From the NCBI GenBank assembly GCA_022792835.1, contig JAAWBT010000026.1, positions 1 through 64,000 of the forward strand: a stretch of 64,000 nucleotides of DNA. Direction: 5' to 3'. This document shows, piece after piece, positions 1 to 64,000 of the stretch. The notes under the pieces were generated by a model that saw only the letters and a program-made list of their open reading frames with translations, did not search any database and was not told the origin of the DNA. Position numbers and translations under genes: made by a program. Every line of letters starts with the position of its first letter. Position 1 is the first letter of the stretch. The stretch is from Lachnospiraceae bacterium. GTDB lineage: Bacteria > Bacillota > Clostridia > Lachnospirales > Lachnospiraceae.

Positions 1-37
1 TTAGCGTGGATAAGTGTGTGCGAAAGGAAGTTAACAA

Positions 38-1165
38 GTGGAAAAAGGAAAGTTTAGTGAAGAATTACAAAAGCTTGTGGAACTGGGAAAAAGCAAAAAG
101 TCCACCCTCGACATGAATGATATCAACGACGCTTTTACCGGAGTGGCGCTTACGGTGGAGCAAATCGAAGATATCATTACGTATCTTGAAAACAGTGGAA
201 TCGACGTCCTGCGCATAATGAATGATGAGCTGACCATCGACGATGATCTGGTCCTGGATGCGGACGATGACGCGTTTACACTGGACGAAGAAGAGGAAGA
301 GGATATTGACCTGGACGCCATTGACTTTCTTGACGGCATTGGTACTGAAGATCCGGTAAGGATGTATCTGAAGGAGATCGGTACGGTTCCGCTTTTGACG
401 GCAGAGGAGGAGCTTAGGCTGGCAAAAAGGAAGGCGGAAGGAGATCAGACGGCGAAGGAGCGGCTCATTGAAGCCAATCTTCGGTTGGTGGTAAGTATTG
501 CAAAGCGTTATACAGGCCGCGGCATGAGTTTTCTGGATTTGGTACAGGAGGGAAATCTGGGACTCATCAAAGGTGTGGAAAAATTTGATTATACAAAAGG
601 TTACAAATTGAGCACTTATGCCACGTGGTGGATCAGACAGTCGGTGACGAGGGCGCTGGCCGACCAGGCCAGGACGATCCGAGTTCCGGTACATATGGTG
701 GAGACCATCAATAAGATGTCGAAGATGCAGAGGAAGCTGACGCTGGAGCTGGGGTATGAGCCTTCCGTCCCGGAGCTTGCAAGCGCTCTTGACATCAGTG
801 AAGAAAAAGTTATGGAGATCATGCAGATTGCCCGCGAGCCTGCATCTTTGGAGACGCCGATCGGTGAGGAGGACGATTCCAATCTGGGGGATTTTGTGGC
901 AGACAGCAATGCTGTGACTCCGGAAGGAAATGTGGAGTCGGTGATGCTCAGGGAACATATCGACACACTTTTAGAGGATCTGAAGGAAAGAGAACGGCAG
1001 GTGATCGTCCTGCGGTTCGGCCTGGAGGATGGACATCCCCGTACCTTGGAAGAGGTGGGGAAGGAATTCAACGTTACCAGAGAGCGAATCCGCCAGATTG
1101 AGGCGAAGGCCCTCAGGAAGCTTCGGAATCCTGTCCGGAGCAAACGGATTCGGGATTTTCTGTAA
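38..1165 (+). CDS. rpoD: RNA polymerase primary sigma factor RpoD/SigA
   Basis: Contains [11 protein letters not shown], the [55 protein letters not shown] region 2 and the [18 protein letters not shown] region 4.2; GTG start. Confidence 0.97.
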
Positions 1166-1198
1166 ATGTACAGGGGCCTGTTTTCCTGCAAAAATACG

Positions 1199-1246
1199 AG
1201 AGAAGAGACGTTGTCCGGGAATAGACCGGGCGGCGTCTCTTCTTTC
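1199..1246 (+). terminator. Intrinsic terminator after rpoD
   Basis: agaagagacg..ccggga-atag-accggg..cgtctcttct followed by ttt. Confidence 0.7.
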
Positions 1247-1306
1247 GTAAGGATTCAGGCTGTTTTTGGGAAAAAGTACAAAGATTGTGGGAGGAAGGAG
1301 GTTTTT

Positions 1307-1975
1307 ATGAGAAATTATCAGAAAGAATTGGAGGTTCTTTTGGAGGAGACGGAAGAGAAGAGGAGGGAGTTTGGAATGATTCCCAGGCTGTTCCTCCATA
1401 GCTGCTGCGCCCCTTGTTCCAGTTACGTGTTGGAATATTTGTCTGCCTTCCTCTCCATCACAGTTTTTTATTACAATCCCAATATCGGCCCCCAGAACGA
1501 ATACGAAAAACGGGCGGCAGAGCAGGAGCGGATAATTAGGGAAATGTCGGAACAGGTTTTGGAAGGCGGGGAAGAACGGAGGTTTTATCCGGTGACCTTT
1601 ATCAAAGGGGCCTATGAGCCGGAAATTTTTTATGAAGCGGCAAAAGGGCTGGAGAACGTGCCGGAGGGGGGAGAGCGGTGTATGAAATGTTATGAGCTCA
1701 GACTCAGGAAGACGGCGGAGCTGGCGAAGGTGGGAGGCTATGACTATTTCTGCACGACGCTTTCCATCAGTCCTTTAAAAAAGGCGGGGGCACTCATGGA
1801 GATCGGAGAAAGGCTGGCAGAGGAGTGTGGGGTGGACTATCTGCCCTCAGATTTTAAAAAGAAGAATGGATACAAACGCTCTGTAGAACTGTCGGCAAAG
1901 TTCGGACTCTACAGACAGAATTACTGTGGCTGTGTATTTTCCAGGAGGGAAGCAAAGAAGATGGACTCCCTTTAG
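1307..1975 (+). CDS. queH: Epoxyqueuosine reductase QueH (DUF208 family)
   Basis: LHSCCAPCSSYVLEYL, YYNPNIGPQNEYEKR, CMKCYELRL and NYCGCVFS motifs; ATG at 1307 with gaaggagg RBS. Confidence 0.9.
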   Translation: MRNYQKELEVLLEETEEKRREFGMIPRLFLHSCCAPCSSYVLEYLSAFLSITVFYYNPNIGPQNEYEKRAAEQERIIREMSEQVLEGGEERRFYPVTFIKGAYEPEIFYEAAKGLENVPEGGERCMKCYELRLRKTAELAKVGGYDYFCTTLSISPLKKAGALMEIGERLAEECGVDYLPSDFKKKNGYKRSVELSAKFGLYRQNYCGCVFSRREAKKMDSL

Positions 1976-2183
1976 AAGCCGTCAGACGAGAAGTATTCTG
2001 TGGTCAGGGCCCATTGCCCTGGAAAGCGGATGTGAGATCAGGCTTTATAAAAAATTCAGAAATGTTTCCTGTGGTTTTCTTGACGGAGCCATGGGAAGAG
2101 AATATGATGAGGGAAGAGCAATGGGAATATAAACGCTTTTCTCACGATTGATGAGGGAAGAGCCATGGACAGGAGAGAAAGTG

Positions 2184-2585
2184 ATGGGAAGATTTCGGGA
2201 TAAGCTTACTCGTTTTATGTATGGGCGGTATGGAGTGGATCAGTTGAATCGGTTTTTGATGGGGATTGTAATGGTATCCCTGGTGATTTCACTGTTCGTC
2301 CGTTACCGTTTTTTTTACTGGGTCACGGTCCTTGGGATTGGGGTTTCTTATTTTCGTATGTTTTCAAAAAACATCAGGAGCCGCTCCCGGGAGAATCAGA
2401 AATACCTGCAGGCCACAGCAAGAATCCGCGGGAGCTTTGCGCGGCTAAAGAGCAGAAGTCAGGACAAAAGCCACTGCTATTTCAAGTGTCCTTCCTGCAG
2501 ACAGACTGTGCGGGTTCCGAGAGGAAAGGGGAAGATCTCGATTACCTGTCCGAAATGCCGCAGGGAATTTATTAAAAAGACGTGA
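2184..2585 (+). CDS. Small membrane protein with C-terminal zinc ribbon (CPSC..CPKC)
   Basis: Two hydrophobic segments, then CPSCRQTVRVPRGKGKISITCPKCRREF. Confidence 0.7.
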   Translation: MGRFRDKLTRFMYGRYGVDQLNRFLMGIVMVSLVISLFVRYRFFYWVTVLGIGVSYFRMFSKNIRSRSRENQKYLQATARIRGSFARLKSRSQDKSHCYFKCPSCRQTVRVPRGKGKISITCPKCRREFIKKT

Positions 2586-2702
2586 ATTTCAGAATACCCC
2601 TTTTCAAATGAAATGTCCTGTGCTATTATATATAGTAATGAAAACTACATTGAACGGTTAAGAGTTCAAACAAAAGTAGTAGAGAAGTGCAGGAGGAGAA
2701 CA

Positions 2703-3539
2703 ATGAATTACAAGATAGTGGTGGACAGCTGCTGTGATTTGACAGAGGAGCTCAAGGCGGACAGCCATTTTCAGGTGGTTCCTCTGACGCTTCAGGTGGG
2801 GGGGCGGATGGTCACAGATGATGAGAGCTTCAATCAGGCGGAGTATCTGGAACTGGTGCGGACAACGCCAGAATGTCCGAAAACGGCGTGCCCTTCGCCT
2901 GAGGCTTTTAAAAATGCATACGATTGTGAGGCTGATGCCATTTTCGTTGTGACGTTGTCTCAGCATCTAAGCGGCACTTACAACAGCGCTGTTTTGGGAA
3001 GAAGCCTGTATCTGGAAGAGAAGGGGAAGAAGCAGATCGCGGTATTCAGTTCCGATTCTGCCGCTGTAGGCGAGGTGAAGATTGCCTTAAAGATCCGTGA
3101 ACTTGCCGAGGCAGGAAAAAGTTTTGCGGAGATTGTGCGGGAGGTGTCTGATTTCCGGGACAATATGAAGACTTATTTTGTGTTGGAAACACTGGACTAT
3201 CTGAAAAAGAACGGAAGGCTGACAGGGCTGCAAGCCATTTTTGCCACAGTTCTCAATATTAAACCGGTCATGGGGGCAGATAAAGGCGTGATCATCAAAC
3301 TGGATCAGGCCAGGGGCATTGAAAAAGCCCTCACAAAGATGTCCCAGTGGGTGGCAAAGGAGGCAAAGGAAGCGGAGAACAAAATCCTTGCCATTGCCCA
3401 CACCAACTGTCCGGAGCGGGCAAGGAAGGTTAAGGAGCAGATCTGCCGGCTGATTAAGGTCAAAGATGTTTATATTGTCAATACGGCAGGTGTCAGTACC
3501 ACCTACGCCGGGGACGGCGGGGTGATCATTGCACTCTGA
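2703..3539 (+). CDS. DegV family fatty-acid-binding protein
   Basis: YKIVVDSCCDLTEEL start, LSGTYNSA and DYLKKNGRLTG motifs. Confidence 0.92.
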   Translation: MNYKIVVDSCCDLTEELKADSHFQVVPLTLQVGGRMVTDDESFNQAEYLELVRTTPECPKTACPSPEAFKNAYDCEADAIFVVTLSQHLSGTYNSAVLGRSLYLEEKGKKQIAVFSSDSAAVGEVKIALKIRELAEAGKSFAEIVREVSDFRDNMKTYFVLETLDYLKKNGRLTGLQAIFATVLNIKPVMGADKGVIIKLDQARGIEKALTKMSQWVAKEAKEAENKILAIAHTNCPERARKVKEQICRLIKVKDVYIVNTAGVSTTYAGDGGVIIAL

Positions 3540-3643
3540 TAGGCACTGTCGCGGGAACTGAATTTTTCTCTTTTTAGTTATTTTTATGTACGGCAAGTAT
3601 GGAAAGGAAGTATGCGGCCTGGATGGATTGTGAAGCTTAAATG

Positions 3644-3680
3644 TCAGGAAGCGCCCTCATGGCGCTTCCTGAAAAATTTT
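3644..3680. terminator. Convergent/bidirectional terminator hairpin
   Basis: tcaggaagcgcc-ctcat-ggcgcttcctga followed by aaaaatttt. Confidence 0.65.
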
Positions 3681-4482
3681 AGGAGGAACTGCGGCTCATA
3701 CGTTTCTCTAGCATGGAGATCAGCCGGTAAAATCCCATGGAGAGGATACAGAGGATCACAATGCTCATCATAACGATGTCCATTTTGAAGACCTGGCTTC
3801 CATAGATGATGAGATAGCCGAGCCCCTTGTCGGCAGCCAGGAATTCGCCGATGATGACGCCTACCAGGCAAAGACCGATGTTGACCTTCATGTTGTTGAT
3901 GATTAAGGGGACGGAGCTTGGAACAAGGACTTTCAAGAGAACATCCCGTTTGTTTCCGCCCAGGGTATAGATCAGCTTGATCTTGTCAGAATCCACTTCC
4001 TTAAAACCAGTGTGGAGGGTCATGATCGAGCCGAAAACAGCCACAGAGACAGCAGCCACTATGATAGTTTTTACATTGTTGCCCAGCCATACAATAAGCA
4101 CCGGAGCCATAGCCGACTTGGGCAGACTGTTGAGCATGACCAGATATGGTTCCAGAAGTTCGGCCAGGGAGGGAAACAGCCAGAGGGTCATGGCAACGAG
4201 GATGCCAAAGGCCATGACGAGAAGGAAGCTTCCGATGGTTTCGGCCAGAGTGATGCCGATATGGCCGAAAATGCTGAAATCCTTTGTCATACTGACGAAG
4301 CAGGATATCATGCGGGACGGGCTGCTGAAAATGAAGTCGTTGAGCAGACCTGTGCGGGCGGTAAGCTCCCAGATGCCGATGAACAGAAAAAATAAAAGGA
4401 TTTGTCCTGCCAAAATCCTGCGTTTATGGCGGGAACGGGCTTTCAGGTAATGGGCCTGAGCCACAGAAAGAGATTTATCCAT
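3679..4482 (-). CDS. ABC transporter permease (SsuC/TauC/ThiX-like BPD family)
   Basis: Multiple TM helices and BPD-permease layout (LPKSAMAPVLIVWLG, NNMKVNIGLCLVGVIIGEFLAADKGLGYLI). Confidence 0.85.
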   Translation of the reverse strand: MDKSLSVAQAHYLKARSRHKRRILAGQILLFFLFIGIWELTARTGLLNDFIFSSPSRMISCFVSMTKDFSIFGHIGITLAETIGSFLLVMAFGILVAMTLWLFPSLAELLEPYLVMLNSLPKSAMAPVLIVWLGNNVKTIIVAAVSVAVFGSIMTLHTGFKEVDSDKIKLIYTLGGNKRDVLLKVLVPSSVPLIINNMKVNIGLCLVGVIIGEFLAADKGLGYLIIYGSQVFKMDIVMMSIVILCILSMGFYRLISMLEKRMSRSSS

Positions 4483-5242
4483 TGGATTTGAGCTCCTTCC
4501 AAATTTCGTCAAAATATTCGCTGAAGCAGGGGGCGCTCCGCCGTTTTAACGGAGTGTTAAAATCCTCGTCGAAATGAAGAGAGAGGATTTTTTTGATGCG
4601 GGCAGGCCGGTGGGAAAGGATGACCACCCGGTCCGCCAGGGTAATGGCTTCTCCCAGATCGTGGGTTACCAGGACGGCGGTTTTTCCTTCTTTCCGAAGG
4701 ATCCCTCCAATGTCGTCCCCCACTTCCAGGCGAGTCTGGTAATCTAGGGCCGAAAAGGGCTCGTCAAGGAGCAGAAGGTCCGGTTCCAGAGCCAGGGTGC
4801 GGATCAGGGCGGCTCTCTGACGCATGCCGCCAGAGAGGGCTGAGGGGGGAGCATTTTTAAACGCGGAAAGCCCATAAGTATCTAACATGGAACTTACCAG
4901 TGTCTTTGTCTTGGGATTTAAACGGTGCCGGATTTGGGGCCCGAGAAGAACATTGTCATAGACCGTGCGCCATTCAAATAAGTGGTCTTTCTGGAGCATA
5001 TAGCCGATATTGGTTCCGGATGTTCCCTGAGATTTTCCGAACAACCGGATTTCTCCGGATTCCGGGCGGATCAGCCCGCTGATCAGAGACAGGAGTGTGG
5101 TTTTGCCGCAGCCAGAAGGCCCCACGACGGCGATAAATTCACCGGGCATCACTGACAGGGAAATGCCGGAGAGGGCCGGGGTCTCGCCGTCCGGCGAGTG
5201 ATAGGAAAAACACACATTTATAAATTCAAGGATGGGTTCCAT
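4475..5242 (-). CDS. ABC transporter ATP-binding protein (nitrate/sulfonate/taurine-like)
   Basis: Walker A GPSGCGKTTLL, signature LSGGMRQRAALIRTLA, Walker B LLLLDEPFSALD. Confidence 0.9.
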   Translation of the reverse strand: MEPILEFINVCFSYHSPDGETPALSGISLSVMPGEFIAVVGPSGCGKTTLLSLISGLIRPESGEIRLFGKSQGTSGTNIGYMLQKDHLFEWRTVYDNVLLGPQIRHRLNPKTKTLVSSMLDTYGLSAFKNAPPSALSGGMRQRAALIRTLALEPDLLLLDEPFSALDYQTRLEVGDDIGGILRKEGKTAVLVTHDLGEAITLADRVVILSHRPARIKKILSLHFDEDFNTPLKRRSAPCFSEYFDEIWKELKSNG

Positions 5243-5321
5243 AAAAATTCCTCCGATGGAGTATATCTTATTGTATGGGAGGAAGGGAGAAGGGGTGATT
5301 GAGAAAATCTTCAGGAAAGGG

Positions 5322-5350
5322 TTGACAGGAAGAAAATCTTATAGTATATT
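5322..5350 (+). promoter_or_regulatory. Sigma-A-type promoter for tRNA-Thr
   Basis: TTGACA-17-TATATT. Confidence 0.7.
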
Positions 5351-5380
5351 TGTAACGTTGAAAAAATCTTTTGTAAACAT

Positions 5381-5453
5381 GCTTCCGTGGCTCAGTCGGT
5401 AGAGCGATTGATTCGTAATCAATAGGTCGCCGGTTCAAGTCCGGCCGGGAGCT
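5381..5453 (+). tRNA. tRNA-Thr (anticodon CGT)
   Basis: Cloverleaf: acceptor gcttccg/cgggagc, anticodon stem attga/tcaat with loop ttcgtaa, T-loop ggttcaagtcc. Confidence 0.93.
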
Positions 5454-5468
5454 TTGAAATGTTTTATG

Positions 5469-5506
5469 AAACCTGTTTCCGGTGAAGAGGGAAGCAGGTT
5501 TTTTTC
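5469..5506 (+). terminator. Intrinsic terminator after tRNA-Thr
   Basis: aacctgtttcc-ggtgaaga-gggaagcaggtt followed by a T run. Confidence 0.8.
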
Positions 5507-5562
5507 TGATCATATGGGAAACTCGCCGTGTGAAAATCTTTTTTGTGAAATGTAAAAAACAC

Positions 5563-5591
5563 TTGCAATTTGAAAGTATATAGTGTACAAT
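5563..5591 (+). promoter_or_regulatory. Sigma-A-type promoter for asd
   Basis: TTGCAA-17-TACAAT. Confidence 0.65.
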
Positions 5592-5733
5592 ACGCAAGGG
5601 AAAGACAAGTGTGCGTTATACAAAGACAGACGGCACATATGTGAAGTGAAATGCCCCAAAGTAGGTTGACGGGGGCATGCCCGCCTGGTTCATTGCCGGC
5701 GTGTGAATAAGAATTACGAGGAGAGAATGAGAA

Positions 5734-6825
5734 ATGGAAATGAAGGAAAAACTGAAGGTTGGCGTGTTAGGTGCAACAGGCATGGTGGGACAGCGCTTTG
5801 TGTCCTTGCTGGCTGATCATCCCTGGTATGAAGTGGTGACAGTGGCGGCGAGCCCTAGAAGTGCAGGCAAGAGTTATGAAGAGGCGGTAGGGAGCCGTTG
5901 GAAGCTGGATAACCCCATGCCGGAGAATGTAAAGAAGCTGATCGTGAAAGATCTGCATAACATTGAAGAAGTAACGGCAGATGTGGATTTTGTATTCAGT
6001 GCTGTGGATATGACCAAAGATGAGATCCGGGCCATTGAAGAAGCCTATGCAAAGGCAGAGGTTCCTGTGGTGTCCAACAACAGCGCCCACCGGTGGACGC
6101 CGGATGTGCCGATGATCATCCCGGAGTTGAATCCGGAGCACGCCGAGGTTATTGAATTCCAGAAAAAACGCCTTGGCACAAAGCGGGGATTCATCGCCGT
6201 AAAGCCCAACTGCTCCATCCAAAGTTATACGCCCGCGTTCCATGCGCTCCGCGAGTTTGGAGTAAAAACAGCGGTGGTTACCACTTATCAGGCGATTTCC
6301 GGAGCCGGAAAGACCTTTAAGGACTGGCCGGAAATGATCGACAATGTGATTCCTTACATCGGCGGTGAGGAAGAAAAATCGGAGCAGGAGCCCCTTAAAA
6401 TCTGGGGGAAGGTTGAGGATGGTGTGATCAAGAAGGCAGAGGGGCCGGTCATCACCTCCCAGTGTATCCGGGTGCCTGTCAGCAATGGACACACAGCGGC
6501 AGTGTTTGTGAGCTTTGAGAAAAAGCCCACGAAGGAAGAGATTCTGGAGCGGTGGGCTGCATTTGCCGGGGAGCCCCAGAAGTTAAACCTTCCCAGTGCG
6601 CCAAAGCAGTTCCTCAAATATTTTGAGGAGGACAACAGACCCCAGGCAAATCTGGACAGGGACTATGAGTGCGGCATGGGTGTGACCCTGGGCCGCCTCA
6701 GAGAAGACACGGTATTTGACTACAAATTTGTGGGCCTGTCCCACAACACCTTAAGAGGTGCGGCGGGCGGAGCGCTTCTTTGTGCAGAGCTTCTGACGGC
6801 AAAGGGATATATTACAAAAAAATAA
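5734..6825 (+). CDS. asd: Aspartate-semialdehyde dehydrogenase
   Basis: KVGVLGATGMVGQRFV, NCSIQSYTPAFHAL, TTYQAISGAGK; C-terminal half like the archaeal/fungal Asd branch. Confidence 0.93.
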   Translation: MEMKEKLKVGVLGATGMVGQRFVSLLADHPWYEVVTVAASPRSAGKSYEEAVGSRWKLDNPMPENVKKLIVKDLHNIEEVTADVDFVFSAVDMTKDEIRAIEEAYAKAEVPVVSNNSAHRWTPDVPMIIPELNPEHAEVIEFQKKRLGTKRGFIAVKPNCSIQSYTPAFHALREFGVKTAVVTTYQAISGAGKTFKDWPEMIDNVIPYIGGEEEKSEQEPLKIWGKVEDGVIKKAEGPVITSQCIRVPVSNGHTAAVFVSFEKKPTKEEILERWAAFAGEPQKLNLPSAPKQFLKYFEEDNRPQANLDRDYECGMGVTLGRLREDTVFDYKFVGLSHNTLRGAAGGALLCAELLTAKGYITKK

Positions 6826-6864
6826 AGGGCCTCTGGAAAAGTCACGAAAACGTCACGTGCAGAG

Positions 6865-6909
6865 CGAAAAATCCTGTGTTACCATGAAAGTGGGACACAG
6901 GATTTTTCG
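6865..6909. terminator. Bidirectional intrinsic terminator between convergent asd and arsR-type gene
   Basis: cgaaaaatcctgtgt..acacaggatttttcg perfect 15-bp stem. Confidence 0.85.
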
Positions 6910-6967
6910 TTATACAGAATTATGATTGTTGCGGGAAGGGAAGAATTTCTTTTTCAAAGTCTGACGG

Positions 6968-7336
6968 TCACTCCGTCACATGGTCAAAGCCCTGACTTAA
7001 GATGGTCATCACGTGCTCATCGGCCAGAGAATAAAAGACCATTTTCCCCTCCCGGCGAAATTTGACCAGGCTGGTCTGTTTTAAAATCCTAAGCTGGTGG
7101 GAAATGGAACTCTGGCTCATGCCTAGGAGCTGGGCGATGTCGCAGACACACATTTCATGACCTAAAAGGGCGTAAAGGATTTTGATTCTGGTGGGATCGC
7201 CGAAAATTTTAAACAGTTCTGCCAGGCGGAGCAAGGTTGCTTCATCCGGGGTCTGCTCTTTGAGGGAAGCGATCAGTTTGGCATGGTTATGCCTGCATGC
7301 GCAGACCGGTATCTCATAGGGTTCCTTCTGTTTCAT
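6968..7336 (-). CDS. ArsR/SmtB family metal-responsive regulator (CadC-like)
   Basis: EMCVCDIAQLLGMSQSSISHQLRILKQTSLVKFRREGKMVFYSL; N-terminal CACRHNH. Confidence 0.9.
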   Translation of the reverse strand: MKQKEPYEIPVCACRHNHAKLIASLKEQTPDEATLLRLAELFKIFGDPTRIKILYALLGHEMCVCDIAQLLGMSQSSISHQLRILKQTSLVKFRREGKMVFYSLADEHVMTILSQGFDHVTE

Positions 7337-7371
7337 ACAGGCACCTCCATTGTTTGGTCAATCTGTTTTTA

Positions 7372-7400
7372 AGTTTACTACTGGAAGAGGAAACTGTCAA
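7372..7400 (-). promoter_or_regulatory. Sigma-A-type promoter for the ArsR-family gene
   Basis: Minus strand TTGACA-17-TAAACT. Confidence 0.6.
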
Positions 7401-7446
7401 TGAACTGTTTCGGCCGTGACTTTATAAAAAGTTTACACACTGAAAA

Positions 7447-7475
7447 TTGACATCGTATTTTCTTTGGCATATAAT
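7447..7475 (+). promoter_or_regulatory. Sigma-A-type promoter for the RND/TetR operon
   Basis: TTGACA-17-TATAAT. Confidence 0.75.
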
Positions 7476-7489
7476 AGGCACAGACCGGA

Positions 7490-7509
7490 AGCCGACCAAC
7501 TGGTCGGCT
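7490..7509. promoter_or_regulatory. Candidate TetR-family operator palindrome
   Basis: AGCCGACC-AACT-GGTCGGCT, located just after the predicted TSS of the RND-TetR operon. Confidence 0.55.
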
Positions 7510-7552
7510 TTTGCCATGACATAAAAATAAGATGACTGACAGGAGGCACAGC

Positions 7553-10500
7553 ATGTTTGCAAAGTTCAGTGTGAAAAAGCCGATGACTGTATTTGTGGCG
7601 GTGGTTTTGGTGTTGATTCTGGGCGTGGTTTCTTTTACGGAGATGACACCGGATCTGCTGCCCAGTATCAATCTGCCCTATGCGGTAGTGGCGACTACGT
7701 ACCTGGGAGCCAGCCCGGAGGAAGTGGAGACCACCGTGACCAGGCCAGTGGAGCAGTCCATGGCGACGCTCAATGATATCAATGAAGTGACTTCTGTTTC
7801 CAGTGAGAACATATCCATGGTTATTTTGGAATTCAACGACGAGGTAAACATGGATTCTGTGACTGTGGACATCCGGGAAAAGCTGGACCAGATCACAGGA
7901 TCTTGGAGTGACAGTGTCGGTTCCCCTCTGATCATGAAGATCAATCCGGATATGCTTCCCATCGTGGTGGCTTCGGTGGATGCCGACGACATGGACGTGA
8001 AAGAGATTTCTGCCTATGTGGAAGAGACAGTGCAGCCGGCTCTGGAGGGAGTGGGCGGCGTGGCCAGTGTATCTGCCTCTGGTCTTTTGGAGGAACAGAT
8101 CAACGTGGTGATCCGAAAAGAGCTGGTGGATGGCGTCAATGAAACCCTCAAGGATTCGATCAGAGATTCTTTGAGTGAGGCGGAGGATGCTCTGGGCGAG
8201 GCAGAGGAGAAGATTGCCCAAGGCAAGGCAGAACTTGAAAAGCAGACATCCCAGTTCCAGAGCGGGATGGTTCAGGCAGATCAGGCTCTTTCTGAGGCCA
8301 GAATGCAGATCCTCCAGGGAGAAGTTGCCCTGGACCGGGCAGAGGAAGAATTAAAGACCAGGGAAAGCGAGGCGCTAAGTCAAGCCGGTTACTCCAATGT
8401 GGACGAGATGGAGGCCGGACTTAAAGCTTCCCTGGAGCAGTTAAACGGCCTTCTTGCCCAGGAGGAGACCATCCGGGCCGGCCTTTCCCAGCTGGAAAGC
8501 GGCGTTGCCCAGTTGGATGGGGGCCTTTCTCAGATTGAGGATGGTCTTTCTCAGGTGGCAGAGGGAAAGGAGCAGCTTGAGACAGCGAAGACGGCTTATG
8601 AGGCATTGCTGCAGCAGAATGTCATTGACGAGGAAGGAAACCTGCTGATTCCGGCGGAGACTCCGGGGTATGAGCAGATTGCCGCTCAGGTGGCAGAGCT
8701 TAAGATGGTGATGGATACCTATGAACAGACGCTTGGGACTCTGGAGGCTACAGAGACAGATCTGACTGGAAAAAAGGCGGAGCTGACGAACCAGAAAACA
8801 GAACTGGAGGTCAAAAAAGCAGAGGCGGAAACGGCTGTCGCCCAGATCGACAAGATCAAAAGTGAAGGGACGATGGAACAGCTTCAGACCGGCCTTTCCG
8901 GAATCGAGGCGCTGCGGGCCGGAAAGGCCCAGATGGCGGCTGCCAGGGCAGAACTTGCCTCAGGGAAAGAAACTCTTCTTGCGAAGGCTCAGCAAGCCGG
9001 CATGACCAAATACGAGGCCCAGGCTCAGCTTGATGAAGCCAAACGGCAGCTGGAGGAAGGCGAGAAAGAATTTAATACCCAGAAGGAGACCTTTGACAAT
9101 TCGAAAGAGACAGCTCTTGCTGCGGCTGATGTTTCTGACAAGCTGACGGTGGAGATGGTCGCCCAGATCCTGACGGCACAGAATTTTGCCATGCCTGCAG
9201 GTTATGTGACAGAGGACGGGGTCCAGTATCTGGTGCGTGTGGGCAACAAATTAGAAGATATGGAAGAGCTTGAAAACCTGCTCCTGTTCGACCCCGGCAT
9301 GGAAGATGCAAAGCCTATCCGCCTGTCCGATGTGGCAGAGGTTTATAAAAGTGACAATAGCGCCGATATTTATGCAAAGATCAACGGGAATGACGGCGTG
9401 GTGCTTTCCATTGAAAAACAGCCTACCTACGCGACAGCCGATGTGGCGGAAAGTATTCAGAAAAAATTTGATCAGCTGGAAGAGAGCCATCCTGGGCTTC
9501 ATTTTACCATGTTGTCCAATCAGGGAGATTATATCCATCTGGTGGTGGACTCCGTACTGAATAATCTCTTTTACGGGGCAATCCTGGCTATTGTCATCCT
9601 GCTGTTATTCCTCAAAGATCTGCGGCCAACGGTGATCATTGCCTGTTCCATCCCCATCAGTGTAATTTTTGCCATTGTGCTGATGTATTTTTCCGGCGTG
9701 ACCCTCAATATGATCTCTCTGTCAGGTCTGGCAGTGGGTGTGGGCATGCTGGTGGATAATTCAGTCGTTGTGATCGAAAATATTTACCGGCTGAGAAATA
9801 AAGGCGCATCGGCCGTTCAGGCGGCGGTCAGCGGTACGGTCCAGGTGGCGGGAGCCATCACTTCCTCTACCTTGACTACGGTCAGTGTGTTTGTCCCCAT
9901 TGTCTTTATCCACGGTATGACGAGGCAGCTGTTTACGGATATGGCCCTTACCATTACCTATTCTCTGGTGGCCAGCCTGATTGTAGCCATGACCCTGGTT
10001 CCGGCCATGGCATCGGGAATGTTAAAGAAGAAACAGAAAGAGCGGTCCCACAGGCTCTTTGACGGGATGTTAAAGGGCTATGAAACAGCCGTTCGTTGGT
10101 GTCTAAAGCATCGGGCTCTCACACTGGTTGCGGCAGTGGGACTTTTGGTGTTCAGTGTCATTGCCAGCACCAGCCGGGGGACGGCCTATATGCCGGAGAT
10201 GGACAGCACACAGATTTCTGTGTCCATGGAAATGCCGGAAGAGGCCACGGCGGAGGAGGGCCGGAAAATGGCGGATGAAGTCATTGAACGGATTATGTCC
10301 GTAGAGGATGTGGAGACAGTCGGCGCTATGATGGGAGGAGACGGAATGATGTCCATGATGGGCGCAGGCGCTTCTGGCTCCGTATCCATTTATGCGATCC
10401 TGAAAGAAGAAAAATCGGCCTCCAGCCAGGAGATCGCCGCTCAGATCGAGGGGGCCTGCGCCGATCTGGAATGCAGCGTCTCTGCCAGTGGTTCTACAAT

Positions 10501-11641
10501 GGATATCAGTGCCCTTGGCGGTTCCGGCATAAGCATCAACGTGAGCGGGAGAGATCTGGATGAACTTCGGGCGGCGGCAGAGGCCGTGGCAGAGAGGCTT
10601 GCCTGTGTCAAAGGAGTTGTCGATGTGACGGACGGTATCGAAGATCCGACCCCGGAGCTTCGTGTGGTTATTGACAAGGAAAAAGCCATGGAACAGGGCG
10701 TGACGGTGGCCCAGGCCTATATGGATCTGCAGAGCGCCCTCCGTTCAGAAAAGGAGGCCACAGAGCTTTCAGAGGGAACAAAAGGCTATTCTGTCGTGGT
10801 GGATGATGCTTCCCTGGCAGATTTTGAACGGGAGGATATGGAGCGTTACAGGTTCCATGTGACCGGAATGGACGGCGAGGAAAAGGAGATTGCTTTAAGA
10901 GATATTGCCACAATCGAGGAGACGGAGAGCCTTTCTTCCATCCGAAGGGAGAGCCAGAGGCGTTACCTGACAGTCAGCGGTCAGATCGAGGAGGGCTACA
11001 ATGTGGGCCTGGTCAGTGAGGATGTGGAAAAAGCTTTTGAGGATTTTGTACTTCCAGAGGGCTGTTCCATGGAATTTGCCGGGGAGAATGAGACCATTGT
11101 GGAGGCCCTGAACCAATTAATTAAGATGCTGCTGGTGGCAGTAGCCTTTATTTATCTGATCATGGTGGCACAGTTCCAGTCGTTGCTGTCGCCCTTCATC
11201 GTCATGTTCACGATTCCACTGGCCTTCACAGGAGGCTTTCTGGGACTGTTCCTCACGGGACAGGAGGTCAGCGTCATTGCCATGATCGGTTTTGTCATGC
11301 TGGCCGGAATCATCGTAAACAACGGGATTGTGCTGGTGGATTATATCAATCAGCTGCGGATTGAGGGGACCGAAAAACGGGAGGCTATCGTGGAGGCCGG
11401 CGTGACCCGTATGCGTCCCATCCTGATGACAGCTCTGACCACCATTCTGGGGCTTGCCACCATGGCTGTCGGTGTGGGGACCGGCGCAGAGATGATGCAG
11501 CCGGTGGCGATCGTTACCATCGGAGGCCTGCTCTATGCGACACTCATGACCCTGTTTGTGGTTCCGGTGCTGTATGATCTTTTCCACAGGCGGAAGATGC
11601 GCGTTGTGAAAGAAGAAGAGCTGGAGATATTGGATGAATAA
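7553..11641 (+). CDS. RND superfamily efflux transporter (AcrB/HAE1-like) with large coiled-coil insert
   Basis: TPDLLPSINLPYAVVATTYLGASPEEVE, SGLAVGVGMLVDNSVVVIENIYR, VPVLYDLF; Gln/Glu-rich heptad-like insert about residues 200-530. Confidence 0.92.
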   Translation: MFAKFSVKKPMTVFVAVVLVLILGVVSFTEMTPDLLPSINLPYAVVATTYLGASPEEVETTVTRPVEQSMATLNDINEVTSVSSENISMVILEFNDEVNMDSVTVDIREKLDQITGSWSDSVGSPLIMKINPDMLPIVVASVDADDMDVKEISAYVEETVQPALEGVGGVASVSASGLLEEQINVVIRKELVDGVNETLKDSIRDSLSEAEDALGEAEEKIAQGKAELEKQTSQFQSGMVQADQALSEARMQILQGEVALDRAEEELKTRESEALSQAGYSNVDEMEAGLKASLEQLNGLLAQEETIRAGLSQLESGVAQLDGGLSQIEDGLSQVAEGKEQLETAKTAYEALLQQNVIDEEGNLLIPAETPGYEQIAAQVAELKMVMDTYEQTLGTLEATETDLTGKKAELTNQKTELEVKKAEAETAVAQIDKIKSEGTMEQLQTGLSGIEALRAGKAQMAAARAELASGKETLLAKAQQAGMTKYEAQAQLDEAKRQLEEGEKEFNTQKETFDNSKETALAAADVSDKLTVEMVAQILTAQNFAMPAGYVTEDGVQYLVRVGNKLEDMEELENLLLFDPGMEDAKPIRLSDVAEVYKSDNSADIYAKINGNDGVVLSIEKQPTYATADVAESIQKKFDQLEESHPGLHFTMLSNQGDYIHLVVDSVLNNLFYGAILAIVILLLFLKDLRPTVIIACSIPISVIFAIVLMYFSGVTLNMISLSGLAVGVGMLVDNSVVVIENIYRLRNKGASAVQAAVSGTVQVAGAITSSTLTTVSVFVPIVFIHGMTRQLFTDMALTITYSLVASLIVAMTLVPAMASGMLKKKQKERSHRLFDGMLKGYETAVRWCLKHRALTLVAAVGLLVFSVIASTSRGTAYMPEMDSTQISVSMEMPEEATAEEGRKMADEVIERIMSVEDVETVGAMMGGDGMMSMMGAGASGSVSIYAILKEEKSASSQEIAAQIEGACADLECSVSASGSTMDISALGGSGISINVSGRDLDELRAAAEAVAERLACVKGVVDVTDGIEDPTPELRVVIDKEKAMEQGVTVAQAYMDLQSALRSEKEATELSEGTKGYSVVVDDASLADFEREDMERYRFHVTGMDGEEKEIALRDIATIEETESLSSIRRESQRRYLTVSGQIEEGYNVGLVSEDVEKAFEDFVLPEGCSMEFAGENETIVEALNQLIKMLLVAVAFIYLIMVAQFQSLLSPFIVMFTIPLAFTGGFLGLFLTGQEVSVIAMIGFVMLAGIIVNNGIVLVDYINQLRIEGTEKREAIVEAGVTRMRPILMTALTTILGLATMAVGVGTGAEMMQPVAIVTIGGLLYATLMTLFVVPVLYDLFHRRKMRVVKEEELEILDE

Positions 11642-12263
11642 GGGGATAGTTTCAAAAAAAGAAATTCTGTTCCAAAGCATATGGAAGCTTCACATGGAAG
11701 GGACGGACTGGGGGAGTATCCGCATGGGGGCTGTCGCAGCAGCTTCCGGCATTCCCAAAGGAACGATTTATGAGCATTTCCGCAGCAAGGATCAACTGAT
11801 CGCCGAAACGATTATCTGGTCTCTGAAAAAAGAGGCAGAAGAGATTTATCGGAAAATGGCGGAAGCCTCCGGTTTTGCGGCTATGCTGGATGTGGTTTTT
11901 GAGTGGGTTGGTTCGCCCCAGGGACGTGTGCTGTTTCTGATGTGGTTTATGGACAAGGGAAAATTTCCGGAAAGCTTAAAGAAAGAGCTTTATAACTTCG
12001 GTCGGAGAGACTGTGAGGGGCTGGATACGGCAGAGCGGGTGACAGAGGCATTAATCCGGTCAGGCTTTCAGGACGGCGCTTTGGAGACGGAGGGAGGACG
12101 GCTGGCAAGACAGACGGCGCTTTACAGTGCTCTGGCCCCGGTGATAGCCTATAGCATGTTTCCGAACCGGTACGAGGGGATTTCCTGGGAAGAAGTAAAG
12201 AGTTATTCCCAGTGGATTTTCACAGGAGCTTTCCGAAAAAATAAAGAAACGGGAAGGGTTTGA
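11634..12263 (+). CDS. TetR/AcrR family transcriptional regulator
   Basis: N-terminal HTH MGAVAAASGIPKGTIYEHFRSKDQLIAE; overlaps the end of the RND gene by 8 bp. Confidence 0.9.
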   Translation: MNKGIVSKKEILFQSIWKLHMEGTDWGSIRMGAVAAASGIPKGTIYEHFRSKDQLIAETIIWSLKKEAEEIYRKMAEASGFAAMLDVVFEWVGSPQGRVLFLMWFMDKGKFPESLKKELYNFGRRDCEGLDTAERVTEALIRSGFQDGALETEGGRLARQTALYSALAPVIAYSMFPNRYEGISWEEVKSYSQWIFTGAFRKNKETGRV

Positions 12264-12267
12264 TGGT

Positions 12268-13503
12268 ATGAAAAAGAAATGGTTTTGCCTGTTTCTGGCA
12301 ATCGGAAGTATTTTTTTGCTGAATGGCTGCGGCAAAGAGAAGGCCAAAGAGGAACAGGAAGGGATGTCTGACCAGATTGTGGAGCTGACTGTTTGGGGCG
12401 GGGAAGAGGACGAGGAACTTCTCCAGGAATTGTTTGCTTCCTTTCAGTCTCATTATGCAGATCAGGCAGATTTCCGTATCACCTATCAGGTTCAGAGCGA
12501 ATCTGGCTGTAAAGATGCTTTACTGGGTGATCTGGAGGCAGGGGCGGATGTGTTTGCCTTCGCAGACGACCAGGTGGCGCCTCTGGCCGCCGCGGGAGCC
12601 TTGGATCCAATTGAAGATGAGGAGGAGATTCGGGCGGCCAATCTGCCTGCTTCCGTAGAAGCAGCTTCAGTGGGAAGTACGCTTTATGCTTATCCGCTGA
12701 CGGCGGATAATGGTTACTTTCTCTATTATAACAAGGCATATTTCTCAGAGGAAGAGATTCAGAGTTTAAACCAAATGGTAGAGATTGCGGCAAGAGAAGG
12801 AAAATTTTTGACTATGGATTGGTCTTCTGCCTGGTATGTGTACGCCTTTTTCGGCAATACGGGCCTGGAGGTTGGTTTGAATGAGGATGGTCTGACCAAT
12901 TACTGTACCTGGAATGGTACGGAGGGCCAGATCCAGGGCGTGGATGTGGCCCAGGGGATGTTGGATATCGCCGCAAGTCCGGGCTTTTTAAACTGTACAG
13001 ACGAGGGCTTTCTTGCCGGTGTGAAGGATGGATCTGTGATTGCCGGGATCAGCGGAGTCTGGAATGCGGTGGCAGTGGAGGAAGCCTGGGGCGGGCAGTT
13101 TGGTGCGGCGAAGCTGCCGGCTTATAACTGCCGCGGCAAACAGGTGCAGATGGCATCCTTTTCAGGCTGCAAGTTAATCGGCGTGAATGCCTATTCAGAA
13201 CATCCGGAGTGGGCGGCCAGACTTGCCGAGTGGATCAGCAATGAAAGTGGACAGATGCTCCGGTTTGAGAAGCGGGGCCAGGGGCCGTCCAATATCCGCG
13301 CGGCCGGTTCAGAAGGAGTGCAGAAATCGCCTGCCATCAAAGCGCTTTTGGAACAGTCAGAATTTTCTCAGCTTCAGCGGGTGGGAGGAAAATTCTGGGA
13401 TCCTGTGTCGCTCTTTGCCGGCAGCATGGCCCAGGGAAACCCTTCTGGTGTCTCCCTTCAAGAACAGCTTGACCGTCTGGTGGAGGGTGTGACGGCGCGG
13501 TAA
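12268..13503 (+). CDS. Extracellular solute-binding lipoprotein (sugar family 1-like)
   Basis: Lipobox LLNGCGK; ELTVWGGEEDEELLQELFASFQ, DVFAFADDQVAPLAAAGALDPI, maltose-binding-like architecture. Confidence 0.85.
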   Translation: MKKKWFCLFLAIGSIFLLNGCGKEKAKEEQEGMSDQIVELTVWGGEEDEELLQELFASFQSHYADQADFRITYQVQSESGCKDALLGDLEAGADVFAFADDQVAPLAAAGALDPIEDEEEIRAANLPASVEAASVGSTLYAYPLTADNGYFLYYNKAYFSEEEIQSLNQMVEIAAREGKFLTMDWSSAWYVYAFFGNTGLEVGLNEDGLTNYCTWNGTEGQIQGVDVAQGMLDIAASPGFLNCTDEGFLAGVKDGSVIAGISGVWNAVAVEEAWGGQFGAAKLPAYNCRGKQVQMASFSGCKLIGVNAYSEHPEWAARLAEWISNESGQMLRFEKRGQGPSNIRAAGSEGVQKSPAIKALLEQSEFSQLQRVGGKFWDPVSLFAGSMAQGNPSGVSLQEQLDRLVEGVTAR

Positions 13504-13554
13504 AAACAGAGAGATTCGGATTAAAAAAATGACGATGGTTTGGGAGGAAGTTGT

Positions 13555-15141
13555 ATGAAAGGCAAACTGACATTGCAGCAGCGTCTGCTTCTGCCGGTCC
13601 TTCTGCTGGGAATGATCACTCTGCTGTCCAATATCCTGGCAGTGTTCGGGATCAATAATGTGAACGGCAATGCAGGGGTGATTGTTGACGAGTACATGGT
13701 CAGTGAGGCGAAGCTGGAGGAGATTCGGCATTCGATGATGAATATCCACCGCCTGGCGCTGTCTCATATCGTGGCGGCGGACCATGCCACGATGATCCGG
13801 CTGGTGGGGGAGATCAAGGAGGAAGAGGCGGCCCTGGACGAAAAGCTGGAGGCTTATGAACCATACGTTGCAAAAGGAGAGATGGAGACTTACGGCACGC
13901 TTCTTACGGCTTATGATTCCTTTAAGCACTCTCTGGTTTCGCTGGTTAGTGCCAGTGCGGACAGCAAAACGCAGGAGGCTTATGCCATGGCTAACGGGGA
14001 TGTGGCAGACTGGAGCAGCGTAGTCGAGGAGGAGATTGACGTCCTCTATGCTTCCGTCAGTGTACAGGCAGAACAGGCAAGAGGGCATCTGTTCGTGGTA
14101 TATGTTATTTCCCTGGTCACCAGCGCCCTTGCGCTGGCAGCGGGGGTTGTTCTGGTGCTGGCGGCTTTTCGGATTATCCGGAAATCAGTCATTGCACCGA
14201 TCCGGGACGCCATGGGGATGCTCAAGGACAGTTCGGAGCGTATCAGCGGCGTGGTAGGCGAGGTGCGGGAACGGACCAGAACTTCTCATGAAAGTGTCCG
14301 GAAGCTATCCGGCTTAACAGATGAACTTTCAGCCGCTTTTGAGGAGATTGCTGGAAATGCCGCCTCCATCAGCGACAATGCGTCCGGCACCCAGAGCGAT
14401 ACCAAGAGAATGGTGGAAGAATGTTCTGCAATCACAGCTTATTCTGTGGATATGCGGGGACGGGCAGAAGAGATGGAGCAGGCGGCGAAGAGAAATATGG
14501 AAGCAATCCGTGCCAAGACGGAGGAAATCATGTCTGTGCTCCACGGGGCAATTGAGAAAAGCCGGAGTGTGGACCAGATTAATGTTTTGACCGAAGATAT
14601 TCTTTCCATTTCATCCACCACAGATCTGATTGCCGTCAATGCCTCGATTGAGGCGGCCAGAGCCGGCAAGTCAGGAGAAGGCTTTGCGGTGGTAGCACAG
14701 GAGATCCGCCGTCTGGCTGATTCCTGCGCCACCACCGCGGGACACATTCAGGAGGTCAGCGGGGTTGTCACCAGCGCTGTAGATTATCTTTCTGAAAGTG
14801 CCAAAGAGCTGGTGGATTATATGGGAAAGAATATCCTGACACAGTTTGAGGTGTCGGTTCAGTCCGGCAGGCAGTACCGGGAAGATGCCGCCTATGTGGA
14901 ACATTCGATGGGCGCATTTAACAGCCGGACAGACAGACTGCAAAATGCTATGGATGAAATTGCAGATTCAATCTCCGGCATTTCCGGGGCAATCGAAGGG
15001 GCGCTTCCTGACGTCACCGGCGCAGCAAACAGTACTCGTGCCCTGGCAGAAGATATGGCTGGCATTGCCGCCCGCATGGATACGAATCAGGAGATTGTCG
15101 GCGAGCTTCAGAGGCAGACAGAGGTTTTTGCCAATCTGTAG
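13555..15141 (+). CDS. Methyl-accepting chemotaxis protein
   Basis: N-terminal TM plus four-helix-like sensor region, second TM, signalling tip DLIAVNASIEAARAGKSGEGFAVVAQEIRRLADS. Confidence 0.92.
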   Translation: MKGKLTLQQRLLLPVLLLGMITLLSNILAVFGINNVNGNAGVIVDEYMVSEAKLEEIRHSMMNIHRLALSHIVAADHATMIRLVGEIKEEEAALDEKLEAYEPYVAKGEMETYGTLLTAYDSFKHSLVSLVSASADSKTQEAYAMANGDVADWSSVVEEEIDVLYASVSVQAEQARGHLFVVYVISLVTSALALAAGVVLVLAAFRIIRKSVIAPIRDAMGMLKDSSERISGVVGEVRERTRTSHESVRKLSGLTDELSAAFEEIAGNAASISDNASGTQSDTKRMVEECSAITAYSVDMRGRAEEMEQAAKRNMEAIRAKTEEIMSVLHGAIEKSRSVDQINVLTEDILSISSTTDLIAVNASIEAARAGKSGEGFAVVAQEIRRLADSCATTAGHIQEVSGVVTSAVDYLSESAKELVDYMGKNILTQFEVSVQSGRQYREDAAYVEHSMGAFNSRTDRLQNAMDEIADSISGISGAIEGALPDVTGAANSTRALAEDMAGIAARMDTNQEIVGELQRQTEVFANL

Positions 15142-15199
15142 CCGGAAGTGCGCCTGTCTGGATTTTTCATGAAAAAACAGATGGCATGAGTTTTCAGGT

Positions 15200-15240
15200 C
15201 CCCCGCATATCATGGTAGAAATGGTATGCGGGGGTTTTTT
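15200..15240 (+). terminator. Terminator-like hairpin overlapping the spmB Shine-Dalgarno
   Basis: cccccgcatatcat-ggtaga-a-atggtatgcggggg followed by tttttt and then ATG. Confidence 0.7.
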
Positions 15241-15756
15241 ATGATCTATATTTCCAATCTGATGATTCCCTCATTGGTCTGTCTGGTGGCAGTGTACGGG
15301 CTTCTAGAAAAACGTCCTATTTTTGAGGATTTTATCCGGGGAGCAAAAGAGGGGTTAAAGACTGTGTGGGGAATCCTGCCGACCCTGGTGGGACTGATGA
15401 TCGGAACGGGAATTCTCAGGGCTTCTGGTTTTTTGGATGTGCTGGCTCTGTGGCTTTCCAGACTAATCCCGGCGGTCCTTCTCCCGGCCCAGGTGCTTCC
15501 TATCATTTTGGTGAAATTGTTTTCCTCCTCAGCAGCAACCGGCCTGGCTCTGGATGTGTTCAAGGAATTTGGGCCAGATTCTCTGTCAGGCCGCATGGTA
15601 TCCATTATCTTAAGCTGCACAGAAACCGTCTTTTATACCATGAGCGTCTACTTTATGAGCGTGAAGATTAAGAAAACCAGATATACTCTGGCAGGGGCGC
15701 TGTCTGCGACCCTTGCAGGCGTTTTGGCAAGTGTCTGGCTGGCCGGGCGGATGTGA
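15241..15756 (+). CDS. spmB: Spore maturation protein B
   Basis: GILPTLVGLMIGTGILRASGFLD, KLFSSSAATGLALDVFKEFGPDS, SCTETVFYTMSVYF. Confidence 0.88.
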   Translation: MIYISNLMIPSLVCLVAVYGLLEKRPIFEDFIRGAKEGLKTVWGILPTLVGLMIGTGILRASGFLDVLALWLSRLIPAVLLPAQVLPIILVKLFSSSAATGLALDVFKEFGPDSLSGRMVSIILSCTETVFYTMSVYFMSVKIKKTRYTLAGALSATLAGVLASVWLAGRM

Positions 15757-15951
15757 CAAAATTTGTAGAGATAAGACTTGTGTTTTTTCGGAATCTGCGG
15801 TACACTGTCTAAAGAAAAAGGCAAGGATACGGACCGGGCCGTAAGGCGGCGCGGAGACAGGCTTTGGGGCAGATTTTGCTTCCAGGATGCTTTGGTGTCA
15901 AGAACGACTGTGCCAGAACATTCAGAAAGTGAGGGGAAGCCTGTGTATTTT

Positions 15952-16551
15952 ATGCTGGACAATTATGACTCGTTTGTCTATAACCTGTCGGCTTATTTTA
16001 AGGAGCTGGGGCAGGAAATTCTGGTGAAGCGTGAAAATGAGATCACGCTTTCTGAACTTGAGGCGCTTGGGCCGGAGGGAATCATTCTTTCTCCAGGGCC
16101 GGGAAAGCCGTCGGATGCAGAAATGTCTCTGCAGATTCTGGAACAGTGGAAAGGAAAAATCCCAATTTTGGGCGTGTGTCTGGGCCATCAGGCGATGGGC
16201 CACTATTTTGGCGCTCAGGTGGAAAAAGGGAGTTGTCCCATGCATGGGAAGCTTGCGGCCATTACCCACAATGGAAAGGGGCTGTTTTTTGGACTTAAGC
16301 AGCGTTTTCGGGCCACAAGATATCATTCACTCATGGTCAGTGGGAAAGGTTTTCCAAGGGAGCTCTCGGTGGATGCGGTGTCTGCCCAGGATGGCGTGAT
16401 TATGGGGATTTCCCATAAAACTTATCCGGTTTATGGCGTACAATTCCATCCGGAAGCGGTGCTGACAGAATGCGGCCTGGAGCTTTTGGACAATTTCAGG
16501 AAAATCTGTGAGGAATGGAGGAAAGCCTATGAGAACCATAAGAGTGATTGA
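15952..16551 (+). CDS. pabA: Aminodeoxychorismate synthase glutamine amidotransferase component
   Basis: MLDNYDSFVYNL, LSPGPGKPSDA, GVCLGHQAMG, VQFHPEAV; adjacent to a pabB-type gene; an alternative GTG start lies at 15943. Confidence 0.88.
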   Translation: MLDNYDSFVYNLSAYFKELGQEILVKRENEITLSELEALGPEGIILSPGPGKPSDAEMSLQILEQWKGKIPILGVCLGHQAMGHYFGAQVEKGSCPMHGKLAAITHNGKGLFFGLKQRFRATRYHSLMVSGKGFPRELSVDAVSAQDGVIMGISHKTYPVYGVQFHPEAVLTECGLELLDNFRKICEEWRKAYENHKSD

Positions 16552-17899
16552 AAAGTATCCGCCTCTCTGCCAGATTTTTGAGCAGTATGAAAAGGAACCC
16601 ATGGCGGTATTTTTAGATTCATCTCTGGAAAATCATCTAGGGAGATATTCCATTGTCGGGCTGTTTCCTTATCTGAGCCTGATAAAGGGAGAGACCTTTA
16701 CAGTAAACGGCAGAGAATGCGGGAAGAGTTTTGAGGCTTATGTGAAAGAATATTTAGAAAACCACAGAGAGGAAAATCCCACAGAGCTTCCGATTGTCTC
16801 CGGGGCCATCGGATACTTTTCTTATGATTATGGAATGGAAAAGGAGGGGGTGAAAAGCCGCCATGAAAAGCACGATGGCATCCCGCAATGTATCCTGTGC
16901 TTCTACGATGTGTTCTTGGTGGAAGATCTCAGGGAACATAAACTTTATGTGGTGGCCAACGGGATGTGTGGGGACAGTCTGGAGATGGCAGACCGGATTC
17001 TCAGACAGATTGCGGAGATTTCGGACGGGATTTTTCCGGAGAAAAGATGGGCGGAAAAACAGACGGCTCCGGGCGCGATTTCTGTGGAAGCAAATTTTGA
17101 AAAAGAAGAATATCTGCAGGCAGTGAAGGATACTATTTCCCACATCACAGAGGGAGATATCTATATTATGAATATGACTCAGAGGTTGAAAGTCTTTGGC
17201 GGGAGACTGCCCTGGCAGGTATTTAAACGGCTGCGAAAGGACAACCCCTCTCCCTTTGGAGGGTATTTTCAGTATGGGGATTTTCAGGTGGTCTGTGCCT
17301 CTCCAGAACGTTTTATTCAGATGAAGAAGGGACATGTGATAACCAGACCCATCAAGGGAACCAGGAAGCGGGGCAGGACGCGGGCAGAGGATGAGGCGCT
17401 GCGGCAGGAGCTTCTGGAGTCAGAAAAGGATAAGAGCGAGCTTTTGATGATCGTGGATTTGGAGAGGAATGATCTAAACCGCGTATGTGTGCCGGGAAGC
17501 GTACAGGTGACGGAGCTGTTTGCGGTGGAGACCTACGCGACGGTGTTCCATCTGGTGGCCACAGTGGAAGGTGAGCTGGAACAGGGGAAAAATGTGATGG
17601 ATCTGATCGAGGCGGCTTTTCCGGGAGGCTCCATCACCGGGGCGCCGAAGCTTCGGGCCATGGAGGTCATTGATGAGCTGGAGCATGGCAGGCGCGGACT
17701 TTACACCGGGTCCATGGGATATCTGACTTTGGACGGAGACTGTGATTTTAACATTGTCATCCGGACGGCGCTCTGCCTGGAAGGAAGCTATGAGCTGGGC
17801 GTGGGCGGAGGGATTACCTGCGAATCTGAGCTGGAATTTGAATATGAAGAGACTTTCCAGAAGGCGAAGGCAGTTTTGGAAGCCATTGGGGGAGAATGA
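16529..17899 (+). CDS. pabB: Aminodeoxychorismate synthase component I
   Basis: PIKGTRKRG (PabB-type Lys) , DLERNDLNRVC, GGSITGAPKLRAME. Confidence 0.92.
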   Translation: MRTIRVIEKYPPLCQIFEQYEKEPMAVFLDSSLENHLGRYSIVGLFPYLSLIKGETFTVNGRECGKSFEAYVKEYLENHREENPTELPIVSGAIGYFSYDYGMEKEGVKSRHEKHDGIPQCILCFYDVFLVEDLREHKLYVVANGMCGDSLEMADRILRQIAEISDGIFPEKRWAEKQTAPGAISVEANFEKEEYLQAVKDTISHITEGDIYIMNMTQRLKVFGGRLPWQVFKRLRKDNPSPFGGYFQYGDFQVVCASPERFIQMKKGHVITRPIKGTRKRGRTRAEDEALRQELLESEKDKSELLMIVDLERNDLNRVCVPGSVQVTELFAVETYATVFHLVATVEGELEQGKNVMDLIEAAFPGGSITGAPKLRAMEVIDELEHGRRGLYTGSMGYLTLDGDCDFNIVIRTALCLEGSYELGVGGGITCESELEFEYEETFQKAKAVLEAIGGE

Positions 17900-17901
17900 C
17901 C

Positions 17902-18684
17902 ATGCAAGATCAGAAAATCAGACTGGATGAAGGATTTTTGTTTGGACTGGGGGCCTTTGAGACCATTGCCCTTGAGGGACGTCCTTTATGGTTAGAGAGG
18001 CATTTAAAGCGGCTTGAGAGGACCCTTGCGTTTTTGGGGATCCCAAGGCAGGTGACAAGGAAAGAGGTGTACGAGTACCTGGAGTCTGAAAAAATTACGG
18101 AAGGCGCCCTGAAAATTGTTGTGTCAGAAAAGAACCGTTTATTCCTTCCAAGAGAAAATCCTTACATGGAAACAGATTATGAGAAGGGATTTTCTGTGGA
18201 TTTCGCAGAGGGAAGGCGCAATGAACATTCGCCGCTTACATACCACAAAACCTTGAATTACGGGGATTGTATACTGGAAAAGCGGAGGGCAGCGGAACGG
18301 GGATTCGACGAGGCAGTTTTTTTGAACAGCCGGGGAGAAATCTGTGAAGGCTGTGTATCCAACCTGTTTTTTGTCCGGGAGGGGAAGCTGGTTACGCCAA
18401 AACTCTCCTGCGGCCTCCTTCCGGGGATTGTCCGGGAGGTTCTGCTGGAGAGGTGCGATGTGACAGAAGAGAGGATTTTGGCTGGGGATATCGTTCAGTT
18501 TGAGGAATGCTTCCTGACCAACTCCCTGATGGGAGTCATGCCGGTGGTCCGGTTTGGAAGCCACTTTTTTAAGGGGAGAGAAATGACAGATCAGATCAGA
18601 AATTCTTTAAAAACCGGATTGACATGTAAATTTCTTCGTGCTAAAATTGTTCGGAACAAAACAGTTCGGACAGAAACTAAATGA
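17902..18684 (+). CDS. pabC: Aminodeoxychorismate lyase (class IV aminotransferase)
   Basis: GFLFGLGAFETI, RGFDEAVFLNSRGEICEGCVSNLFFV; third gene of a pabABC set. Confidence 0.85.
   Translation: MQDQKIRLDEGFLFGLGAFETIALEGRPLWLERHLKRLERTLAFLGIPRQVTRKEVYEYLESEKITEGALKIVVSEKNRLFLPRENPYMETDYEKGFSVDFAEGRRNEHSPLTYHKTLNYGDCILEKRRAAERGFDEAVFLNSRGEICEGCVSNLFFVREGKLVTPKLSCGLLPGIVREVLLERCDVTEERILAGDIVQFEECFLTNSLMGVMPVVRFGSHFFKGREMTDQIRNSLKTGLTCKFLRAKIVRNKTVRTETK
18619..18647 (+). promoter_or_regulatory. Sigma-A-type promoter inside the 3' end of pabC, driving marR/ABC genes
   Basis: TTGACA-17-TAAAAT. Confidence 0.7.
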
Positions 18685-18722
18685 TCTGTGTCCGGAACGG
18701 GAAAGAGAAAGGAGGAATCCCC

Positions 18723-19172
18723 ATGGAGGAATCCCGCCCGCTTCACATTGGTTTTGAAATTAAGCAGACCTCCAGACTGATCAAAAAAGCAATTGACCGG
18801 TCAGCCGCGGTGCAGTGCGCCAGCCAGATGACGGGGACCCACATCTGGATCCTTAAGTATCTCCAGGAGAATAGCGGAAAAGAAATTTTTCAGAAGGATA
18901 TTGAGAGACAATTCGGGATCAATCGTTCTTCAGCCACCGGGCTTTTGCAGCTGATGGAAAAGAACGGCCTTATTTGCCGGGAGGAAGTGCCTTACGACGC
19001 AAGGCTCAAACGGATTGTGATGACGGAAAAGGCCATTTCCCTGGAGGCTTCTGTCCGCAGGGAGATCGACCGGGCGGAGGAGAGGATTTCCAGAGGATTT
19101 TCTGAAGAGGAGCTTCAGACGCTTGTCCAGATGCTGTCCCGTATCCGGGAGAATTTAAGCCAGGGCGGCTGA
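18723..19172 (+). CDS. MarR family transcriptional regulator
   Basis: QKDIERQFGINRSSATGLLQLMEKNGLICREEVPYDARLKRIVMTEKA. Confidence 0.9.
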   Translation: MEESRPLHIGFEIKQTSRLIKKAIDRSAAVQCASQMTGTHIWILKYLQENSGKEIFQKDIERQFGINRSSATGLLQLMEKNGLICREEVPYDARLKRIVMTEKAISLEASVRREIDRAEERISRGFSEEELQTLVQMLSRIRENLSQGG

Positions 19173-19260
19173 TCTCGGAAGAAGATTAAAAAAGACAGTC
19201 CGTTGGAAATAGAACTGATTTGAAAGGACAAAGATTCACAGATGACACAAGGAGGACGAC

Positions 19261-21012
19261 ATGATCAAACGGCTTGCAGGATGTATCAGAGAATACAGGC
19301 GGGATTCCATTCTGGCGCCCGCATATATTGTGGGAGAGGGGGCCATGGAGGTCCTGATTCCCATGCTCATGGCCAGACTCATTGACCAGGGTATTGACAG
19401 AGGGAGCATGACAGCCATCTGGCAGATTGGGCTTCTTTTGGCAGCCTGCTGCCTGGTTTCTTTAAGTTTCGGCATTCTGGCGGGAACCCATGCGGCCAGG
19501 GCTTCTGCCGGATTTGCAAAAAATCTGCGCCATGACATGTATTACAAGGTACAGGAGTATTCCTTTGCCAACATTGACAAATTTTCCACGGCCAGCATTG
19601 TGACCAGGCTGACGACGGATGTGACCAATGTGCAGAATGCATTTCAGATGATCATCCGTATGGCGGTGCGCGCACCGATTCTTCTGGTGTTCGCACTGTT
19701 TATGTCTTTTATGGTGAATTCCAGGCTGGCAGTCATTTATCTGTGTGTGATTCCTGCCCTGGCAATCGGTCTGTTTTTGATTATGAGCCATGCCCATCCT
19801 CTGTTCGAGAGGGTATTTAAGACTTATGACCGGCTGAATATGGTGGTACAGGAAAACCTTCACGGGATCCGGGTGGTGAAGTCTTTTGTGCGGGAGGAAC
19901 ATGAAAAAGAGAAGTTTGGCCAGGTGTCTGAAAGTATTTACCGGGATTTCAAGAAAGCGGAGCGGATCGTGGCTTTTAACATGCCGCTCATGCAGATTTC
20001 TGTGTACACCTGTATGCTGCTCCTGTCCTGGATCGGCGCACGGCTGATTGTGGGAAGCGGAGGCAGTGCGGGGGGAATGACCACCGGACAGCTCATGAGC
20101 ATGTTTTCCTATACCATGCAGATCCTCATGAGTTTAATGATGATCTCCAATATTTTCGTCATGCTGATCATTTCCAGGGCCTCTGCGGAGAGGATTGTGG
20201 AGATCCTGGACGAAGAGAGCAGCCTGAAAAATCCGCCGGAGCCTGTTATGGAAGTGGCGGACGGTTCCGTGACCTTTAAGGACGTATCTTTCAGTTATAA
20301 AGGAGACAAAAACAAGCTCTGCCTCATGGACATTGATTTAAAAATACGTTCCGGGGAGACGGTGGGGATTATCGGCGGGACCGGTTCCTCGAAAAGTTCT
20401 CTGGTTCAGCTCATTCCAAGGCTTTACGACGTCACAAAAGGGCAGCTCTTTGTGGGTGGGTTGGATGTCAGGGATTATGATATTGAAACACTGCGGAATC
20501 AGGTGGCCATGGTGCTCCAGAAGAATGTTCTCTTTTCTGGAACCATCAAGGAAAACCTTCGGTGGGGAAATCCGGACGCCACAGAAGAAGAAATGATCCA
20601 TGCCTGCAGGCTTTCTCAGGCGGATGGTTTTATCCGGGAATTTCCGGAGGGCTATGATACTTATATGGAACAGGGAGGCGCCAATGTGTCCGGGGGCCAG
20701 AGGCAGAGGCTCTGTATTGCCAGGGCGCTTTTAAAGAAGCCAAAGATTCTGATCCTGGACGATTCTACCAGTGCCGTGGATACGGCGACAGACGCCCTGA
20801 TCCGGAAGGCTTTCCGGGAAGAGATCCCAGAGACGACAAAATTTATCATTGCCCAGAGGATTTCTTCGGTGGAGGAAGCCGATAAGATCATCGTCCTGGA
20901 TGGGGGACGGGTGAGCGGCTTTGGTACCCATGAGGAGCTTTTGGAAGGAAACGAAATCTACAGAGAGGTCTATGAATCCCAGATGAAAGGAGGCGAAAAG
21001 GATGGCAAATAA
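19261..21012 (+). CDS. ABC exporter, degenerate-NBD subunit
   Basis: TM domain plus NBD; Walker A GGTGSSKSS, signature VSGGQRQRL, Walker B ILILDDSTS, Q in the H-loop IAQRIS. Confidence 0.93.
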   Translation: MIKRLAGCIREYRRDSILAPAYIVGEGAMEVLIPMLMARLIDQGIDRGSMTAIWQIGLLLAACCLVSLSFGILAGTHAARASAGFAKNLRHDMYYKVQEYSFANIDKFSTASIVTRLTTDVTNVQNAFQMIIRMAVRAPILLVFALFMSFMVNSRLAVIYLCVIPALAIGLFLIMSHAHPLFERVFKTYDRLNMVVQENLHGIRVVKSFVREEHEKEKFGQVSESIYRDFKKAERIVAFNMPLMQISVYTCMLLLSWIGARLIVGSGGSAGGMTTGQLMSMFSYTMQILMSLMMISNIFVMLIISRASAERIVEILDEESSLKNPPEPVMEVADGSVTFKDVSFSYKGDKNKLCLMDIDLKIRSGETVGIIGGTGSSKSSLVQLIPRLYDVTKGQLFVGGLDVRDYDIETLRNQVAMVLQKNVLFSGTIKENLRWGNPDATEEEMIHACRLSQADGFIREFPEGYDTYMEQGGANVSGGQRQRLCIARALLKKPKILILDDSTSAVDTATDALIRKAFREEIPETTKFIIAQRISSVEEADKIIVLDGGRVSGFGTHEELLEGNEIYREVYESQMKGGEKDGK

Positions 21013-23020
21013 GAATCAAGGAACAGTTCAGGGAAACCACAAAGCTTCGGAGGGAAGAACCCCTGAGACAGTCCGGGTGGCCAGAATGCCGGGCCGGGCC
21101 GGAATGCGGGGAATGCCGCCGGCGAAGGGCATGAAGTTAAATCCGAAAACGGCAAAAAGGCTGTTCGCTTACATAGCCGGACAGAATAAGGCGCTGTTTG
21201 CGGTGGTTATCGTCTGTATTCTGATCAGTACGGCCGCCAACGTGGCAGGCTCCATGTTCCTGCGCATTCTGATTGACAAGTACATTGAGCCGCTGCTTCT
21301 CACGGAAAATCCGGTGTTTGACGGGCTCCTTGGAGCGGTCTTTACCATGGCCTGTGTGTATTTGGCGGGAGTTTTGTGTAGCTTTACTTACAACTGGATC
21401 ATGGCCGGGATCTCCCAGGGCGTGCAGAAGCGGATCCGGGACGAGATGTTTGCACACATGCAGAGCCTTCCCATCCGGTATTTTGACACCCACACCTTTG
21501 GGGATGTGATGAGTCATTATACCAATGACATCGACACCTTAAGGCAGATGGTGTCCCAGAGTTTTCCCCAGCTTCTCTCCTCCTGTATGACCATTGTGAT
21601 GGTATTTTGCGCCATGGTTTACACCAGTGTTTATCTGACCTTGTTTATTCTGGTGACCATCACCTGTCTGGTGACGGTTTCCAAAAAGATCGGAGGCAAA
21701 AGCGCCAATTATTTTGTGCGCCAGCAAAAATCCCTGGGGGATGTGAACGGATATATTGAGGAAATGATTAACGGCCAGAAGGTCATCAAGGTATTCTGTC
21801 ACGAAGAGGCAGCAAAAGGGGAATTCGATGAAAAGAACGAGGAACTTTACAGGAATGCCTCCAGCGCCAATACCTTCGCCAATGTTCTGGGGCCTGTCTC
21901 CATGAATCTGGGAAATCTCCAGTATGTCCTTTTGGCGGTGTTTGGCGGGCTGCTGGCCGTAAACGGAATTGGCGGCATTACTCTTGGAACCATTGCTTCC
22001 TTCCTGCAGCTCTCCAGAAGCTTTACCATGCCCATCAACCAGATGTCCATGCAGCTCAATGCCATTATCATGGCTCTGGCCGGGGCCGAACGGATTTTTG
22101 CCCTGATTGACGAGGAAGCGGAGGCTGATAATGGGTATGTGACCCTCACGAGGATCCGGCTGAAGGATGAAATAAAAGAGCTTCCGGAACAAATCCCGGC
22201 AGATCTTGTGGAGGAGACAGAGGAAAGGGACGGCATCTGGGCCTGGAAACATCCCCATGAGACGGGGACTCTCACTTATACGAGGCTGACCGGAGATGTG
22301 CGGTTTTATGATGTGGATTTTGGCTATGAGCCGGAGAAGACGGTCCTTCACAATGTGACGCTCTATGCGAAACCAGGCCAGAAGCTGGCCTTTGTGGGGG
22401 CTACCGGAGCCGGAAAAACCACCATCACCAATCTGATCAACCGGTTTTATGACATTGACGACGGAAAGATCCGTTATGACAATATTAATATCAACAAGAT
22501 CAAAAAAGCAGATCTGAGGCGTTCCCTGGGTATGGTTCTTCAAGATACCTGCCTCTTTACCGGGACAGTTATGGAGAACATCCGTTATGGGCGGCTTTCT
22601 GCTACGGACGAGGAAGTGCGCCATGCCGCCATGCTTGCCAACGCCGATGATTTTATACGGCGGCTGCCTCAGGGATACGACACTATGCTGAGTGGGAACG
22701 GGGCCAATCTTTCCCAGGGCCAGAGACAGCTTCTCTCCATTGCCAGAGCAGCAGTGGCCGACCCGCCGGTCATGATCTTGGACGAAGCCACCTCCAGCAT
22801 TGATACCAGGACAGAGTTTCTTGTCCAGAGAGGCATGGACAGCCTGATGAAAGGACGGACTGTCTTTGTCATCGCCCACCGGCTCTCCACCATAAAGAAT
22901 TCCAACGCCATTATGGTGCTGGAGCATGGACGTGTCATCGAGCGGGGAGATCATGAGCAGCTGATCGCAGAGCGGGGGAAATATTATCAGCTTTACACAG
23001 GAGCGTTTGAGTTGGAGTAG
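21002..23020 (+). CDS. ABC exporter, canonical-NBD subunit
   Basis: TM domain plus NBD; Walker A GATGAGKTT, signature LSQGQRQLL, Walker B VMILDEATSSID, H-loop IAHRLSTI. Confidence 0.94.
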   Translation: MANKNQGTVQGNHKASEGRTPETVRVARMPGRAGMRGMPPAKGMKLNPKTAKRLFAYIAGQNKALFAVVIVCILISTAANVAGSMFLRILIDKYIEPLLLTENPVFDGLLGAVFTMACVYLAGVLCSFTYNWIMAGISQGVQKRIRDEMFAHMQSLPIRYFDTHTFGDVMSHYTNDIDTLRQMVSQSFPQLLSSCMTIVMVFCAMVYTSVYLTLFILVTITCLVTVSKKIGGKSANYFVRQQKSLGDVNGYIEEMINGQKVIKVFCHEEAAKGEFDEKNEELYRNASSANTFANVLGPVSMNLGNLQYVLLAVFGGLLAVNGIGGITLGTIASFLQLSRSFTMPINQMSMQLNAIIMALAGAERIFALIDEEAEADNGYVTLTRIRLKDEIKELPEQIPADLVEETEERDGIWAWKHPHETGTLTYTRLTGDVRFYDVDFGYEPEKTVLHNVTLYAKPGQKLAFVGATGAGKTTITNLINRFYDIDDGKIRYDNININKIKKADLRRSLGMVLQDTCLFTGTVMENIRYGRLSATDEEVRHAAMLANADDFIRRLPQGYDTMLSGNGANLSQGQRQLLSIARAAVADPPVMILDEATSSIDTRTEFLVQRGMDSLMKGRTVFVIAHRLSTIKNSNAIMVLEHGRVIERGDHEQLIAERGKYYQLYTGAFELE

Positions 23021-23065
23021 TACAAGTGCCGCCGTGCTGTTTCAGCACGGCGGCATAGACAGGAT

Positions 23066-24295
23066 TTATGACTTCAACAATGCTTTATGGTACACTTTTT
23101 TACCTTTTCGGATTTTCACGCCGTCTATAAGTTTTTCTGCGGTCACTTTGGTATCCAGAGTGGCCTTTTCGCCGTCCACAGTGACGCCGCCCTGGGTGAC
23201 CAGCCGTCTGGCCTCACTTTTTGTGGGCGCCAGCTTGCAGGCCATCATCAACTCCAGGATACTGATAGCGTTGTCTGTAAGCTGCTCTTTCGAAAGCTCT
23301 GTGGAAGGCATTCCTTCTTCATCCCCGCCGCCTGCAAAAAGCGCATGGGAAGCCTGCTTTGCTTTGTCGGCCTCTTCTTTACCGTGAACCAGGCCGGTCA
23401 GCTCATAGGCCAGAATCTCTTTGGCTTCGTTTAACTGGCTGCCTTCCCATTTGTCCATCTTGTCAATCTCTTCCAGAGGGAGGAAAGTCAACATGCGGAT
23501 GCACTTTAACACATCGGCGTCGCCGGTGTTTCTCCAGTACTGATAAAATTCAAAGGGTGAGGTCTTATCGGGGTCAAGCCATACGGCACCTTTTGCAGTC
23601 TTGCCCATTTTTTTGCCTTCGGAATTCATGAGGAGAGTAATGGTCATGGCGTAAGCATCTTCATTTTCCGTAGTCTTCTTGCGGATTAACTCCGTTCCGG
23701 CCAGCATGTTGGACCACTGATCGTTACCGCCAAACTGCATATTACAGTCGTAATGCTGGTGCAGGTAGTAGAAATCATAAGCCTGCATAATCATGTAATT
23801 GAACTCCAGGAAGCTTAACCCTTTTTCCATGCGCTGTTTGTAGCATTCGGCCCGGAGCATATTGTTGACGGAAAAACAGCCGCCTACCTCCCGCAAAAGC
23901 TCCACGTAATTCAGCTTTAAAAGCCAGTCCGCATTGTTCACCATGACGGCCTTGTCAGGACCGAACTCGATAAAACGCTCCATCTGTTTTTTGAAGCAGT
24001 CACAGTTGTGGTCAATGGTTTCTTTGGTCATCATGGAACGCATATCAGTCCGCCCTGAAGGATCCCCCACATGGCCAGTGCCGCCGCCGATTAAGACGAT
24101 GGGTTTGTTTCCGGCCATCTGGAGCCGTTTCATCAGGCAGAGCGCCATAAAATGTCCTACATGGAGGGAGTCAGCAGTGGGATCAAAGCCGATATAAAAC
24201 CGGGCGCTGCCGTTATTAATGAGCTCTCGGATTTCCGGCTCGTCCGTCACCTGGGCGATCAGCCCTCTGGCCTGTAATTCTTCATAAATTTTCAT
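23066..24295 (-). CDS. tyrS: Tyrosyl-tRNA synthetase
   Basis: GFDPTADSLHVGHF (HIGH-like), QFGGNDQWSN, KMGKTAKGAVWL (KMSKS-like), C-terminal S4 domain. Confidence 0.96.
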   Translation of the reverse strand: MKIYEELQARGLIAQVTDEPEIRELINNGSARFYIGFDPTADSLHVGHFMALCLMKRLQMAGNKPIVLIGGGTGHVGDPSGRTDMRSMMTKETIDHNCDCFKKQMERFIEFGPDKAVMVNNADWLLKLNYVELLREVGGCFSVNNMLRAECYKQRMEKGLSFLEFNYMIMQAYDFYYLHQHYDCNMQFGGNDQWSNMLAGTELIRKKTTENEDAYAMTITLLMNSEGKKMGKTAKGAVWLDPDKTSPFEFYQYWRNTGDADVLKCIRMLTFLPLEEIDKMDKWEGSQLNEAKEILAYELTGLVHGKEEADKAKQASHALFAGGGDEEGMPSTELSKEQLTDNAISILELMMACKLAPTKSEARRLVTQGGVTVDGEKATLDTKVTAEKLIDGVKIRKGKKVYHKALLKS

Positions 24296-24378
24296 GGTAT
24301 TTTTCCTTTCTTCTCAAATAAGTTCATGTGCCCCGGGGCAGGCTGCGAAAGGGCAAGATCCTTTTTGCCCATATGCAT

Positions 24379-24704
24379 AAAAAGTCCCCTGTCCTTTCGG
24401 ACAGAGGACGAATGGAGCATTCGCGGTACCACCTCTTATTTAGGAAGTCCTCACAGACTTCCTCTTATGAAGAATGGCTGAATCATCCTGGGGATTGTGT
24501 CAGCATATTCTTCTGTGCGATAACGGACACTTCCGACCGGCCCTAGTGATCTCCCTTTTTCTATAAATTAAGGAGCTGTTCAGGCGGGCGGCTCTAAGAT
24601 GTATTCAGACTGGGACCGCCTGTATCCTTCCACCAAACGGATACTCTCTGGGAAGCGGGAAAACCAGCTTACTTTTTCTCGTCAAAGCCTTTATATATTG
24701 GTTT
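24379..24704 (-). promoter_or_regulatory. T-box leader (Tyr) upstream of tyrS
   Basis: Minus strand AGAGGTGGTACCGCG T-box motif, GAATACATC specifier region (TAC = Tyr), terminator tcctctgtcc-gaaa-ggacaggggacttttt. Confidence 0.9.
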
Positions 24705-24710
24705 ATTGGC

Positions 24711-24738
24711 ATTATAACAAAAAAAAAGAAAAAAGCAA
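24711..24738 (-). promoter_or_regulatory. Promoter for tyrS T-box transcript
   Basis: Minus strand TTGCTT-16-TATAAT. Confidence 0.5.
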
Positions 24739-24785
24739 GCCCTCATGACAAAAAAGCATAGTTTTTCTTAGGAAATAATGAGATG

Positions 24786-24814
24786 TTGCATTTACTCCGA
24801 GAATCTTGTAAAAT
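24786..24814 (+). promoter_or_regulatory. Sigma-A-type promoter for the YbaK-domain gene
   Basis: TTGCAT-17-TAAAAT. Confidence 0.6.
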
Positions 24815-24839
24815 GAATCAAGGAAAAGAGGAGATCATT

Positions 24840-25391
24840 ATGAGCGAGGTTTGGATTGACAAAGAACTACATGAAGGGCGGCCTGCCCCTGAGGGGCGGC
24901 TTCCCAAAGAGATGCGGGTTTATGACCTGCTTGACAAGTTAAAGATCCCTTATGTGCGGATTGATCACGGCGTGACGCCGTCCATTGAAGCCTGCCATCA
25001 GGTGGATGAGATCCTGCACATTGAGATCTGCAAGAACCTGTTTTTGTGCAATGCCCAGAAGACAGATTTTTATCTGCTCTTGATGCCGGGAACAAAAAAG
25101 TTTAAGACAGCGGTATTGTCAAAGCAGATCGGCACTGCAAGGCTTTCCTTCGGGCCGCCGGAATATATGGAAGAGTTTCTGGATATCACTCCTGGCTCCG
25201 TCAGTGTACTGGGGCTGATGAATGACCATGACAGGCGGGTGAAGCTTCTCATCGACAAAGAGGTGCTTGAGGAGCCGGAGCTTGGCTGCCATCCCTGCAT
25301 CAATACCTCCAGCCTGCGGATCGCCACGAAGGATATTCTGGAGAAGTTTCTGCCTTATACGGGGCATACCTACAGGGTGGTGGAGCTATGA
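24840..25391 (+). CDS. YbaK/ProX-type aminoacyl-tRNA deacylase (prolyl-tRNA editing family)
   Basis: YDLLDKLKIPYVRIDHGVTPSIEAC, KNLFLCNAQKTDFYLLLMPG, GSVSVLGLMND, GCHPCINTSSLRI. Confidence 0.85.
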   Translation: MSEVWIDKELHEGRPAPEGRLPKEMRVYDLLDKLKIPYVRIDHGVTPSIEACHQVDEILHIEICKNLFLCNAQKTDFYLLLMPGTKKFKTAVLSKQIGTARLSFGPPEYMEEFLDITPGSVSVLGLMNDHDRRVKLLIDKEVLEEPELGCHPCINTSSLRIATKDILEKFLPYTGHTYRVVEL

Positions 25392-26503
25392 GCAGCTCCT
25401 GGATTTTTGAGGGTATGGAGGTTCTGGAACGGGAGGACGAGCCTTTATCGTTCGAAGAGAGGCTGCAGGCAGCGGCAGAGCCGCTTCTTTCCTGGTTCCG
25501 GAAACATGCCAGAGTCCTGCCCTGGCGGGAGGACCCCACGCCTTACCATGTGTGGATCTCAGAGATCATGCTGCAGCAGACCCGGGTGGAGGCGGTCAAA
25601 GACTATTACAGACGGTTTCTGGAGGCCCTTCCTGACATTCGGTCTCTGGCCGAAGTGCCGGAAGAGCGGCTTTTAAAATTGTGGGAGGGGCTTGGATATT
25701 ATAACCGGGCCAGAAACTTAAAGAAGGCGGCTGCCATTGCCGTATCCAGTTACGGCGGAGAACTTCCGGCATCCTACGAAGAGCTTCTTTTGCTGCCGGG
25801 AATCGGAAGTTACACGGCAGGAGCCATTGCCTCCATCGCCTATGGGATTCCGGAACCGGCAGTAGACGGGAATGTACTGCGGGTTGTATCCAGACTTTTG
25901 GCAGCCAGAGAGGATATTCTGAAACAGTCGGTCAAGAGGCAGATGGAAGAACTTCTGCGGGCAGTCATGCCAAAGGATGAGGCCGGCTCTTTTAACCAGG
26001 CCCTTATGGAGATCGGAGCGATGGTCTGTGTGCCGAACGGCGCACCACACTGTGGTGAATGTCCTCTGAGGGGACTTTGCCTGGCAAGGCGAGGGGGACT
26101 TACGGAAGAAATTCCGGTAAAAACTCCGAAAAAGGCGAGGGTGATTGAGGAAAGAACGGTTTTTGCCGTCAGGAGGAAGGGGCAGGTGCTCCTTCATAAA
26201 AGGCCGGAGAAAGGACTTTTGGCCGGACTTTATGAGCTTCCGGGAACACCGGGATATCTGGAGCTTTCCGAGGCCCTTGACTGGCTGGGAGTGGAAGCGG
26301 GACAGGTGGAGCTTATGGAAGCGCTTCCGGATGCAAAGCATATTTTTTCCCATGTGGAGTGGAGAATGAGAGGGTATTATATCCTTTTGAGAGAGGGAAC
26401 AGAGACGAAGGAGGGGTTTTTTGCCGACAGGGAGAGTGCACGGGAGACTTATGCTCTTCCCGGCGCTTTTAAGGCTTATGCAAAGTATCTCTTTGAGAGT
26501 TAG
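25388..26503 (+). CDS. mutY: A/G-specific adenine glycosylase
   Basis: LPWREDPTPYHVWISEIMLQQTRVE, LPGIGSYTAGAIASIAY, CGECPLRGLC; NUDIX-like C-terminus. Confidence 0.95.
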   Translation: MSSSWIFEGMEVLEREDEPLSFEERLQAAAEPLLSWFRKHARVLPWREDPTPYHVWISEIMLQQTRVEAVKDYYRRFLEALPDIRSLAEVPEERLLKLWEGLGYYNRARNLKKAAAIAVSSYGGELPASYEELLLLPGIGSYTAGAIASIAYGIPEPAVDGNVLRVVSRLLAAREDILKQSVKRQMEELLRAVMPKDEAGSFNQALMEIGAMVCVPNGAPHCGECPLRGLCLARRGGLTEEIPVKTPKKARVIEERTVFAVRRKGQVLLHKRPEKGLLAGLYELPGTPGYLELSEALDWLGVEAGQVELMEALPDAKHIFSHVEWRMRGYYILLREGTETKEGFFADRESARETYALPGAFKAYAKYLFES

Positions 26504-26589
26504 GCATGCAAAATGCACAGAGAAAAAAGAAGGAAAATGGCCGGTTTTTTGTCAATGTGACAAAATATATTTTTGCGAGGAAAAAGCCC

Positions 26590-26618
26590 TTGATTTCTAA
26601 AAAATGCCATGATATAGT
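26590..26618 (+). promoter_or_regulatory. Sigma-A-type promoter upstream of the intergenic repeat array
   Basis: TTGATT-17-TATAGT. Confidence 0.6.
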
Positions 26619-26627
26619 CAAAGTACA

Positions 26628-26774
26628 GACATCTTAGGCGACATCAACAGAGACACCAGTGCAGACAGCAAGTATGCATCTTGGCGGACTTTAGGGAGAC
26701 ATCATAAGCGGACTAAAAAGAGGACATCATAAGTGGACAGCAAAGGGAGACATCGTAAGCAGACTAAAAGAGCG
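26628..26774 (+). repeat. Degenerate tandem array of about 12 units of 11-13 nt beginning with GAC
   Basis: GAC at 26628, 26640, 26652, 26664, (GCATC at 26676), 26687, 26698, 26711, 26723, 26736, 26749, 26762; best copies GACATCATAAGCG/GACTAAAAAGAG/GACATCATAAGTG/GACATCGTAAGCA. Confidence 0.75.
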
Positions 26775-26813
26775 TATTGACAGACACAGATGGAATGACG
26801 AGACGAAAAACAC

Positions 26814-26854
26814 AAAAAGGCAGGGCGGTTTCCAAATGGCTGTCCTGTCTTTTT
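26814..26854 (+). terminator. Terminator-like hairpin closing the repeat unit
   Basis: aaaaaggcagggcg-loop-tgtcctgtcttttt (with G-U pairs). Confidence 0.55.
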
Positions 26855-26921
26855 GATGCACACGGGGCAGAGAGGAAAATGCTGCTGGGCGCCTGCCCAT
26901 AATCACTATGATGGAGGAACT

Positions 26922-27743
26922 ATGAAATACAAATTGCTGGCAACAGATTTGGACGGAACTCTTGTGACAGAGGATAAAAGAGTCACAGAGAGGACAAAAC
27001 AGGCAGTGAAGGCTATGATCAGCCGGGGAGGGACCTTGGTACTTTCCTCCGGGCGGCCAAGCTACGGCGTATGGCATGTGGCGAAGGAACTGGAACTTCC
27101 GGAACTTGGCGGATATATTCTTTCTTATAATGGTGGAGAGCTTTTAGACTGCAAAAGCGGAAAGGCAGAATTTTCTGTCCAGATACCTCCAGATAAAATT
27201 CCTGAGATTATTCATCTGGCAAGGGAACATAAAACGGCGATTCTTACTTATGAGGAAGAGTATATCATAAGTGAGAACGGCGACGATCTTTATGTGCTGG
27301 GGGAAGCAAGAAATACCAGGATGAAAGTAAAAGAGGTTCCGGACCTGATCTCCTATGTGACCTTTCCGATTGTCAAGATGATGATGGTGGGGACAGAAGA
27401 GCAGATCCTTAAGCTGGAGCCTGTGGTGAGAAAGGCCCTTGGGCCGGAATTTTCCGTGTTCCGCTCAGAGGCGTATCATCTGGAGATCCTTCCCGCGGGA
27501 GTTGACAAAGGAAGCGGACTTTTGAAAACGCTGGAATATCTGGGGATTTCCAGAGAGGAGACTATTTCCTGTGGAGATTATGACAATGATATTCCTATGA
27601 ATGAGGCGGCAGGACTGGGGGTGGCCATGGAAAACGGATGTCCGGCTATCAGGGAGAAGGCCGATTATATTACCTGTTCCAACGAGGCGGACGGAGTCGC
27701 TGTTGTCATTGAAAAATTTGTGCTGGGGGAAGAAGGATCATGA
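26922..27743 (+). CDS. Cof-type HAD-IIB family hydrolase
   Basis: YKLLATDLDGTL, LSSGRPSYG, CGDYDNDIPM. Confidence 0.93.
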   Translation: MKYKLLATDLDGTLVTEDKRVTERTKQAVKAMISRGGTLVLSSGRPSYGVWHVAKELELPELGGYILSYNGGELLDCKSGKAEFSVQIPPDKIPEIIHLAREHKTAILTYEEEYIISENGDDLYVLGEARNTRMKVKEVPDLISYVTFPIVKMMMVGTEEQILKLEPVVRKALGPEFSVFRSEAYHLEILPAGVDKGSGLLKTLEYLGISREETISCGDYDNDIPMNEAAGLGVAMENGCPAIREKADYITCSNEADGVAVVIEKFVLGEEGS

Positions 27744-28453
27744 AGAAATTTATTTTGGACACCCATACCCATACAGTTGCCAGCGGACATGCTTACGGGA
27801 CAGTGACAGAGATGGCGGAGGCCGCGTCCAGAGCAGGACTTAAGCTTTTGGCCATCACGGACCATGCGCCTAAACTTCCAGGAGGCACCCATGAGATGTA
27901 TTTTCGGAATTTCAAGGTTATCGACAGAGAGCTCTTTGGCGTGGAAATTCTCATGGGCGTGGAGTTAAATATCATGGATTACGAAGGAAGCGTGGATATG
28001 GAGGAGCGTGTGTTAAAAAAGATGGGCATCTGTATCGCCAGCCTCCACACAGTCTGCCTGACTCCCGGGACGAAGGAGGAAAATACCAGGACGCTTCTCA
28101 AAGTGATGGAAAACCCTTATGTCCAGGTGATCGGCCATCCGGATGACGGCCGCTATGCCATTGACTACGAGGCTGTGGTAAAAGGGGCAAAAGAGAAGGG
28201 TGTGTTGATCGAAATCAACAACAGCTCCCTGATGCCGGGTTCCTGCAGAAAAAATTCTCTCTCTAATCTGACAGAAATTTTAAGTCTTTGCCAACAGTAC
28301 GGCCAGGAGATCATCGTCAATACGGATGCCCATTTTCCCTCTTCGGTGGGACGGTTTGAGGGAGTAGAGGCTCTGCTGGAAAAAACAGGTTTTCCGGAAG
28401 AACTGGTGGTGAACACGGACGTGGGACGGCTAAAAAAATATTTGACGTATTGA
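27740..28453 (+). CDS. PHP domain phosphatase (YcdX-like)
   Basis: DTHTHTVASGHAYGT, AITDHAP, NTDAHFPSSVG. Confidence 0.9.
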   Translation: MKKFILDTHTHTVASGHAYGTVTEMAEAASRAGLKLLAITDHAPKLPGGTHEMYFRNFKVIDRELFGVEILMGVELNIMDYEGSVDMEERVLKKMGICIASLHTVCLTPGTKEENTRTLLKVMENPYVQVIGHPDDGRYAIDYEAVVKGAKEKGVLIEINNSSLMPGSCRKNSLSNLTEILSLCQQYGQEIIVNTDAHFPSSVGRFEGVEALLEKTGFPEELVVNTDVGRLKKYLTY

Positions 28454-28512
28454 CTTTTTCGCTGAAAAGACTATAATGATATCGAAAAAATCAATCAAAA
28501 AGGAGTGGAGAA

Positions 28513-29067
28513 ATGGCAAGAAAGAATTGGAAGCTGATTCTGTGCGCAGTTTTTGCTTTCGCGCTGGCGGGGCTTGCTGCCTGCGGGGACAAAGAGAGCA
28601 AGGATGTTGTGAAGTCGACAAACGCAGTGGAGACAGAGGCGGTGGAGACAACTGCCGCTGAGACAAAGGCGGTGGAGACAAAAGCTGCCGAGACAACTGC
28701 CGCTGAGACTCAGGCCGAAAGCACGGCTGACAGCGGAAAATTCGCTACGGTCGCAGAGTTTGCGAATTCTGAGGAGGTTCAGAGCGAGCTGGCAGCACAG
28801 AAGAAGAGCCTTGAAGGATCCGGTATGGACATCGCGATTACAGGGGAAGATAATAAGCTGATTTACACCTTTACCTATCTGGAGATGGAGAACCAGGAAG
28901 GGATGGCAGAGGCGCTTCAGCAGGGACTGGAGGCTGAGAAAACCACATTTTCCGGTGTGGCGAAATCCATTAAGCTGGCTGTGGATGTGGAGAATCCTGT
29001 AGTGGTGGTCCGCTATTTAGATTCCACCGGAGCGGAGATTTATTCCGCAGAATTTACAGCAGAATAA
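28513..29067 (+). CDS. DUF4854-like lipoprotein with Ala/Glu/Thr repeat linker
   Basis: Lipobox LAACGDK; VETEAVETTAAETKAVETKAAETTAAETQ repeats; FATVAEFANSEEVQSEL. Confidence 0.75.
   Translation: MARKNWKLILCAVFAFALAGLAACGDKESKDVVKSTNAVETEAVETTAAETKAVETKAAETTAAETQAESTADSGKFATVAEFANSEEVQSELAAQKKSLEGSGMDIAITGEDNKLIYTFTYLEMENQEGMAEALQQGLEAEKTTFSGVAKSIKLAVDVENPVVVVRYLDSTGAEIYSAEFTAE
28621..28715 (+). repeat. 15-bp-period coding repeat in the lipoprotein linker
   Basis: gcggtggagacaactgccgctgagacaaaggcggtggagacaaaagctgccgagacaactgccgctgagact. Confidence 0.8.
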
Positions 29068-29123
29068 GAAAGAACTTTTAATTTCCCACAGAATGTGGAA
29101 AGAAACATAAAACAAAGTAAAAA

Positions 29124-29168
29124 CAGGCTGGAACCGGAGTGAGAAAACCGGATTCCAGCCTGTTTTTA
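29124..29168. terminator. Bidirectional terminator between convergent genes
   Basis: aaaaacaggctggaa..ttccagcctgttttt. Confidence 0.8.
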
Positions 29169-29173
29169 ATCAT

Positions 29174-30943
29174 TTATTTGATAGGATCATAATACTGGGA
29201 CTCATAATATTTATAGAGGGCCCTGTACTCCTCCGTTGCTCCACGGTGCATAACTTTCTGGAACTCGTGAGAATCGAAATTTTTGGTGTTACTCAGTTTT
29301 TCGATGATATGTAAAGCCACATTGGAACAGTGGTCGGAAATCCGCTCGGCGCTGGTTAAAAATTCAGTCAGGGAGATGCCGGCCTGAACGCTGCAGTTTC
29401 CTTTGCTGAGCCGATCAATATGGTGGGTTTTTATGGTTTCACGGAGGACGTCGATGACCTCCTCTAGAGGCTCCACCCGGTAGGCGCCGGTGAGATCGTC
29501 TTTTTCATAAGCCTCCAGGGTGATGGTCAGCACATGCTTGACGGCCTCTATGACCATCCGGATCTCCTTTAATCCTTTCTTGGAGAAGGCGATTCCCTGT
29601 TCCTTATTGAACTGGCCTACCTCAGCGATGTTCACACAGTGGTCGCCGATGCGCTCAAAGTCACTGACACAGTGGAGGAACATGGCGGTCTCCCGCTGGT
29701 CTGTCCGGCGGATATGCTGGGCAGAGATACGAACCACATATTCACCCACAGCAGTTTCACATTTGTCCAGGAAGTCTTCATTTTCATTGAGCTTTTCAAA
29801 GGTTTTCTCGTCAAAATTCTCCAGTAGAGATACTGCCATGTCAAAATTCTCCTGGATGGTCTCGCCCATCTGGAGGGTTACTTTCCGGCACTGCTCCAGG
29901 GCCAGGGTAGGACGGTCAAGAAAGATGTCGTCCAAAAGCGCCAGGCAGGAGTCTGCACGGGAAGGCGCGTCGTCGTGAAGGAGCTTTTTGGAAATGGCCA
30001 CCAGCACGTTGCAGAAAGGCAGCAGGACCAGGCTGGTCGCAATGTTAAATAAAGTATGGAAATCAGCAATATTACCTCTGGTCATGGCGCTTTCCCAGAA
30101 GGAGAAGCCTACCAGGGCCTGGAAGCCATAAATACCGATTAAAAACATGATCGCACCGATGATATTGATCATCAGGTGACAGACCACCACACGCTTGGCA
30201 TTCTTATTGGTGCCGATACTGGCGATGAGCACAGTGATACATTTGCCGATGTTCTGACCGATGATAATGGGAGCTGCCATGGAAAAAGTCACGGTCCCTG
30301 TGGAGGCGATGGCCTGCAGGATACCAACGGAAGCCGAGGAGCTCTGTAAGATTGCGGTCACCACAGCGCCGAGAAGCACACCAAGGAGCGGATTGCTGAA
30401 TACGAAAAAGATTTCCTGGAAGGCAGGTGAATCCTTTAAGGGAGAAAGTGCCGACTCCATAGTGGTCATACCGAAAAAGAGGATGCCAAAACCGATCAGC
30501 AAATGGGCAATGTTCCTGGTTTTTCTGCGCTTGCTGATCAGGATCATGAAGGAACCGATGGCAATGACAATGGGAGCGAAAGAAGTGGGCTTAATCAGTT
30601 CAAAAATTAGCTGGGAGCCCGACAAGTCGCCGAGACGCAGGATCTGGCCGGTGACAGTGGTACCGATGTTGGCGCCCATGATAACCGGAATAGTCTGAGC
30701 AAATTTCATGATGCCGGCGTTTACAAAGCCCACAAGCATGACGGTAGTGGCAGCAGAACTTTGGATGATACCAGTGACGACAGCTCCCAGGGCGAGGCCC
30801 TTTAAGCGGTTGTTGGTCAGTTTTTCCAAAGTTTTCTCAAGGCCTGCGCCTGCGATCTTCTCCAGAGAGGTGCCAAGGAGGCTCATGCCATACAAAAACA
30901 GGCCGATGCCGCCGAGTAATGTCAGAACTGAAAAAATATCCAC
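29174..30943 (-). CDS. Na/Pi cotransporter family protein with C-terminal PhoU-like domain
   Basis: GGIGLFLYGMSLLG, GIIQSSAATTVMLVGFVNAG, ILQSSSASVGILQA; PhoU-like C-terminus ERIGDHCVNIAE. Confidence 0.92.
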   Translation of the reverse strand: MDIFSVLTLLGGIGLFLYGMSLLGTSLEKIAGAGLEKTLEKLTNNRLKGLALGAVVTGIIQSSAATTVMLVGFVNAGIMKFAQTIPVIMGANIGTTVTGQILRLGDLSGSQLIFELIKPTSFAPIVIAIGSFMILISKRRKTRNIAHLLIGFGILFFGMTTMESALSPLKDSPAFQEIFFVFSNPLLGVLLGAVVTAILQSSSASVGILQAIASTGTVTFSMAAPIIIGQNIGKCITVLIASIGTNKNAKRVVVCHLMINIIGAIMFLIGIYGFQALVGFSFWESAMTRGNIADFHTLFNIATSLVLLPFCNVLVAISKKLLHDDAPSRADSCLALLDDIFLDRPTLALEQCRKVTLQMGETIQENFDMAVSLLENFDEKTFEKLNENEDFLDKCETAVGEYVVRISAQHIRRTDQRETAMFLHCVSDFERIGDHCVNIAEVGQFNKEQGIAFSKKGLKEIRMVIEAVKHVLTITLEAYEKDDLTGAYRVEPLEEVIDVLRETIKTHHIDRLSKGNCSVQAGISLTEFLTSAERISDHCSNVALHIIEKLSNTKNFDSHEFQKVMHRGATEEYRALYKYYESQYYDPIK

Positions 30944-31156
30944 GCTTTTTCCCTCATTTCTTTTGTTTTTTGCGAAAATGTTGTTGTCAGTTAAAAACCG
31001 TATGACTTTATACTATTATAAATATGAGAAAGCGTCAATACAAATTTTCAGTCGGTGACTTGTTTCCTCTTCCTCAAAATGGTATACTAAACTTTGTATG
31101 CCTCTTTGGCGTTCGCTGGAAAGAGAGAGGGATAGAAGTAATCGGAGGAATGAAAC

Positions 31157-34099
31157 GTGGCACAGGCTAAAAAGAAAACGCAGACAGGCAGAGGGAAAAC
31201 CACGACAGGGAAGGGCGCGGCGGCCGGCAGGAAAAAGCAGAATGCTCCCGCCAGAAAGGCGAAAGAAGAGAAACTGGAACCAGCTTTGAAAAAAGAGCTG
31301 GTGATTTTGGCAGGACTGGCTGTTATGATCCTGCTTTTTTGCAGTAATATGCACTGGTGTGGAAAACTGGGAGAAGCCTTGTATCATATACAGAGGGGAA
31401 TCTTTGGCATCATGGGGTATTTGGTTCCCTTCTATCTGTTTTTTATTATGTGTTTTCTCCTATCCAATAACGGGAGTAAAAAAGCAGTTATCCGGGTACT
31501 GGTATCTGTGGCGGCGCTGTTTGTATTTTGTGGGATTGCTTCCCTTTTGGCAGTGGGCGAGTTTGACAGTGCCGTGACCTTAAAGGACTATTATGTGCAG
31601 GCGCCGAAATCCCTGGATGGAGGACTTTTAGGGGGATTATGCCTGAAGATTCTTTACCCGGCTCTTGGAATGGTGGGCACTTATGTGGTGTTGATCCTTT
31701 TAGCCATGGCGGGAATCGTAGTGACCACACAGAAATCCATTTTGAGCCCCATACAGAGGGGCGGGAAAAAAGTATACGATACGGCGAGAGAGGATCTGGC
31801 AAAACGCCATGAGCTCCATATGGAGAGGGCAGAAGAAAAGAGAAAATACAGGGCAGATAAAAAAGTGCGGGGTGTATCCATGGATACGGAAATCATGGAA
31901 GAGGATACGGAACAGATATCTGCCGGGGAACAGAGGAAAGATGCCGATGTCTTTACAGGGGAAATCCACGGGATGGAAGGCGCGTATCTGTCGGGGAATG
32001 GAGAAGAACTGGAAGAGGAGGAAGAAATTTACCATGGCAGAGACTCAGTATATGAAGAACTCGTGTATCCGGAAGAGACAGGACCGCTTCAGGCAGAACG
32101 GCTGAGAAGCACCCTGTCAGAGTTCGAGGCCATGCTGGAGGGAAACCAAAAAGAAGATCCTGAGCCGGAGATACCCCTTTACCGGATTCCGCCTGTGGAG
32201 GAAGAGGATTCCTCCTGGGAGGAGCCTGTGAAAGCGGAAGTATGGGCTGAGGAGAGGAAAGATCAGGAAGAGGAGCAGGACTGGAACGTTGAAGCGCTCC
32301 GGATTTCAGAGACCTTTCAGAAAACAGAACATGAATGGGAGACAAAAAATACTCCTGACCTTTCTGGTGAGGTGAGGCAGATTGTGACGGCAGGGGGAAA
32401 GGTGATTGAGGTGGAAGAAGACCCCACACAAATGGATCCCATTGAGGCCAAACGGGCCCAGGCGGCAAAGCAGAAAGAGACGTCCATTTTCCGGTCAGAG
32501 GAAAGGGGGAGAGGAAGTTCCGGAAGCGTCCGTTTTACAGATATACCGGGAGGGAGCGGGGCAGAAGGAATTGCCGGGGCTTCTGGACATCTGGACATGC
32601 CGAAGCATTCGGAGGCGCCGAAACGGCCTGAAGCGCCGAAGAGTCCTCCCAGGCCCTACGCCAAGCCTCCTTTCCAGCTTTTAAAACAGGGAGACAGGAA
32701 GGTAAAGGACCGGGATGCAGAGCTTAAGGAGACCGCCGTCAAGCTGCAGCAGACCCTCAGGAATTTTGGCGTGGGGGTGACAGTGACCAATATCAGCTGC
32801 GGACCTTCTGTGACCAGATATGAGCTGACTCCAGAGCAGGGGGTCAAGGTGAGCAGGATCGTATCGCTGACAGACGATATTAAACTAAATCTGGCGGCAG
32901 CGGATATCCGCATCGAAGCGCCCATACCCGGCAAGTCGGCGGTGGGCATCGAGGTGCCAAACCGGGAGAATATGACCGTGTCTTTCCGGGATGTGATCGA
33001 GTCGGAGGAGTTTCAGAACTTCCCGTCAAAGCTGGCCTTTGCCGTGGGGCGGGATATTGCAGGGCAGACAGTAGTGACAGATATGGCCAGGATGCCCCAT
33101 CTCTTGATCGCAGGAGCCACCGGTTCCGGAAAATCTGTGTGTATCAATACCTTGATTATGAGTATTCTTTATAAAGCAGAGCCTTCGGAGGTGAAGCTGA
33201 TCATGATTGACCCCAAGGTGGTGGAGTTGAGCATTTACAATGGAATCCCGCACCTGATGATTCCAGTGGTGACGGACCCGAAAAAGGCGGCCGGAGCTCT
33301 CAACTGGGCTGTGGCCGAGATGACGGACCGGTATAAAAAGTTTGCCGGATTCAATGTCCGCGATTTAAAAGGATACAATGAAAAGCTGAAGAGCGAGGCT
33401 GCAGACGGGGAGGAGGTATCCCCTCTGCCCCATGTGGTTATTATTGTGGACGAGCTTTCCGATCTGATGATGGTATCTCCGGGAGAGGTGGAGGACGCCA
33501 TCTGCCGTCTGGCCCAGATGGCCAGGGCGGCAGGTATCCATCTGGTGCTTGCCACTCAGCGGCCCTCTGTCAATGTCATCACAGGCCTGATTAAAGCCAA
33601 TGTGCCCTCCAGGATTGCCTTCTCAGTGTCGTCCGGGGTGGATTCCAGAACCATCATTGACATGAACGGGGCAGAAAAACTTCTGGGAAAGGGCGATATG
33701 CTCTTTTACCCTTCCGGCTATCAGAAACCGGTGCGGGTGCAGGGGGCTTTTGTGTCGGACGGGGAAGTATCGAAGGTGGTAGAGTTTTTGACAGAAAACG
33801 CGGATACGGAGTACAGCCAGGAGGTGGAAAGCCGGGTGAATGCCTCTTTAGGCCCGGAGGGCGGTGGGGGCAGTAAAGAGCGGGACGCTTATTTTGCAGA
33901 TGCCGGCCGTTTCCTGATTGAGAAGGAAAAGGGATCCATCGGAATGCTCCAGAGAGCTTTCAAGATCGGCTTTAACCGGGCGGCCCGTATCATGGATCAG
34001 CTTGCCGCGGCCGGTGTGGTGGGAGAAGAAGAGGGAACGAAACCGAGGAAGGTTCTCTTAACTCTGGAGGAGTTCGAGGCGTTTTTAGAGAACGGATAA
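31157..34099 (+). CDS. ftsK: DNA translocase FtsK/SpoIIIE
   Basis: N-terminal TM region, acidic linker, motor GATGSGKSVCINTLI, LPHVVIIVDELSDLMM, gamma winged helix; GTG start. Confidence 0.95.
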   Translation: MAQAKKKTQTGRGKTTTGKGAAAGRKKQNAPARKAKEEKLEPALKKELVILAGLAVMILLFCSNMHWCGKLGEALYHIQRGIFGIMGYLVPFYLFFIMCFLLSNNGSKKAVIRVLVSVAALFVFCGIASLLAVGEFDSAVTLKDYYVQAPKSLDGGLLGGLCLKILYPALGMVGTYVVLILLAMAGIVVTTQKSILSPIQRGGKKVYDTAREDLAKRHELHMERAEEKRKYRADKKVRGVSMDTEIMEEDTEQISAGEQRKDADVFTGEIHGMEGAYLSGNGEELEEEEEIYHGRDSVYEELVYPEETGPLQAERLRSTLSEFEAMLEGNQKEDPEPEIPLYRIPPVEEEDSSWEEPVKAEVWAEERKDQEEEQDWNVEALRISETFQKTEHEWETKNTPDLSGEVRQIVTAGGKVIEVEEDPTQMDPIEAKRAQAAKQKETSIFRSEERGRGSSGSVRFTDIPGGSGAEGIAGASGHLDMPKHSEAPKRPEAPKSPPRPYAKPPFQLLKQGDRKVKDRDAELKETAVKLQQTLRNFGVGVTVTNISCGPSVTRYELTPEQGVKVSRIVSLTDDIKLNLAAADIRIEAPIPGKSAVGIEVPNRENMTVSFRDVIESEEFQNFPSKLAFAVGRDIAGQTVVTDMARMPHLLIAGATGSGKSVCINTLIMSILYKAEPSEVKLIMIDPKVVELSIYNGIPHLMIPVVTDPKKAAGALNWAVAEMTDRYKKFAGFNVRDLKGYNEKLKSEAADGEEVSPLPHVVIIVDELSDLMMVSPGEVEDAICRLAQMARAAGIHLVLATQRPSVNVITGLIKANVPSRIAFSVSSGVDSRTIIDMNGAEKLLGKGDMLFYPSGYQKPVRVQGAFVSDGEVSKVVEFLTENADTEYSQEVESRVNASLGPEGGGGSKERDAYFADAGRFLIEKEKGSIGMLQRAFKIGFNRAARIMDQLAAAGVVGEEEGTKPRKVLLTLEEFEAFLENG

Positions 34100-34196
34100 G
34101 CCTGAGATCAATTTTCTTTGTCTTGACAAGTGTTCCTGTCAAGAAAAGAAACCTCTGCATAAGATAAAGGAAGAAAAATTTTATGCGGAGAAATTC

Positions 34197-35699
34197 ATGA
34201 CATTAAGCAGTCTGCTGTCCCATGTGGGATATATCAGGCTCCGGGGAAGTGCCGAGATTTCTGTGACAGGAATCACCTGTGATTCCAGGGAGGTAAAGCC
34301 TGGCGATATGTTTGTCTGCCTTACCGGCTGCAGGGAAGACGGCCACCGGTTTATGGCAGAGGCTCTTGAGAAAGGGGCCTGTGTGATAGTCGCGGAGGAG
34401 AGAAATGAGAAGGCAGAAACGTTTGAAAAACAGTTTTTGAAAGCTGCGAAGCCAGAAGTAGCTCTTGTACTTGTGGCTTCCACAAGGAGAGCCTTTTCCC
34501 CGCTGGCGGCCGCCTTTTACGGCTACCCCTTGCGCTCTATGAAATCGGCAGCCGTGACAGGGACCAAAGGAAAGACCACGACAGCCTATATGCTCCGGGA
34601 GATTCTTGAGAAGTCCGGCTGTAAAACAGGACTCATTGGCACCAACGGGGCTTTTCTGGGAGAGGAGAAGCTTGCGATCTCCCACACAACCCCAGAGGCC
34701 CATGAACTCCAGCGGATTCTCCGGCAAATGAAAGATGCCGGCTGTACCCATGTGGTTATGGAGGTTTCCTCCCAGGGGATCAAAATGGAGCGGGTGGCAG
34801 AGCTTCATTTTAACTGTGGGATTTTCACCAATCTTTCGCCGGATCACATTGGACCGGGAGAGCATGAAAATTTTGAAGACTATCTGTACCAAAAAAGCCG
34901 CCTGTTTTTAAACTGTGATGTGGGGATTATCAACCAGGATGACAGGTGGGCAAAGGATGTGACGGCCAGAGCGGCCTGCCGGCTGGTGACCTACGGGCTT
35001 ACAGAAGGGGACTTTCGCGGGGCAGAGCCGGCGCGCTATAAAGACAGCAGAATGCTGGGCTGCGAATACCGGCTGGAGCAGGAAGAGCCTGGAGAGGCTT
35101 CTGAGACAGTTTTTCTGCCTCTTCCCGGGGAGTACAACATCCGAAACAGTCTGGCAGCCATCGCGGCGGCAAGAGAATTTGGCATCTCTTCCAAGAAGGC
35201 TGCAGAGGCTCTTAAAGAAGTGCAGGTCCCGGGACGCATGGAAGTGGTTTCTGGAAGCAATCATTTGTGGGTGATTGTAGATTACGCCCACAACGAAGAC
35301 AGCATGGAAAATCTGCTTAAGACACTGAAGGCCTATGAACCCCGCCGTCTCATCTGTGTATTTGGCTGTGGGGGAAACCGTTCGAAGCTGAGAAGGACCG
35401 GAATGGGGCGGGCTGCAGGAGCCCTGGCGGACATTTCTGTGGTGACGGAGGATAATTCCAGATATGAGTCTCTTTCTGATATTATCCAGGCCATAGAGGA
35501 AGGACTTAAGGAAAGCGGCGGCAGATATGTGGTGATCCCCGATAGAAGGGAGGCCATCGACTATGCAATCCGACACGGAAAGGTGGGCGACATCATTGCC
35601 ATCATCGGCAAGGGCCATGAGGAATATCAGGAGAAAGAGGGAGAGAGGATTCCTTTTTCTGACAGAGAGGAAGCCAGACGATCCCTGTTTTTTGCCTGA
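34197..35699 (+). CDS. murE: UDP-N-acetylmuramyl tripeptide synthase
   Basis: ITCDSREVKPGDMFVCLTG, VTGTKGKTTTAYMLREIL, TTPEAHELQ, VDYAHNEDSMENLL. Confidence 0.94.
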   Translation: MTLSSLLSHVGYIRLRGSAEISVTGITCDSREVKPGDMFVCLTGCREDGHRFMAEALEKGACVIVAEERNEKAETFEKQFLKAAKPEVALVLVASTRRAFSPLAAAFYGYPLRSMKSAAVTGTKGKTTTAYMLREILEKSGCKTGLIGTNGAFLGEEKLAISHTTPEAHELQRILRQMKDAGCTHVVMEVSSQGIKMERVAELHFNCGIFTNLSPDHIGPGEHENFEDYLYQKSRLFLNCDVGIINQDDRWAKDVTARAACRLVTYGLTEGDFRGAEPARYKDSRMLGCEYRLEQEEPGEASETVFLPLPGEYNIRNSLAAIAAAREFGISSKKAAEALKEVQVPGRMEVVSGSNHLWVIVDYAHNEDSMENLLKTLKAYEPRRLICVFGCGGNRSKLRRTGMGRAAGALADISVVTEDNSRYESLSDIIQAIEEGLKESGGRYVVIPDRREAIDYAIRHGKVGDIIAIIGKGHEEYQEKEGERIPFSDREEARRSLFFA

Positions 35700-35761
35700 T
35701 AGGAAACCGATCGGGCAAAATCCCTCTGGTGCAGGATTCTAATATATGAGAGGAAAAAGAT

Positions 35762-37141
35762 ATGGAACGGACGAAGGTAGAAGATATTGTGCGGGCAACG
35801 GGAGGCGTGTTGCTTAAAGGAGCGGCAGATACCCCCCTGAAAAATGTGAGTATTGATTCCAGGGTCATGAAAGGAGAAGATCTCTTTGTGCCCCTCATCG
35901 GCGCCCGGTCTGATGCCCACGATTATCTGACCCAGGCTATAGAAAACGGAGCGGCGGCAGTCCTTAGCTCCAGGAAGACGGAGCCTCTTTTTGGGGCGGC
36001 TTGGATTCAGGTGGAGGACACCTTAAAGGCTCTGCAGGCCATAGGAAAAGATTACCGGGAACGGCTTTCGATTCCGGTAATCGGCGTCACCGGCAGTGTG
36101 GGGAAAACCACCACCAGGGAAATGACAGCAGCGGCCCTTGGCGCAGGTTTTAAGGTCTTTAAGACCTCGAAAAATTTCAACAGCGATATCGGCCTGCCTG
36201 TCACTTTGACACAGATGGGAAAGGCCGATGAGCTGGCGGTGTTAGAGATGGGCATGAGCGATTTCGGGGAGATGGAAGTGCTTTCTTCCCTGGCAAAGCC
36301 TTCTGCCGCCATTATCACCAACATCGGCGTGGCCCATATCAGGCAGCTTAAGACCAGGGAAAATATCTTCAGAGAGAAGTTGAAGATCGCCTTGTCCATG
36401 AAGCCTGGCGGCACTTTGATTCTGAACGGGGATGATGAATATCTGAAGACCGTGCCAGAGGACTGCGGCTTCAGACGGATTTTTTATGGTTTTGGAGAGA
36501 ACTGCAGGTTCCGGGCAGAAAAGGTGCAGGTCAGGCACAACGGTACGGAGTTTATGGCTGTGAACGGGGAGGAGCGGGTGAGAGTGCATCTTCCTGTTAT
36601 GGGGAATCATATGGTCATGAACGCCCTGGCCGCATTTGCGGCGGCTTCCCTCTGGGGGATTTCCATGGAACAGGCGGCGAAGGCCCTGGACGGATTCTCC
36701 GGCTTTAAAAACCGGCAGCAGATTTACCGTTTTTCGGAGTTTTCCATGATTGACGATACCTACAATGCAAGTCCTGATTCCATGAGAGCGGCCCTCACGG
36801 TCCTGGGCAGTATGGAGGCTTCCGGAAAAAAAGTGGCTGTTCTGGCGGATATGCTGGAACTGGGGGAGAAGACAGAGCGTTTCCATCGGGAAGTGGGACA
36901 GTTTGCGGCAGGAATCCCTGTGGACTGTCTGGTCTGCATCGGAGAGCTGGCTGAGGAGATCGGAAAAGGGTTTCTGGAAAGGATTTCAGCGCATTCCGGG
37001 AGAGAGGTACATTTCTTTGACTCTAGTACCGAGGCGCTTCCCTTCCTGAAAACCCAGACAAAGGACGGAAACCTCCTGCTTTTTAAGGGTTCCAACGACA
37101 TGAAGCTTTCCGGCTTGACGGAGATTTTAAAGGAACAATAG
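35762..37141 (+). CDS. murF: UDP-N-acetylmuramoyl-tripeptide--D-alanyl-D-alanine ligase
   Basis: SIDSRVMKGEDLFVPLIG, GVTGSVGKTTTREM, DDTYNASPDSMRAAL. Confidence 0.94.
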   Translation: MERTKVEDIVRATGGVLLKGAADTPLKNVSIDSRVMKGEDLFVPLIGARSDAHDYLTQAIENGAAAVLSSRKTEPLFGAAWIQVEDTLKALQAIGKDYRERLSIPVIGVTGSVGKTTTREMTAAALGAGFKVFKTSKNFNSDIGLPVTLTQMGKADELAVLEMGMSDFGEMEVLSSLAKPSAAIITNIGVAHIRQLKTRENIFREKLKIALSMKPGGTLILNGDDEYLKTVPEDCGFRRIFYGFGENCRFRAEKVQVRHNGTEFMAVNGEERVRVHLPVMGNHMVMNALAAFAAASLWGISMEQAAKALDGFSGFKNRQQIYRFSEFSMIDDTYNASPDSMRAALTVLGSMEASGKKVAVLADMLELGEKTERFHREVGQFAAGIPVDCLVCIGELAEEIGKGFLERISAHSGREVHFFDSSTEALPFLKTQTKDGNLLLFKGSNDMKLSGLTEILKEQ

Positions 37142-37172
37142 GAATTCTTTTACAGAGAGAGAATAAAAATAC

Positions 37173-39383
37173 ATGTTAAGACCATATGCTGATGTGATCA
37201 TCGACATTACCCATACGGCGGTGGACCGGGTATTTCAGTATGAAATTCCGGAGGAGCTTTTTGGAGGGCTGTCTCCTGGAATGAAGGTCCGGGTGCCCTT
37301 TGGACAGGGAAACCATCTGCGGGACGGTTATATCATCGGGTTTTCGGAAAAACCAGATTATGATCCTCTTAAGATAAAAAAAATAGAGGGTGTCTGTGAG
37401 GACGGAGTACTGATTGAAGGACAGCTGATCTGTTTGGCGGCCTGGATGAGAGAGCGCTACGGCTCCACTATGATTCAGGCATTAAAAACAGTGCTTCCCA
37501 TTAAAAGGAAACCAAAGGCAGCACAGAAACGGTATCTGGTGCGGAACGTAGGCAGGGAGGAATGTGAGGAGCTCCTTATGGTCTGCCGGAAGAAGAACCA
37601 GAGGGCCAGAGTACGGCTTCTGGAAGCGTTTCTCACCGATGAGACGCTGCCCTATGAGATGGTAGTACAGAAGCTTCGGGTGTCAGCGGCTTCCATGAAG
37701 CCTTTTCTGGAACAGGGGATCTGCAGGCTGGAGACAAAAAGCTGTTTCCGCAATCCCATCCAGGGAAATCTGAGAAAAGGCACGGAAATCTCCTTAAATG
37801 AGGAACAGCGGCGGGTAACAGCGGGAATCCTTTCTGCCTGGAAGGGGGACAGAAAACCATGTCTGCTCCATGGGATTACAGGGAGCGGAAAGACAGAAGT
37901 CTATATGGAGGTGATTCGCCATGTGGCGGCTGAGGGAAAGCAGGCCATTGTGCTGATCCCGGAGATCTCCCTGACCTGGCAGACGGTCATGCGGTTTTAC
38001 AGACAATTTGGGGACCGGGTGTCCATCGTCCACTCCAGGCTTTCCGCGGGAGAGAAATCCGACCAGATGGAGCGGGCAAGGCGGGGGGAACTGGACATTA
38101 TGATCGGTCCCCGCTCCGCACTGTTTACCCCGTTTCCCAATTTGGGCCTGATCCTGATTGACGAGGAACATGAGGCGGCCTACAAAAGTGAGACAGTCCC
38201 AAGATACCATGCCGTTGAGGCGGCCATTTACCGCTGCCGGCTGGCCGGGGCCATGGCGGTTTTAGGCTCAGCCACTCCCTCGGCAGTCTCCTATTACCGG
38301 GCCCAGAATGGAGAATATCATTTCTTTCAGATGAAGACTAGGGCAAAGGAGGCCAGTGTGCTGCCTTCCGTGGAAATCGTGGATCTGAGGGAAGAGCTGA
38401 AAGCGGGAAACAGAAGGATTTTCAGCCGGAGACTTAAGGAACTGATGGGCGAGACCCTGAAGCGGAAAGAACAGATTTTGCTTTTCTTAAATAAAAGGGG
38501 ATATGCTGGATTTGTCTCTTGCAGAGCCTGCGGCAAGGCAGTCAAATGTCCTCACTGCGATGTAAGTTTAAAGGTTCATCAGGATGGGAAGCTCAAGTGT
38601 CATTACTGCGGATATGAGACCCCAATTCCCAGGGAATGCCCGTCTTGCGGCTCCGGCTATATTGCCGGATTTGGGACAGGCACTCAGAAGGTGGAGGTCA
38701 TGGTGAAAGCCATGTTCCCGGAAGCTTCGATCCTCCGGATGGATATGGATACCACCTCAAAAAAGGGAAGCCATGAAGCCATTTTGTCCGCCTTTGCCGA
38801 TGGGAAGGCAGATATCCTCATCGGCACACAGATGATTGTCAAGGGGCATGATTTTCCCCGGGTGACTCTGGTGGGGATTTTGGCGGCGGATCTGTCTCTT
38901 TATTCCGGCGGTTATGAGGCGGGGGAGAGGACCTTTTCTCTGCTGACTCAGGCGGCGGGGCGGGCGGGGAGAGACAGCCTTCCCGGCCATGTGGTGATCC
39001 AGAGCTATTCGCCGGACAATTACAGCGTGGAGGCGGCAGCCAGCCAGGATTATGAAGGATTTTACTGGCATGAGATTCTTTACCGGAAGTTATTGCGGTA
39101 TCCGCCGGTCTACCGGATGCTGTCTCTGCTCATTACCTCCAGGGAGGAAGAAGAGGCGGCTGCCATGGCGGACACAGTGAAGAGGCAGGCAGAGGCGGCA
39201 GACGGGGAAGGGATTCTGGAACTGGTTGGACCGGCCAGGGCGTCTGTGGCAAAGATCAACGACGTTTACCGATATACCTTTTATGCAAAATGTGAGGAGG
39301 AGGAACCTCTTTTGGAACTGAAACAAAGAATAGAGGCCCTTGACTGGGGAAAAGACGTGCAACACCAGTTTGATATGGAATAA
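37173..39383 (+). CDS. priA: Primosomal protein N' (replication restart helicase)
   Basis: LLHGITGSGKTEVYMEVI, ILIDEEHEAAYKSE, CPHCDVSLKVH/CHYCGYETPIPRECPSCGSGYI, AAGRAGR. Confidence 0.95.
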   Translation: MLRPYADVIIDITHTAVDRVFQYEIPEELFGGLSPGMKVRVPFGQGNHLRDGYIIGFSEKPDYDPLKIKKIEGVCEDGVLIEGQLICLAAWMRERYGSTMIQALKTVLPIKRKPKAAQKRYLVRNVGREECEELLMVCRKKNQRARVRLLEAFLTDETLPYEMVVQKLRVSAASMKPFLEQGICRLETKSCFRNPIQGNLRKGTEISLNEEQRRVTAGILSAWKGDRKPCLLHGITGSGKTEVYMEVIRHVAAEGKQAIVLIPEISLTWQTVMRFYRQFGDRVSIVHSRLSAGEKSDQMERARRGELDIMIGPRSALFTPFPNLGLILIDEEHEAAYKSETVPRYHAVEAAIYRCRLAGAMAVLGSATPSAVSYYRAQNGEYHFFQMKTRAKEASVLPSVEIVDLREELKAGNRRIFSRRLKELMGETLKRKEQILLFLNKRGYAGFVSCRACGKAVKCPHCDVSLKVHQDGKLKCHYCGYETPIPRECPSCGSGYIAGFGTGTQKVEVMVKAMFPEASILRMDMDTTSKKGSHEAILSAFADGKADILIGTQMIVKGHDFPRVTLVGILAADLSLYSGGYEAGERTFSLLTQAAGRAGRDSLPGHVVIQSYSPDNYSVEAAASQDYEGFYWHEILYRKLLRYPPVYRMLSLLITSREEEEAAAMADTVKRQAEAADGEGILELVGPARASVAKINDVYRYTFYAKCEEEEPLLELKQRIEALDWGKDVQHQFDME

Positions 39384-39435
39384 AAGAGCAGAACCAATAC
39401 TTTTATATAGATAAAGACAGGAAAGGATGCGTATT

Positions 39436-39903
39436 ATGGCACTGAGATTGATTCGGGAAATGGGAGACGAGGTACTGACAAAGACGGCAAAGGAAGTGAA
39501 GGCGATGACGCCCAGGACAGAAAAACTCATCGCGGACATGTTGGAAACCATGTATGAGGCAGAGGGGGTGGGCCTGGCGGCTCCTCAAGTGGGAATTTTA
39601 AAGCGGATCGTGGTCATTGACATCGGGGACGGGCCGGTGGTTTTGGTGAATCCGGTGATCTTAAAGAAAGAAGGGGAGCAGACCGGACCGGAGGCATGTT
39701 TAAGTGTTCCGGGAAAACAGGGGACGGTAACAAGACCGAACTATGTGGTGGTCCGGGCCATGGACGAACATATGGTGGAGCGGGAGATTGAGGCCGAGGA
39801 GCTCTTTGCCCGTGCCATCTGCCATGAATGCGATCATCTGGAGGGAAAGCTCTATGTGGAACTTGTGGAAGGGGAGCTGGAGGATGTGACCGACGAGGAG
39901 TAG
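39436..39903 (+). CDS. def: Peptide deformylase
   Basis: GVGLAAPQVGILKRI, EACLSVPGKQG, AICHECDHLEGKLY. Confidence 0.95.
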   Translation: MALRLIREMGDEVLTKTAKEVKAMTPRTEKLIADMLETMYEAEGVGLAAPQVGILKRIVVIDIGDGPVVLVNPVILKKEGEQTGPEACLSVPGKQGTVTRPNYVVVRAMDEHMVEREIEAEELFARAICHECDHLEGKLYVELVEGELEDVTDEE

Positions 39904-40010
39904 GAAGATACCTGTGAAAATAAGAAGTAATTTAAATTTTTCTTAAAAAAATGTAAAAAGTGCAGCTTTTGCGGAAAAACAGAGTATACTGGAAGATGGA
40001 GGAAAAGCTT

Positions 40011-40970
40011 ATGAAGCTTGTATTTATGGGAACGCCGGAGTTTTCGGTCCCTGCTCTTTTGGCGCTGATTTCAGGAGGCCATGAGGTGGCGGCGGTGGTG
40101 ACCCAGCCGGATAAACGAAAAGGGCGGGGAAAAGAGATGCAGAGCACACCGGTGAAGGAGGCGGCACTTGCCAGAGGGATTCCGGTTTTTCAGCCGGAGC
40201 GGATCCGGGACAATGAAGAATTTTTGAAAACACTGAAAACGATACGTCCGGACGCCATTGTGGTGATCGCCTTTGGCCAGCTTCTTCCAAAAGAGGTTCT
40301 GACCCTTCCGCCCTGCGGATGCATTAACATCCATGCGTCTCTGCTTCCCAAATACCGCGGAGCTGCCCCCATCCAGTGGGCGATCATTGACGGGGAAAAA
40401 GAGACAGGGATCACTACCATGTATATGGAAGAGGGACTGGACACAGGAGACATGCTTTTAAAGACCGTGATCCCTATCGAGGCGGATGAGACGGGCGGAA
40501 GCCTCCACGATAAGCTGGCAAAAGCCGGAGGACCTCTCATCCTGGAAACCTTAAAAGGGCTGGAAGAGGGAACGCTTAAGAGGGTGCCCCAGGCGGGAGA
40601 AACTTGTTACGCGAAGATACTCACCAAGGATCTGGGAAATGTGGACTGGTCCATGGGAGCGGCGGCCATCGAGCGGCTCATCCGGGGGCTTTCTCCCTGG
40701 CCGGGAACTTACAGCCGCCTCAATGGAAAGACTGTGAAGCTGTGGCGGGCAGAAGTTTGTTGGAAAGCGCCGGGGGTAGAAGAGACAAAAGCCGGAGAAA
40801 AGCCGGTTCCCGGGACAATCATAGCGGTGACAAAGGACGGGATCTTTATACAGACCGGGGACGGATTTCTGGCGGTGAAAGAACTTCAGCTTGCAGGGAA
40901 GAAGCGGATGGATGCAGGAGCTTTCCTGCGGGGATATCCTCTGCAGGCCGGAGACAAAATGGAGGGATAA
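40011..40970 (+). CDS. fmt: Methionyl-tRNA formyltransferase
   Basis: KLVFMGTPEFSVPALLAL, INIHASLLPKYRGAAPIQWAIIDGEKETGITTMYMEEGLDTGDML. Confidence 0.96.
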   Translation: MKLVFMGTPEFSVPALLALISGGHEVAAVVTQPDKRKGRGKEMQSTPVKEAALARGIPVFQPERIRDNEEFLKTLKTIRPDAIVVIAFGQLLPKEVLTLPPCGCINIHASLLPKYRGAAPIQWAIIDGEKETGITTMYMEEGLDTGDMLLKTVIPIEADETGGSLHDKLAKAGGPLILETLKGLEEGTLKRVPQAGETCYAKILTKDLGNVDWSMGAAAIERLIRGLSPWPGTYSRLNGKTVKLWRAEVCWKAPGVEETKAGEKPVPGTIIAVTKDGIFIQTGDGFLAVKELQLAGKKRMDAGAFLRGYPLQAGDKMEG

Positions 40971-40973
40971 GAG

Positions 40974-41696
40974 ATGCCTTATTATTATGGATACCGTTAT
41001 TATTTTGATCCTACGTGGATTCTGATTCTGGTGGGGATGGTGATCTGCCTGATTGCCCAGGCGAGAGTGAAGGGATCCTTTTCCAAATATTCCAAAGTCA
41101 CAAGCCGCACCGGTATGACCGGGGCAGAGGCGGCCAGAAGACTTTTGGACAGCCAGGGGATCTACGGGGTACAGATTCTCAGGGTGGCCGGAAACCTGAC
41201 AGACCACTATGACCCCAGGGACAAGACACTGAAGCTTTCCGATTCCGTCTATGGCAGCCGTTCCGTGGCGGCCATCGGCGTGGCGGCCCATGAATGCGGC
41301 CATGCCATCCAGGACGAAGTGGGCTATTCGCCTTTAAGGCTCAGGACTGCTTTTGTGCCGGTGGCAAATTTTGGCTCCAGCATCAGTATGATCCTGATTG
41401 TGGCTGGACTTATTTTCGGGGCAGGAAGGGGAAGTTTTTCGATCTTGGTCAATCTTGGGATTTTCTGTTTTTCCCTGGCGGTTCTGTTTCAGCTTATCAC
41501 GCTCCCAGTGGAGTTCAATGCGTCGAGCCGGGCGCTTACCCTTCTGAGAGATACAGGAATCCTTTATGGGGACGAGGTGGGACAGACGAGAAAAGTGCTC
41601 TCTGCGGCGGCCCTGACCTATGTGGCGGGCGCCCTTTCTTCCATGCTGCAGCTCCTTCGTCTGATTATCCTTTTCGGAGGAAGAAGACGTGACTGA
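40974..41696 (+). CDS. YugP-type membrane zinc metallopeptidase
   Basis: VAAHECGHAIQ zinc motif, YYYGYRYYFDPTWILI N-terminus, several TM segments. Confidence 0.9.
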   Translation: MPYYYGYRYYFDPTWILILVGMVICLIAQARVKGSFSKYSKVTSRTGMTGAEAARRLLDSQGIYGVQILRVAGNLTDHYDPRDKTLKLSDSVYGSRSVAAIGVAAHECGHAIQDEVGYSPLRLRTAFVPVANFGSSISMILIVAGLIFGAGRGSFSILVNLGIFCFSLAVLFQLITLPVEFNASSRALTLLRDTGILYGDEVGQTRKVLSAAALTYVAGALSSMLQLLRLIILFGGRRRD

Positions 41697-43041
41697 TGTG
41701 CGGGAGTTGTGCCTGGACTGTCTGATGGAGATTCTGGATAAGGGCAGGCACAGCCATGTGGTATTGAAGCAGGCCCTGGAAGGAAAGAGGGAGCTTTCCA
41801 AAAAGGAACGGGCTTTTCTCACATGCCTGACAGAAGGGACGATAGAACGTCTTTATGAGTTAGATTATATCATTGACTGGTTTTCCAAAGTAAAGACTGA
41901 AAAAATGAAGCCCCTGATCCGGGAGCTTTTCCGAATGAGTGTTTACCAGATCAAATATATGGCTTCTGTGCCGGATCGGGCTGTCGTCAGCGAGGCGCTG
42001 CGGCTTGTGGCGAAGCGGGGGTTTGGGTCATTAAAAGGTTTTGTAAACGGAGTACTCCGGACTATCATACGGGAACTGGACAGGGTTTCTTATCCACAGA
42101 GAGAAAATGGGTTTTCCCAGTGGGCCAGGGTGGCGTATTCTATGCCGGTCTGGATCACAGAAGAACTTCTCCTGGAATACGGAAAGAAGCGGACGCTGGC
42201 AGTGCTTTTGGGAGGACTTTGCGAGAGGCCTTTTACTGTGAGATGTAATCTGAGCAGAGCTTCTGTGGAAGAGATCATAAAAAGCCTGACAGAGCAGGGC
42301 ATCGGGGTCAGACAGGTGCCGGAGGTTCCAGAGGTTCTTATATTGGAGGGATTTGACCGGCCGGAGGAGATCAGGGCCTTTCGGGAAGGGCTTTTGCAGG
42401 TGCAGGATGTGAGCTCCGTGCTGGCAGGATTTGCCGCCGGCATAAAGCCGGGAGATTTTGTGCTGGATATCTGTGCGGCACCTGGAGGAAAGAGTCTCCA
42501 TGCGGCAGATCTGTTAAGAGGAAGCGGCCATGTGGAGGCCAGGGATGTGACGAAGGAAAAAACGGCGCTGATTGAAGAAAATGTGAAGCGCAGCGGCTTT
42601 GCGAATCTTTCGGTCCGGGTATGGGATGGGAGAGTTTCGGATGAAGCGATGTTTGGCCAAGCGGACGTGGTCCTTGCGGATCTGCCCTGTTCCGGGCTCG
42701 GAATTATCGGAAGGAAAAGTGATATCAAATATAAAATGACCAGGAAAAAGCAGGAGGAGCTTGCAGCCTTGCAAAGAGAGATTCTGACAGCTTCCTGGCA
42801 GTATGTGAAGCCGGGGGGACGGCTGGTGTTTTCCACCTGTACCGTATTTCCTTCAGAAAACAGGGAAAATGCCCGTTGGTTTGAGGAGCATTACCCTTTT
42901 ACAGCGGTGGATCTTAAGAGAGAGCTTCCTCTTCGTTTTTTTGAGGGAGATGGAAACGGGGAAAGGGGCTGGCTTCAGCTTTTGCCAGGAGAGAAAGGAA
43001 CAGATGGATTCTTTATTGCAGCATTCAGAAGGAATGAATGA
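41689..43041 (+). CDS. rsmB: 16S rRNA (cytosine-C5)-methyltransferase RsmB
   Basis: NusB-like N-terminus, VLDICAAPGGKSLHAAD, LADLPCSGLGIIGRK, STCTVFPSENRENA. Confidence 0.94.
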   Translation: MTDVRELCLDCLMEILDKGRHSHVVLKQALEGKRELSKKERAFLTCLTEGTIERLYELDYIIDWFSKVKTEKMKPLIRELFRMSVYQIKYMASVPDRAVVSEALRLVAKRGFGSLKGFVNGVLRTIIRELDRVSYPQRENGFSQWARVAYSMPVWITEELLLEYGKKRTLAVLLGGLCERPFTVRCNLSRASVEEIIKSLTEQGIGVRQVPEVPEVLILEGFDRPEEIRAFREGLLQVQDVSSVLAGFAAGIKPGDFVLDICAAPGGKSLHAADLLRGSGHVEARDVTKEKTALIEENVKRSGFANLSVRVWDGRVSDEAMFGQADVVLADLPCSGLGIIGRKSDIKYKMTRKKQEELAALQREILTASWQYVKPGGRLVFSTCTVFPSENRENARWFEEHYPFTAVDLKRELPLRFFEGDGNGERGWLQLLPGEKGTDGFFIAAFRRNE

Positions 43042-44125
43042 AGAGAGAAAAGAAAGTGCACAGGGAGAGACAAGTGGAAAAGAAGTACATAAGACGGATT
43101 TAAGGTCTTTGAGCTTTGACGAGCTGGAAGCAGCTCTCGTTTCCATGGGAGAGAAGCCTTTTCGGGCCAGGCAGATTTTTTCCTGGCTTCATGCGAAGCA
43201 GGCGGCAGATTTTTCAGAGATGACAGATTTGTCAAAGTCTCTCAGAGAAAGGCTTTCCCGGCGGTTTTTCCTGACAGTCCCCCAGTTGGTGGAGGTTCTC
43301 ATCTCGAACCTTGACGGTACCAGAAAATATCTGTTTGGCCTGGCGGACGGCAATGTCATTGAGAGTGTCTGGATGGAATACCGCCATGGAAACAGTGTGT
43401 GCATTTCTACCCAGGTGGGGTGCCGGATGGGGTGCCGGTTCTGCGCTTCTACTTTAGGCGGACTGGTCAGGAATCTTACGCCCGGGGAAATGCTGGGGCA
43501 GGTCTATCAGATGGGACGCCTTATGGGAAAGCGGATCTCCAATGTGGTTCTGATGGGCTCTGGGGAGCCTTTTGACAATTATGAGAATGTGGTGCGCTTT
43601 ATTCGTCTGATCACCGATGAGAGGGGGCTGGGGCTCAGTGCCAGAGGGATTACCCTTTCTACCTGCGGATTGCCGGATGGGATCCGACGTCTGGCGAAGG
43701 AGGGACTCCCAGTGACATTGGCTCTGTCTCTTCACGCTCCAGACGATGAAAAACGGAGAGAGCTCATGCCCATCGCAAATAAATACAGTTTGAAAGAAGT
43801 GCTTCCTGCCTGTGATTTTTACTTTGAACAGACCGGGAGACGTGTGAGTTTTGAGTATAGTCTGGTGAGCGGGGTCAATGATAGGAAGGAGGAGGCGAGA
43901 GCTCTGGCTGCTCTTCTTTCTGGCCGGAACTGTCATGTGAATCTGATTCCCGTAAACCCTGTAAAGGAGCGGAAATACGTCCGTTCTGGGGCCCGTACCA
44001 TAGACGATTTCAAAAATGTACTTGAAAAATATGAGATTAATGCTACTATAAGAAGGGAAATGGGGCGGGATATAAACGGAGCCTGTGGGCAGCTCAGGCA
44101 AAGCTACAGGGAAACGCACCATTAA
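43004..44125 (+). CDS. rlmN: Dual-specificity 23S rRNA/tRNA m2A methyltransferase RlmN (radical SAM)
   Basis: CRMGCRFCAS radical SAM motif, MGSGEPFDNYENV, SLHAPDDEKRRELMPI. Confidence 0.96.
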   Translation: MDSLLQHSEGMNEERKESAQGETSGKEVHKTDLRSLSFDELEAALVSMGEKPFRARQIFSWLHAKQAADFSEMTDLSKSLRERLSRRFFLTVPQLVEVLISNLDGTRKYLFGLADGNVIESVWMEYRHGNSVCISTQVGCRMGCRFCASTLGGLVRNLTPGEMLGQVYQMGRLMGKRISNVVLMGSGEPFDNYENVVRFIRLITDERGLGLSARGITLSTCGLPDGIRRLAKEGLPVTLALSLHAPDDEKRRELMPIANKYSLKEVLPACDFYFEQTGRRVSFEYSLVSGVNDRKEEARALAALLSGRNCHVNLIPVNPVKERKYVRSGARTIDDFKNVLEKYEINATIRREMGRDINGACGQLRQSYRETHH

Positions 44126-44159
44126 ACAGGGATCCGTTCAGGCAGGAGGTGGATAGACC

Positions 44160-44906
44160 ATGAAGGCCTACGCAATGACCGACCGGGGAAGAAAAAGGCA
44201 GATTAATCAGGATGCAGTGTACTATTCGACTTATCCGGTTGGGAATATTCCGAATCTGTTTCTTGTGGCAGACGGGATGGGGGGGCATAAGGCTGGTGAT
44301 TTTGCATCCAAATATACCATAGACAATCTGGTCAGGCTGGTGGAGGAAGCGGAGGGAAACAATCCCATCACGATCCTCAATGAAGGCATAAGACAGGTGA
44401 ACAGTTTGCTCCTTGGGAGAGCTTCGGAAGATACGGCTCTTGCCGGTATGGGTACTACTCTGGTTGCCGCCTGTACCATGGGCCGGGTCCTGTGTGTGGC
44501 AAATGTGGGGGACAGCCGCCTGTATGTGATCAGTGAAGGGGACATCCGTCAGATCACAAGGGATCATTCTCTTGTGGAGGAACTGATCCAGCGGGGAGAG
44601 ATGGAACGGGGAAGTGAAGCTTATCATGAACACAAAAACATTATTACGAGAGCCATCGGAGCCAGAAAGGACGTGTTTGCCGACTTCTTCGAGGTGAATC
44701 TGGAGAAGGGCGATACGGTGCTTATGTGTTCGGATGGCTTAAGCAATATGGTTTCTGATGAGACCATCAGGGAGCTTGTGGCAGGCAGAGGGAGCTTAAA
44801 AGAGGTCTGCTCAGATTTGATTGAAGAGGCAAATAAAAATGGCGGAAGGGACAACATTGCAGTGGTATTGTTCCGGCCGGCCGATGATGAGGTGAGAGAA
44901 TGGTAA
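44160..44906 (+). CDS. prpC: PP2C-type Ser/Thr phosphatase (PrpC/Stp)
   Basis: VADGMGGHKAGDFAS, VGDSRLYVIS, LMCSDGLSNMVSD. Confidence 0.94.
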   Translation: MKAYAMTDRGRKRQINQDAVYYSTYPVGNIPNLFLVADGMGGHKAGDFASKYTIDNLVRLVEEAEGNNPITILNEGIRQVNSLLLGRASEDTALAGMGTTLVAACTMGRVLCVANVGDSRLYVISEGDIRQITRDHSLVEELIQRGEMERGSEAYHEHKNIITRAIGARKDVFADFFEVNLEKGDTVLMCSDGLSNMVSDETIRELVAGRGSLKEVCSDLIEEANKNGGRDNIAVVLFRPADDEVREW

Positions 44907-47125
44907 GATTAGGTATGTTTCTGGGAGATCGGTATGAAATTCTGGAAAAAATCGGTTCCGGCGGCATGTCGGAAGTGTACCGGGCCAGGGATCACAGACT
45001 GAACAGGGACGTGGCAGTCAAGGTTCTGAAGCAGGAATTTAATTCAGATCGGTCTTTTATTGGAAAATTCAGAACGGAGGCCCATGCGGCTGCCTGTCTG
45101 TCCCACCCCAATATCGTCCACGTGTTTGACGTGGGAGAGGAAGCGGATATCCATTATATTGTCATGGAGCTGGTGGAGGGCATTACCCTGAAGACGTATA
45201 TTTCCAGGAAAGGAAAGCTGGAGATTCGGGAAACCATCGGCATTGCCATGCAGGTGGCGCAGGGGATTGAAGCGGCCCACGAGCAGCACATTGTCCACCG
45301 GGATATCAAGCCACAGAACATTATTATTTCCAGGGATGGAAAAGTAAAGGTGACGGATTTTGGCATCGCCAAGGCGGCCACCAATGAGACGATCACTTCC
45401 AGTACCATGGGGTCTGTCCATTACATTTCGCCAGAGCAGGCCAGAGGCGGTTACTGTGATGAGAGAAGCGACATTTATTCGCTGGGTATTACCATGTATG
45501 AGATGCTGACTGGGCGGGTGCCTTTTGAGGGGGATTCCACAGTATCTGTGGCTCTTCTCCATATTCAGGGAGAGATGGTGTCCCCCAGAGAATATGAACC
45601 TATGATCCCGGTGAGCCTGGAGAAAATCGTACTGAAATGTACCCAGAAAAAGCCGGAGATGCGTTACAGGACTGTGACAGAGCTGATCGAAAATCTGAAG
45701 AGGGCCTTAATGACTCCCAATGAGGACTTTGTCCACATGAACGGAATGAACAGCAATGGCCCTACCAGGGTCATGAGTGAGGATGAGGTCAACCAGATCC
45801 GAAACGGTGCCGCGGCCATGGGAAGCGGTCAGATGGAGGAGGAGCTTTCTGGCAGTGAGTATGAGCCCTACTATGATGACGAGGAGGAAGAGGCCCGTTA
45901 TCAGCTGGACTATGACGAGGAGGAAGATATGTTCTTTGATGAGGATGAGGACGATGGCGAGGAGGAAGGCCAAAGATCGGATAAGATTTATGCCATTGTC
46001 GGGATTGCAGTAGCTGTCGTCATTGTACTTCTCGCTTTGTTTATTATGGGGAAGACTTTCGGATGGTTTGATTTTTCCAGCAAAAAAGAAAACAGTGAGA
46101 CCAGCCGGCCGGCAGAAGAATCAGTTGGAACAGAAGTCCTCATGCCCAATCTTCTCGGGAAATCTCTGGATGCGGCGGAGAAGGAACTGGAGCCTTTAGA
46201 TCTGGAGCTTAAGCTTTCTTATAGTAGTTCGGATGACTATGAGGACGGCCAGATCATGGAACAGGAGTTTCCGGAGGGGACGCCTGTGAAGCGTCATACG
46301 GTGATCAAGGTTACGGTCAGCAAAGGTTCCACGGAGACGAAGGTGCCGGATAACCTGATCGGCATGACAAGGGAACAGGCTCTCAAGGCTCTGCGGGATG
46401 CCGGTCTGGAGCCGGAGTTTGATGAGATATTCAGCGACACGGTGGAGGAAGGAAAGGTGGCAAAGGTCAGCCCCGGACTTGGGATCACGGCGTCCATCGG
46501 AGATAAGGTGACCGTCTATCTGTCCAAGGGCGAGGAGACCAAGACCACGACAGTTCCCCAGCTCCTTGGAAAATCAGAGGCCAGAGCAAGGCAGGAGCTT
46601 GAAGATGCAAAGCTGGAGGTGGGAAGCGTCACCAAGGACTACAGCGACGACTATGAAGAAGGCGAGATCATGAGCCAGTCCATCCGAAGCGGAAGTACTG
46701 TGGAGGAAGGGACGAAAGTGGACTTTGTGATCAGCCAGGGAGAGAAGGACACGACGGTTCGTGTGCCAGATGTACTGGGATACAGCGAGGCGGATGCTGT
46801 AGCCAGAATCAGACAGGAAGGCTTGGAGCCGGTGATTGGCTCTCCTATCTACAGTGATAGAGTGCCGGCAGGTATGGTTGCTGAAATGGAACATGATCCG
46901 GGGACGAGGCTGGAAACTGGCACTACGATAGAGATTTATATCAGCATGGGACCGGAGCAGAAAGAAACGCCTGCGCCCACTGAGCCGACGACCCCCGCAC
47001 CGCCGGAGAATCCCGCACCGCCGGAAAACCCCGGACAGCAAGATCCTGTGGCACCGGAAAACCCCGGAGGACAGGAGAATCCAGGGGGAACTCCGGGCGA
47101 CGGTCTCCCTGACATTCAGGCATAA
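44900..47125 (+). CDS. prkC: Ser/Thr protein kinase with four PASTA repeats
   Basis: Kinase motifs IGSGGMSEVYRA, HRDIKPQNI, DFGIAK; acidic juxtamembrane region, one TM, four PASTA repeats, Pro-rich tail. Confidence 0.95.
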   Translation: MVRLGMFLGDRYEILEKIGSGGMSEVYRARDHRLNRDVAVKVLKQEFNSDRSFIGKFRTEAHAAACLSHPNIVHVFDVGEEADIHYIVMELVEGITLKTYISRKGKLEIRETIGIAMQVAQGIEAAHEQHIVHRDIKPQNIIISRDGKVKVTDFGIAKAATNETITSSTMGSVHYISPEQARGGYCDERSDIYSLGITMYEMLTGRVPFEGDSTVSVALLHIQGEMVSPREYEPMIPVSLEKIVLKCTQKKPEMRYRTVTELIENLKRALMTPNEDFVHMNGMNSNGPTRVMSEDEVNQIRNGAAAMGSGQMEEELSGSEYEPYYDDEEEEARYQLDYDEEEDMFFDEDEDDGEEEGQRSDKIYAIVGIAVAVVIVLLALFIMGKTFGWFDFSSKKENSETSRPAEESVGTEVLMPNLLGKSLDAAEKELEPLDLELKLSYSSSDDYEDGQIMEQEFPEGTPVKRHTVIKVTVSKGSTETKVPDNLIGMTREQALKALRDAGLEPEFDEIFSDTVEEGKVAKVSPGLGITASIGDKVTVYLSKGEETKTTTVPQLLGKSEARARQELEDAKLEVGSVTKDYSDDYEEGEIMSQSIRSGSTVEEGTKVDFVISQGEKDTTVRVPDVLGYSEADAVARIRQEGLEPVIGSPIYSDRVPAGMVAEMEHDPGTRLETGTTIEIYISMGPEQKETPAPTEPTTPAPPENPAPPENPGQQDPVAPENPGGQENPGGTPGDGLPDIQA

Positions 47126-47134
47126 CGGGCATAT

Positions 47135-48019
47135 ATGAAAAAGGGGAAGATCATCAAAGGAATCGCAGGCTTCTATTATGTCCATGACGGCCATGAAAAA
47201 GTCTATGAATGTAAGGCAAAAGGAATTTTCCGGAACCGGGGGATGAAACCTCTGGTGGGAGATGACGCGGCCTTTGAGGTTTTGAGCGAGGAAGAAGGCC
47301 TGGGGAATATCTCGGAGATACTCCCCAGGAAAAATTCCCTGGTCCGTCCGGCTTCGGCCAATGTGGATCAGGCTCTCGTGATCTTTGCGGTAAAGGAACC
47401 GGATCCCAACTTAAATCTGCTGGACCGGTTTCTTGTCATGATGGAAACAGAGGAGATTCCCTGCCATGTCTGCTTCAACAAGGCAGATCTGGACGGCCCC
47501 AAAGGGAGGAAGCTGACAGCCCTCTATGAAAAAGCCGGGTATCCTTCCCACCTGGTGAGTACTTACACGGGGGAGGGGACTTTGGAGATCCGAAATCTCC
47601 TTCTTGGAAAAACCACAGTCTTGGCTGGGCCCTCCGGCGTAGGGAAATCTTCACTGATGAACCTTTTGCACCCAGAAGCAGGGATGGAGACCGGAAGAGT
47701 CAGTGAGAAGATCGGGAGGGGGCGCCACACCACCAGGCACACGGAACTCTTTTTTCTGGAAAAAGACACCTTTCTTCTGGATACGCCGGGATTCAGTTCT
47801 CTGGATCTTTTCGGGCTTCCCTGTGAAAAACTGCGGTTTTATTATCCGGAGCTGTTTAAACTGGAGGGAGAGTGCCGTTTTCAGGGCTGTATCCATGGGA
47901 AGGAACCGGACTGTGCCGTGAAAAAGGCGCTGGAAGAAGATAAGATTTCCAGAGAACGGTATGAGAACTATCTGCTTTTATATGAGGAACTGAAATCAAA
48001 AAAACATTATGGAAGATAG
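47135..48019 (+). CDS. rsgA: Ribosome small-subunit-dependent GTPase A
   Basis: [41 protein letters not shown]-terminal Zn knuckle [16 protein letters not shown]. Confidence 0.95.
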
Positions 48020-48032
48020 AGAGGAGAACGCT

Positions 48033-48698
48033 ATGCTTATTTTATCCCCGTCTATCCTGGCGGCAGATTTTAAAAGGCTGGGAGAACAGATTGCAGAGAC
48101 GACACAGGCAGGAGCCGAGTATATCCATCTGGATGTGATGGATGGTATGTTTGTGCCGCAGATATCCTTTGGCATGCCGGTGATAGAGACCATCCGTGGA
48201 TGTACGGACAAAGTATTTGACGTACACCTGATGATCGAAGACCCGGGCCGCTATATCGAAGCCTTTGCAAAGGCAGGGGCGGATATCATCACAGTCCACG
48301 CAGAAGCCTGTACCCATCTTGACCGGGTAATCGGACAGATCAAGGCAGCAGGAAAGAAGGCGGGAGTAGCCTTAAATCCGGCGACTCCTCTTTGTGCCCT
48401 TGATTATGTATTGGACGGGCTGGATATGGTGCTCATTATGACTGTAAACCCCGGCTTTGGCGGACAGAAGCTGATTCCTTACTGTTTACAGAAGGTAAAG
48501 GATCTGCGGGCTCTCTGTAAAAAGCGGGGAATCCAGATGGATATCCAGGTGGATGGAGGCATAAAGGCATCCAACACAAAGGAAGTGATTGAGGCGGGCG
48601 CCAATGTGTTGGTGGGCGGCTCTGCAGTGTTTTCCGGCGATGTGGCGGAAAATACAAAGGCATTTATGGATGTTTTTGCACAAATGAATGACTTATGA
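48033..48698 (+). CDS. rpe: Ribulose-phosphate 3-epimerase
   Basis: [48 protein letters not shown]. Confidence 0.97.
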
Positions 48699-49342
48699 AA
48701 GTAGTGATTGTGACCGGCGGTGACGTGGAACCTTCGTCAGCCGCCGGATTTTTGAGGACTTACGGTGAGGCTTATGTGGTGGCTGTGGACGGCGGCCTTT
48801 CCCAGACAGAGAAGCTGGGACTTATGCCGGACTGTATTGTGGGGGATTTTGATACAGTTTCCGGGCCCCTTTTGGACGACTATCGGAAACGGGGGATTCC
48901 TTTTGAGACCCACAGGCCGGAAAAAGACTATACGGACACAGAACTGGCCCTTCTCTACAGCCTTTCTTTGCCTGGGGTGACGGAAATTGTAATTCTGGGG
49001 GGGCTTGGGCGGCGGTTTGACCATGCCCTGGCTAATGTGCAGGTGCTTCTTCACCCTTTGAAAAAAGGGGTTCCCTGCCGAATCGTGGATGCCTACAACC
49101 GAATTTCTCTGGCAGACCATCCTCTGGAGCTGGAACGGTCGAAGGTCTGGGGGCGCTACATTTCCCTGATACCTTTTACGGAGCAGGTGAAAGGAGTCAC
49201 GCTGACTGGTTTTAAATATCCTCTTAAGGAGGCCACCTTGATTCAGGGAGCGAGTATTGGTATCAGCAATGAACTCATCTCAGAACAAGGGAAGATTTTC
49301 TTCCGGGAGGGAATTCTGGTTTATATTGAATCAAAAGACTGA
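48695..49342 (+). CDS. thiN: Thiamine diphosphokinase
   Basis: [54 protein letters not shown]. Confidence 0.93.
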
Positions 49343-49379
49343 CATCAAAGAAGGTTCAGACAGAAAACAGGAGACAGCC

Positions 49380-50210
49380 ATGACACACAACAATCAGAAA
49401 AAAATCGCCGTGATCAATGACATTTCCGGCTTCGGCCGCTGCTCTATCACAGTGGCCATGCCAATCATATCAGCGATGAAGCTGCAGTGCTGCCCGGTTC
49501 CCACCTCAATTTTTTCCAATCATACCGGATATCCCCATTATTTTTTTGACGATTATACGGTAAAAATGCCGGAATACATTGAAAACTGGAAAAGACTGGA
49601 TCTGGAATTTGAAGGGATTTATTCTGGGTTTTTAGGCTCCAGAGAACAGATTGATATTGTCCGGTCCTTTATCCGGGATTTTAAGACGGAACGGACCGTG
49701 GTGATTGTGGACCCGATTATGGGGGATCACGGAAAGGCATATACAACCTACACCAAACAGATGTGCCAGGAAATGAAGAGGCTCACAGAGTATGCGGATA
49801 TCCTGACACCAAATCTGACGGAAGCCTGTATTCTGACAGATACCCCTTACTCAGACCGGCACTGGACCATGAAAGAGCTTATCTCCATGGCGGAATCTAT
49901 TCGGAAGGAAGGGCCGGAGAAGATCGTGATTACCGGGATCCGCCAGGGGGATTTTGTGGCAAACCTGGTCTATGAGGCCGGAGAAGAGCCGCGGATTTTA
50001 AGAAGCCACCGGGTAGGCAGCGAGCGTGCCGGGACCGGGGATGTGTTTTCCTCCATCATTGCCGCGGATGCAGTCAATCAGGTGCCCTTTGCCCAGTCTG
50101 TGAAAAAGGCAGGGAATTTTGTCAAGAAGTGCATCCTCCGCTCCGAGGAACTTAATATCCCCCGGCCCGACGGGGTATGCTTTGAGGAATATCTGACAAC
50201 ATTGCGGTGA
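49380..50210 (+). CDS. Pyridoxamine/pyridoxal kinase
   Basis: INDISGFGRCSITVAMPIISAMKLQCCPVPTSIFSNHTGYP, VDPIMGDHGKAYTTY, TPNLTEACIL, ERAGTGDVFSSI. Confidence 0.9.
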   Translation: MTHNNQKKIAVINDISGFGRCSITVAMPIISAMKLQCCPVPTSIFSNHTGYPHYFFDDYTVKMPEYIENWKRLDLEFEGIYSGFLGSREQIDIVRSFIRDFKTERTVVIVDPIMGDHGKAYTTYTKQMCQEMKRLTEYADILTPNLTEACILTDTPYSDRHWTMKELISMAESIRKEGPEKIVITGIRQGDFVANLVYEAGEEPRILRSHRVGSERAGTGDVFSSIIAADAVNQVPFAQSVKKAGNFVKKCILRSEELNIPRPDGVCFEEYLTTLR

Positions 50211-50291
50211 ACCTGGTTGGTTTTTGACGGCAGCTTCCTCCGGCACAGGACGATTGCCATAGAACAAACAAGGTTCTGGAAAGGATAAGAG

Positions 50292-50867
50292 ATGGCAAAG
50301 TTGATATTGGCCTCTGCTTCGCCGAGGCGGCGGGAGATTCTGGCTCTTTCCGGACTCCCTTTTGTGGTGAGAGCAGGGAGTGGGAAAGAAGAAATTCATG
50401 AGACAGAGCCGGCAGAGATTGTGAAAGAGCTCTCCAGTGGAAAAGCGGAGGAGGCCCTTTTGACGGCGGAGGCAGGCGATATTATCATTGGGGCGGATAC
50501 GGTGGTGGCTTTTGAGGGTAGAGTCATGGGAAAGCCAAAGGATGAGGCGGAAGCGTTTTCCATGCTGAAGGAACTTCAGGGCAGGACCCATCAGGTCTAC
50601 ACAGGCATAACAGTGATCAGGAAGGGGAGCGGAGAGAGGGATACCTTTGCGGAAAAGACTACGGTCCGCGTGCTGCCCATGAGCGATGAAGAGATATGGG
50701 AATATGTGGAGACGAAAGAACCCATGGACAAGGCCGGGGCTTATGGCATTCAGGGACGGTTTGCCCTGTATGTAGAGGGGATTGAGGGGGATTATCAAAA
50801 CGTGGTGGGACTCCCCCTGGCAAGGCTGTATGGCTGCCTGAAAAAATACAGGGAGGAACTGACATGA
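50292..50867 (+). CDS. maf: Maf family nucleotide pyrophosphatase
   Basis: LILASASPRRREIL, GADTVVAFEGRVMGKPKDEAEA, DKAGAYGIQGRFALYVEGIEGDYQNVVGLPL. Confidence 0.95.
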   Translation: MAKLILASASPRRREILALSGLPFVVRAGSGKEEIHETEPAEIVKELSSGKAEEALLTAEAGDIIIGADTVVAFEGRVMGKPKDEAEAFSMLKELQGRTHQVYTGITVIRKGSGERDTFAEKTTVRVLPMSDEEIWEYVETKEPMDKAGAYGIQGRFALYVEGIEGDYQNVVGLPLARLYGCLKKYREELT

Positions 50868-51664
50868 TTAAGATGGTGATAACGGATATTGACGGGACAC
50901 TGGTGAAAGACGGGACTGGGACGCTGCCTGCAGAGCTTACGGAGACCATCGGGGCGCTTATGGACCAGGGCATCCACTTTGTGGCGGCCAGCGGCCGCTC
51001 CAAGATCAGCACGGAGCGTCTGTTTGCCCCTCTTAAGGAGCGAATCTATTATGCCACCTGCAACGGAGCCTTGATGGGGCGCTATGGAGAGCTGCTTTTT
51101 GCGGAAAGTATGGACAGGAAGCTTTTGGACAGGCTCCTCTCAGATGCCAGGGCCATTCCGGATACGATCCCTTTTTTGACCGGAGCCGGGGTCATGTATG
51201 CGGATTCTGATGATGAGGATGTGATCCGCTGGCTGATTGAAGGGTATCAGGAAGATGTGACCAGAGTGGCGGACATGGGAGCCATGGAGGGAGATTTTGT
51301 AAAGCTGTGTGTCTACGACAAAAAACATAAATCCGGGGAGACCTTCCGCTCTTTTTGCGAGAAATGGAAAGGGGTGGTCTCCACCAGCACCGCGGGAGCC
51401 ATGTGGCTGGACATCTATAAGCTGGGAGTCAATAAGGGGACGGCGGCCAGATGGTATCAAAATTTTTTGGGGGTGCTGCCAGAGGAGACGCTGGCCCTGG
51501 GGGATCAGCAGAACGATGTGGAGATGCTTAGGGCTGCTTATCACAGTTATGCGGTGGGAAACGCCATTCCAGAGGCAAAGGAAGCGGCGCGCTATGTGAC
51601 TGATACCTGTGAAAACGGAGGAGCCCTGAAGGTGCTTCAGTCGCTGCTCAAAACGGAGGGGTAG
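50864..51664 (+). CDS. Cof-type HAD-IIB family hydrolase
   Basis: MVITDIDGTLVKDG, AASGRSKIS, LALGDQQNDVEMLRAA. Confidence 0.92.
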   Translation: MIKMVITDIDGTLVKDGTGTLPAELTETIGALMDQGIHFVAASGRSKISTERLFAPLKERIYYATCNGALMGRYGELLFAESMDRKLLDRLLSDARAIPDTIPFLTGAGVMYADSDDEDVIRWLIEGYQEDVTRVADMGAMEGDFVKLCVYDKKHKSGETFRSFCEKWKGVVSTSTAGAMWLDIYKLGVNKGTAARWYQNFLGVLPEETLALGDQQNDVEMLRAAYHSYAVGNAIPEAKEAARYVTDTCENGGALKVLQSLLKTEG

Positions 51665-51767
51665 CGAGGCTGTCGTTTCTGTGTTATGATAACAGAGTGG
51701 TGTTGGGGCAAAAGGTGTTTGACCCTGGTATCACACAGTACAATAAGGTCGATTCGGAGGGTGTGGC

Positions 51768-52820
51768 GTGAAAAAGACGATGGGAAAAAGGAGATATGCC
51801 CTGATAGTCGTGGCAATGGTTTTGTGTCTGGCAGTGTTTTTGGGCGGCTGTGGAAAGAAAGAGAAGAAACTGTCTTCTGAGAGTCTCAAAGAGGGAGAGC
51901 TTTTCCGGCTGAATGGTACAGTCTGTACCAAACCGGAGGCCCTGGTTTTTGTGCTGAGCCAGAAAAACCGGTATGAAGCTGGCTGCGGGGCCGGAATCTG
52001 GGATGTCAAAGTGGGAGAGCGCACATTTGAAGAATATATGAAGGAAAATCTTCAGGATTTTCTGGTCAAAATGAAGTGTATGGCGTTGATGGCAGAACAA
52101 TATGAGGTGGAGATCAGCGATGAGGATGACAAGCGGATTTCCCAGGCTGCTTCCGTTTATCTGGAAGGTCTGCCGGATCAGGTGAAAAAGGACACAGGGA
52201 TTGACAAAAAGACGACGGAATCGGTGTTTCGTGAGTATTATACGGCAAGTCTTTTGATGGAAAAGCTGACGGCAGATGTCTCCATGGAAATCAGTGAGGA
52301 TGAGGCGAGAGTGATTACTGTACAGCAGATTTATGTCAATACTGCAGGAATGGATGAGGCGGCAAAGGGGCAGAAGAGAGCAGAGCTTGAAGGACTTTTG
52401 GCCAGGGTGCAGGCCGGAGATGATTTCGCGGTCCTTGCAAAAGATAAAAATGAGTCAGATGTTTTTGAGAGAGAGCTTGCCAGAGGAGATGCAGAACAGG
52501 CATTTGAGGCCGCTGCTTTTGCTTTAAGTATGAATGAAGTGAGCCCGGTGGTGGAGACGTCTGACGGCTTGTACCTGATCCGGTGTGTCAATAATTATGA
52601 CGAAGCTAAAACGGCTCAGAATAAAGAAAATTTGGGAAAAAAGCATAAAGCGGACCGCTTTAATGAATATTACAGCGCCTTTGTGGAGCAGGTGACTGCC
52701 GTCAACAATGAAGGCGCGTGGGAGAGTCTGGATTATAAGGGAAGTTACGGACTGCAGGAAACGGATTTTTATTTGATATATAATCAGTATTTTCCTTCTT
52801 CTTTGACGGGAAACCCTTGA
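51768..52820 (+). CDS. Peptidyl-prolyl isomerase lipoprotein (PrsA/SurA-like, parvulin domain)
   Basis: Signal with lipobox LGGCGKK, SurA-like N-terminus, VITVQQIYVNT...FAVLAKDKNES...VSPVVETSDGLYLIRCVN; GTG start. Confidence 0.85.
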   Translation: MKKTMGKRRYALIVVAMVLCLAVFLGGCGKKEKKLSSESLKEGELFRLNGTVCTKPEALVFVLSQKNRYEAGCGAGIWDVKVGERTFEEYMKENLQDFLVKMKCMALMAEQYEVEISDEDDKRISQAASVYLEGLPDQVKKDTGIDKKTTESVFREYYTASLLMEKLTADVSMEISEDEARVITVQQIYVNTAGMDEAAKGQKRAELEGLLARVQAGDDFAVLAKDKNESDVFERELARGDAEQAFEAAAFALSMNEVSPVVETSDGLYLIRCVNNYDEAKTAQNKENLGKKHKADRFNEYYSAFVEQVTAVNNEGAWESLDYKGSYGLQETDFYLIYNQYFPSSLTGNP

Positions 52821-52836
52821 CACTGACCTTTGGGCA

Positions 52837-52862
52837 GGCCGCCGCACAGTTGTGCGGCGGCC
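52837..52862. terminator. GC-rich palindromic hairpin between convergent genes
   Basis: ggccgccgcacagttgtgcggcggcc, then ctttgttc. Confidence 0.6.
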
Positions 52863-52913
52863 CTTTGTTCATTCCCTATACGGGGAAAGTCCCTCTGGTG
52901 TTACGGGTACTGC

Positions 52914-53135
52914 TTAGCAGCTGCCGCAGAGGCAGGAGAGCAGAAGGATCCAGATCAGGCATCCGCATCCATCGCCGCCGCCAAAGCTACCGAGACCACA
53001 TCCGCATCCGTCACCGCCGCCGAAGCCGTTTCCACAGGCACACAGAATCAGTAACAGGAATAAAATGTTGTTTCCGCCGAAGCCGTTTCCGCAGCTGTTT
53101 GCACATCCACAGTTTGTTGCAGCCAAATCACTCAT
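52914..53135 (-). CDS. Small Cys/Gly-rich protein (73 aa; chorion-class high-cysteine-like)
   Basis: MSDLAATNCGCANSCGNGFGGNNILFLLLILCACGNGFGGGDGCGCGLGSFGGGDGCGCLIWILLLSCLCGSC; ggagg RBS upstream of the ATG. Confidence 0.7.
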   Translation of the reverse strand: MSDLAATNCGCANSCGNGFGGNNILFLLLILCACGNGFGGGDGCGCGLGSFGGGDGCGCLIWILLLSCLCGSC

Positions 53136-53253
53136 GGGGTAATCCTCCAAAGTTTGTTTACAATATAAGATATGTGGAGGGGCTTGCCTTTGTTTCCTGA
53201 TTGGAAAGGAAAATCTTTTTGATTAATTTTTTTAAGTGGACGAAGAGTAATAC

Positions 53254-53282
53254 TTGAAAAAAGTAAGCCAAAGACGTATAAT
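53254..53282 (+). promoter_or_regulatory. Sigma-A-type promoter for the Lrp-family gene
   Basis: TTGAAA-17-TATAAT. Confidence 0.7.
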
Positions 53283-53313
53283 AAGAGGGAATCAAACAGG
53301 GGGGAGCTACATC

Positions 53314-53802
53314 ATGATGGACCATATAGACAGACAGATCGTAAGCATTTTACAGAAAAATGCGAGGACACCCTTAAAAGTCATTGCAGAAAAGGCATAT
53401 CTTTCTTCTCCGGCAGTATCGGCCAGGATCGAGCGGCTGGAAAAAGCGGGGATCATCAAAGGGTATGCTGCGCAGGTGAATGTGGAGCAGCTTGGCTATC
53501 ACATTCTGGCATTTATCAATCTGGAAGTGCAACCCAGACAGAAGAATCAGTTTTATCCCTTTATCGAGTCCTGTCCCAATGTACTGGAGTGCAGCTGTGT
53601 TACGGGACAATTTTCCATGTTGATTAAGGTTGCTTTTAAAAGTACCATGGAGTTAGATCAGTTCATCGGGCGGCTGCAGGATTATGGAAGAACCAGCACC
53701 CAGATTGTGTTTTCCACTCCGGTCGGGCCGAGAGGAATCCGGGTTCTTGAGGAGGAGGAAGCGCATGGCGGTAAAGAAGCGCATGGAGGGAAAGAGGGAT
53801 GA
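53314..53802 (+). CDS. Lrp/AsnC family transcriptional regulator
   Basis: DRQIVSILQKNARTPLKVIAEKAYLSSPAVSARIERLEKAGIIKGYAAQVN. Confidence 0.92.
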   Translation: MMDHIDRQIVSILQKNARTPLKVIAEKAYLSSPAVSARIERLEKAGIIKGYAAQVNVEQLGYHILAFINLEVQPRQKNQFYPFIESCPNVLECSCVTGQFSMLIKVAFKSTMELDQFIGRLQDYGRTSTQIVFSTPVGPRGIRVLEEEEAHGGKEAHGGKEG

Positions 53803-54344
53803 AGGCCTGGGAGCATTTAAAAACCATCAATCACCACAAAAGCGAAGTTATGAAGAACTGCTTTCAGGTGGGCATGTATAAACAGGGGCTTTTGCACGAT
53901 TTATCCAAATACAGCCCAAGTGAATTTTTGGTGGGCTGCCGGTATTATCAGGGGAACCGGAGCCCCAATGCAGCGGAGCGGGAGGAAAAGGGATATTCGT
54001 CCGCCTGGCTTCACCACAAGGGACGGAATAAGCACCATTTTGAGTATTGGATTGATGTGGATATGGACAGAGGTTTTGAGGTGGCCGGGATGCAGATGCC
54101 GGTGAAATATGTTCTCGAAATGTTCATGGACCGGATCGCTGCCTCCAAGACTTATCAGAAAGAAAAGTATACAGATGTAAGTCCTTTGGAATACTATAAC
54201 CGGACGAGGGACGTGATGGTTATCCATCCAAAGACCAGGCGTCAGCTGGAAGTGCTTCTTAAGATGCTGGCAAAGCATGGAGAAGAAGAGACCTTCCAGT
54301 ATATCAGAGAGCATATCATAAAGAGACGTAGTGGAGCTATATAA
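53799..54344 (+). CDS. DUF5662-like family protein
   Basis: HLKTINHHKSEVMKNCFQVGMYKQGLLHDLSKYSPSEF, HHKGRNKHHFEYW; His-rich metal-binding-like motifs. Confidence 0.75.
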   Translation: MKAWEHLKTINHHKSEVMKNCFQVGMYKQGLLHDLSKYSPSEFLVGCRYYQGNRSPNAAEREEKGYSSAWLHHKGRNKHHFEYWIDVDMDRGFEVAGMQMPVKYVLEMFMDRIAASKTYQKEKYTDVSPLEYYNRTRDVMVIHPKTRRQLEVLLKMLAKHGEEETFQYIREHIIKRRSGAI

Positions 54345-54438
54345 ATAAGAATTGACAGCAATTTCCTGGCCTTTCACACCATTTTTGATTGAAAGAGGAG
54401 TGGTTTTTGATAAAATGGAGGGTATAGGAGAGTCTGCC

Positions 54439-55143
54439 ATGATTAAAATTGCAATCTGCGACGATGAGACGGTCCTGTGTGAGAAACTGAAACAGACCGT
54501 CTCTTCTATATTAAAAAACTGGAACAGAGAGTTCGAGATTGTCTGCTGCAAAAACGCAGTGGGGTTTCTTTGCGGTCCTTTGGACTATGATTTATTATTT
54601 CTGGATATTAAACTGCCGGGGATCAACGGAATGAAGGCAGCTCAAGGGCTCCGGAAACAGGGGTATGGAGGGGAATTGATCTTTGTGACAGCTTTTTCAG
54701 AGTATATGCCGGAGGCTTTTGAGGTGGAGGCGGCAGATTATCTGAAAAAGCCTGTTGATCAGGAACGGCTGGAGCGGACCCTCAGGCGGGTGTTGGGACG
54801 GATTTCAGGCGCCAGGGAGGAAAGCTTCTGGATTCGGACTGCCAATTGGTATAAAAGAATTCTTTTTGATGAGATCTACTACTGCGAGGTCATCAATAGA
54901 AAAATTTTTGTGCACACAAAAGATGGTGTGATTGATTATTATGGGAAACTGAGGGAGGCAGAGCGTCAGGCCTCGCCTCATCTGGTTCGGTGCCACCGCA
55001 GCTATTTGGTAAATCTGACACATCTGAAAGAATATGCCGGAGGGGAAATCCTTCTGGGCAATGGGGAACGGATTCCTGTGTCGAAAAATTATCATCAGAC
55101 ATTTCTTCAGCAGATGCTTCGCTATCTGGACAGGGAGGGATAG
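54439..55143 (+). CDS. LytTR-family response regulator (AgrA-like)
   Basis: Receiver IKIAICDDE..LLFLDIKLPGINGMKAA plus LytTR ILFDEIYYCEVINRKIFVHTKDG..LVRCHRSYLVNLTHLK. Confidence 0.92.
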   Translation: MIKIAICDDETVLCEKLKQTVSSILKNWNREFEIVCCKNAVGFLCGPLDYDLLFLDIKLPGINGMKAAQGLRKQGYGGELIFVTAFSEYMPEAFEVEAADYLKKPVDQERLERTLRRVLGRISGAREESFWIRTANWYKRILFDEIYYCEVINRKIFVHTKDGVIDYYGKLREAERQASPHLVRCHRSYLVNLTHLKEYAGGEILLGNGERIPVSKNYHQTFLQQMLRYLDREG

Positions 55144-55146
55144 GAA

Positions 55147-56556
55147 TTGGAATGGTTCAACGGAGGGACTTTCGGACTTGCTTATTTTTCCCAGTGGCAG
55201 ATCTTCCTGCCGAATATCCTGAATCTGGTGGTTATCCCCTTTCTGCTCTGCTATTTTTTTTGCCGTTTTGGAGGTATTTCTTTCCGCCTGCGGTATGGGA
55301 TAGGTTATTTTCTGATATCAGCAGGTCTTTCTTTTCTGGAGGCAGGAACAGGGCTTCCCGGAAGCCTGGGCCTGATTCTGGAGATTCTGGCCTTTGCTCT
55401 CTATGGAACCCTTTTTCTCAAAAATTCCTGGCAGGAGGCCTGGATCAATGCGCTTTTGCTGCGTTCTGTGTTTGGCATCATTGACTGTGTCCTCAAAATG
55501 GTGGATTACCGGCTTGTCCTCCCTCTCATGGTCCGTTTAGAGGCCTTTTTTCTTGCTTCGGATGCACTCAGAGAGCTTATCCGGATTCTGCTTGTTTTGG
55601 GAGCCCTGACATGGATTTTACAGCATTTTTTCCGGAGAATGCCAGGGATTTTGCGGGAGCAGATTCTGTTTTTGACAGTTCCTCTCTTTTTTATCGCGCT
55701 GGCAGAACGGGTGATACAGGGCTCCTTTTACGGAGATACCGTCACGGTGGATAAGATGGGAGGGGTTTTTCCTGCAGTGGAGGTAAACCATTGGGAAAAC
55801 CTGCTTCTGCAGCTTTTGGCCGGGGTCTGCCTGCCTGCGGTTCTCTTTCTTTACCAGAAGCTTGCCCAGGCACAGTCTGCGGAGAAAAAGCTGCTCTGCC
55901 TTTCCAGGCAGGAGACGGAGCAGAAGCAGTATGTGGAGGAAGCCATTTTGCGGGAGAAACAGACAAAAGCGTTTCGCCATGACCTCCAGAACCACTTGAC
56001 AGTGCTTCAGGAGTTTTTAAAGGGAGGACAGGTGGAGGAGGCCCGTAAATACCTGGATCAGCTTCAAGGGGCCGCCAGGGAGCTTTCTTGCCAGGTCCAG
56101 ACAGGAAATCCGGCGGTGGATGTGCTTCTGGGGAGTAAGAGTGCCGCTGCAAAGCAGAGAGGGATTCAGGTACAGTGTGAGCTTTTTATACCAAAAGAGA
56201 GCAGTGTGGGGGATATGAACTGGTGTATACTTCTCTCCAACGCTTTCGACAATGCAGTCAACGCCTGCGAAGAGATTCTGCCAGAAAAACGGTATCTGAT
56301 TCTGGCCGGAAAAAGAAAAGGGAATTTCTATCTGCTGACTTTGGAAAATTCCTGCAGAGAGGATTTGAGGGAGCCGCCGCCAGAAGGGATCGGCCTTTCC
56401 AATATCAGGACTATCGTAGAGTCCATGGACGGAACGGTGGAAAAGACGGTGTCTGAGGGGGTCTATAAGCTGAAACTGTTGTTTATCCTCCCGCAACAAA
56501 AGTCCTCCCTTTTGCATCAATCGTCTCATGGGAATCGAACCTCTGCCGATAAGTAA
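55147..56556 (+). CDS. GHKL-domain sensor histidine kinase (AgrC-like)
   Basis: Multi-TM N-terminus, H-box AFRHDLQNHLTVLQEFL, LLSNAFDNAVNACE, PPPEGIGLSNIRTIVE; TTG start. Confidence 0.9.
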   Translation: MEWFNGGTFGLAYFSQWQIFLPNILNLVVIPFLLCYFFCRFGGISFRLRYGIGYFLISAGLSFLEAGTGLPGSLGLILEILAFALYGTLFLKNSWQEAWINALLLRSVFGIIDCVLKMVDYRLVLPLMVRLEAFFLASDALRELIRILLVLGALTWILQHFFRRMPGILREQILFLTVPLFFIALAERVIQGSFYGDTVTVDKMGGVFPAVEVNHWENLLLQLLAGVCLPAVLFLYQKLAQAQSAEKKLLCLSRQETEQKQYVEEAILREKQTKAFRHDLQNHLTVLQEFLKGGQVEEARKYLDQLQGAARELSCQVQTGNPAVDVLLGSKSAAAKQRGIQVQCELFIPKESSVGDMNWCILLSNAFDNAVNACEEILPEKRYLILAGKRKGNFYLLTLENSCREDLREPPPEGIGLSNIRTIVESMDGTVEKTVSEGVYKLKLLFILPQQKSSLLHQSSHGNRTSADK

Positions 56557-56586
56557 GGTATAAAAGACAAAGGAGGCGTTTGGAAT

Positions 56587-56898
56587 ATGAACATCAGTCC
56601 GGTTGGAAATTTAGCGGCAGCTCCTTTCGCGGCGGGCGGAGGGAATGAGGCGAAGATCAAGGAGCTGGAAAAGAAGCTTGCGCATCTCACAGAAGAAAAA
56701 AAGAAAGCCCAGGAAAATCATGATGTCGAGAAGGCCCAGAAACTTGAGCAGGAGATTCAGAAAGTGAAACAGGAGCTTGAAGAGCTTAAGCGGAAAGCCA
56801 AGAAAGAAGAGGAAGGCAGGAAGGACGGCCAGTCTGTTCAGAAGGAACAGGTGCCGCCAGACGGAATCACCGGGCAGTATATTGATGCGTGGGCATAA
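56587..56898 (+). CDS. Small coiled-coil protein, FlxA-like
   Basis: MNISPVGNLAAAPF..KIKELEKKLAHLTEEKKKAQ..KVKQELEELKRKAKKEEE; good aaaggagg RBS. Confidence 0.65.
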   Translation: MNISPVGNLAAAPFAAGGGNEAKIKELEKKLAHLTEEKKKAQENHDVEKAQKLEQEIQKVKQELEELKRKAKKEEEGRKDGQSVQKEQVPPDGITGQYIDAWA

Positions 56899-56925
56899 GA
56901 GAAACAGGTGCTTCGATTCTCTTTT
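56897..56925 (+). terminator. Terminator-like hairpin after the coiled-coil gene
   Basis: aagagaa-acaggtgcttcga-ttctctttt. Confidence 0.5.
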
Positions 56926-56954
56926 CCGTTTGTTGAAATATTTTTAAATAATAA

Positions 56955-56983
56955 TTTACAAAATATTTATGCTGTGCTATAAT
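56955..56983 (+). promoter_or_regulatory. Sigma-A-type promoter upstream of the cobalamin riboswitch
   Basis: TTTACA-17-TATAAT. Confidence 0.65.
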
Positions 56984-57030
56984 GAGATAGTTAATATTAT
57001 AACGAAATGCAAAAAAGTTTTGATTCTGGA

Positions 57031-57212
57031 AATATGGGTTCTGGCAAAGGTTTAATAGCTGGAGCGTTTTCCAGAGGAGAATGAAAAGGGAATGCAGTGT
57101 GAATCTGCAGCAGCCCTCGCTACTGTATAGGGGACAGACTATTCGAGCCATTGGCGGCTTGCCGCCGAGAAGGGAATAGGAAGGATGAATCTAAGCCAGG
57201 AGACCTGCTTTT
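57031..57212 (+). promoter_or_regulatory. Cobalamin (B12) riboswitch
   Basis: AAAAGGGAATGCAGTGTGAATCTGCAGCAGCCCTCGCTACTGTA ... AGCCAGGAGACCTGC conserved core. Confidence 0.92.
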
Positions 57213-57277
57213 TTGCAAAATATGTATTATTTTCGATGGGAAAATACGTGCATTTGTTGAACTGGGAGTGGTTTCGG

Positions 57278-57313
57278 GAGCGTTATTTTCTGTGTGAAGA
57301 TAACGCTCTTTTT
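57278..57313 (+). terminator. Riboswitch expression-platform terminator
   Basis: gagcgttat-tttctgtgtgaag-ataacgctc-ttttt. Confidence 0.8.
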
Positions 57314-57434
57314 GTTGTTTCACAGGAAATTTCATCTCCTATATGGCAAAGGTCATCGGGGGGAAACGCTGTCTTTCCTGCCTCCGCTATGACGTAAAAA
57401 CTGCACGGCCATCAGAAGGAAGAGGAGGATGAAT

Positions 57435-59201
57435 ATGAACAAATGGAAAAAGAGATTTCTGACAGCTGTAATTTCTCTTAGCCTTGCAGCGGCGCTGTTG
57501 GCAGGCTGCGGACAGGATGGAGGCGGGGATTTTCAGGGAGCTTCCAAAGAGGCAGGAGAAACAACCGCAGCCGGAGAGCCCAAAAGCGCGCCGGGTACAG
57601 AGAAGACGGGAAAGGGAGTCGATGATACAGAAAGCGCAGAGAGAGCAGGCGGGGGCCATGTTGAGAACCTGGTCATAGGCACGACGGCAGAAAACAATGT
57701 ATTTAATGCCCTGACTCAGAAGGATGCCTTCGGTCGGATGAATTACAATGGGCTGACCCAGGGGGATTTTGTATATCGGGATGCCAATCAAGAACTGCAG
57801 CCTTATTTTTTTCGGTCTTTTGAGATTTCAGAGGATGGGAAGCAGATTGATTTTACGTTTCCGCTGGACGCTGTGTGGCATGACGGCGAGCCTGTGACAA
57901 AAGACGATTTGGAGTTCACCTTTGAGTACATGAGGGATGTGAAGAAGGTGGGAAGTCTCCAGAACCTGGAAAAGATAGAATTTACAGGCGAGGACAGCGC
58001 GTCCTTGATCTTCTCAGAACCGGACGCTTATTATTGGATTAACTCTACTTGTAACAATAATGCCTGTGTTTACGCAAAGCATATCTGGGAAGGCGTTGAG
58101 GATCCGTCAAGCGTCACGGGAGAGGAAGCGGCCGTTGGCTGTGGCCCCTATAAGCTTGTCTCTGCCGATACGGAGGCTCAGTGTTCCGTATATGAGGCTG
58201 TTCCGGAGAATGCGTTTCTTGGAGAGCTGACAGTGGACAAGGTAACGCTTCAGAGCTATTCTGATGAGTCAACGCTGATGATGGCTATGATGAACGGTGA
58301 AATCGACGCTATGTATAATTACGCAAATCCCATTGACGCGCCTGTCATTGACACCGTGACCGGAAATGAGGATATCGACCTGGGAGAGAGTCCTTTCATG
58401 GGGTGCTACCAGCTGGAATATGGAAAGGACCGGGCGCCCGGAAACGACGAGGCATTCCGAAAGGCAGTGAGTATGGCTTTAAACTATGAGCTTCTTGCGT
58501 CCACGATAAACGGAGAATATGGTATGCTTCCCGGAACCGGGATCATTCCTCCTTCCTGCAAGGGATACGACGAAACGCTCCCCATGCTGGAGTATGATAC
58601 GCAGAAGGCGGAGGAAATGCTGGAGGCGGCAGGATATATAGACGTGGATGGAGACGGTTACAGAGAACTGCCGGATGGAAGCCAGATGGATCTGGCTGTG
58701 ACGCCTCAGTACAGCTCCAGCATGGATCTGAGAATGCGGATCGCAGAAGTCATCATGCAGAGCCTTGACAAAGTGGGAATAAAAAACCATATGGACAATG
58801 AGAGCATCACAAACAGCGAGGTGTGGGAGGAAAATATGACTAAAGGGGAATACGACCTTTCCATTACCCTTACTACGTCGGGAATGGCCAGCTACAGTAC
58901 GGCGTTCCGTTATTTTATGGGCGAGCTTCGGGAAGGGGAAACCTCCTGGATTTGGGGAACCATCCATGACCCGTCCTATAAGGAAAGCTATTATGCCATG
59001 ACAGGAGCGGTTTCCGACGAGGATTACATTGAAAACTGCAAAAAGCTTCAAGAGTACGTATCGGACACCAGAAGCGCTCAGGCGCTTTGCTGGGAGACTG
59101 CGTTTTTTCCTTATCGGACAGATCAATATACTGGATGGGAAAATTTCCCGTCCTGGGGCGTGATCAATAATCTGACATGGTTTAACCTTACGACAAAATA
59201 G
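57435..59201 (+). CDS. ABC transporter substrate-binding lipoprotein (peptide/nickel family 5)
   Basis: Lipobox LLAGCGQ; LQPYFFRSFEISEDGKQIDFTFPLDAVWHDGEPVTKDDLEFTFEYM; ATG at 57429 is an alternative start. Confidence 0.9.
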   Translation: MNKWKKRFLTAVISLSLAAALLAGCGQDGGGDFQGASKEAGETTAAGEPKSAPGTEKTGKGVDDTESAERAGGGHVENLVIGTTAENNVFNALTQKDAFGRMNYNGLTQGDFVYRDANQELQPYFFRSFEISEDGKQIDFTFPLDAVWHDGEPVTKDDLEFTFEYMRDVKKVGSLQNLEKIEFTGEDSASLIFSEPDAYYWINSTCNNNACVYAKHIWEGVEDPSSVTGEEAAVGCGPYKLVSADTEAQCSVYEAVPENAFLGELTVDKVTLQSYSDESTLMMAMMNGEIDAMYNYANPIDAPVIDTVTGNEDIDLGESPFMGCYQLEYGKDRAPGNDEAFRKAVSMALNYELLASTINGEYGMLPGTGIIPPSCKGYDETLPMLEYDTQKAEEMLEAAGYIDVDGDGYRELPDGSQMDLAVTPQYSSSMDLRMRIAEVIMQSLDKVGIKNHMDNESITNSEVWEENMTKGEYDLSITLTTSGMASYSTAFRYFMGELREGETSWIWGTIHDPSYKESYYAMTGAVSDEDYIENCKKLQEYVSDTRSAQALCWETAFFPYRTDQYTGWENFPSWGVINNLTWFNLTTK

Positions 59202-59293
59202 CCGGTTATCGGAGCGGGCGGGGGAAGCACCGTTCTCCTGCCCGGTTACCAGGAAAAACGTAGTTCCGGCACGGCCTGCCGGACCAGAAAGGG

Positions 59294-60295
59294 ATGAGTA
59301 TGCTGTGCAGACATATTTTAAGGCGGACAGCGATCGCAGTTTTGACAGTTTATCTGATTATTACGATCAGTTTTATTCTGGTGCATGTCATGCCGGGGGA
59401 TCCGGTTATTCATCTGGTAGGACAGGAGGAATATTATTATCTTCTGGACAATGATCCGGTTTATTTGGAAAGGCAGATCGAGAGGTATGGTTTGAATGAA
59501 AGTCTGCCGGTTCAGTATATAAAATATTTAAAAAGCATTGCGACTCTGGACTTTGGCACGGCCTATGCCAATCAGAAACCGGTGACAGAGAATGTGTTGA
59601 AAGCTTCCGGATGGACGTTGATGCTCTCAGTTCCTACCTGGCTTCTCGGCGGACTTATGGGAGCCGTTCTGGGAGTTTTGGCCGGATGGAAGCCGGGAAA
59701 GCGTTTTGACAAGATCATGACGCCGTTTTTTCTTGTGATCAATACGATTCCGGCCAACTGTCTGAGCCTGATTTTTCTGATGTTTTTTTCCTACCGATTG
59801 AAGCTGTTTCCGATCAATGGGATGGTTTCTGCGGGAACAGAAGGGATCGGACGGCTTTTCAGTATTCTGACTCATATGTGCCTTCCTCTGTTCATTTTGA
59901 TTCTGTTTCGGACGGCCGGAGATTTTATGCTGATGAAAAGTGCGGTATCCCAAATACGTGAGGAGGAATATGTCCTGACTGCCAGATCCAAGGGGATTCC
60001 TGGAAAACATCTTTTGTTTATCCATGTGATGAAGAATGCGATGGTGCCTTATCTGACTTCGTTTCTCATGCAGATGGGAAGCCTTTTATCCGGTTCCATG
60101 ATCGTAGAAGTTATTTTCGGCTGGAAGGGTATGGGGATGCTGATGTACAATGCAGTGCAGAATCGGGATTTCCCCACGGCGCAGCTTTGTTTTCTGATCA
60201 GCGCAGTATGCGTGGTCGCAAGCAGCCTTTTGAGCGATATTGTGAATGCTGCCATAGATCCCAGAATAAGGACGGGAGACGTTTATGAAACATAA
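59294..60295 (+). CDS. Peptide/nickel-type ABC permease (DppB/NikB-like)
   Basis: HILRRTAIAVLTVYLIITISFILVHVMPGDPV, ARSKGIPGKHLLFIHVMKNAMVP. Confidence 0.92.
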   Translation: MSMLCRHILRRTAIAVLTVYLIITISFILVHVMPGDPVIHLVGQEEYYYLLDNDPVYLERQIERYGLNESLPVQYIKYLKSIATLDFGTAYANQKPVTENVLKASGWTLMLSVPTWLLGGLMGAVLGVLAGWKPGKRFDKIMTPFFLVINTIPANCLSLIFLMFFSYRLKLFPINGMVSAGTEGIGRLFSILTHMCLPLFILILFRTAGDFMLMKSAVSQIREEEYVLTARSKGIPGKHLLFIHVMKNAMVPYLTSFLMQMGSLLSGSMIVEVIFGWKGMGMLMYNAVQNRDFPTAQLCFLISAVCVVASSLLSDIVNAAIDPRIRTGDVYET

Positions 60296-61091
60296 GAAAA
60301 AATGGAACAGGGCGATGATTACCGGGATCTGTATCATTGCTTTTTTCCTGGCGGTCGCTGTGTTGGCTCCTCTGATCGCCCCTTATGATCCCAATGAAAT
60401 GATACGGGGATATCTGCCGCCCTCAAAAGAACATATTCTGGGGACCAACGATGTGGGACAGGATATTTTTTCGGAAATGATCTATGGGACGAGGGTTTCT
60501 CTTTATATTGGTATTTTCGCTGCCTGCATCGTGACGGGGATTGGGACGGTTCTTGCCCTGATTTCCGGGTATTTCGGAGGTGTGGCTGACAAAGTGATCA
60601 CGGCTGTGACCAATGTGGCGATGGCTGTGCCGGGACTGCCGCTGACGGTTCTTATGGTAGCGTATCTGGAACCTGGAAAATGGAGCCTGATCATATCGAT
60701 CAGCGTTACGGCGTGGACAGGAACCATGCGAATCTTGCGTTCCAGAGTGCAGCAGCTTTCCCAGATGCCTTTCATTAAGAGTGAACGGGCTCTTGGAGTT
60801 TCTCCGGCAGTGATCCTGTACAGGCATATTCTGCCGAACGTGAAAGATATCATTTTGACAAGAGGAGCGCTGACGGTTTCCAGCGCTATGATGACAGAGG
60901 CGGGCTTAAGTTTTTTAGGACTTGGCAGCGTGACAGAAAAAAGCTGGGGCGGCGTGCTCCACTATGCGTTTTTCAGAAACAGTATCCTGAAAAATCAGGT
61001 TTGGTGGTATTTGCCGCCGATCCTCTGCATCTGTGTCGCAGTACTTGGATTTATGTTAGCGGGCTATTACGGCCAGCGAAAGAAAGCGTAG
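60285..61091 (+). CDS. Peptide/nickel-type ABC permease (DppC/NikC-like)
   Basis: LAPLIAPYDPNEM, LGTNDVGQDIFSEMIYGTRVSLYIG, ERALGVSPAVILYRHILPNVKDIIL, EAGLSFLGLG. Confidence 0.93.
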   Translation: MKHKKKWNRAMITGICIIAFFLAVAVLAPLIAPYDPNEMIRGYLPPSKEHILGTNDVGQDIFSEMIYGTRVSLYIGIFAACIVTGIGTVLALISGYFGGVADKVITAVTNVAMAVPGLPLTVLMVAYLEPGKWSLIISISVTAWTGTMRILRSRVQQLSQMPFIKSERALGVSPAVILYRHILPNVKDIILTRGALTVSSAMMTEAGLSFLGLGSVTEKSWGGVLHYAFFRNSILKNQVWWYLPPILCICVAVLGFMLAGYYGQRKKA

Positions 61092-61099
61092 GTGTAGGG

Positions 61100-62023
61100 A
61101 TGCTTGAGATCAGAGATTTATCTGTAGCTTTTATTGACGGACATTCGGTGCAGGCGGTGGAACATGTGAGCCTTTTGGCAGAGGATGGAGAGCATGTGGC
61201 GATCGTGGGTGAGACGGGAAGCGGAAAAAGCATTCTTCTTCTGGCGATCCTTGGATTATTGCAGGAGGGAGCCAGGGTAACGGGGGAGATTTTGTTTGAA
61301 GGGCAGGATCTTTTAAAGCTTTCGAAAAAAGCCTGGAATAAAGTGCGGGGAAGCCGGATTTCTTATGTACCGCAGGGAAATGGAAACGGTCTGAACCCGC
61401 TTCTCAAAATTGGATTTCAGATCAGCGAGCCGATGATGATTCATAAAAATCTTCCGAGAGGGCAGGCGTGGAAGAAAGGAATTGAGCTGATGAAACGTTT
61501 TTATATCGGAAATGAAGAGCAGGCGGCCAGACAGTATCCTCACACCTTCAGCGGCGGAATGAAGCAGCGGGCGTTGATTGCCATGGGGATTGCGGCGGAC
61601 GCAGGAACACTTCTGGCAGATGAGCCGACAAAGGGACTTGATGAGGAGAGGATTCAGGAGGTGGTAAAGTGTTTTCAAGATCTGGATGACCGGACGATCC
61701 TCTGTGTGACCCATGACATCGGATTTGCCAGAGAGATCAGCCGGAAACTCTGCGTCATGTACGCTTCGTATCTGGTGGAATATGGACCGACAGCGGAGGT
61801 TCTTGCGCGACCGTTCCACCCATATACCAGAGATATTCTGTCGGCTTTGCCGGAAAACGGTCTGAAATTCACTGCTGGATTTTCGATTTCCCATGAAGAC
61901 TATGGGGAGACAGGTTGTAAATATGCCAGAAGATGCAGGGACTGTTTTGAAAAATGTCAGGAGATGCCGCCGGCCTTTGAGACGGCGGGACGCAAAGTGA
62001 GGTGTTGGAAATATGCTCCTTGA
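61100..62023 (+). CDS. Peptide/nickel-type ABC ATPase (DppD/NikD-like)
   Basis: VGETGSGKSILLLAILGLL, FSGGMKQRALIAMGIA, LLADEPTKGLD; Cys-rich C-terminus GCKYARRCRDCFEKC. Confidence 0.93.
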   Translation: MLEIRDLSVAFIDGHSVQAVEHVSLLAEDGEHVAIVGETGSGKSILLLAILGLLQEGARVTGEILFEGQDLLKLSKKAWNKVRGSRISYVPQGNGNGLNPLLKIGFQISEPMMIHKNLPRGQAWKKGIELMKRFYIGNEEQAARQYPHTFSGGMKQRALIAMGIAADAGTLLADEPTKGLDEERIQEVVKCFQDLDDRTILCVTHDIGFAREISRKLCVMYASYLVEYGPTAEVLARPFHPYTRDILSALPENGLKFTAGFSISHEDYGETGCKYARRCRDCFEKCQEMPPAFETAGRKVRCWKYAP

Positions 62024-62675
62024 AACAAGAGCGCTGTCGAAGAAATACAGGAGGGGAGGAGGAGTTTTTTTTTATGCGGCTGACCGGGTGAGTCTGTCTG
62101 TTTCCGCAGGAGAGACGGTCGGGCTTCTCGGAAAGAGCGGGAGCGGAAAATCAACGGTGGGGCAGATGATCGCAGGACTGGTCCGGCCTTTTTCGGGTGA
62201 AGTCTGTTACAAAGGCACGCCTCTTGCCTATCCATATAAAGGGGAAGTTCGACGGAGAATTCAAATTCTCTTTCAGCATCCAGAGGCTTCATTCAATCCG
62301 GTTCTCCCACTGGAAATCAGTATGCGGGAACCTTACAGGCTGATGAAAAAAAACTGGAGCAAAGGGGATATTCTGCAGGATTTAGAGCGATTCGGGCTTC
62401 ATGAAGAACATCTATACCGGACGCCTGGGGAATTGTCGGGCGGAGAGCTTCAGCGTGCGGCGCTTTCCAGGGTTCTGGTCATGGAACCTGAGCTGATTGT
62501 CCTGGATGAGCCCACCAGCATGCTGGATGTGATTTCGCAGGCTCAGATCGTCCGCTTTCTGATGGATTATCAAAAAGAACGGGGAACGGCGTATCTGTTT
62601 ATTACCCATCATCGAAAACTAGCCGAACAAGTCTGCGGCCGCTGCTATGAGATGGAGGAAGGACGGCTTGCATAA
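62013..62675 (+). CDS. Peptide/nickel-type ABC ATPase (DppF/NikE-like, short)
   Basis: LGKSGSGKSTVGQMIAGL, LSGGELQRAALSRVLVMEPELIVLDEPTSMLD. Confidence 0.92.
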   Translation: MLLETRALSKKYRRGGGVFFYAADRVSLSVSAGETVGLLGKSGSGKSTVGQMIAGLVRPFSGEVCYKGTPLAYPYKGEVRRRIQILFQHPEASFNPVLPLEISMREPYRLMKKNWSKGDILQDLERFGLHEEHLYRTPGELSGGELQRAALSRVLVMEPELIVLDEPTSMLDVISQAQIVRFLMDYQKERGTAYLFITHHRKLAEQVCGRCYEMEEGRLA

Positions 62676-62819
62676 AACCAACCATACAATTTTGTGCCAA
62701 AAGTTTCTTTCATCGCTACATGTAAGAGCTTCATAGGAAGTGCTGAATTGCCTAGAAACAAAGGTGAGTATGAGTTAATATAAACAGGACGCTGTGTTTT
62801 TAGGCCTTGAGATGTTCAA

Positions 62820-62860
62820 AGCGCGAAACCGGAACCTTTCTGGTTCGATTTCGCGCTTCG
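62820..62860 (-). terminator. Terminator of tRNA-Leu(CAG)
   Basis: Minus strand aagcgcgaaatcgaacc-agaaa-ggttccggtttcgcgctt. Confidence 0.7.
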
Positions 62861-62863
62861 AAA

Positions 62864-62947
62864 TGCAGTTGGAGGGACTTGAACCCTCACGAGCTAATGC
62901 TCACATGAACCTGAATCATGCGCGTATGCCAATTCCGCCACAACTGC
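62864..62947 (-). tRNA. tRNA-Leu (anticodon CAG)
   Basis: Minus strand gcagttgtggcggaattggcatacgcg...catga-ttcaggt-tcatg...ggttcaagtccctccaactgca with long variable arm. Confidence 0.93.
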
Positions 62948-62991
62948 CTATCTTTACTTGTCAATCGGATTCTTATCACCGAACAAAACTT

Positions 62992-63020
62992 AGTATACCT
63001 TAAATAGTTTCAAATGTCAA
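62992..63020 (-). promoter_or_regulatory. Sigma-A-type promoter for tRNA-Leu(CAG)
   Basis: Minus strand TTGACA-17-TATACT. Confidence 0.75.
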
Positions 63021-63121
63021 CACAATTTGAAAAAAAAAATCCAAAAACATTGGAGGGATATATTTCTCTGGGAGAATAGTTTTTTGGAATTACAGAATTA
63101 TATTTTTTCTCCTAAAAACCA

Positions 63122-63150
63122 TTGACAATTCCATGGGAGAGTGCTATGAT
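63122..63150 (+). promoter_or_regulatory. Sigma-A-type promoter for tRNA-Leu(AAG)
   Basis: TTGACA-17-TATGAT. Confidence 0.75.
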
Positions 63151-63177
63151 AATACTCGCGTCAGTTAAATGACATCC

Positions 63178-63262
63178 GCAGTTGTGGCGGAATTGGCATA
63201 CGCGCTAGACTAAGGATCTAGTGAGCATAGCGCTCGTGCGGGTTCAAGTCCCGCCAACTGCA
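63178..63262 (+). tRNA. tRNA-Leu (anticodon AAG)
   Basis: gcagttgtggcggaattggcatacgcg...ctaga-ctaagga-tctag...ggttcaagtcccgccaactgca; 7-nt loop c-t-AAG-g-a. Confidence 0.92.
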
Positions 63263-63264
63263 TG

Positions 63265-63296
63265 GCAGGCTCTTCTGAAAGGAAGAGCCTGTTTTC
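63265..63296 (+). terminator. Terminator of tRNA-Leu(AAG)
   Basis: caggctcttc-tgaaa-ggaagagcctg-tttt. Confidence 0.8.
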
Positions 63297-63359
63297 ATCA
63301 TATGGGAAACTTTGTTCAGGCCCGTGCCGGCGTGTGAATAAACGACAGGAGAAAGAAAT

Positions 63360-63740
63360 ATGGATGCGATCAAATATTTAAAGCAGCTGACGATTATCAT
63401 GGCAGTCTCTTTTGCGGGAGAGTTTCTGAATCAGGTACTGCCCCTTCCAGTTCCGGGCAGTGTATATGGGCTGCTTCTGATGTTTTTCCTGCTGATGACA
63501 AAACTGGTCAGACTGGAGCAGGTGGAGGACGCGGGAGGCTTTCTGGTGAAGCTTATGCCGGTGTTATTTATCGGTCCCAGCGTCAGCCTTATCACGGTGA
63601 TGGGCGGCCTGGCGGACAGGCTGGTTCCCATTCTTGCGGTCTGCCTGATCAGTACCATGGCAGTCATGGCAGTGACGGGACTGACAGCTCAGGCAGTCCT
63701 TAAGTGGACAAAGAAGAGGGAGGAAAAGGGCCATGAATGA
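63360..63740 (+). CDS. CidA/LrgA family holin-like protein
   Basis: FAGEFLNQVLPLPVPGSVYGLLLMFFLL, EDAGGFLVKLMPVLFIGPSVSLI. Confidence 0.9.
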   Translation: MDAIKYLKQLTIIMAVSFAGEFLNQVLPLPVPGSVYGLLLMFFLLMTKLVRLEQVEDAGGFLVKLMPVLFIGPSVSLITVMGGLADRLVPILAVCLISTMAVMAVTGLTAQAVLKWTKKREEKGHE

Positions 63741-64000
63741 GATCCTGCAGGAGAGCGCGTATTTCGGATTTTTTCTGGCTCTTGCAACTTACTGGGTCGG
63801 TCTGAAGATTCAGAAGCGGTTCCCTTATACTCTGTGTAATCCACTGTTGATCAGCACAGTGCTGTGCATCGCAGTACTTCTGGTTTTTGACATTGATTAT
63901 GAAGTTTTTGATGTGGGAGCTTCCCATATCAGTTATTTTCTGACCCCCTGCACAGTCTGCCTTGCCATTCCCATGTACAGGCAGGTACAGATCTTAAAGA
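63733..64000 (+). CDS. LrgB family protein (runs off the window end)
   Basis: Partial MNEILQESAYFGFFLALATYWVGLKIQKRFPYTLCNPLLISTVLCI..SHISYFLTPCTVCLAIPMYRQVQILK. Confidence 0.88.
   Translation, partial: MNEILQESAYFGFFLALATYWVGLKIQKRFPYTLCNPLLISTVLCIAVLLVFDIDYEVFDVGASHISYFLTPCTVCLAIPMYRQVQILK

Follow-up and report, generated by a model that had tools for sequence, protein, structure and literature searches.

CsrB/CsrC and RsmX/Y/Z are intergenic small RNAs that carry a short motif in series, end in an intrinsic terminator, and are thought to act by multivalent titration of a protein; in CsrB and RsmZ the motif is GGA, displayed in hairpin loops. ToxI and AntiQ antitoxins also consist of a tandem-repeat RNA followed by a terminator, and the repeats of ToxI fold into pseudoknots. 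Oligomeric proteins such as TRAP and HutP bind serially to RNAs in which short motifs are regularly spaced; the TRAP motif, (G/U)AG, recurs every ~5 nt within a leader. Bacterial tandem repeats of constant size and variable sequence, with units of 20-21 or 52 nt, have been described as DNA repeats (Subirana and Messeguer, PMC8161180).

The locus considered here lies within a window of 64,000 nt (the whole stretch of DNA analysed) from a Lachnospiraceae draft genome (G000, 84.5% complete), between mutY (25388-26503, + strand; HhH-GPD and NUDIX_4 in Pfam) and a HAD hydrolase gene (26922-27743, + strand; Hydrolase_3, Pfam PF08282, E 1.6e-60). As an analogy, the Csr/Rsm sponge RNAs are its nearest functional counterpart. 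Unlike CsrB and RsmZ, its array has GACANC at 12-nt steps without hairpin display, bacteria that lack csrA also have it, and it shows no enrichment of GGA; as two defining features of the Csr/Rsm class were tested and are absent, the RNA is kept out of that class. In comparison with ToxI and AntiQ, the unit is about one third as long and has no pseudoknot, and no toxin gene adjoins it. The repeats of PMC8161180 similarly keep their length while varying in sequence, but the present unit is only ~12 nt long and is located inside a promoter-terminator unit. The regular spacing recalls TRAP and HutP targets; unlike the TRAP leader, a stand-alone RNA here carries GACANC at intervals of ~12 nt. Little is known of the small RNAs and RNA-binding regulators of Lachnospiraceae, a dominant group of the gut, and a dozen copies of one motif point directly at the binding site of a partner, which could offer a route to a new regulator.

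The array between mutY and the HAD hydrolase gene

The sequence-only reading had listed GAC at 26628, 26640, 26652, 26664, 26687, 26698, 26711, 26723, 26736, 26749, and 26762, with a decayed unit, GCATC, at 26676, and every one of these sites was found in the sequence. The array (26628-26774, + strand) comprises about 12 units of 11-13 nt with the core GACANC, two of which read GACTAAAA. Treated as a phased GAC chain (steps of 11-13 nt, one skip allowed), it has 11 members in the 310-nt mutY-HAD gap, as against a longest chain of 5 and a mean of 1.6 in 5000 dinucleotide-preserving shuffles; the runner-up chain across the 64-kb window has 5 members. A CM matches the array at 26628-26676 (E 8e-8) and at 26698-26754 (E 2e-12). 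The higher-order dimer of ~25 nt claimed earlier was recovered independently by Tandem Repeats Finder (26696-26769, + strand, 2.9 copies, score 92). The reported lack of a sensible ORF also held, the array having no + strand ORF of at least 30 aa and a step of 11-13 nt; a coding repeat was rejected on ORF content and step length.

A sigma-A type promoter, TTGATT-17-TATAGT (26590-26618, + strand), was recovered by a consensus scan as previously claimed, with an extended -10 (TG) besides. As 0.7 such matches are expected by chance, support for the promoter rests on its conservation: it hardly varies across the 11 species of the genus. The predicted small RNA of ~230 nt would span 26625-26854 (+ strand), judging by promoter spacing and the terminator, and this block is conserved in ten relatives. 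Towards its 3' end, an A-rich, near-invariant module, ACGAGACGAAAAACACAAAAAG (26798-26819, + strand), lies just before and at the base of the terminator stem and is conserved in all species, reading ACGAAAAACACAAAAAGGCAGGGCG in the genus alignment; matches to the pattern running from ACGAAAAAC into the stem are confined to the window's genus among the 85,462 species scanned. The intrinsic terminator hairpin, AAAAAGGCAGGGCGG...CTGTCCTGTCTTTTT, ends in TTTTT and is seen both in the sequence and in the genus alignment; it occupies 26815-26854 (+ strand), within one base of the earlier placement at 26814-26854, and was missed by a consensus terminator scanner because its loop exceeds 8 nt. The second pair of its stem is G-U, A-U, or G-C, depending on the species, and the presence of an A-run and a T-run suggests that the terminator is possibly bidirectional.

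Behind a terminator-like hairpin, the window carries a further element, TGATGCACACGGGGCRGAGAGGAAAATGCTGCT...GCCTGCCCC (26854-26899), with a possible outer GGGGC/GCCCC stem, an inner stem, and a purine-rich bulge. It recurs in the genus (L002 and L003 of the same genome; L021 and L025 in G004; L022 in G010) and has no Rfam match.

A DNA search detected the array-bearing element in 10 of the 10 other genomes examined in the genus, with 69-87% identity over varying parts, and in all 11 species mutY and the HAD gene flank it. Among the named members of the genus are Fusibacillus kribbianus and two Candidatus Paralachnospira, so that the prediction is testable in sequenced named isolates, e.g., F. 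kribbianus. In the alignment, promoter, array, 3' module, and terminator are kept together in 11 of 11 species. A loss of the repeat phasing in close relatives had been named as evidence that would refute the small RNA; the register is kept in all ten relatives. The arrays contain about 3 to 13 units with a mean step of 12.3 nt (s.d. 1.0), and a decayed core leaves a gap of about two or three units (e.g., 23-26 nt). The array starts within ~10 nt of the -10 box in 10 of the 11 species; in G003, an insertion of ~70 nt separates the two. Scored against the window unit, GAC has a conservation of 0.66-0.71, the three bases that follow 0.49-0.55, and the linker 0.25-0.47, a pattern that selection on the core and the register would be expected to produce.

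With its own promoter and terminator, both conserved in relatives, the locus has the make-up of a stand-alone small RNA gene. Rfam yields nothing at the gathering score in the array region (the best sub-threshold hit is SR1, 17.9 bits vs 45), and the array is undescribed in the open-access library searched. The comparison of sequences gives good support to the structure of the gene, its conservation, its strand, its register, and its lack of coding function. Very probably the locus is a real, undescribed gene for a stand-alone, non-coding small RNA rather than a HAD leader. The repeat-bearing ncRNA of ~230 nt proposed by the sequence-only reading is supported by the conserved promoter-array-terminator unit, the recurrence of similar units elsewhere, and the lack of an Rfam match; the sponge role, proposed along with it, is a conjecture.

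Arrays in other Lachnospiraceae genera

The pattern GACATC x3 was found in 19 of 397 Lachnospiraceae genomes. The reversed control pattern matched a comparable number of genomes, so that the pattern by itself proves nothing. None of the 21 reversed-motif control arrays is non-coding (all lie inside ORFs of at least 112 aa; 21 genomes examined), whereas 8 of the 19 GACATC triplet loci fall outside long ORFs and 11 inside. Further arrays came to light with R1, a model that spans four to five units and uses sequence only. Non-coding GACA-N-C arrays with 11-15-nt steps are present in at least six other genera (g55, g111, g261, g349, g72, and g134), in gene contexts that differ from that of the window's array; in the search with R1, most sampled Lachnospiraceae have no detectable array. 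Like the array of the window, those of other genera have no match in Rfam.

Several of these arrays are equipped with transcription signals. In g55 (two species), the element directly follows mutY: a TATAAT -10 box immediately precedes ~5 units, and a terminator comes next. The array of g72 combines TTGACA-18-TATACT with 3-4 units. The four species of g111 examined in sequence have TTGACA-17-TATACT, then a hairpin, the array, and a terminator. Two arrays are present in g261, one behind an AraC-type response-regulator gene and the other behind a glutamine synthetase gene, and the array of g349 is located behind a trmB-like gene. In g134, 20 near-identical units are situated between csrA and fliW (G143, L285, about 1938-2190). 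Wherever a promoter or terminator is recognisable, the array lies on the transcribed strand. The core keeps A at position 4 (0.60-1.0 per genus) and C at position 6 (0.67-1.0), an agreement that is partly circular because the motif served to find the loci; the search made no use of strand, promoters, terminators, or non-coding position.

Some individual arrays have features of their own. The g111 RNA (L288, L289, and L290) has a terminator-like hairpin and TTTTTT just past the promoter, and two complementary stretches lie close to its ends, ATAATACC on the 5' side and GGTATTAT on the 3' side; they might form a long-range closing stem, which all four species examined retain. The two separate GACANC arrays of g261 occur in a single genome (G270; L281 and L286), and the one behind the glutamine synthetase gene has GACAGC units with an 11/12-nt alternation. 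The units of G143 read GACATCAGAGCG, with GGA in nearly every unit.

A mutY neighbour is common to the window's array and those of g55. No array was seen downstream of mutY in 28 other loci inspected, including loci of genera closer to the window's; because these closer genera lack the array, shared descent of the mutY-linked position is unsupported, and the MutY tree gives no support for common ancestry of the two. AlbA/HTH-like genes with GACATCTTGAGT repeats (L040, L046, and L048) were set aside as coding or lying beside coding copies. Plasmids and phages gave no match for the array; among the matches listed for viral contigs, many are plain GACATC microsatellites.

Proposed titration of a protein and competing explanations

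We favour a stand-alone small RNA gene that acts by multivalent titration of an RNA-binding protein, with a probability of about 0.48 on the sequence evidence; for the titration mechanism taken alone, the odds are about even. The sigma-A promoter would start a transcript of ~230 nt almost at the first GACAUC unit, and the intrinsic terminator would stop it before the HAD gene. The body of the RNA would be a largely unstructured string of ~12 copies of the ~12-nt unit with the core GACANC, each offering a single-stranded site to one molecule, or to a single domain, of a putative RNA-binding protein present across Lachnospiraceae. One transcript could then titrate many protein molecules off mRNAs, as CsrB and RsmZ do with CsrA. 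Here we infer transcription, a bound protein (its existence as well as its identity), and titration; as a candidate partner, KhpA/KhpB or another protein with a KH domain is no more than a lead. Many short sites in a fixed register, on a single strand and in variable number, are what a multivalent RNA that titrates a protein would show. Most array bodies are less stable in folding than their dinucleotide shuffles (z >0 in 19 of 21, with one value as low as 0.03), and the genus alignment reveals no conserved fold beyond the terminator and no conserved unit hairpin. The full transcript is neither more nor less structured than chance (z -0.62), and the cores are only slightly more often unpaired than the linkers (0.55 vs 0.48), which counts against the model. 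Upstream of genes in 1.57 Mb of the host genome, GACATC occurs 10 times vs 5.9 expected and GACAGC 9 times vs 8.2; GACANC is thus not clearly enriched, a point against a large regulon. That a GACANC-reading protein together with fast-evolving titrating arrays constitutes an unrecognised global post-transcriptional system of Lachnospiraceae is a tentative and rather doubtful extension, as is the quick evolution of copy number and position that it assumes for the arrays; if true, the system would be a Csr/Rsm counterpart in major gut bacteria.

Known small RNAs use short repeated single-stranded motifs as seeds, and a trans-acting, base-pairing RNA or RNA sponge, in which the repeated GACAUC would be a seed for GAUGUC in mRNAs or a small RNA, agrees with the accessibility of the array in the folding comparison. 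This alternative is nevertheless unlikely: position 5 of the core takes T, G, C, or A, which suits protein recognition better than strict base pairing, and the antisense targets proposed earlier show no enrichment in the same 1.57 Mb of the host genome, GATGTC being found upstream of genes once vs 5.4 times expected (a deficit that may reflect avoidance of upstream ATG). Somewhat less probable is a DNA-level element or near-neutral minisatellite, i.e., protein-binding DNA sites or slippage products that are transcribed incidentally. Unit number varies strongly across species, the nearly homogeneous array of G143 resembles a young minisatellite, and oligomeric DNA-binding proteins can bind direct repeats; however, the ~12.3-nt step lacks helical phasing, the linkers diverge while the cores are kept, the array is tied to a conserved promoter and terminator in 11 species, and the arrays of other genera lie on the transcribed strand. 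That the array closely precedes the HAD start on the same strand fits a regulated 5' leader for this gene (an attenuator), which the sequence-only reading had also offered. Such a leader is disfavoured, and highly improbable, because a conserved terminator intervenes and no conserved antiterminator was seen, and because in other genera the arrays are followed by unrelated or convergent genes. Tandem-repeat RNA with a terminator downstream would also fit a ToxI-like RNA of a type III toxin-antitoxin system; the repeats of ToxI are about three times longer, and the neighbours encode a DNA glycosylase, a HAD hydrolase, a PHP-domain protein, and a DUF4854 protein, with no ToxN-like nuclease gene among the five neighbouring genes in Pfam, which leaves this explanation barely credible.

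A sponge for CsrA in the manner of CsrB and RsmZ, with GGA in units such as GCGGACAUC as the binding site, is very unlikely. It gains some weight from csrA being encoded in the host genome and in 11 of 20 other genomes tested, from the position of the G143 array, and from the GGA-poor arrays of csrA-less genera outside g1. Besides the host, 6 members of the genus have csrA and 4 lack it. Arrays persist without csrA in G002 (a 100% complete genome) and in g261, g55, and g349; the window RNA contains 7 GGA vs 7.4 expected from dinucleotides, with similar values in relatives; the base preceding GAC is not conserved; and the sites are not in hairpin loops. The correlation of csrA presence with GGA-rich or long arrays is weak and involves very few independent events; on the MutY tree, the longer arrays of csrA-positive genus members yield no more than about two contrasts that are independent. 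CsrA was therefore rejected as a general partner, as arrays occur without csrA and GGA is not enriched; the G143 array is possibly a special, CsrA-related case. A Rho-binding array, considered for the ~12-nt step, was rejected because the GACAGC units lack YC.

Other elements of the window

The window also contains a T-box leader (24401-24694, - strand) upstream of a tyrosyl-tRNA synthetase-like gene (23066-24295, - strand), and a cobalamin riboswitch (57050-57226, + strand). At 28617-28709, a DUF4854 lipoprotein-like gene holds a 15/45-nt in-frame repeat that encodes a Glu-Thr-rich linker and is an ordinary coding repeat.
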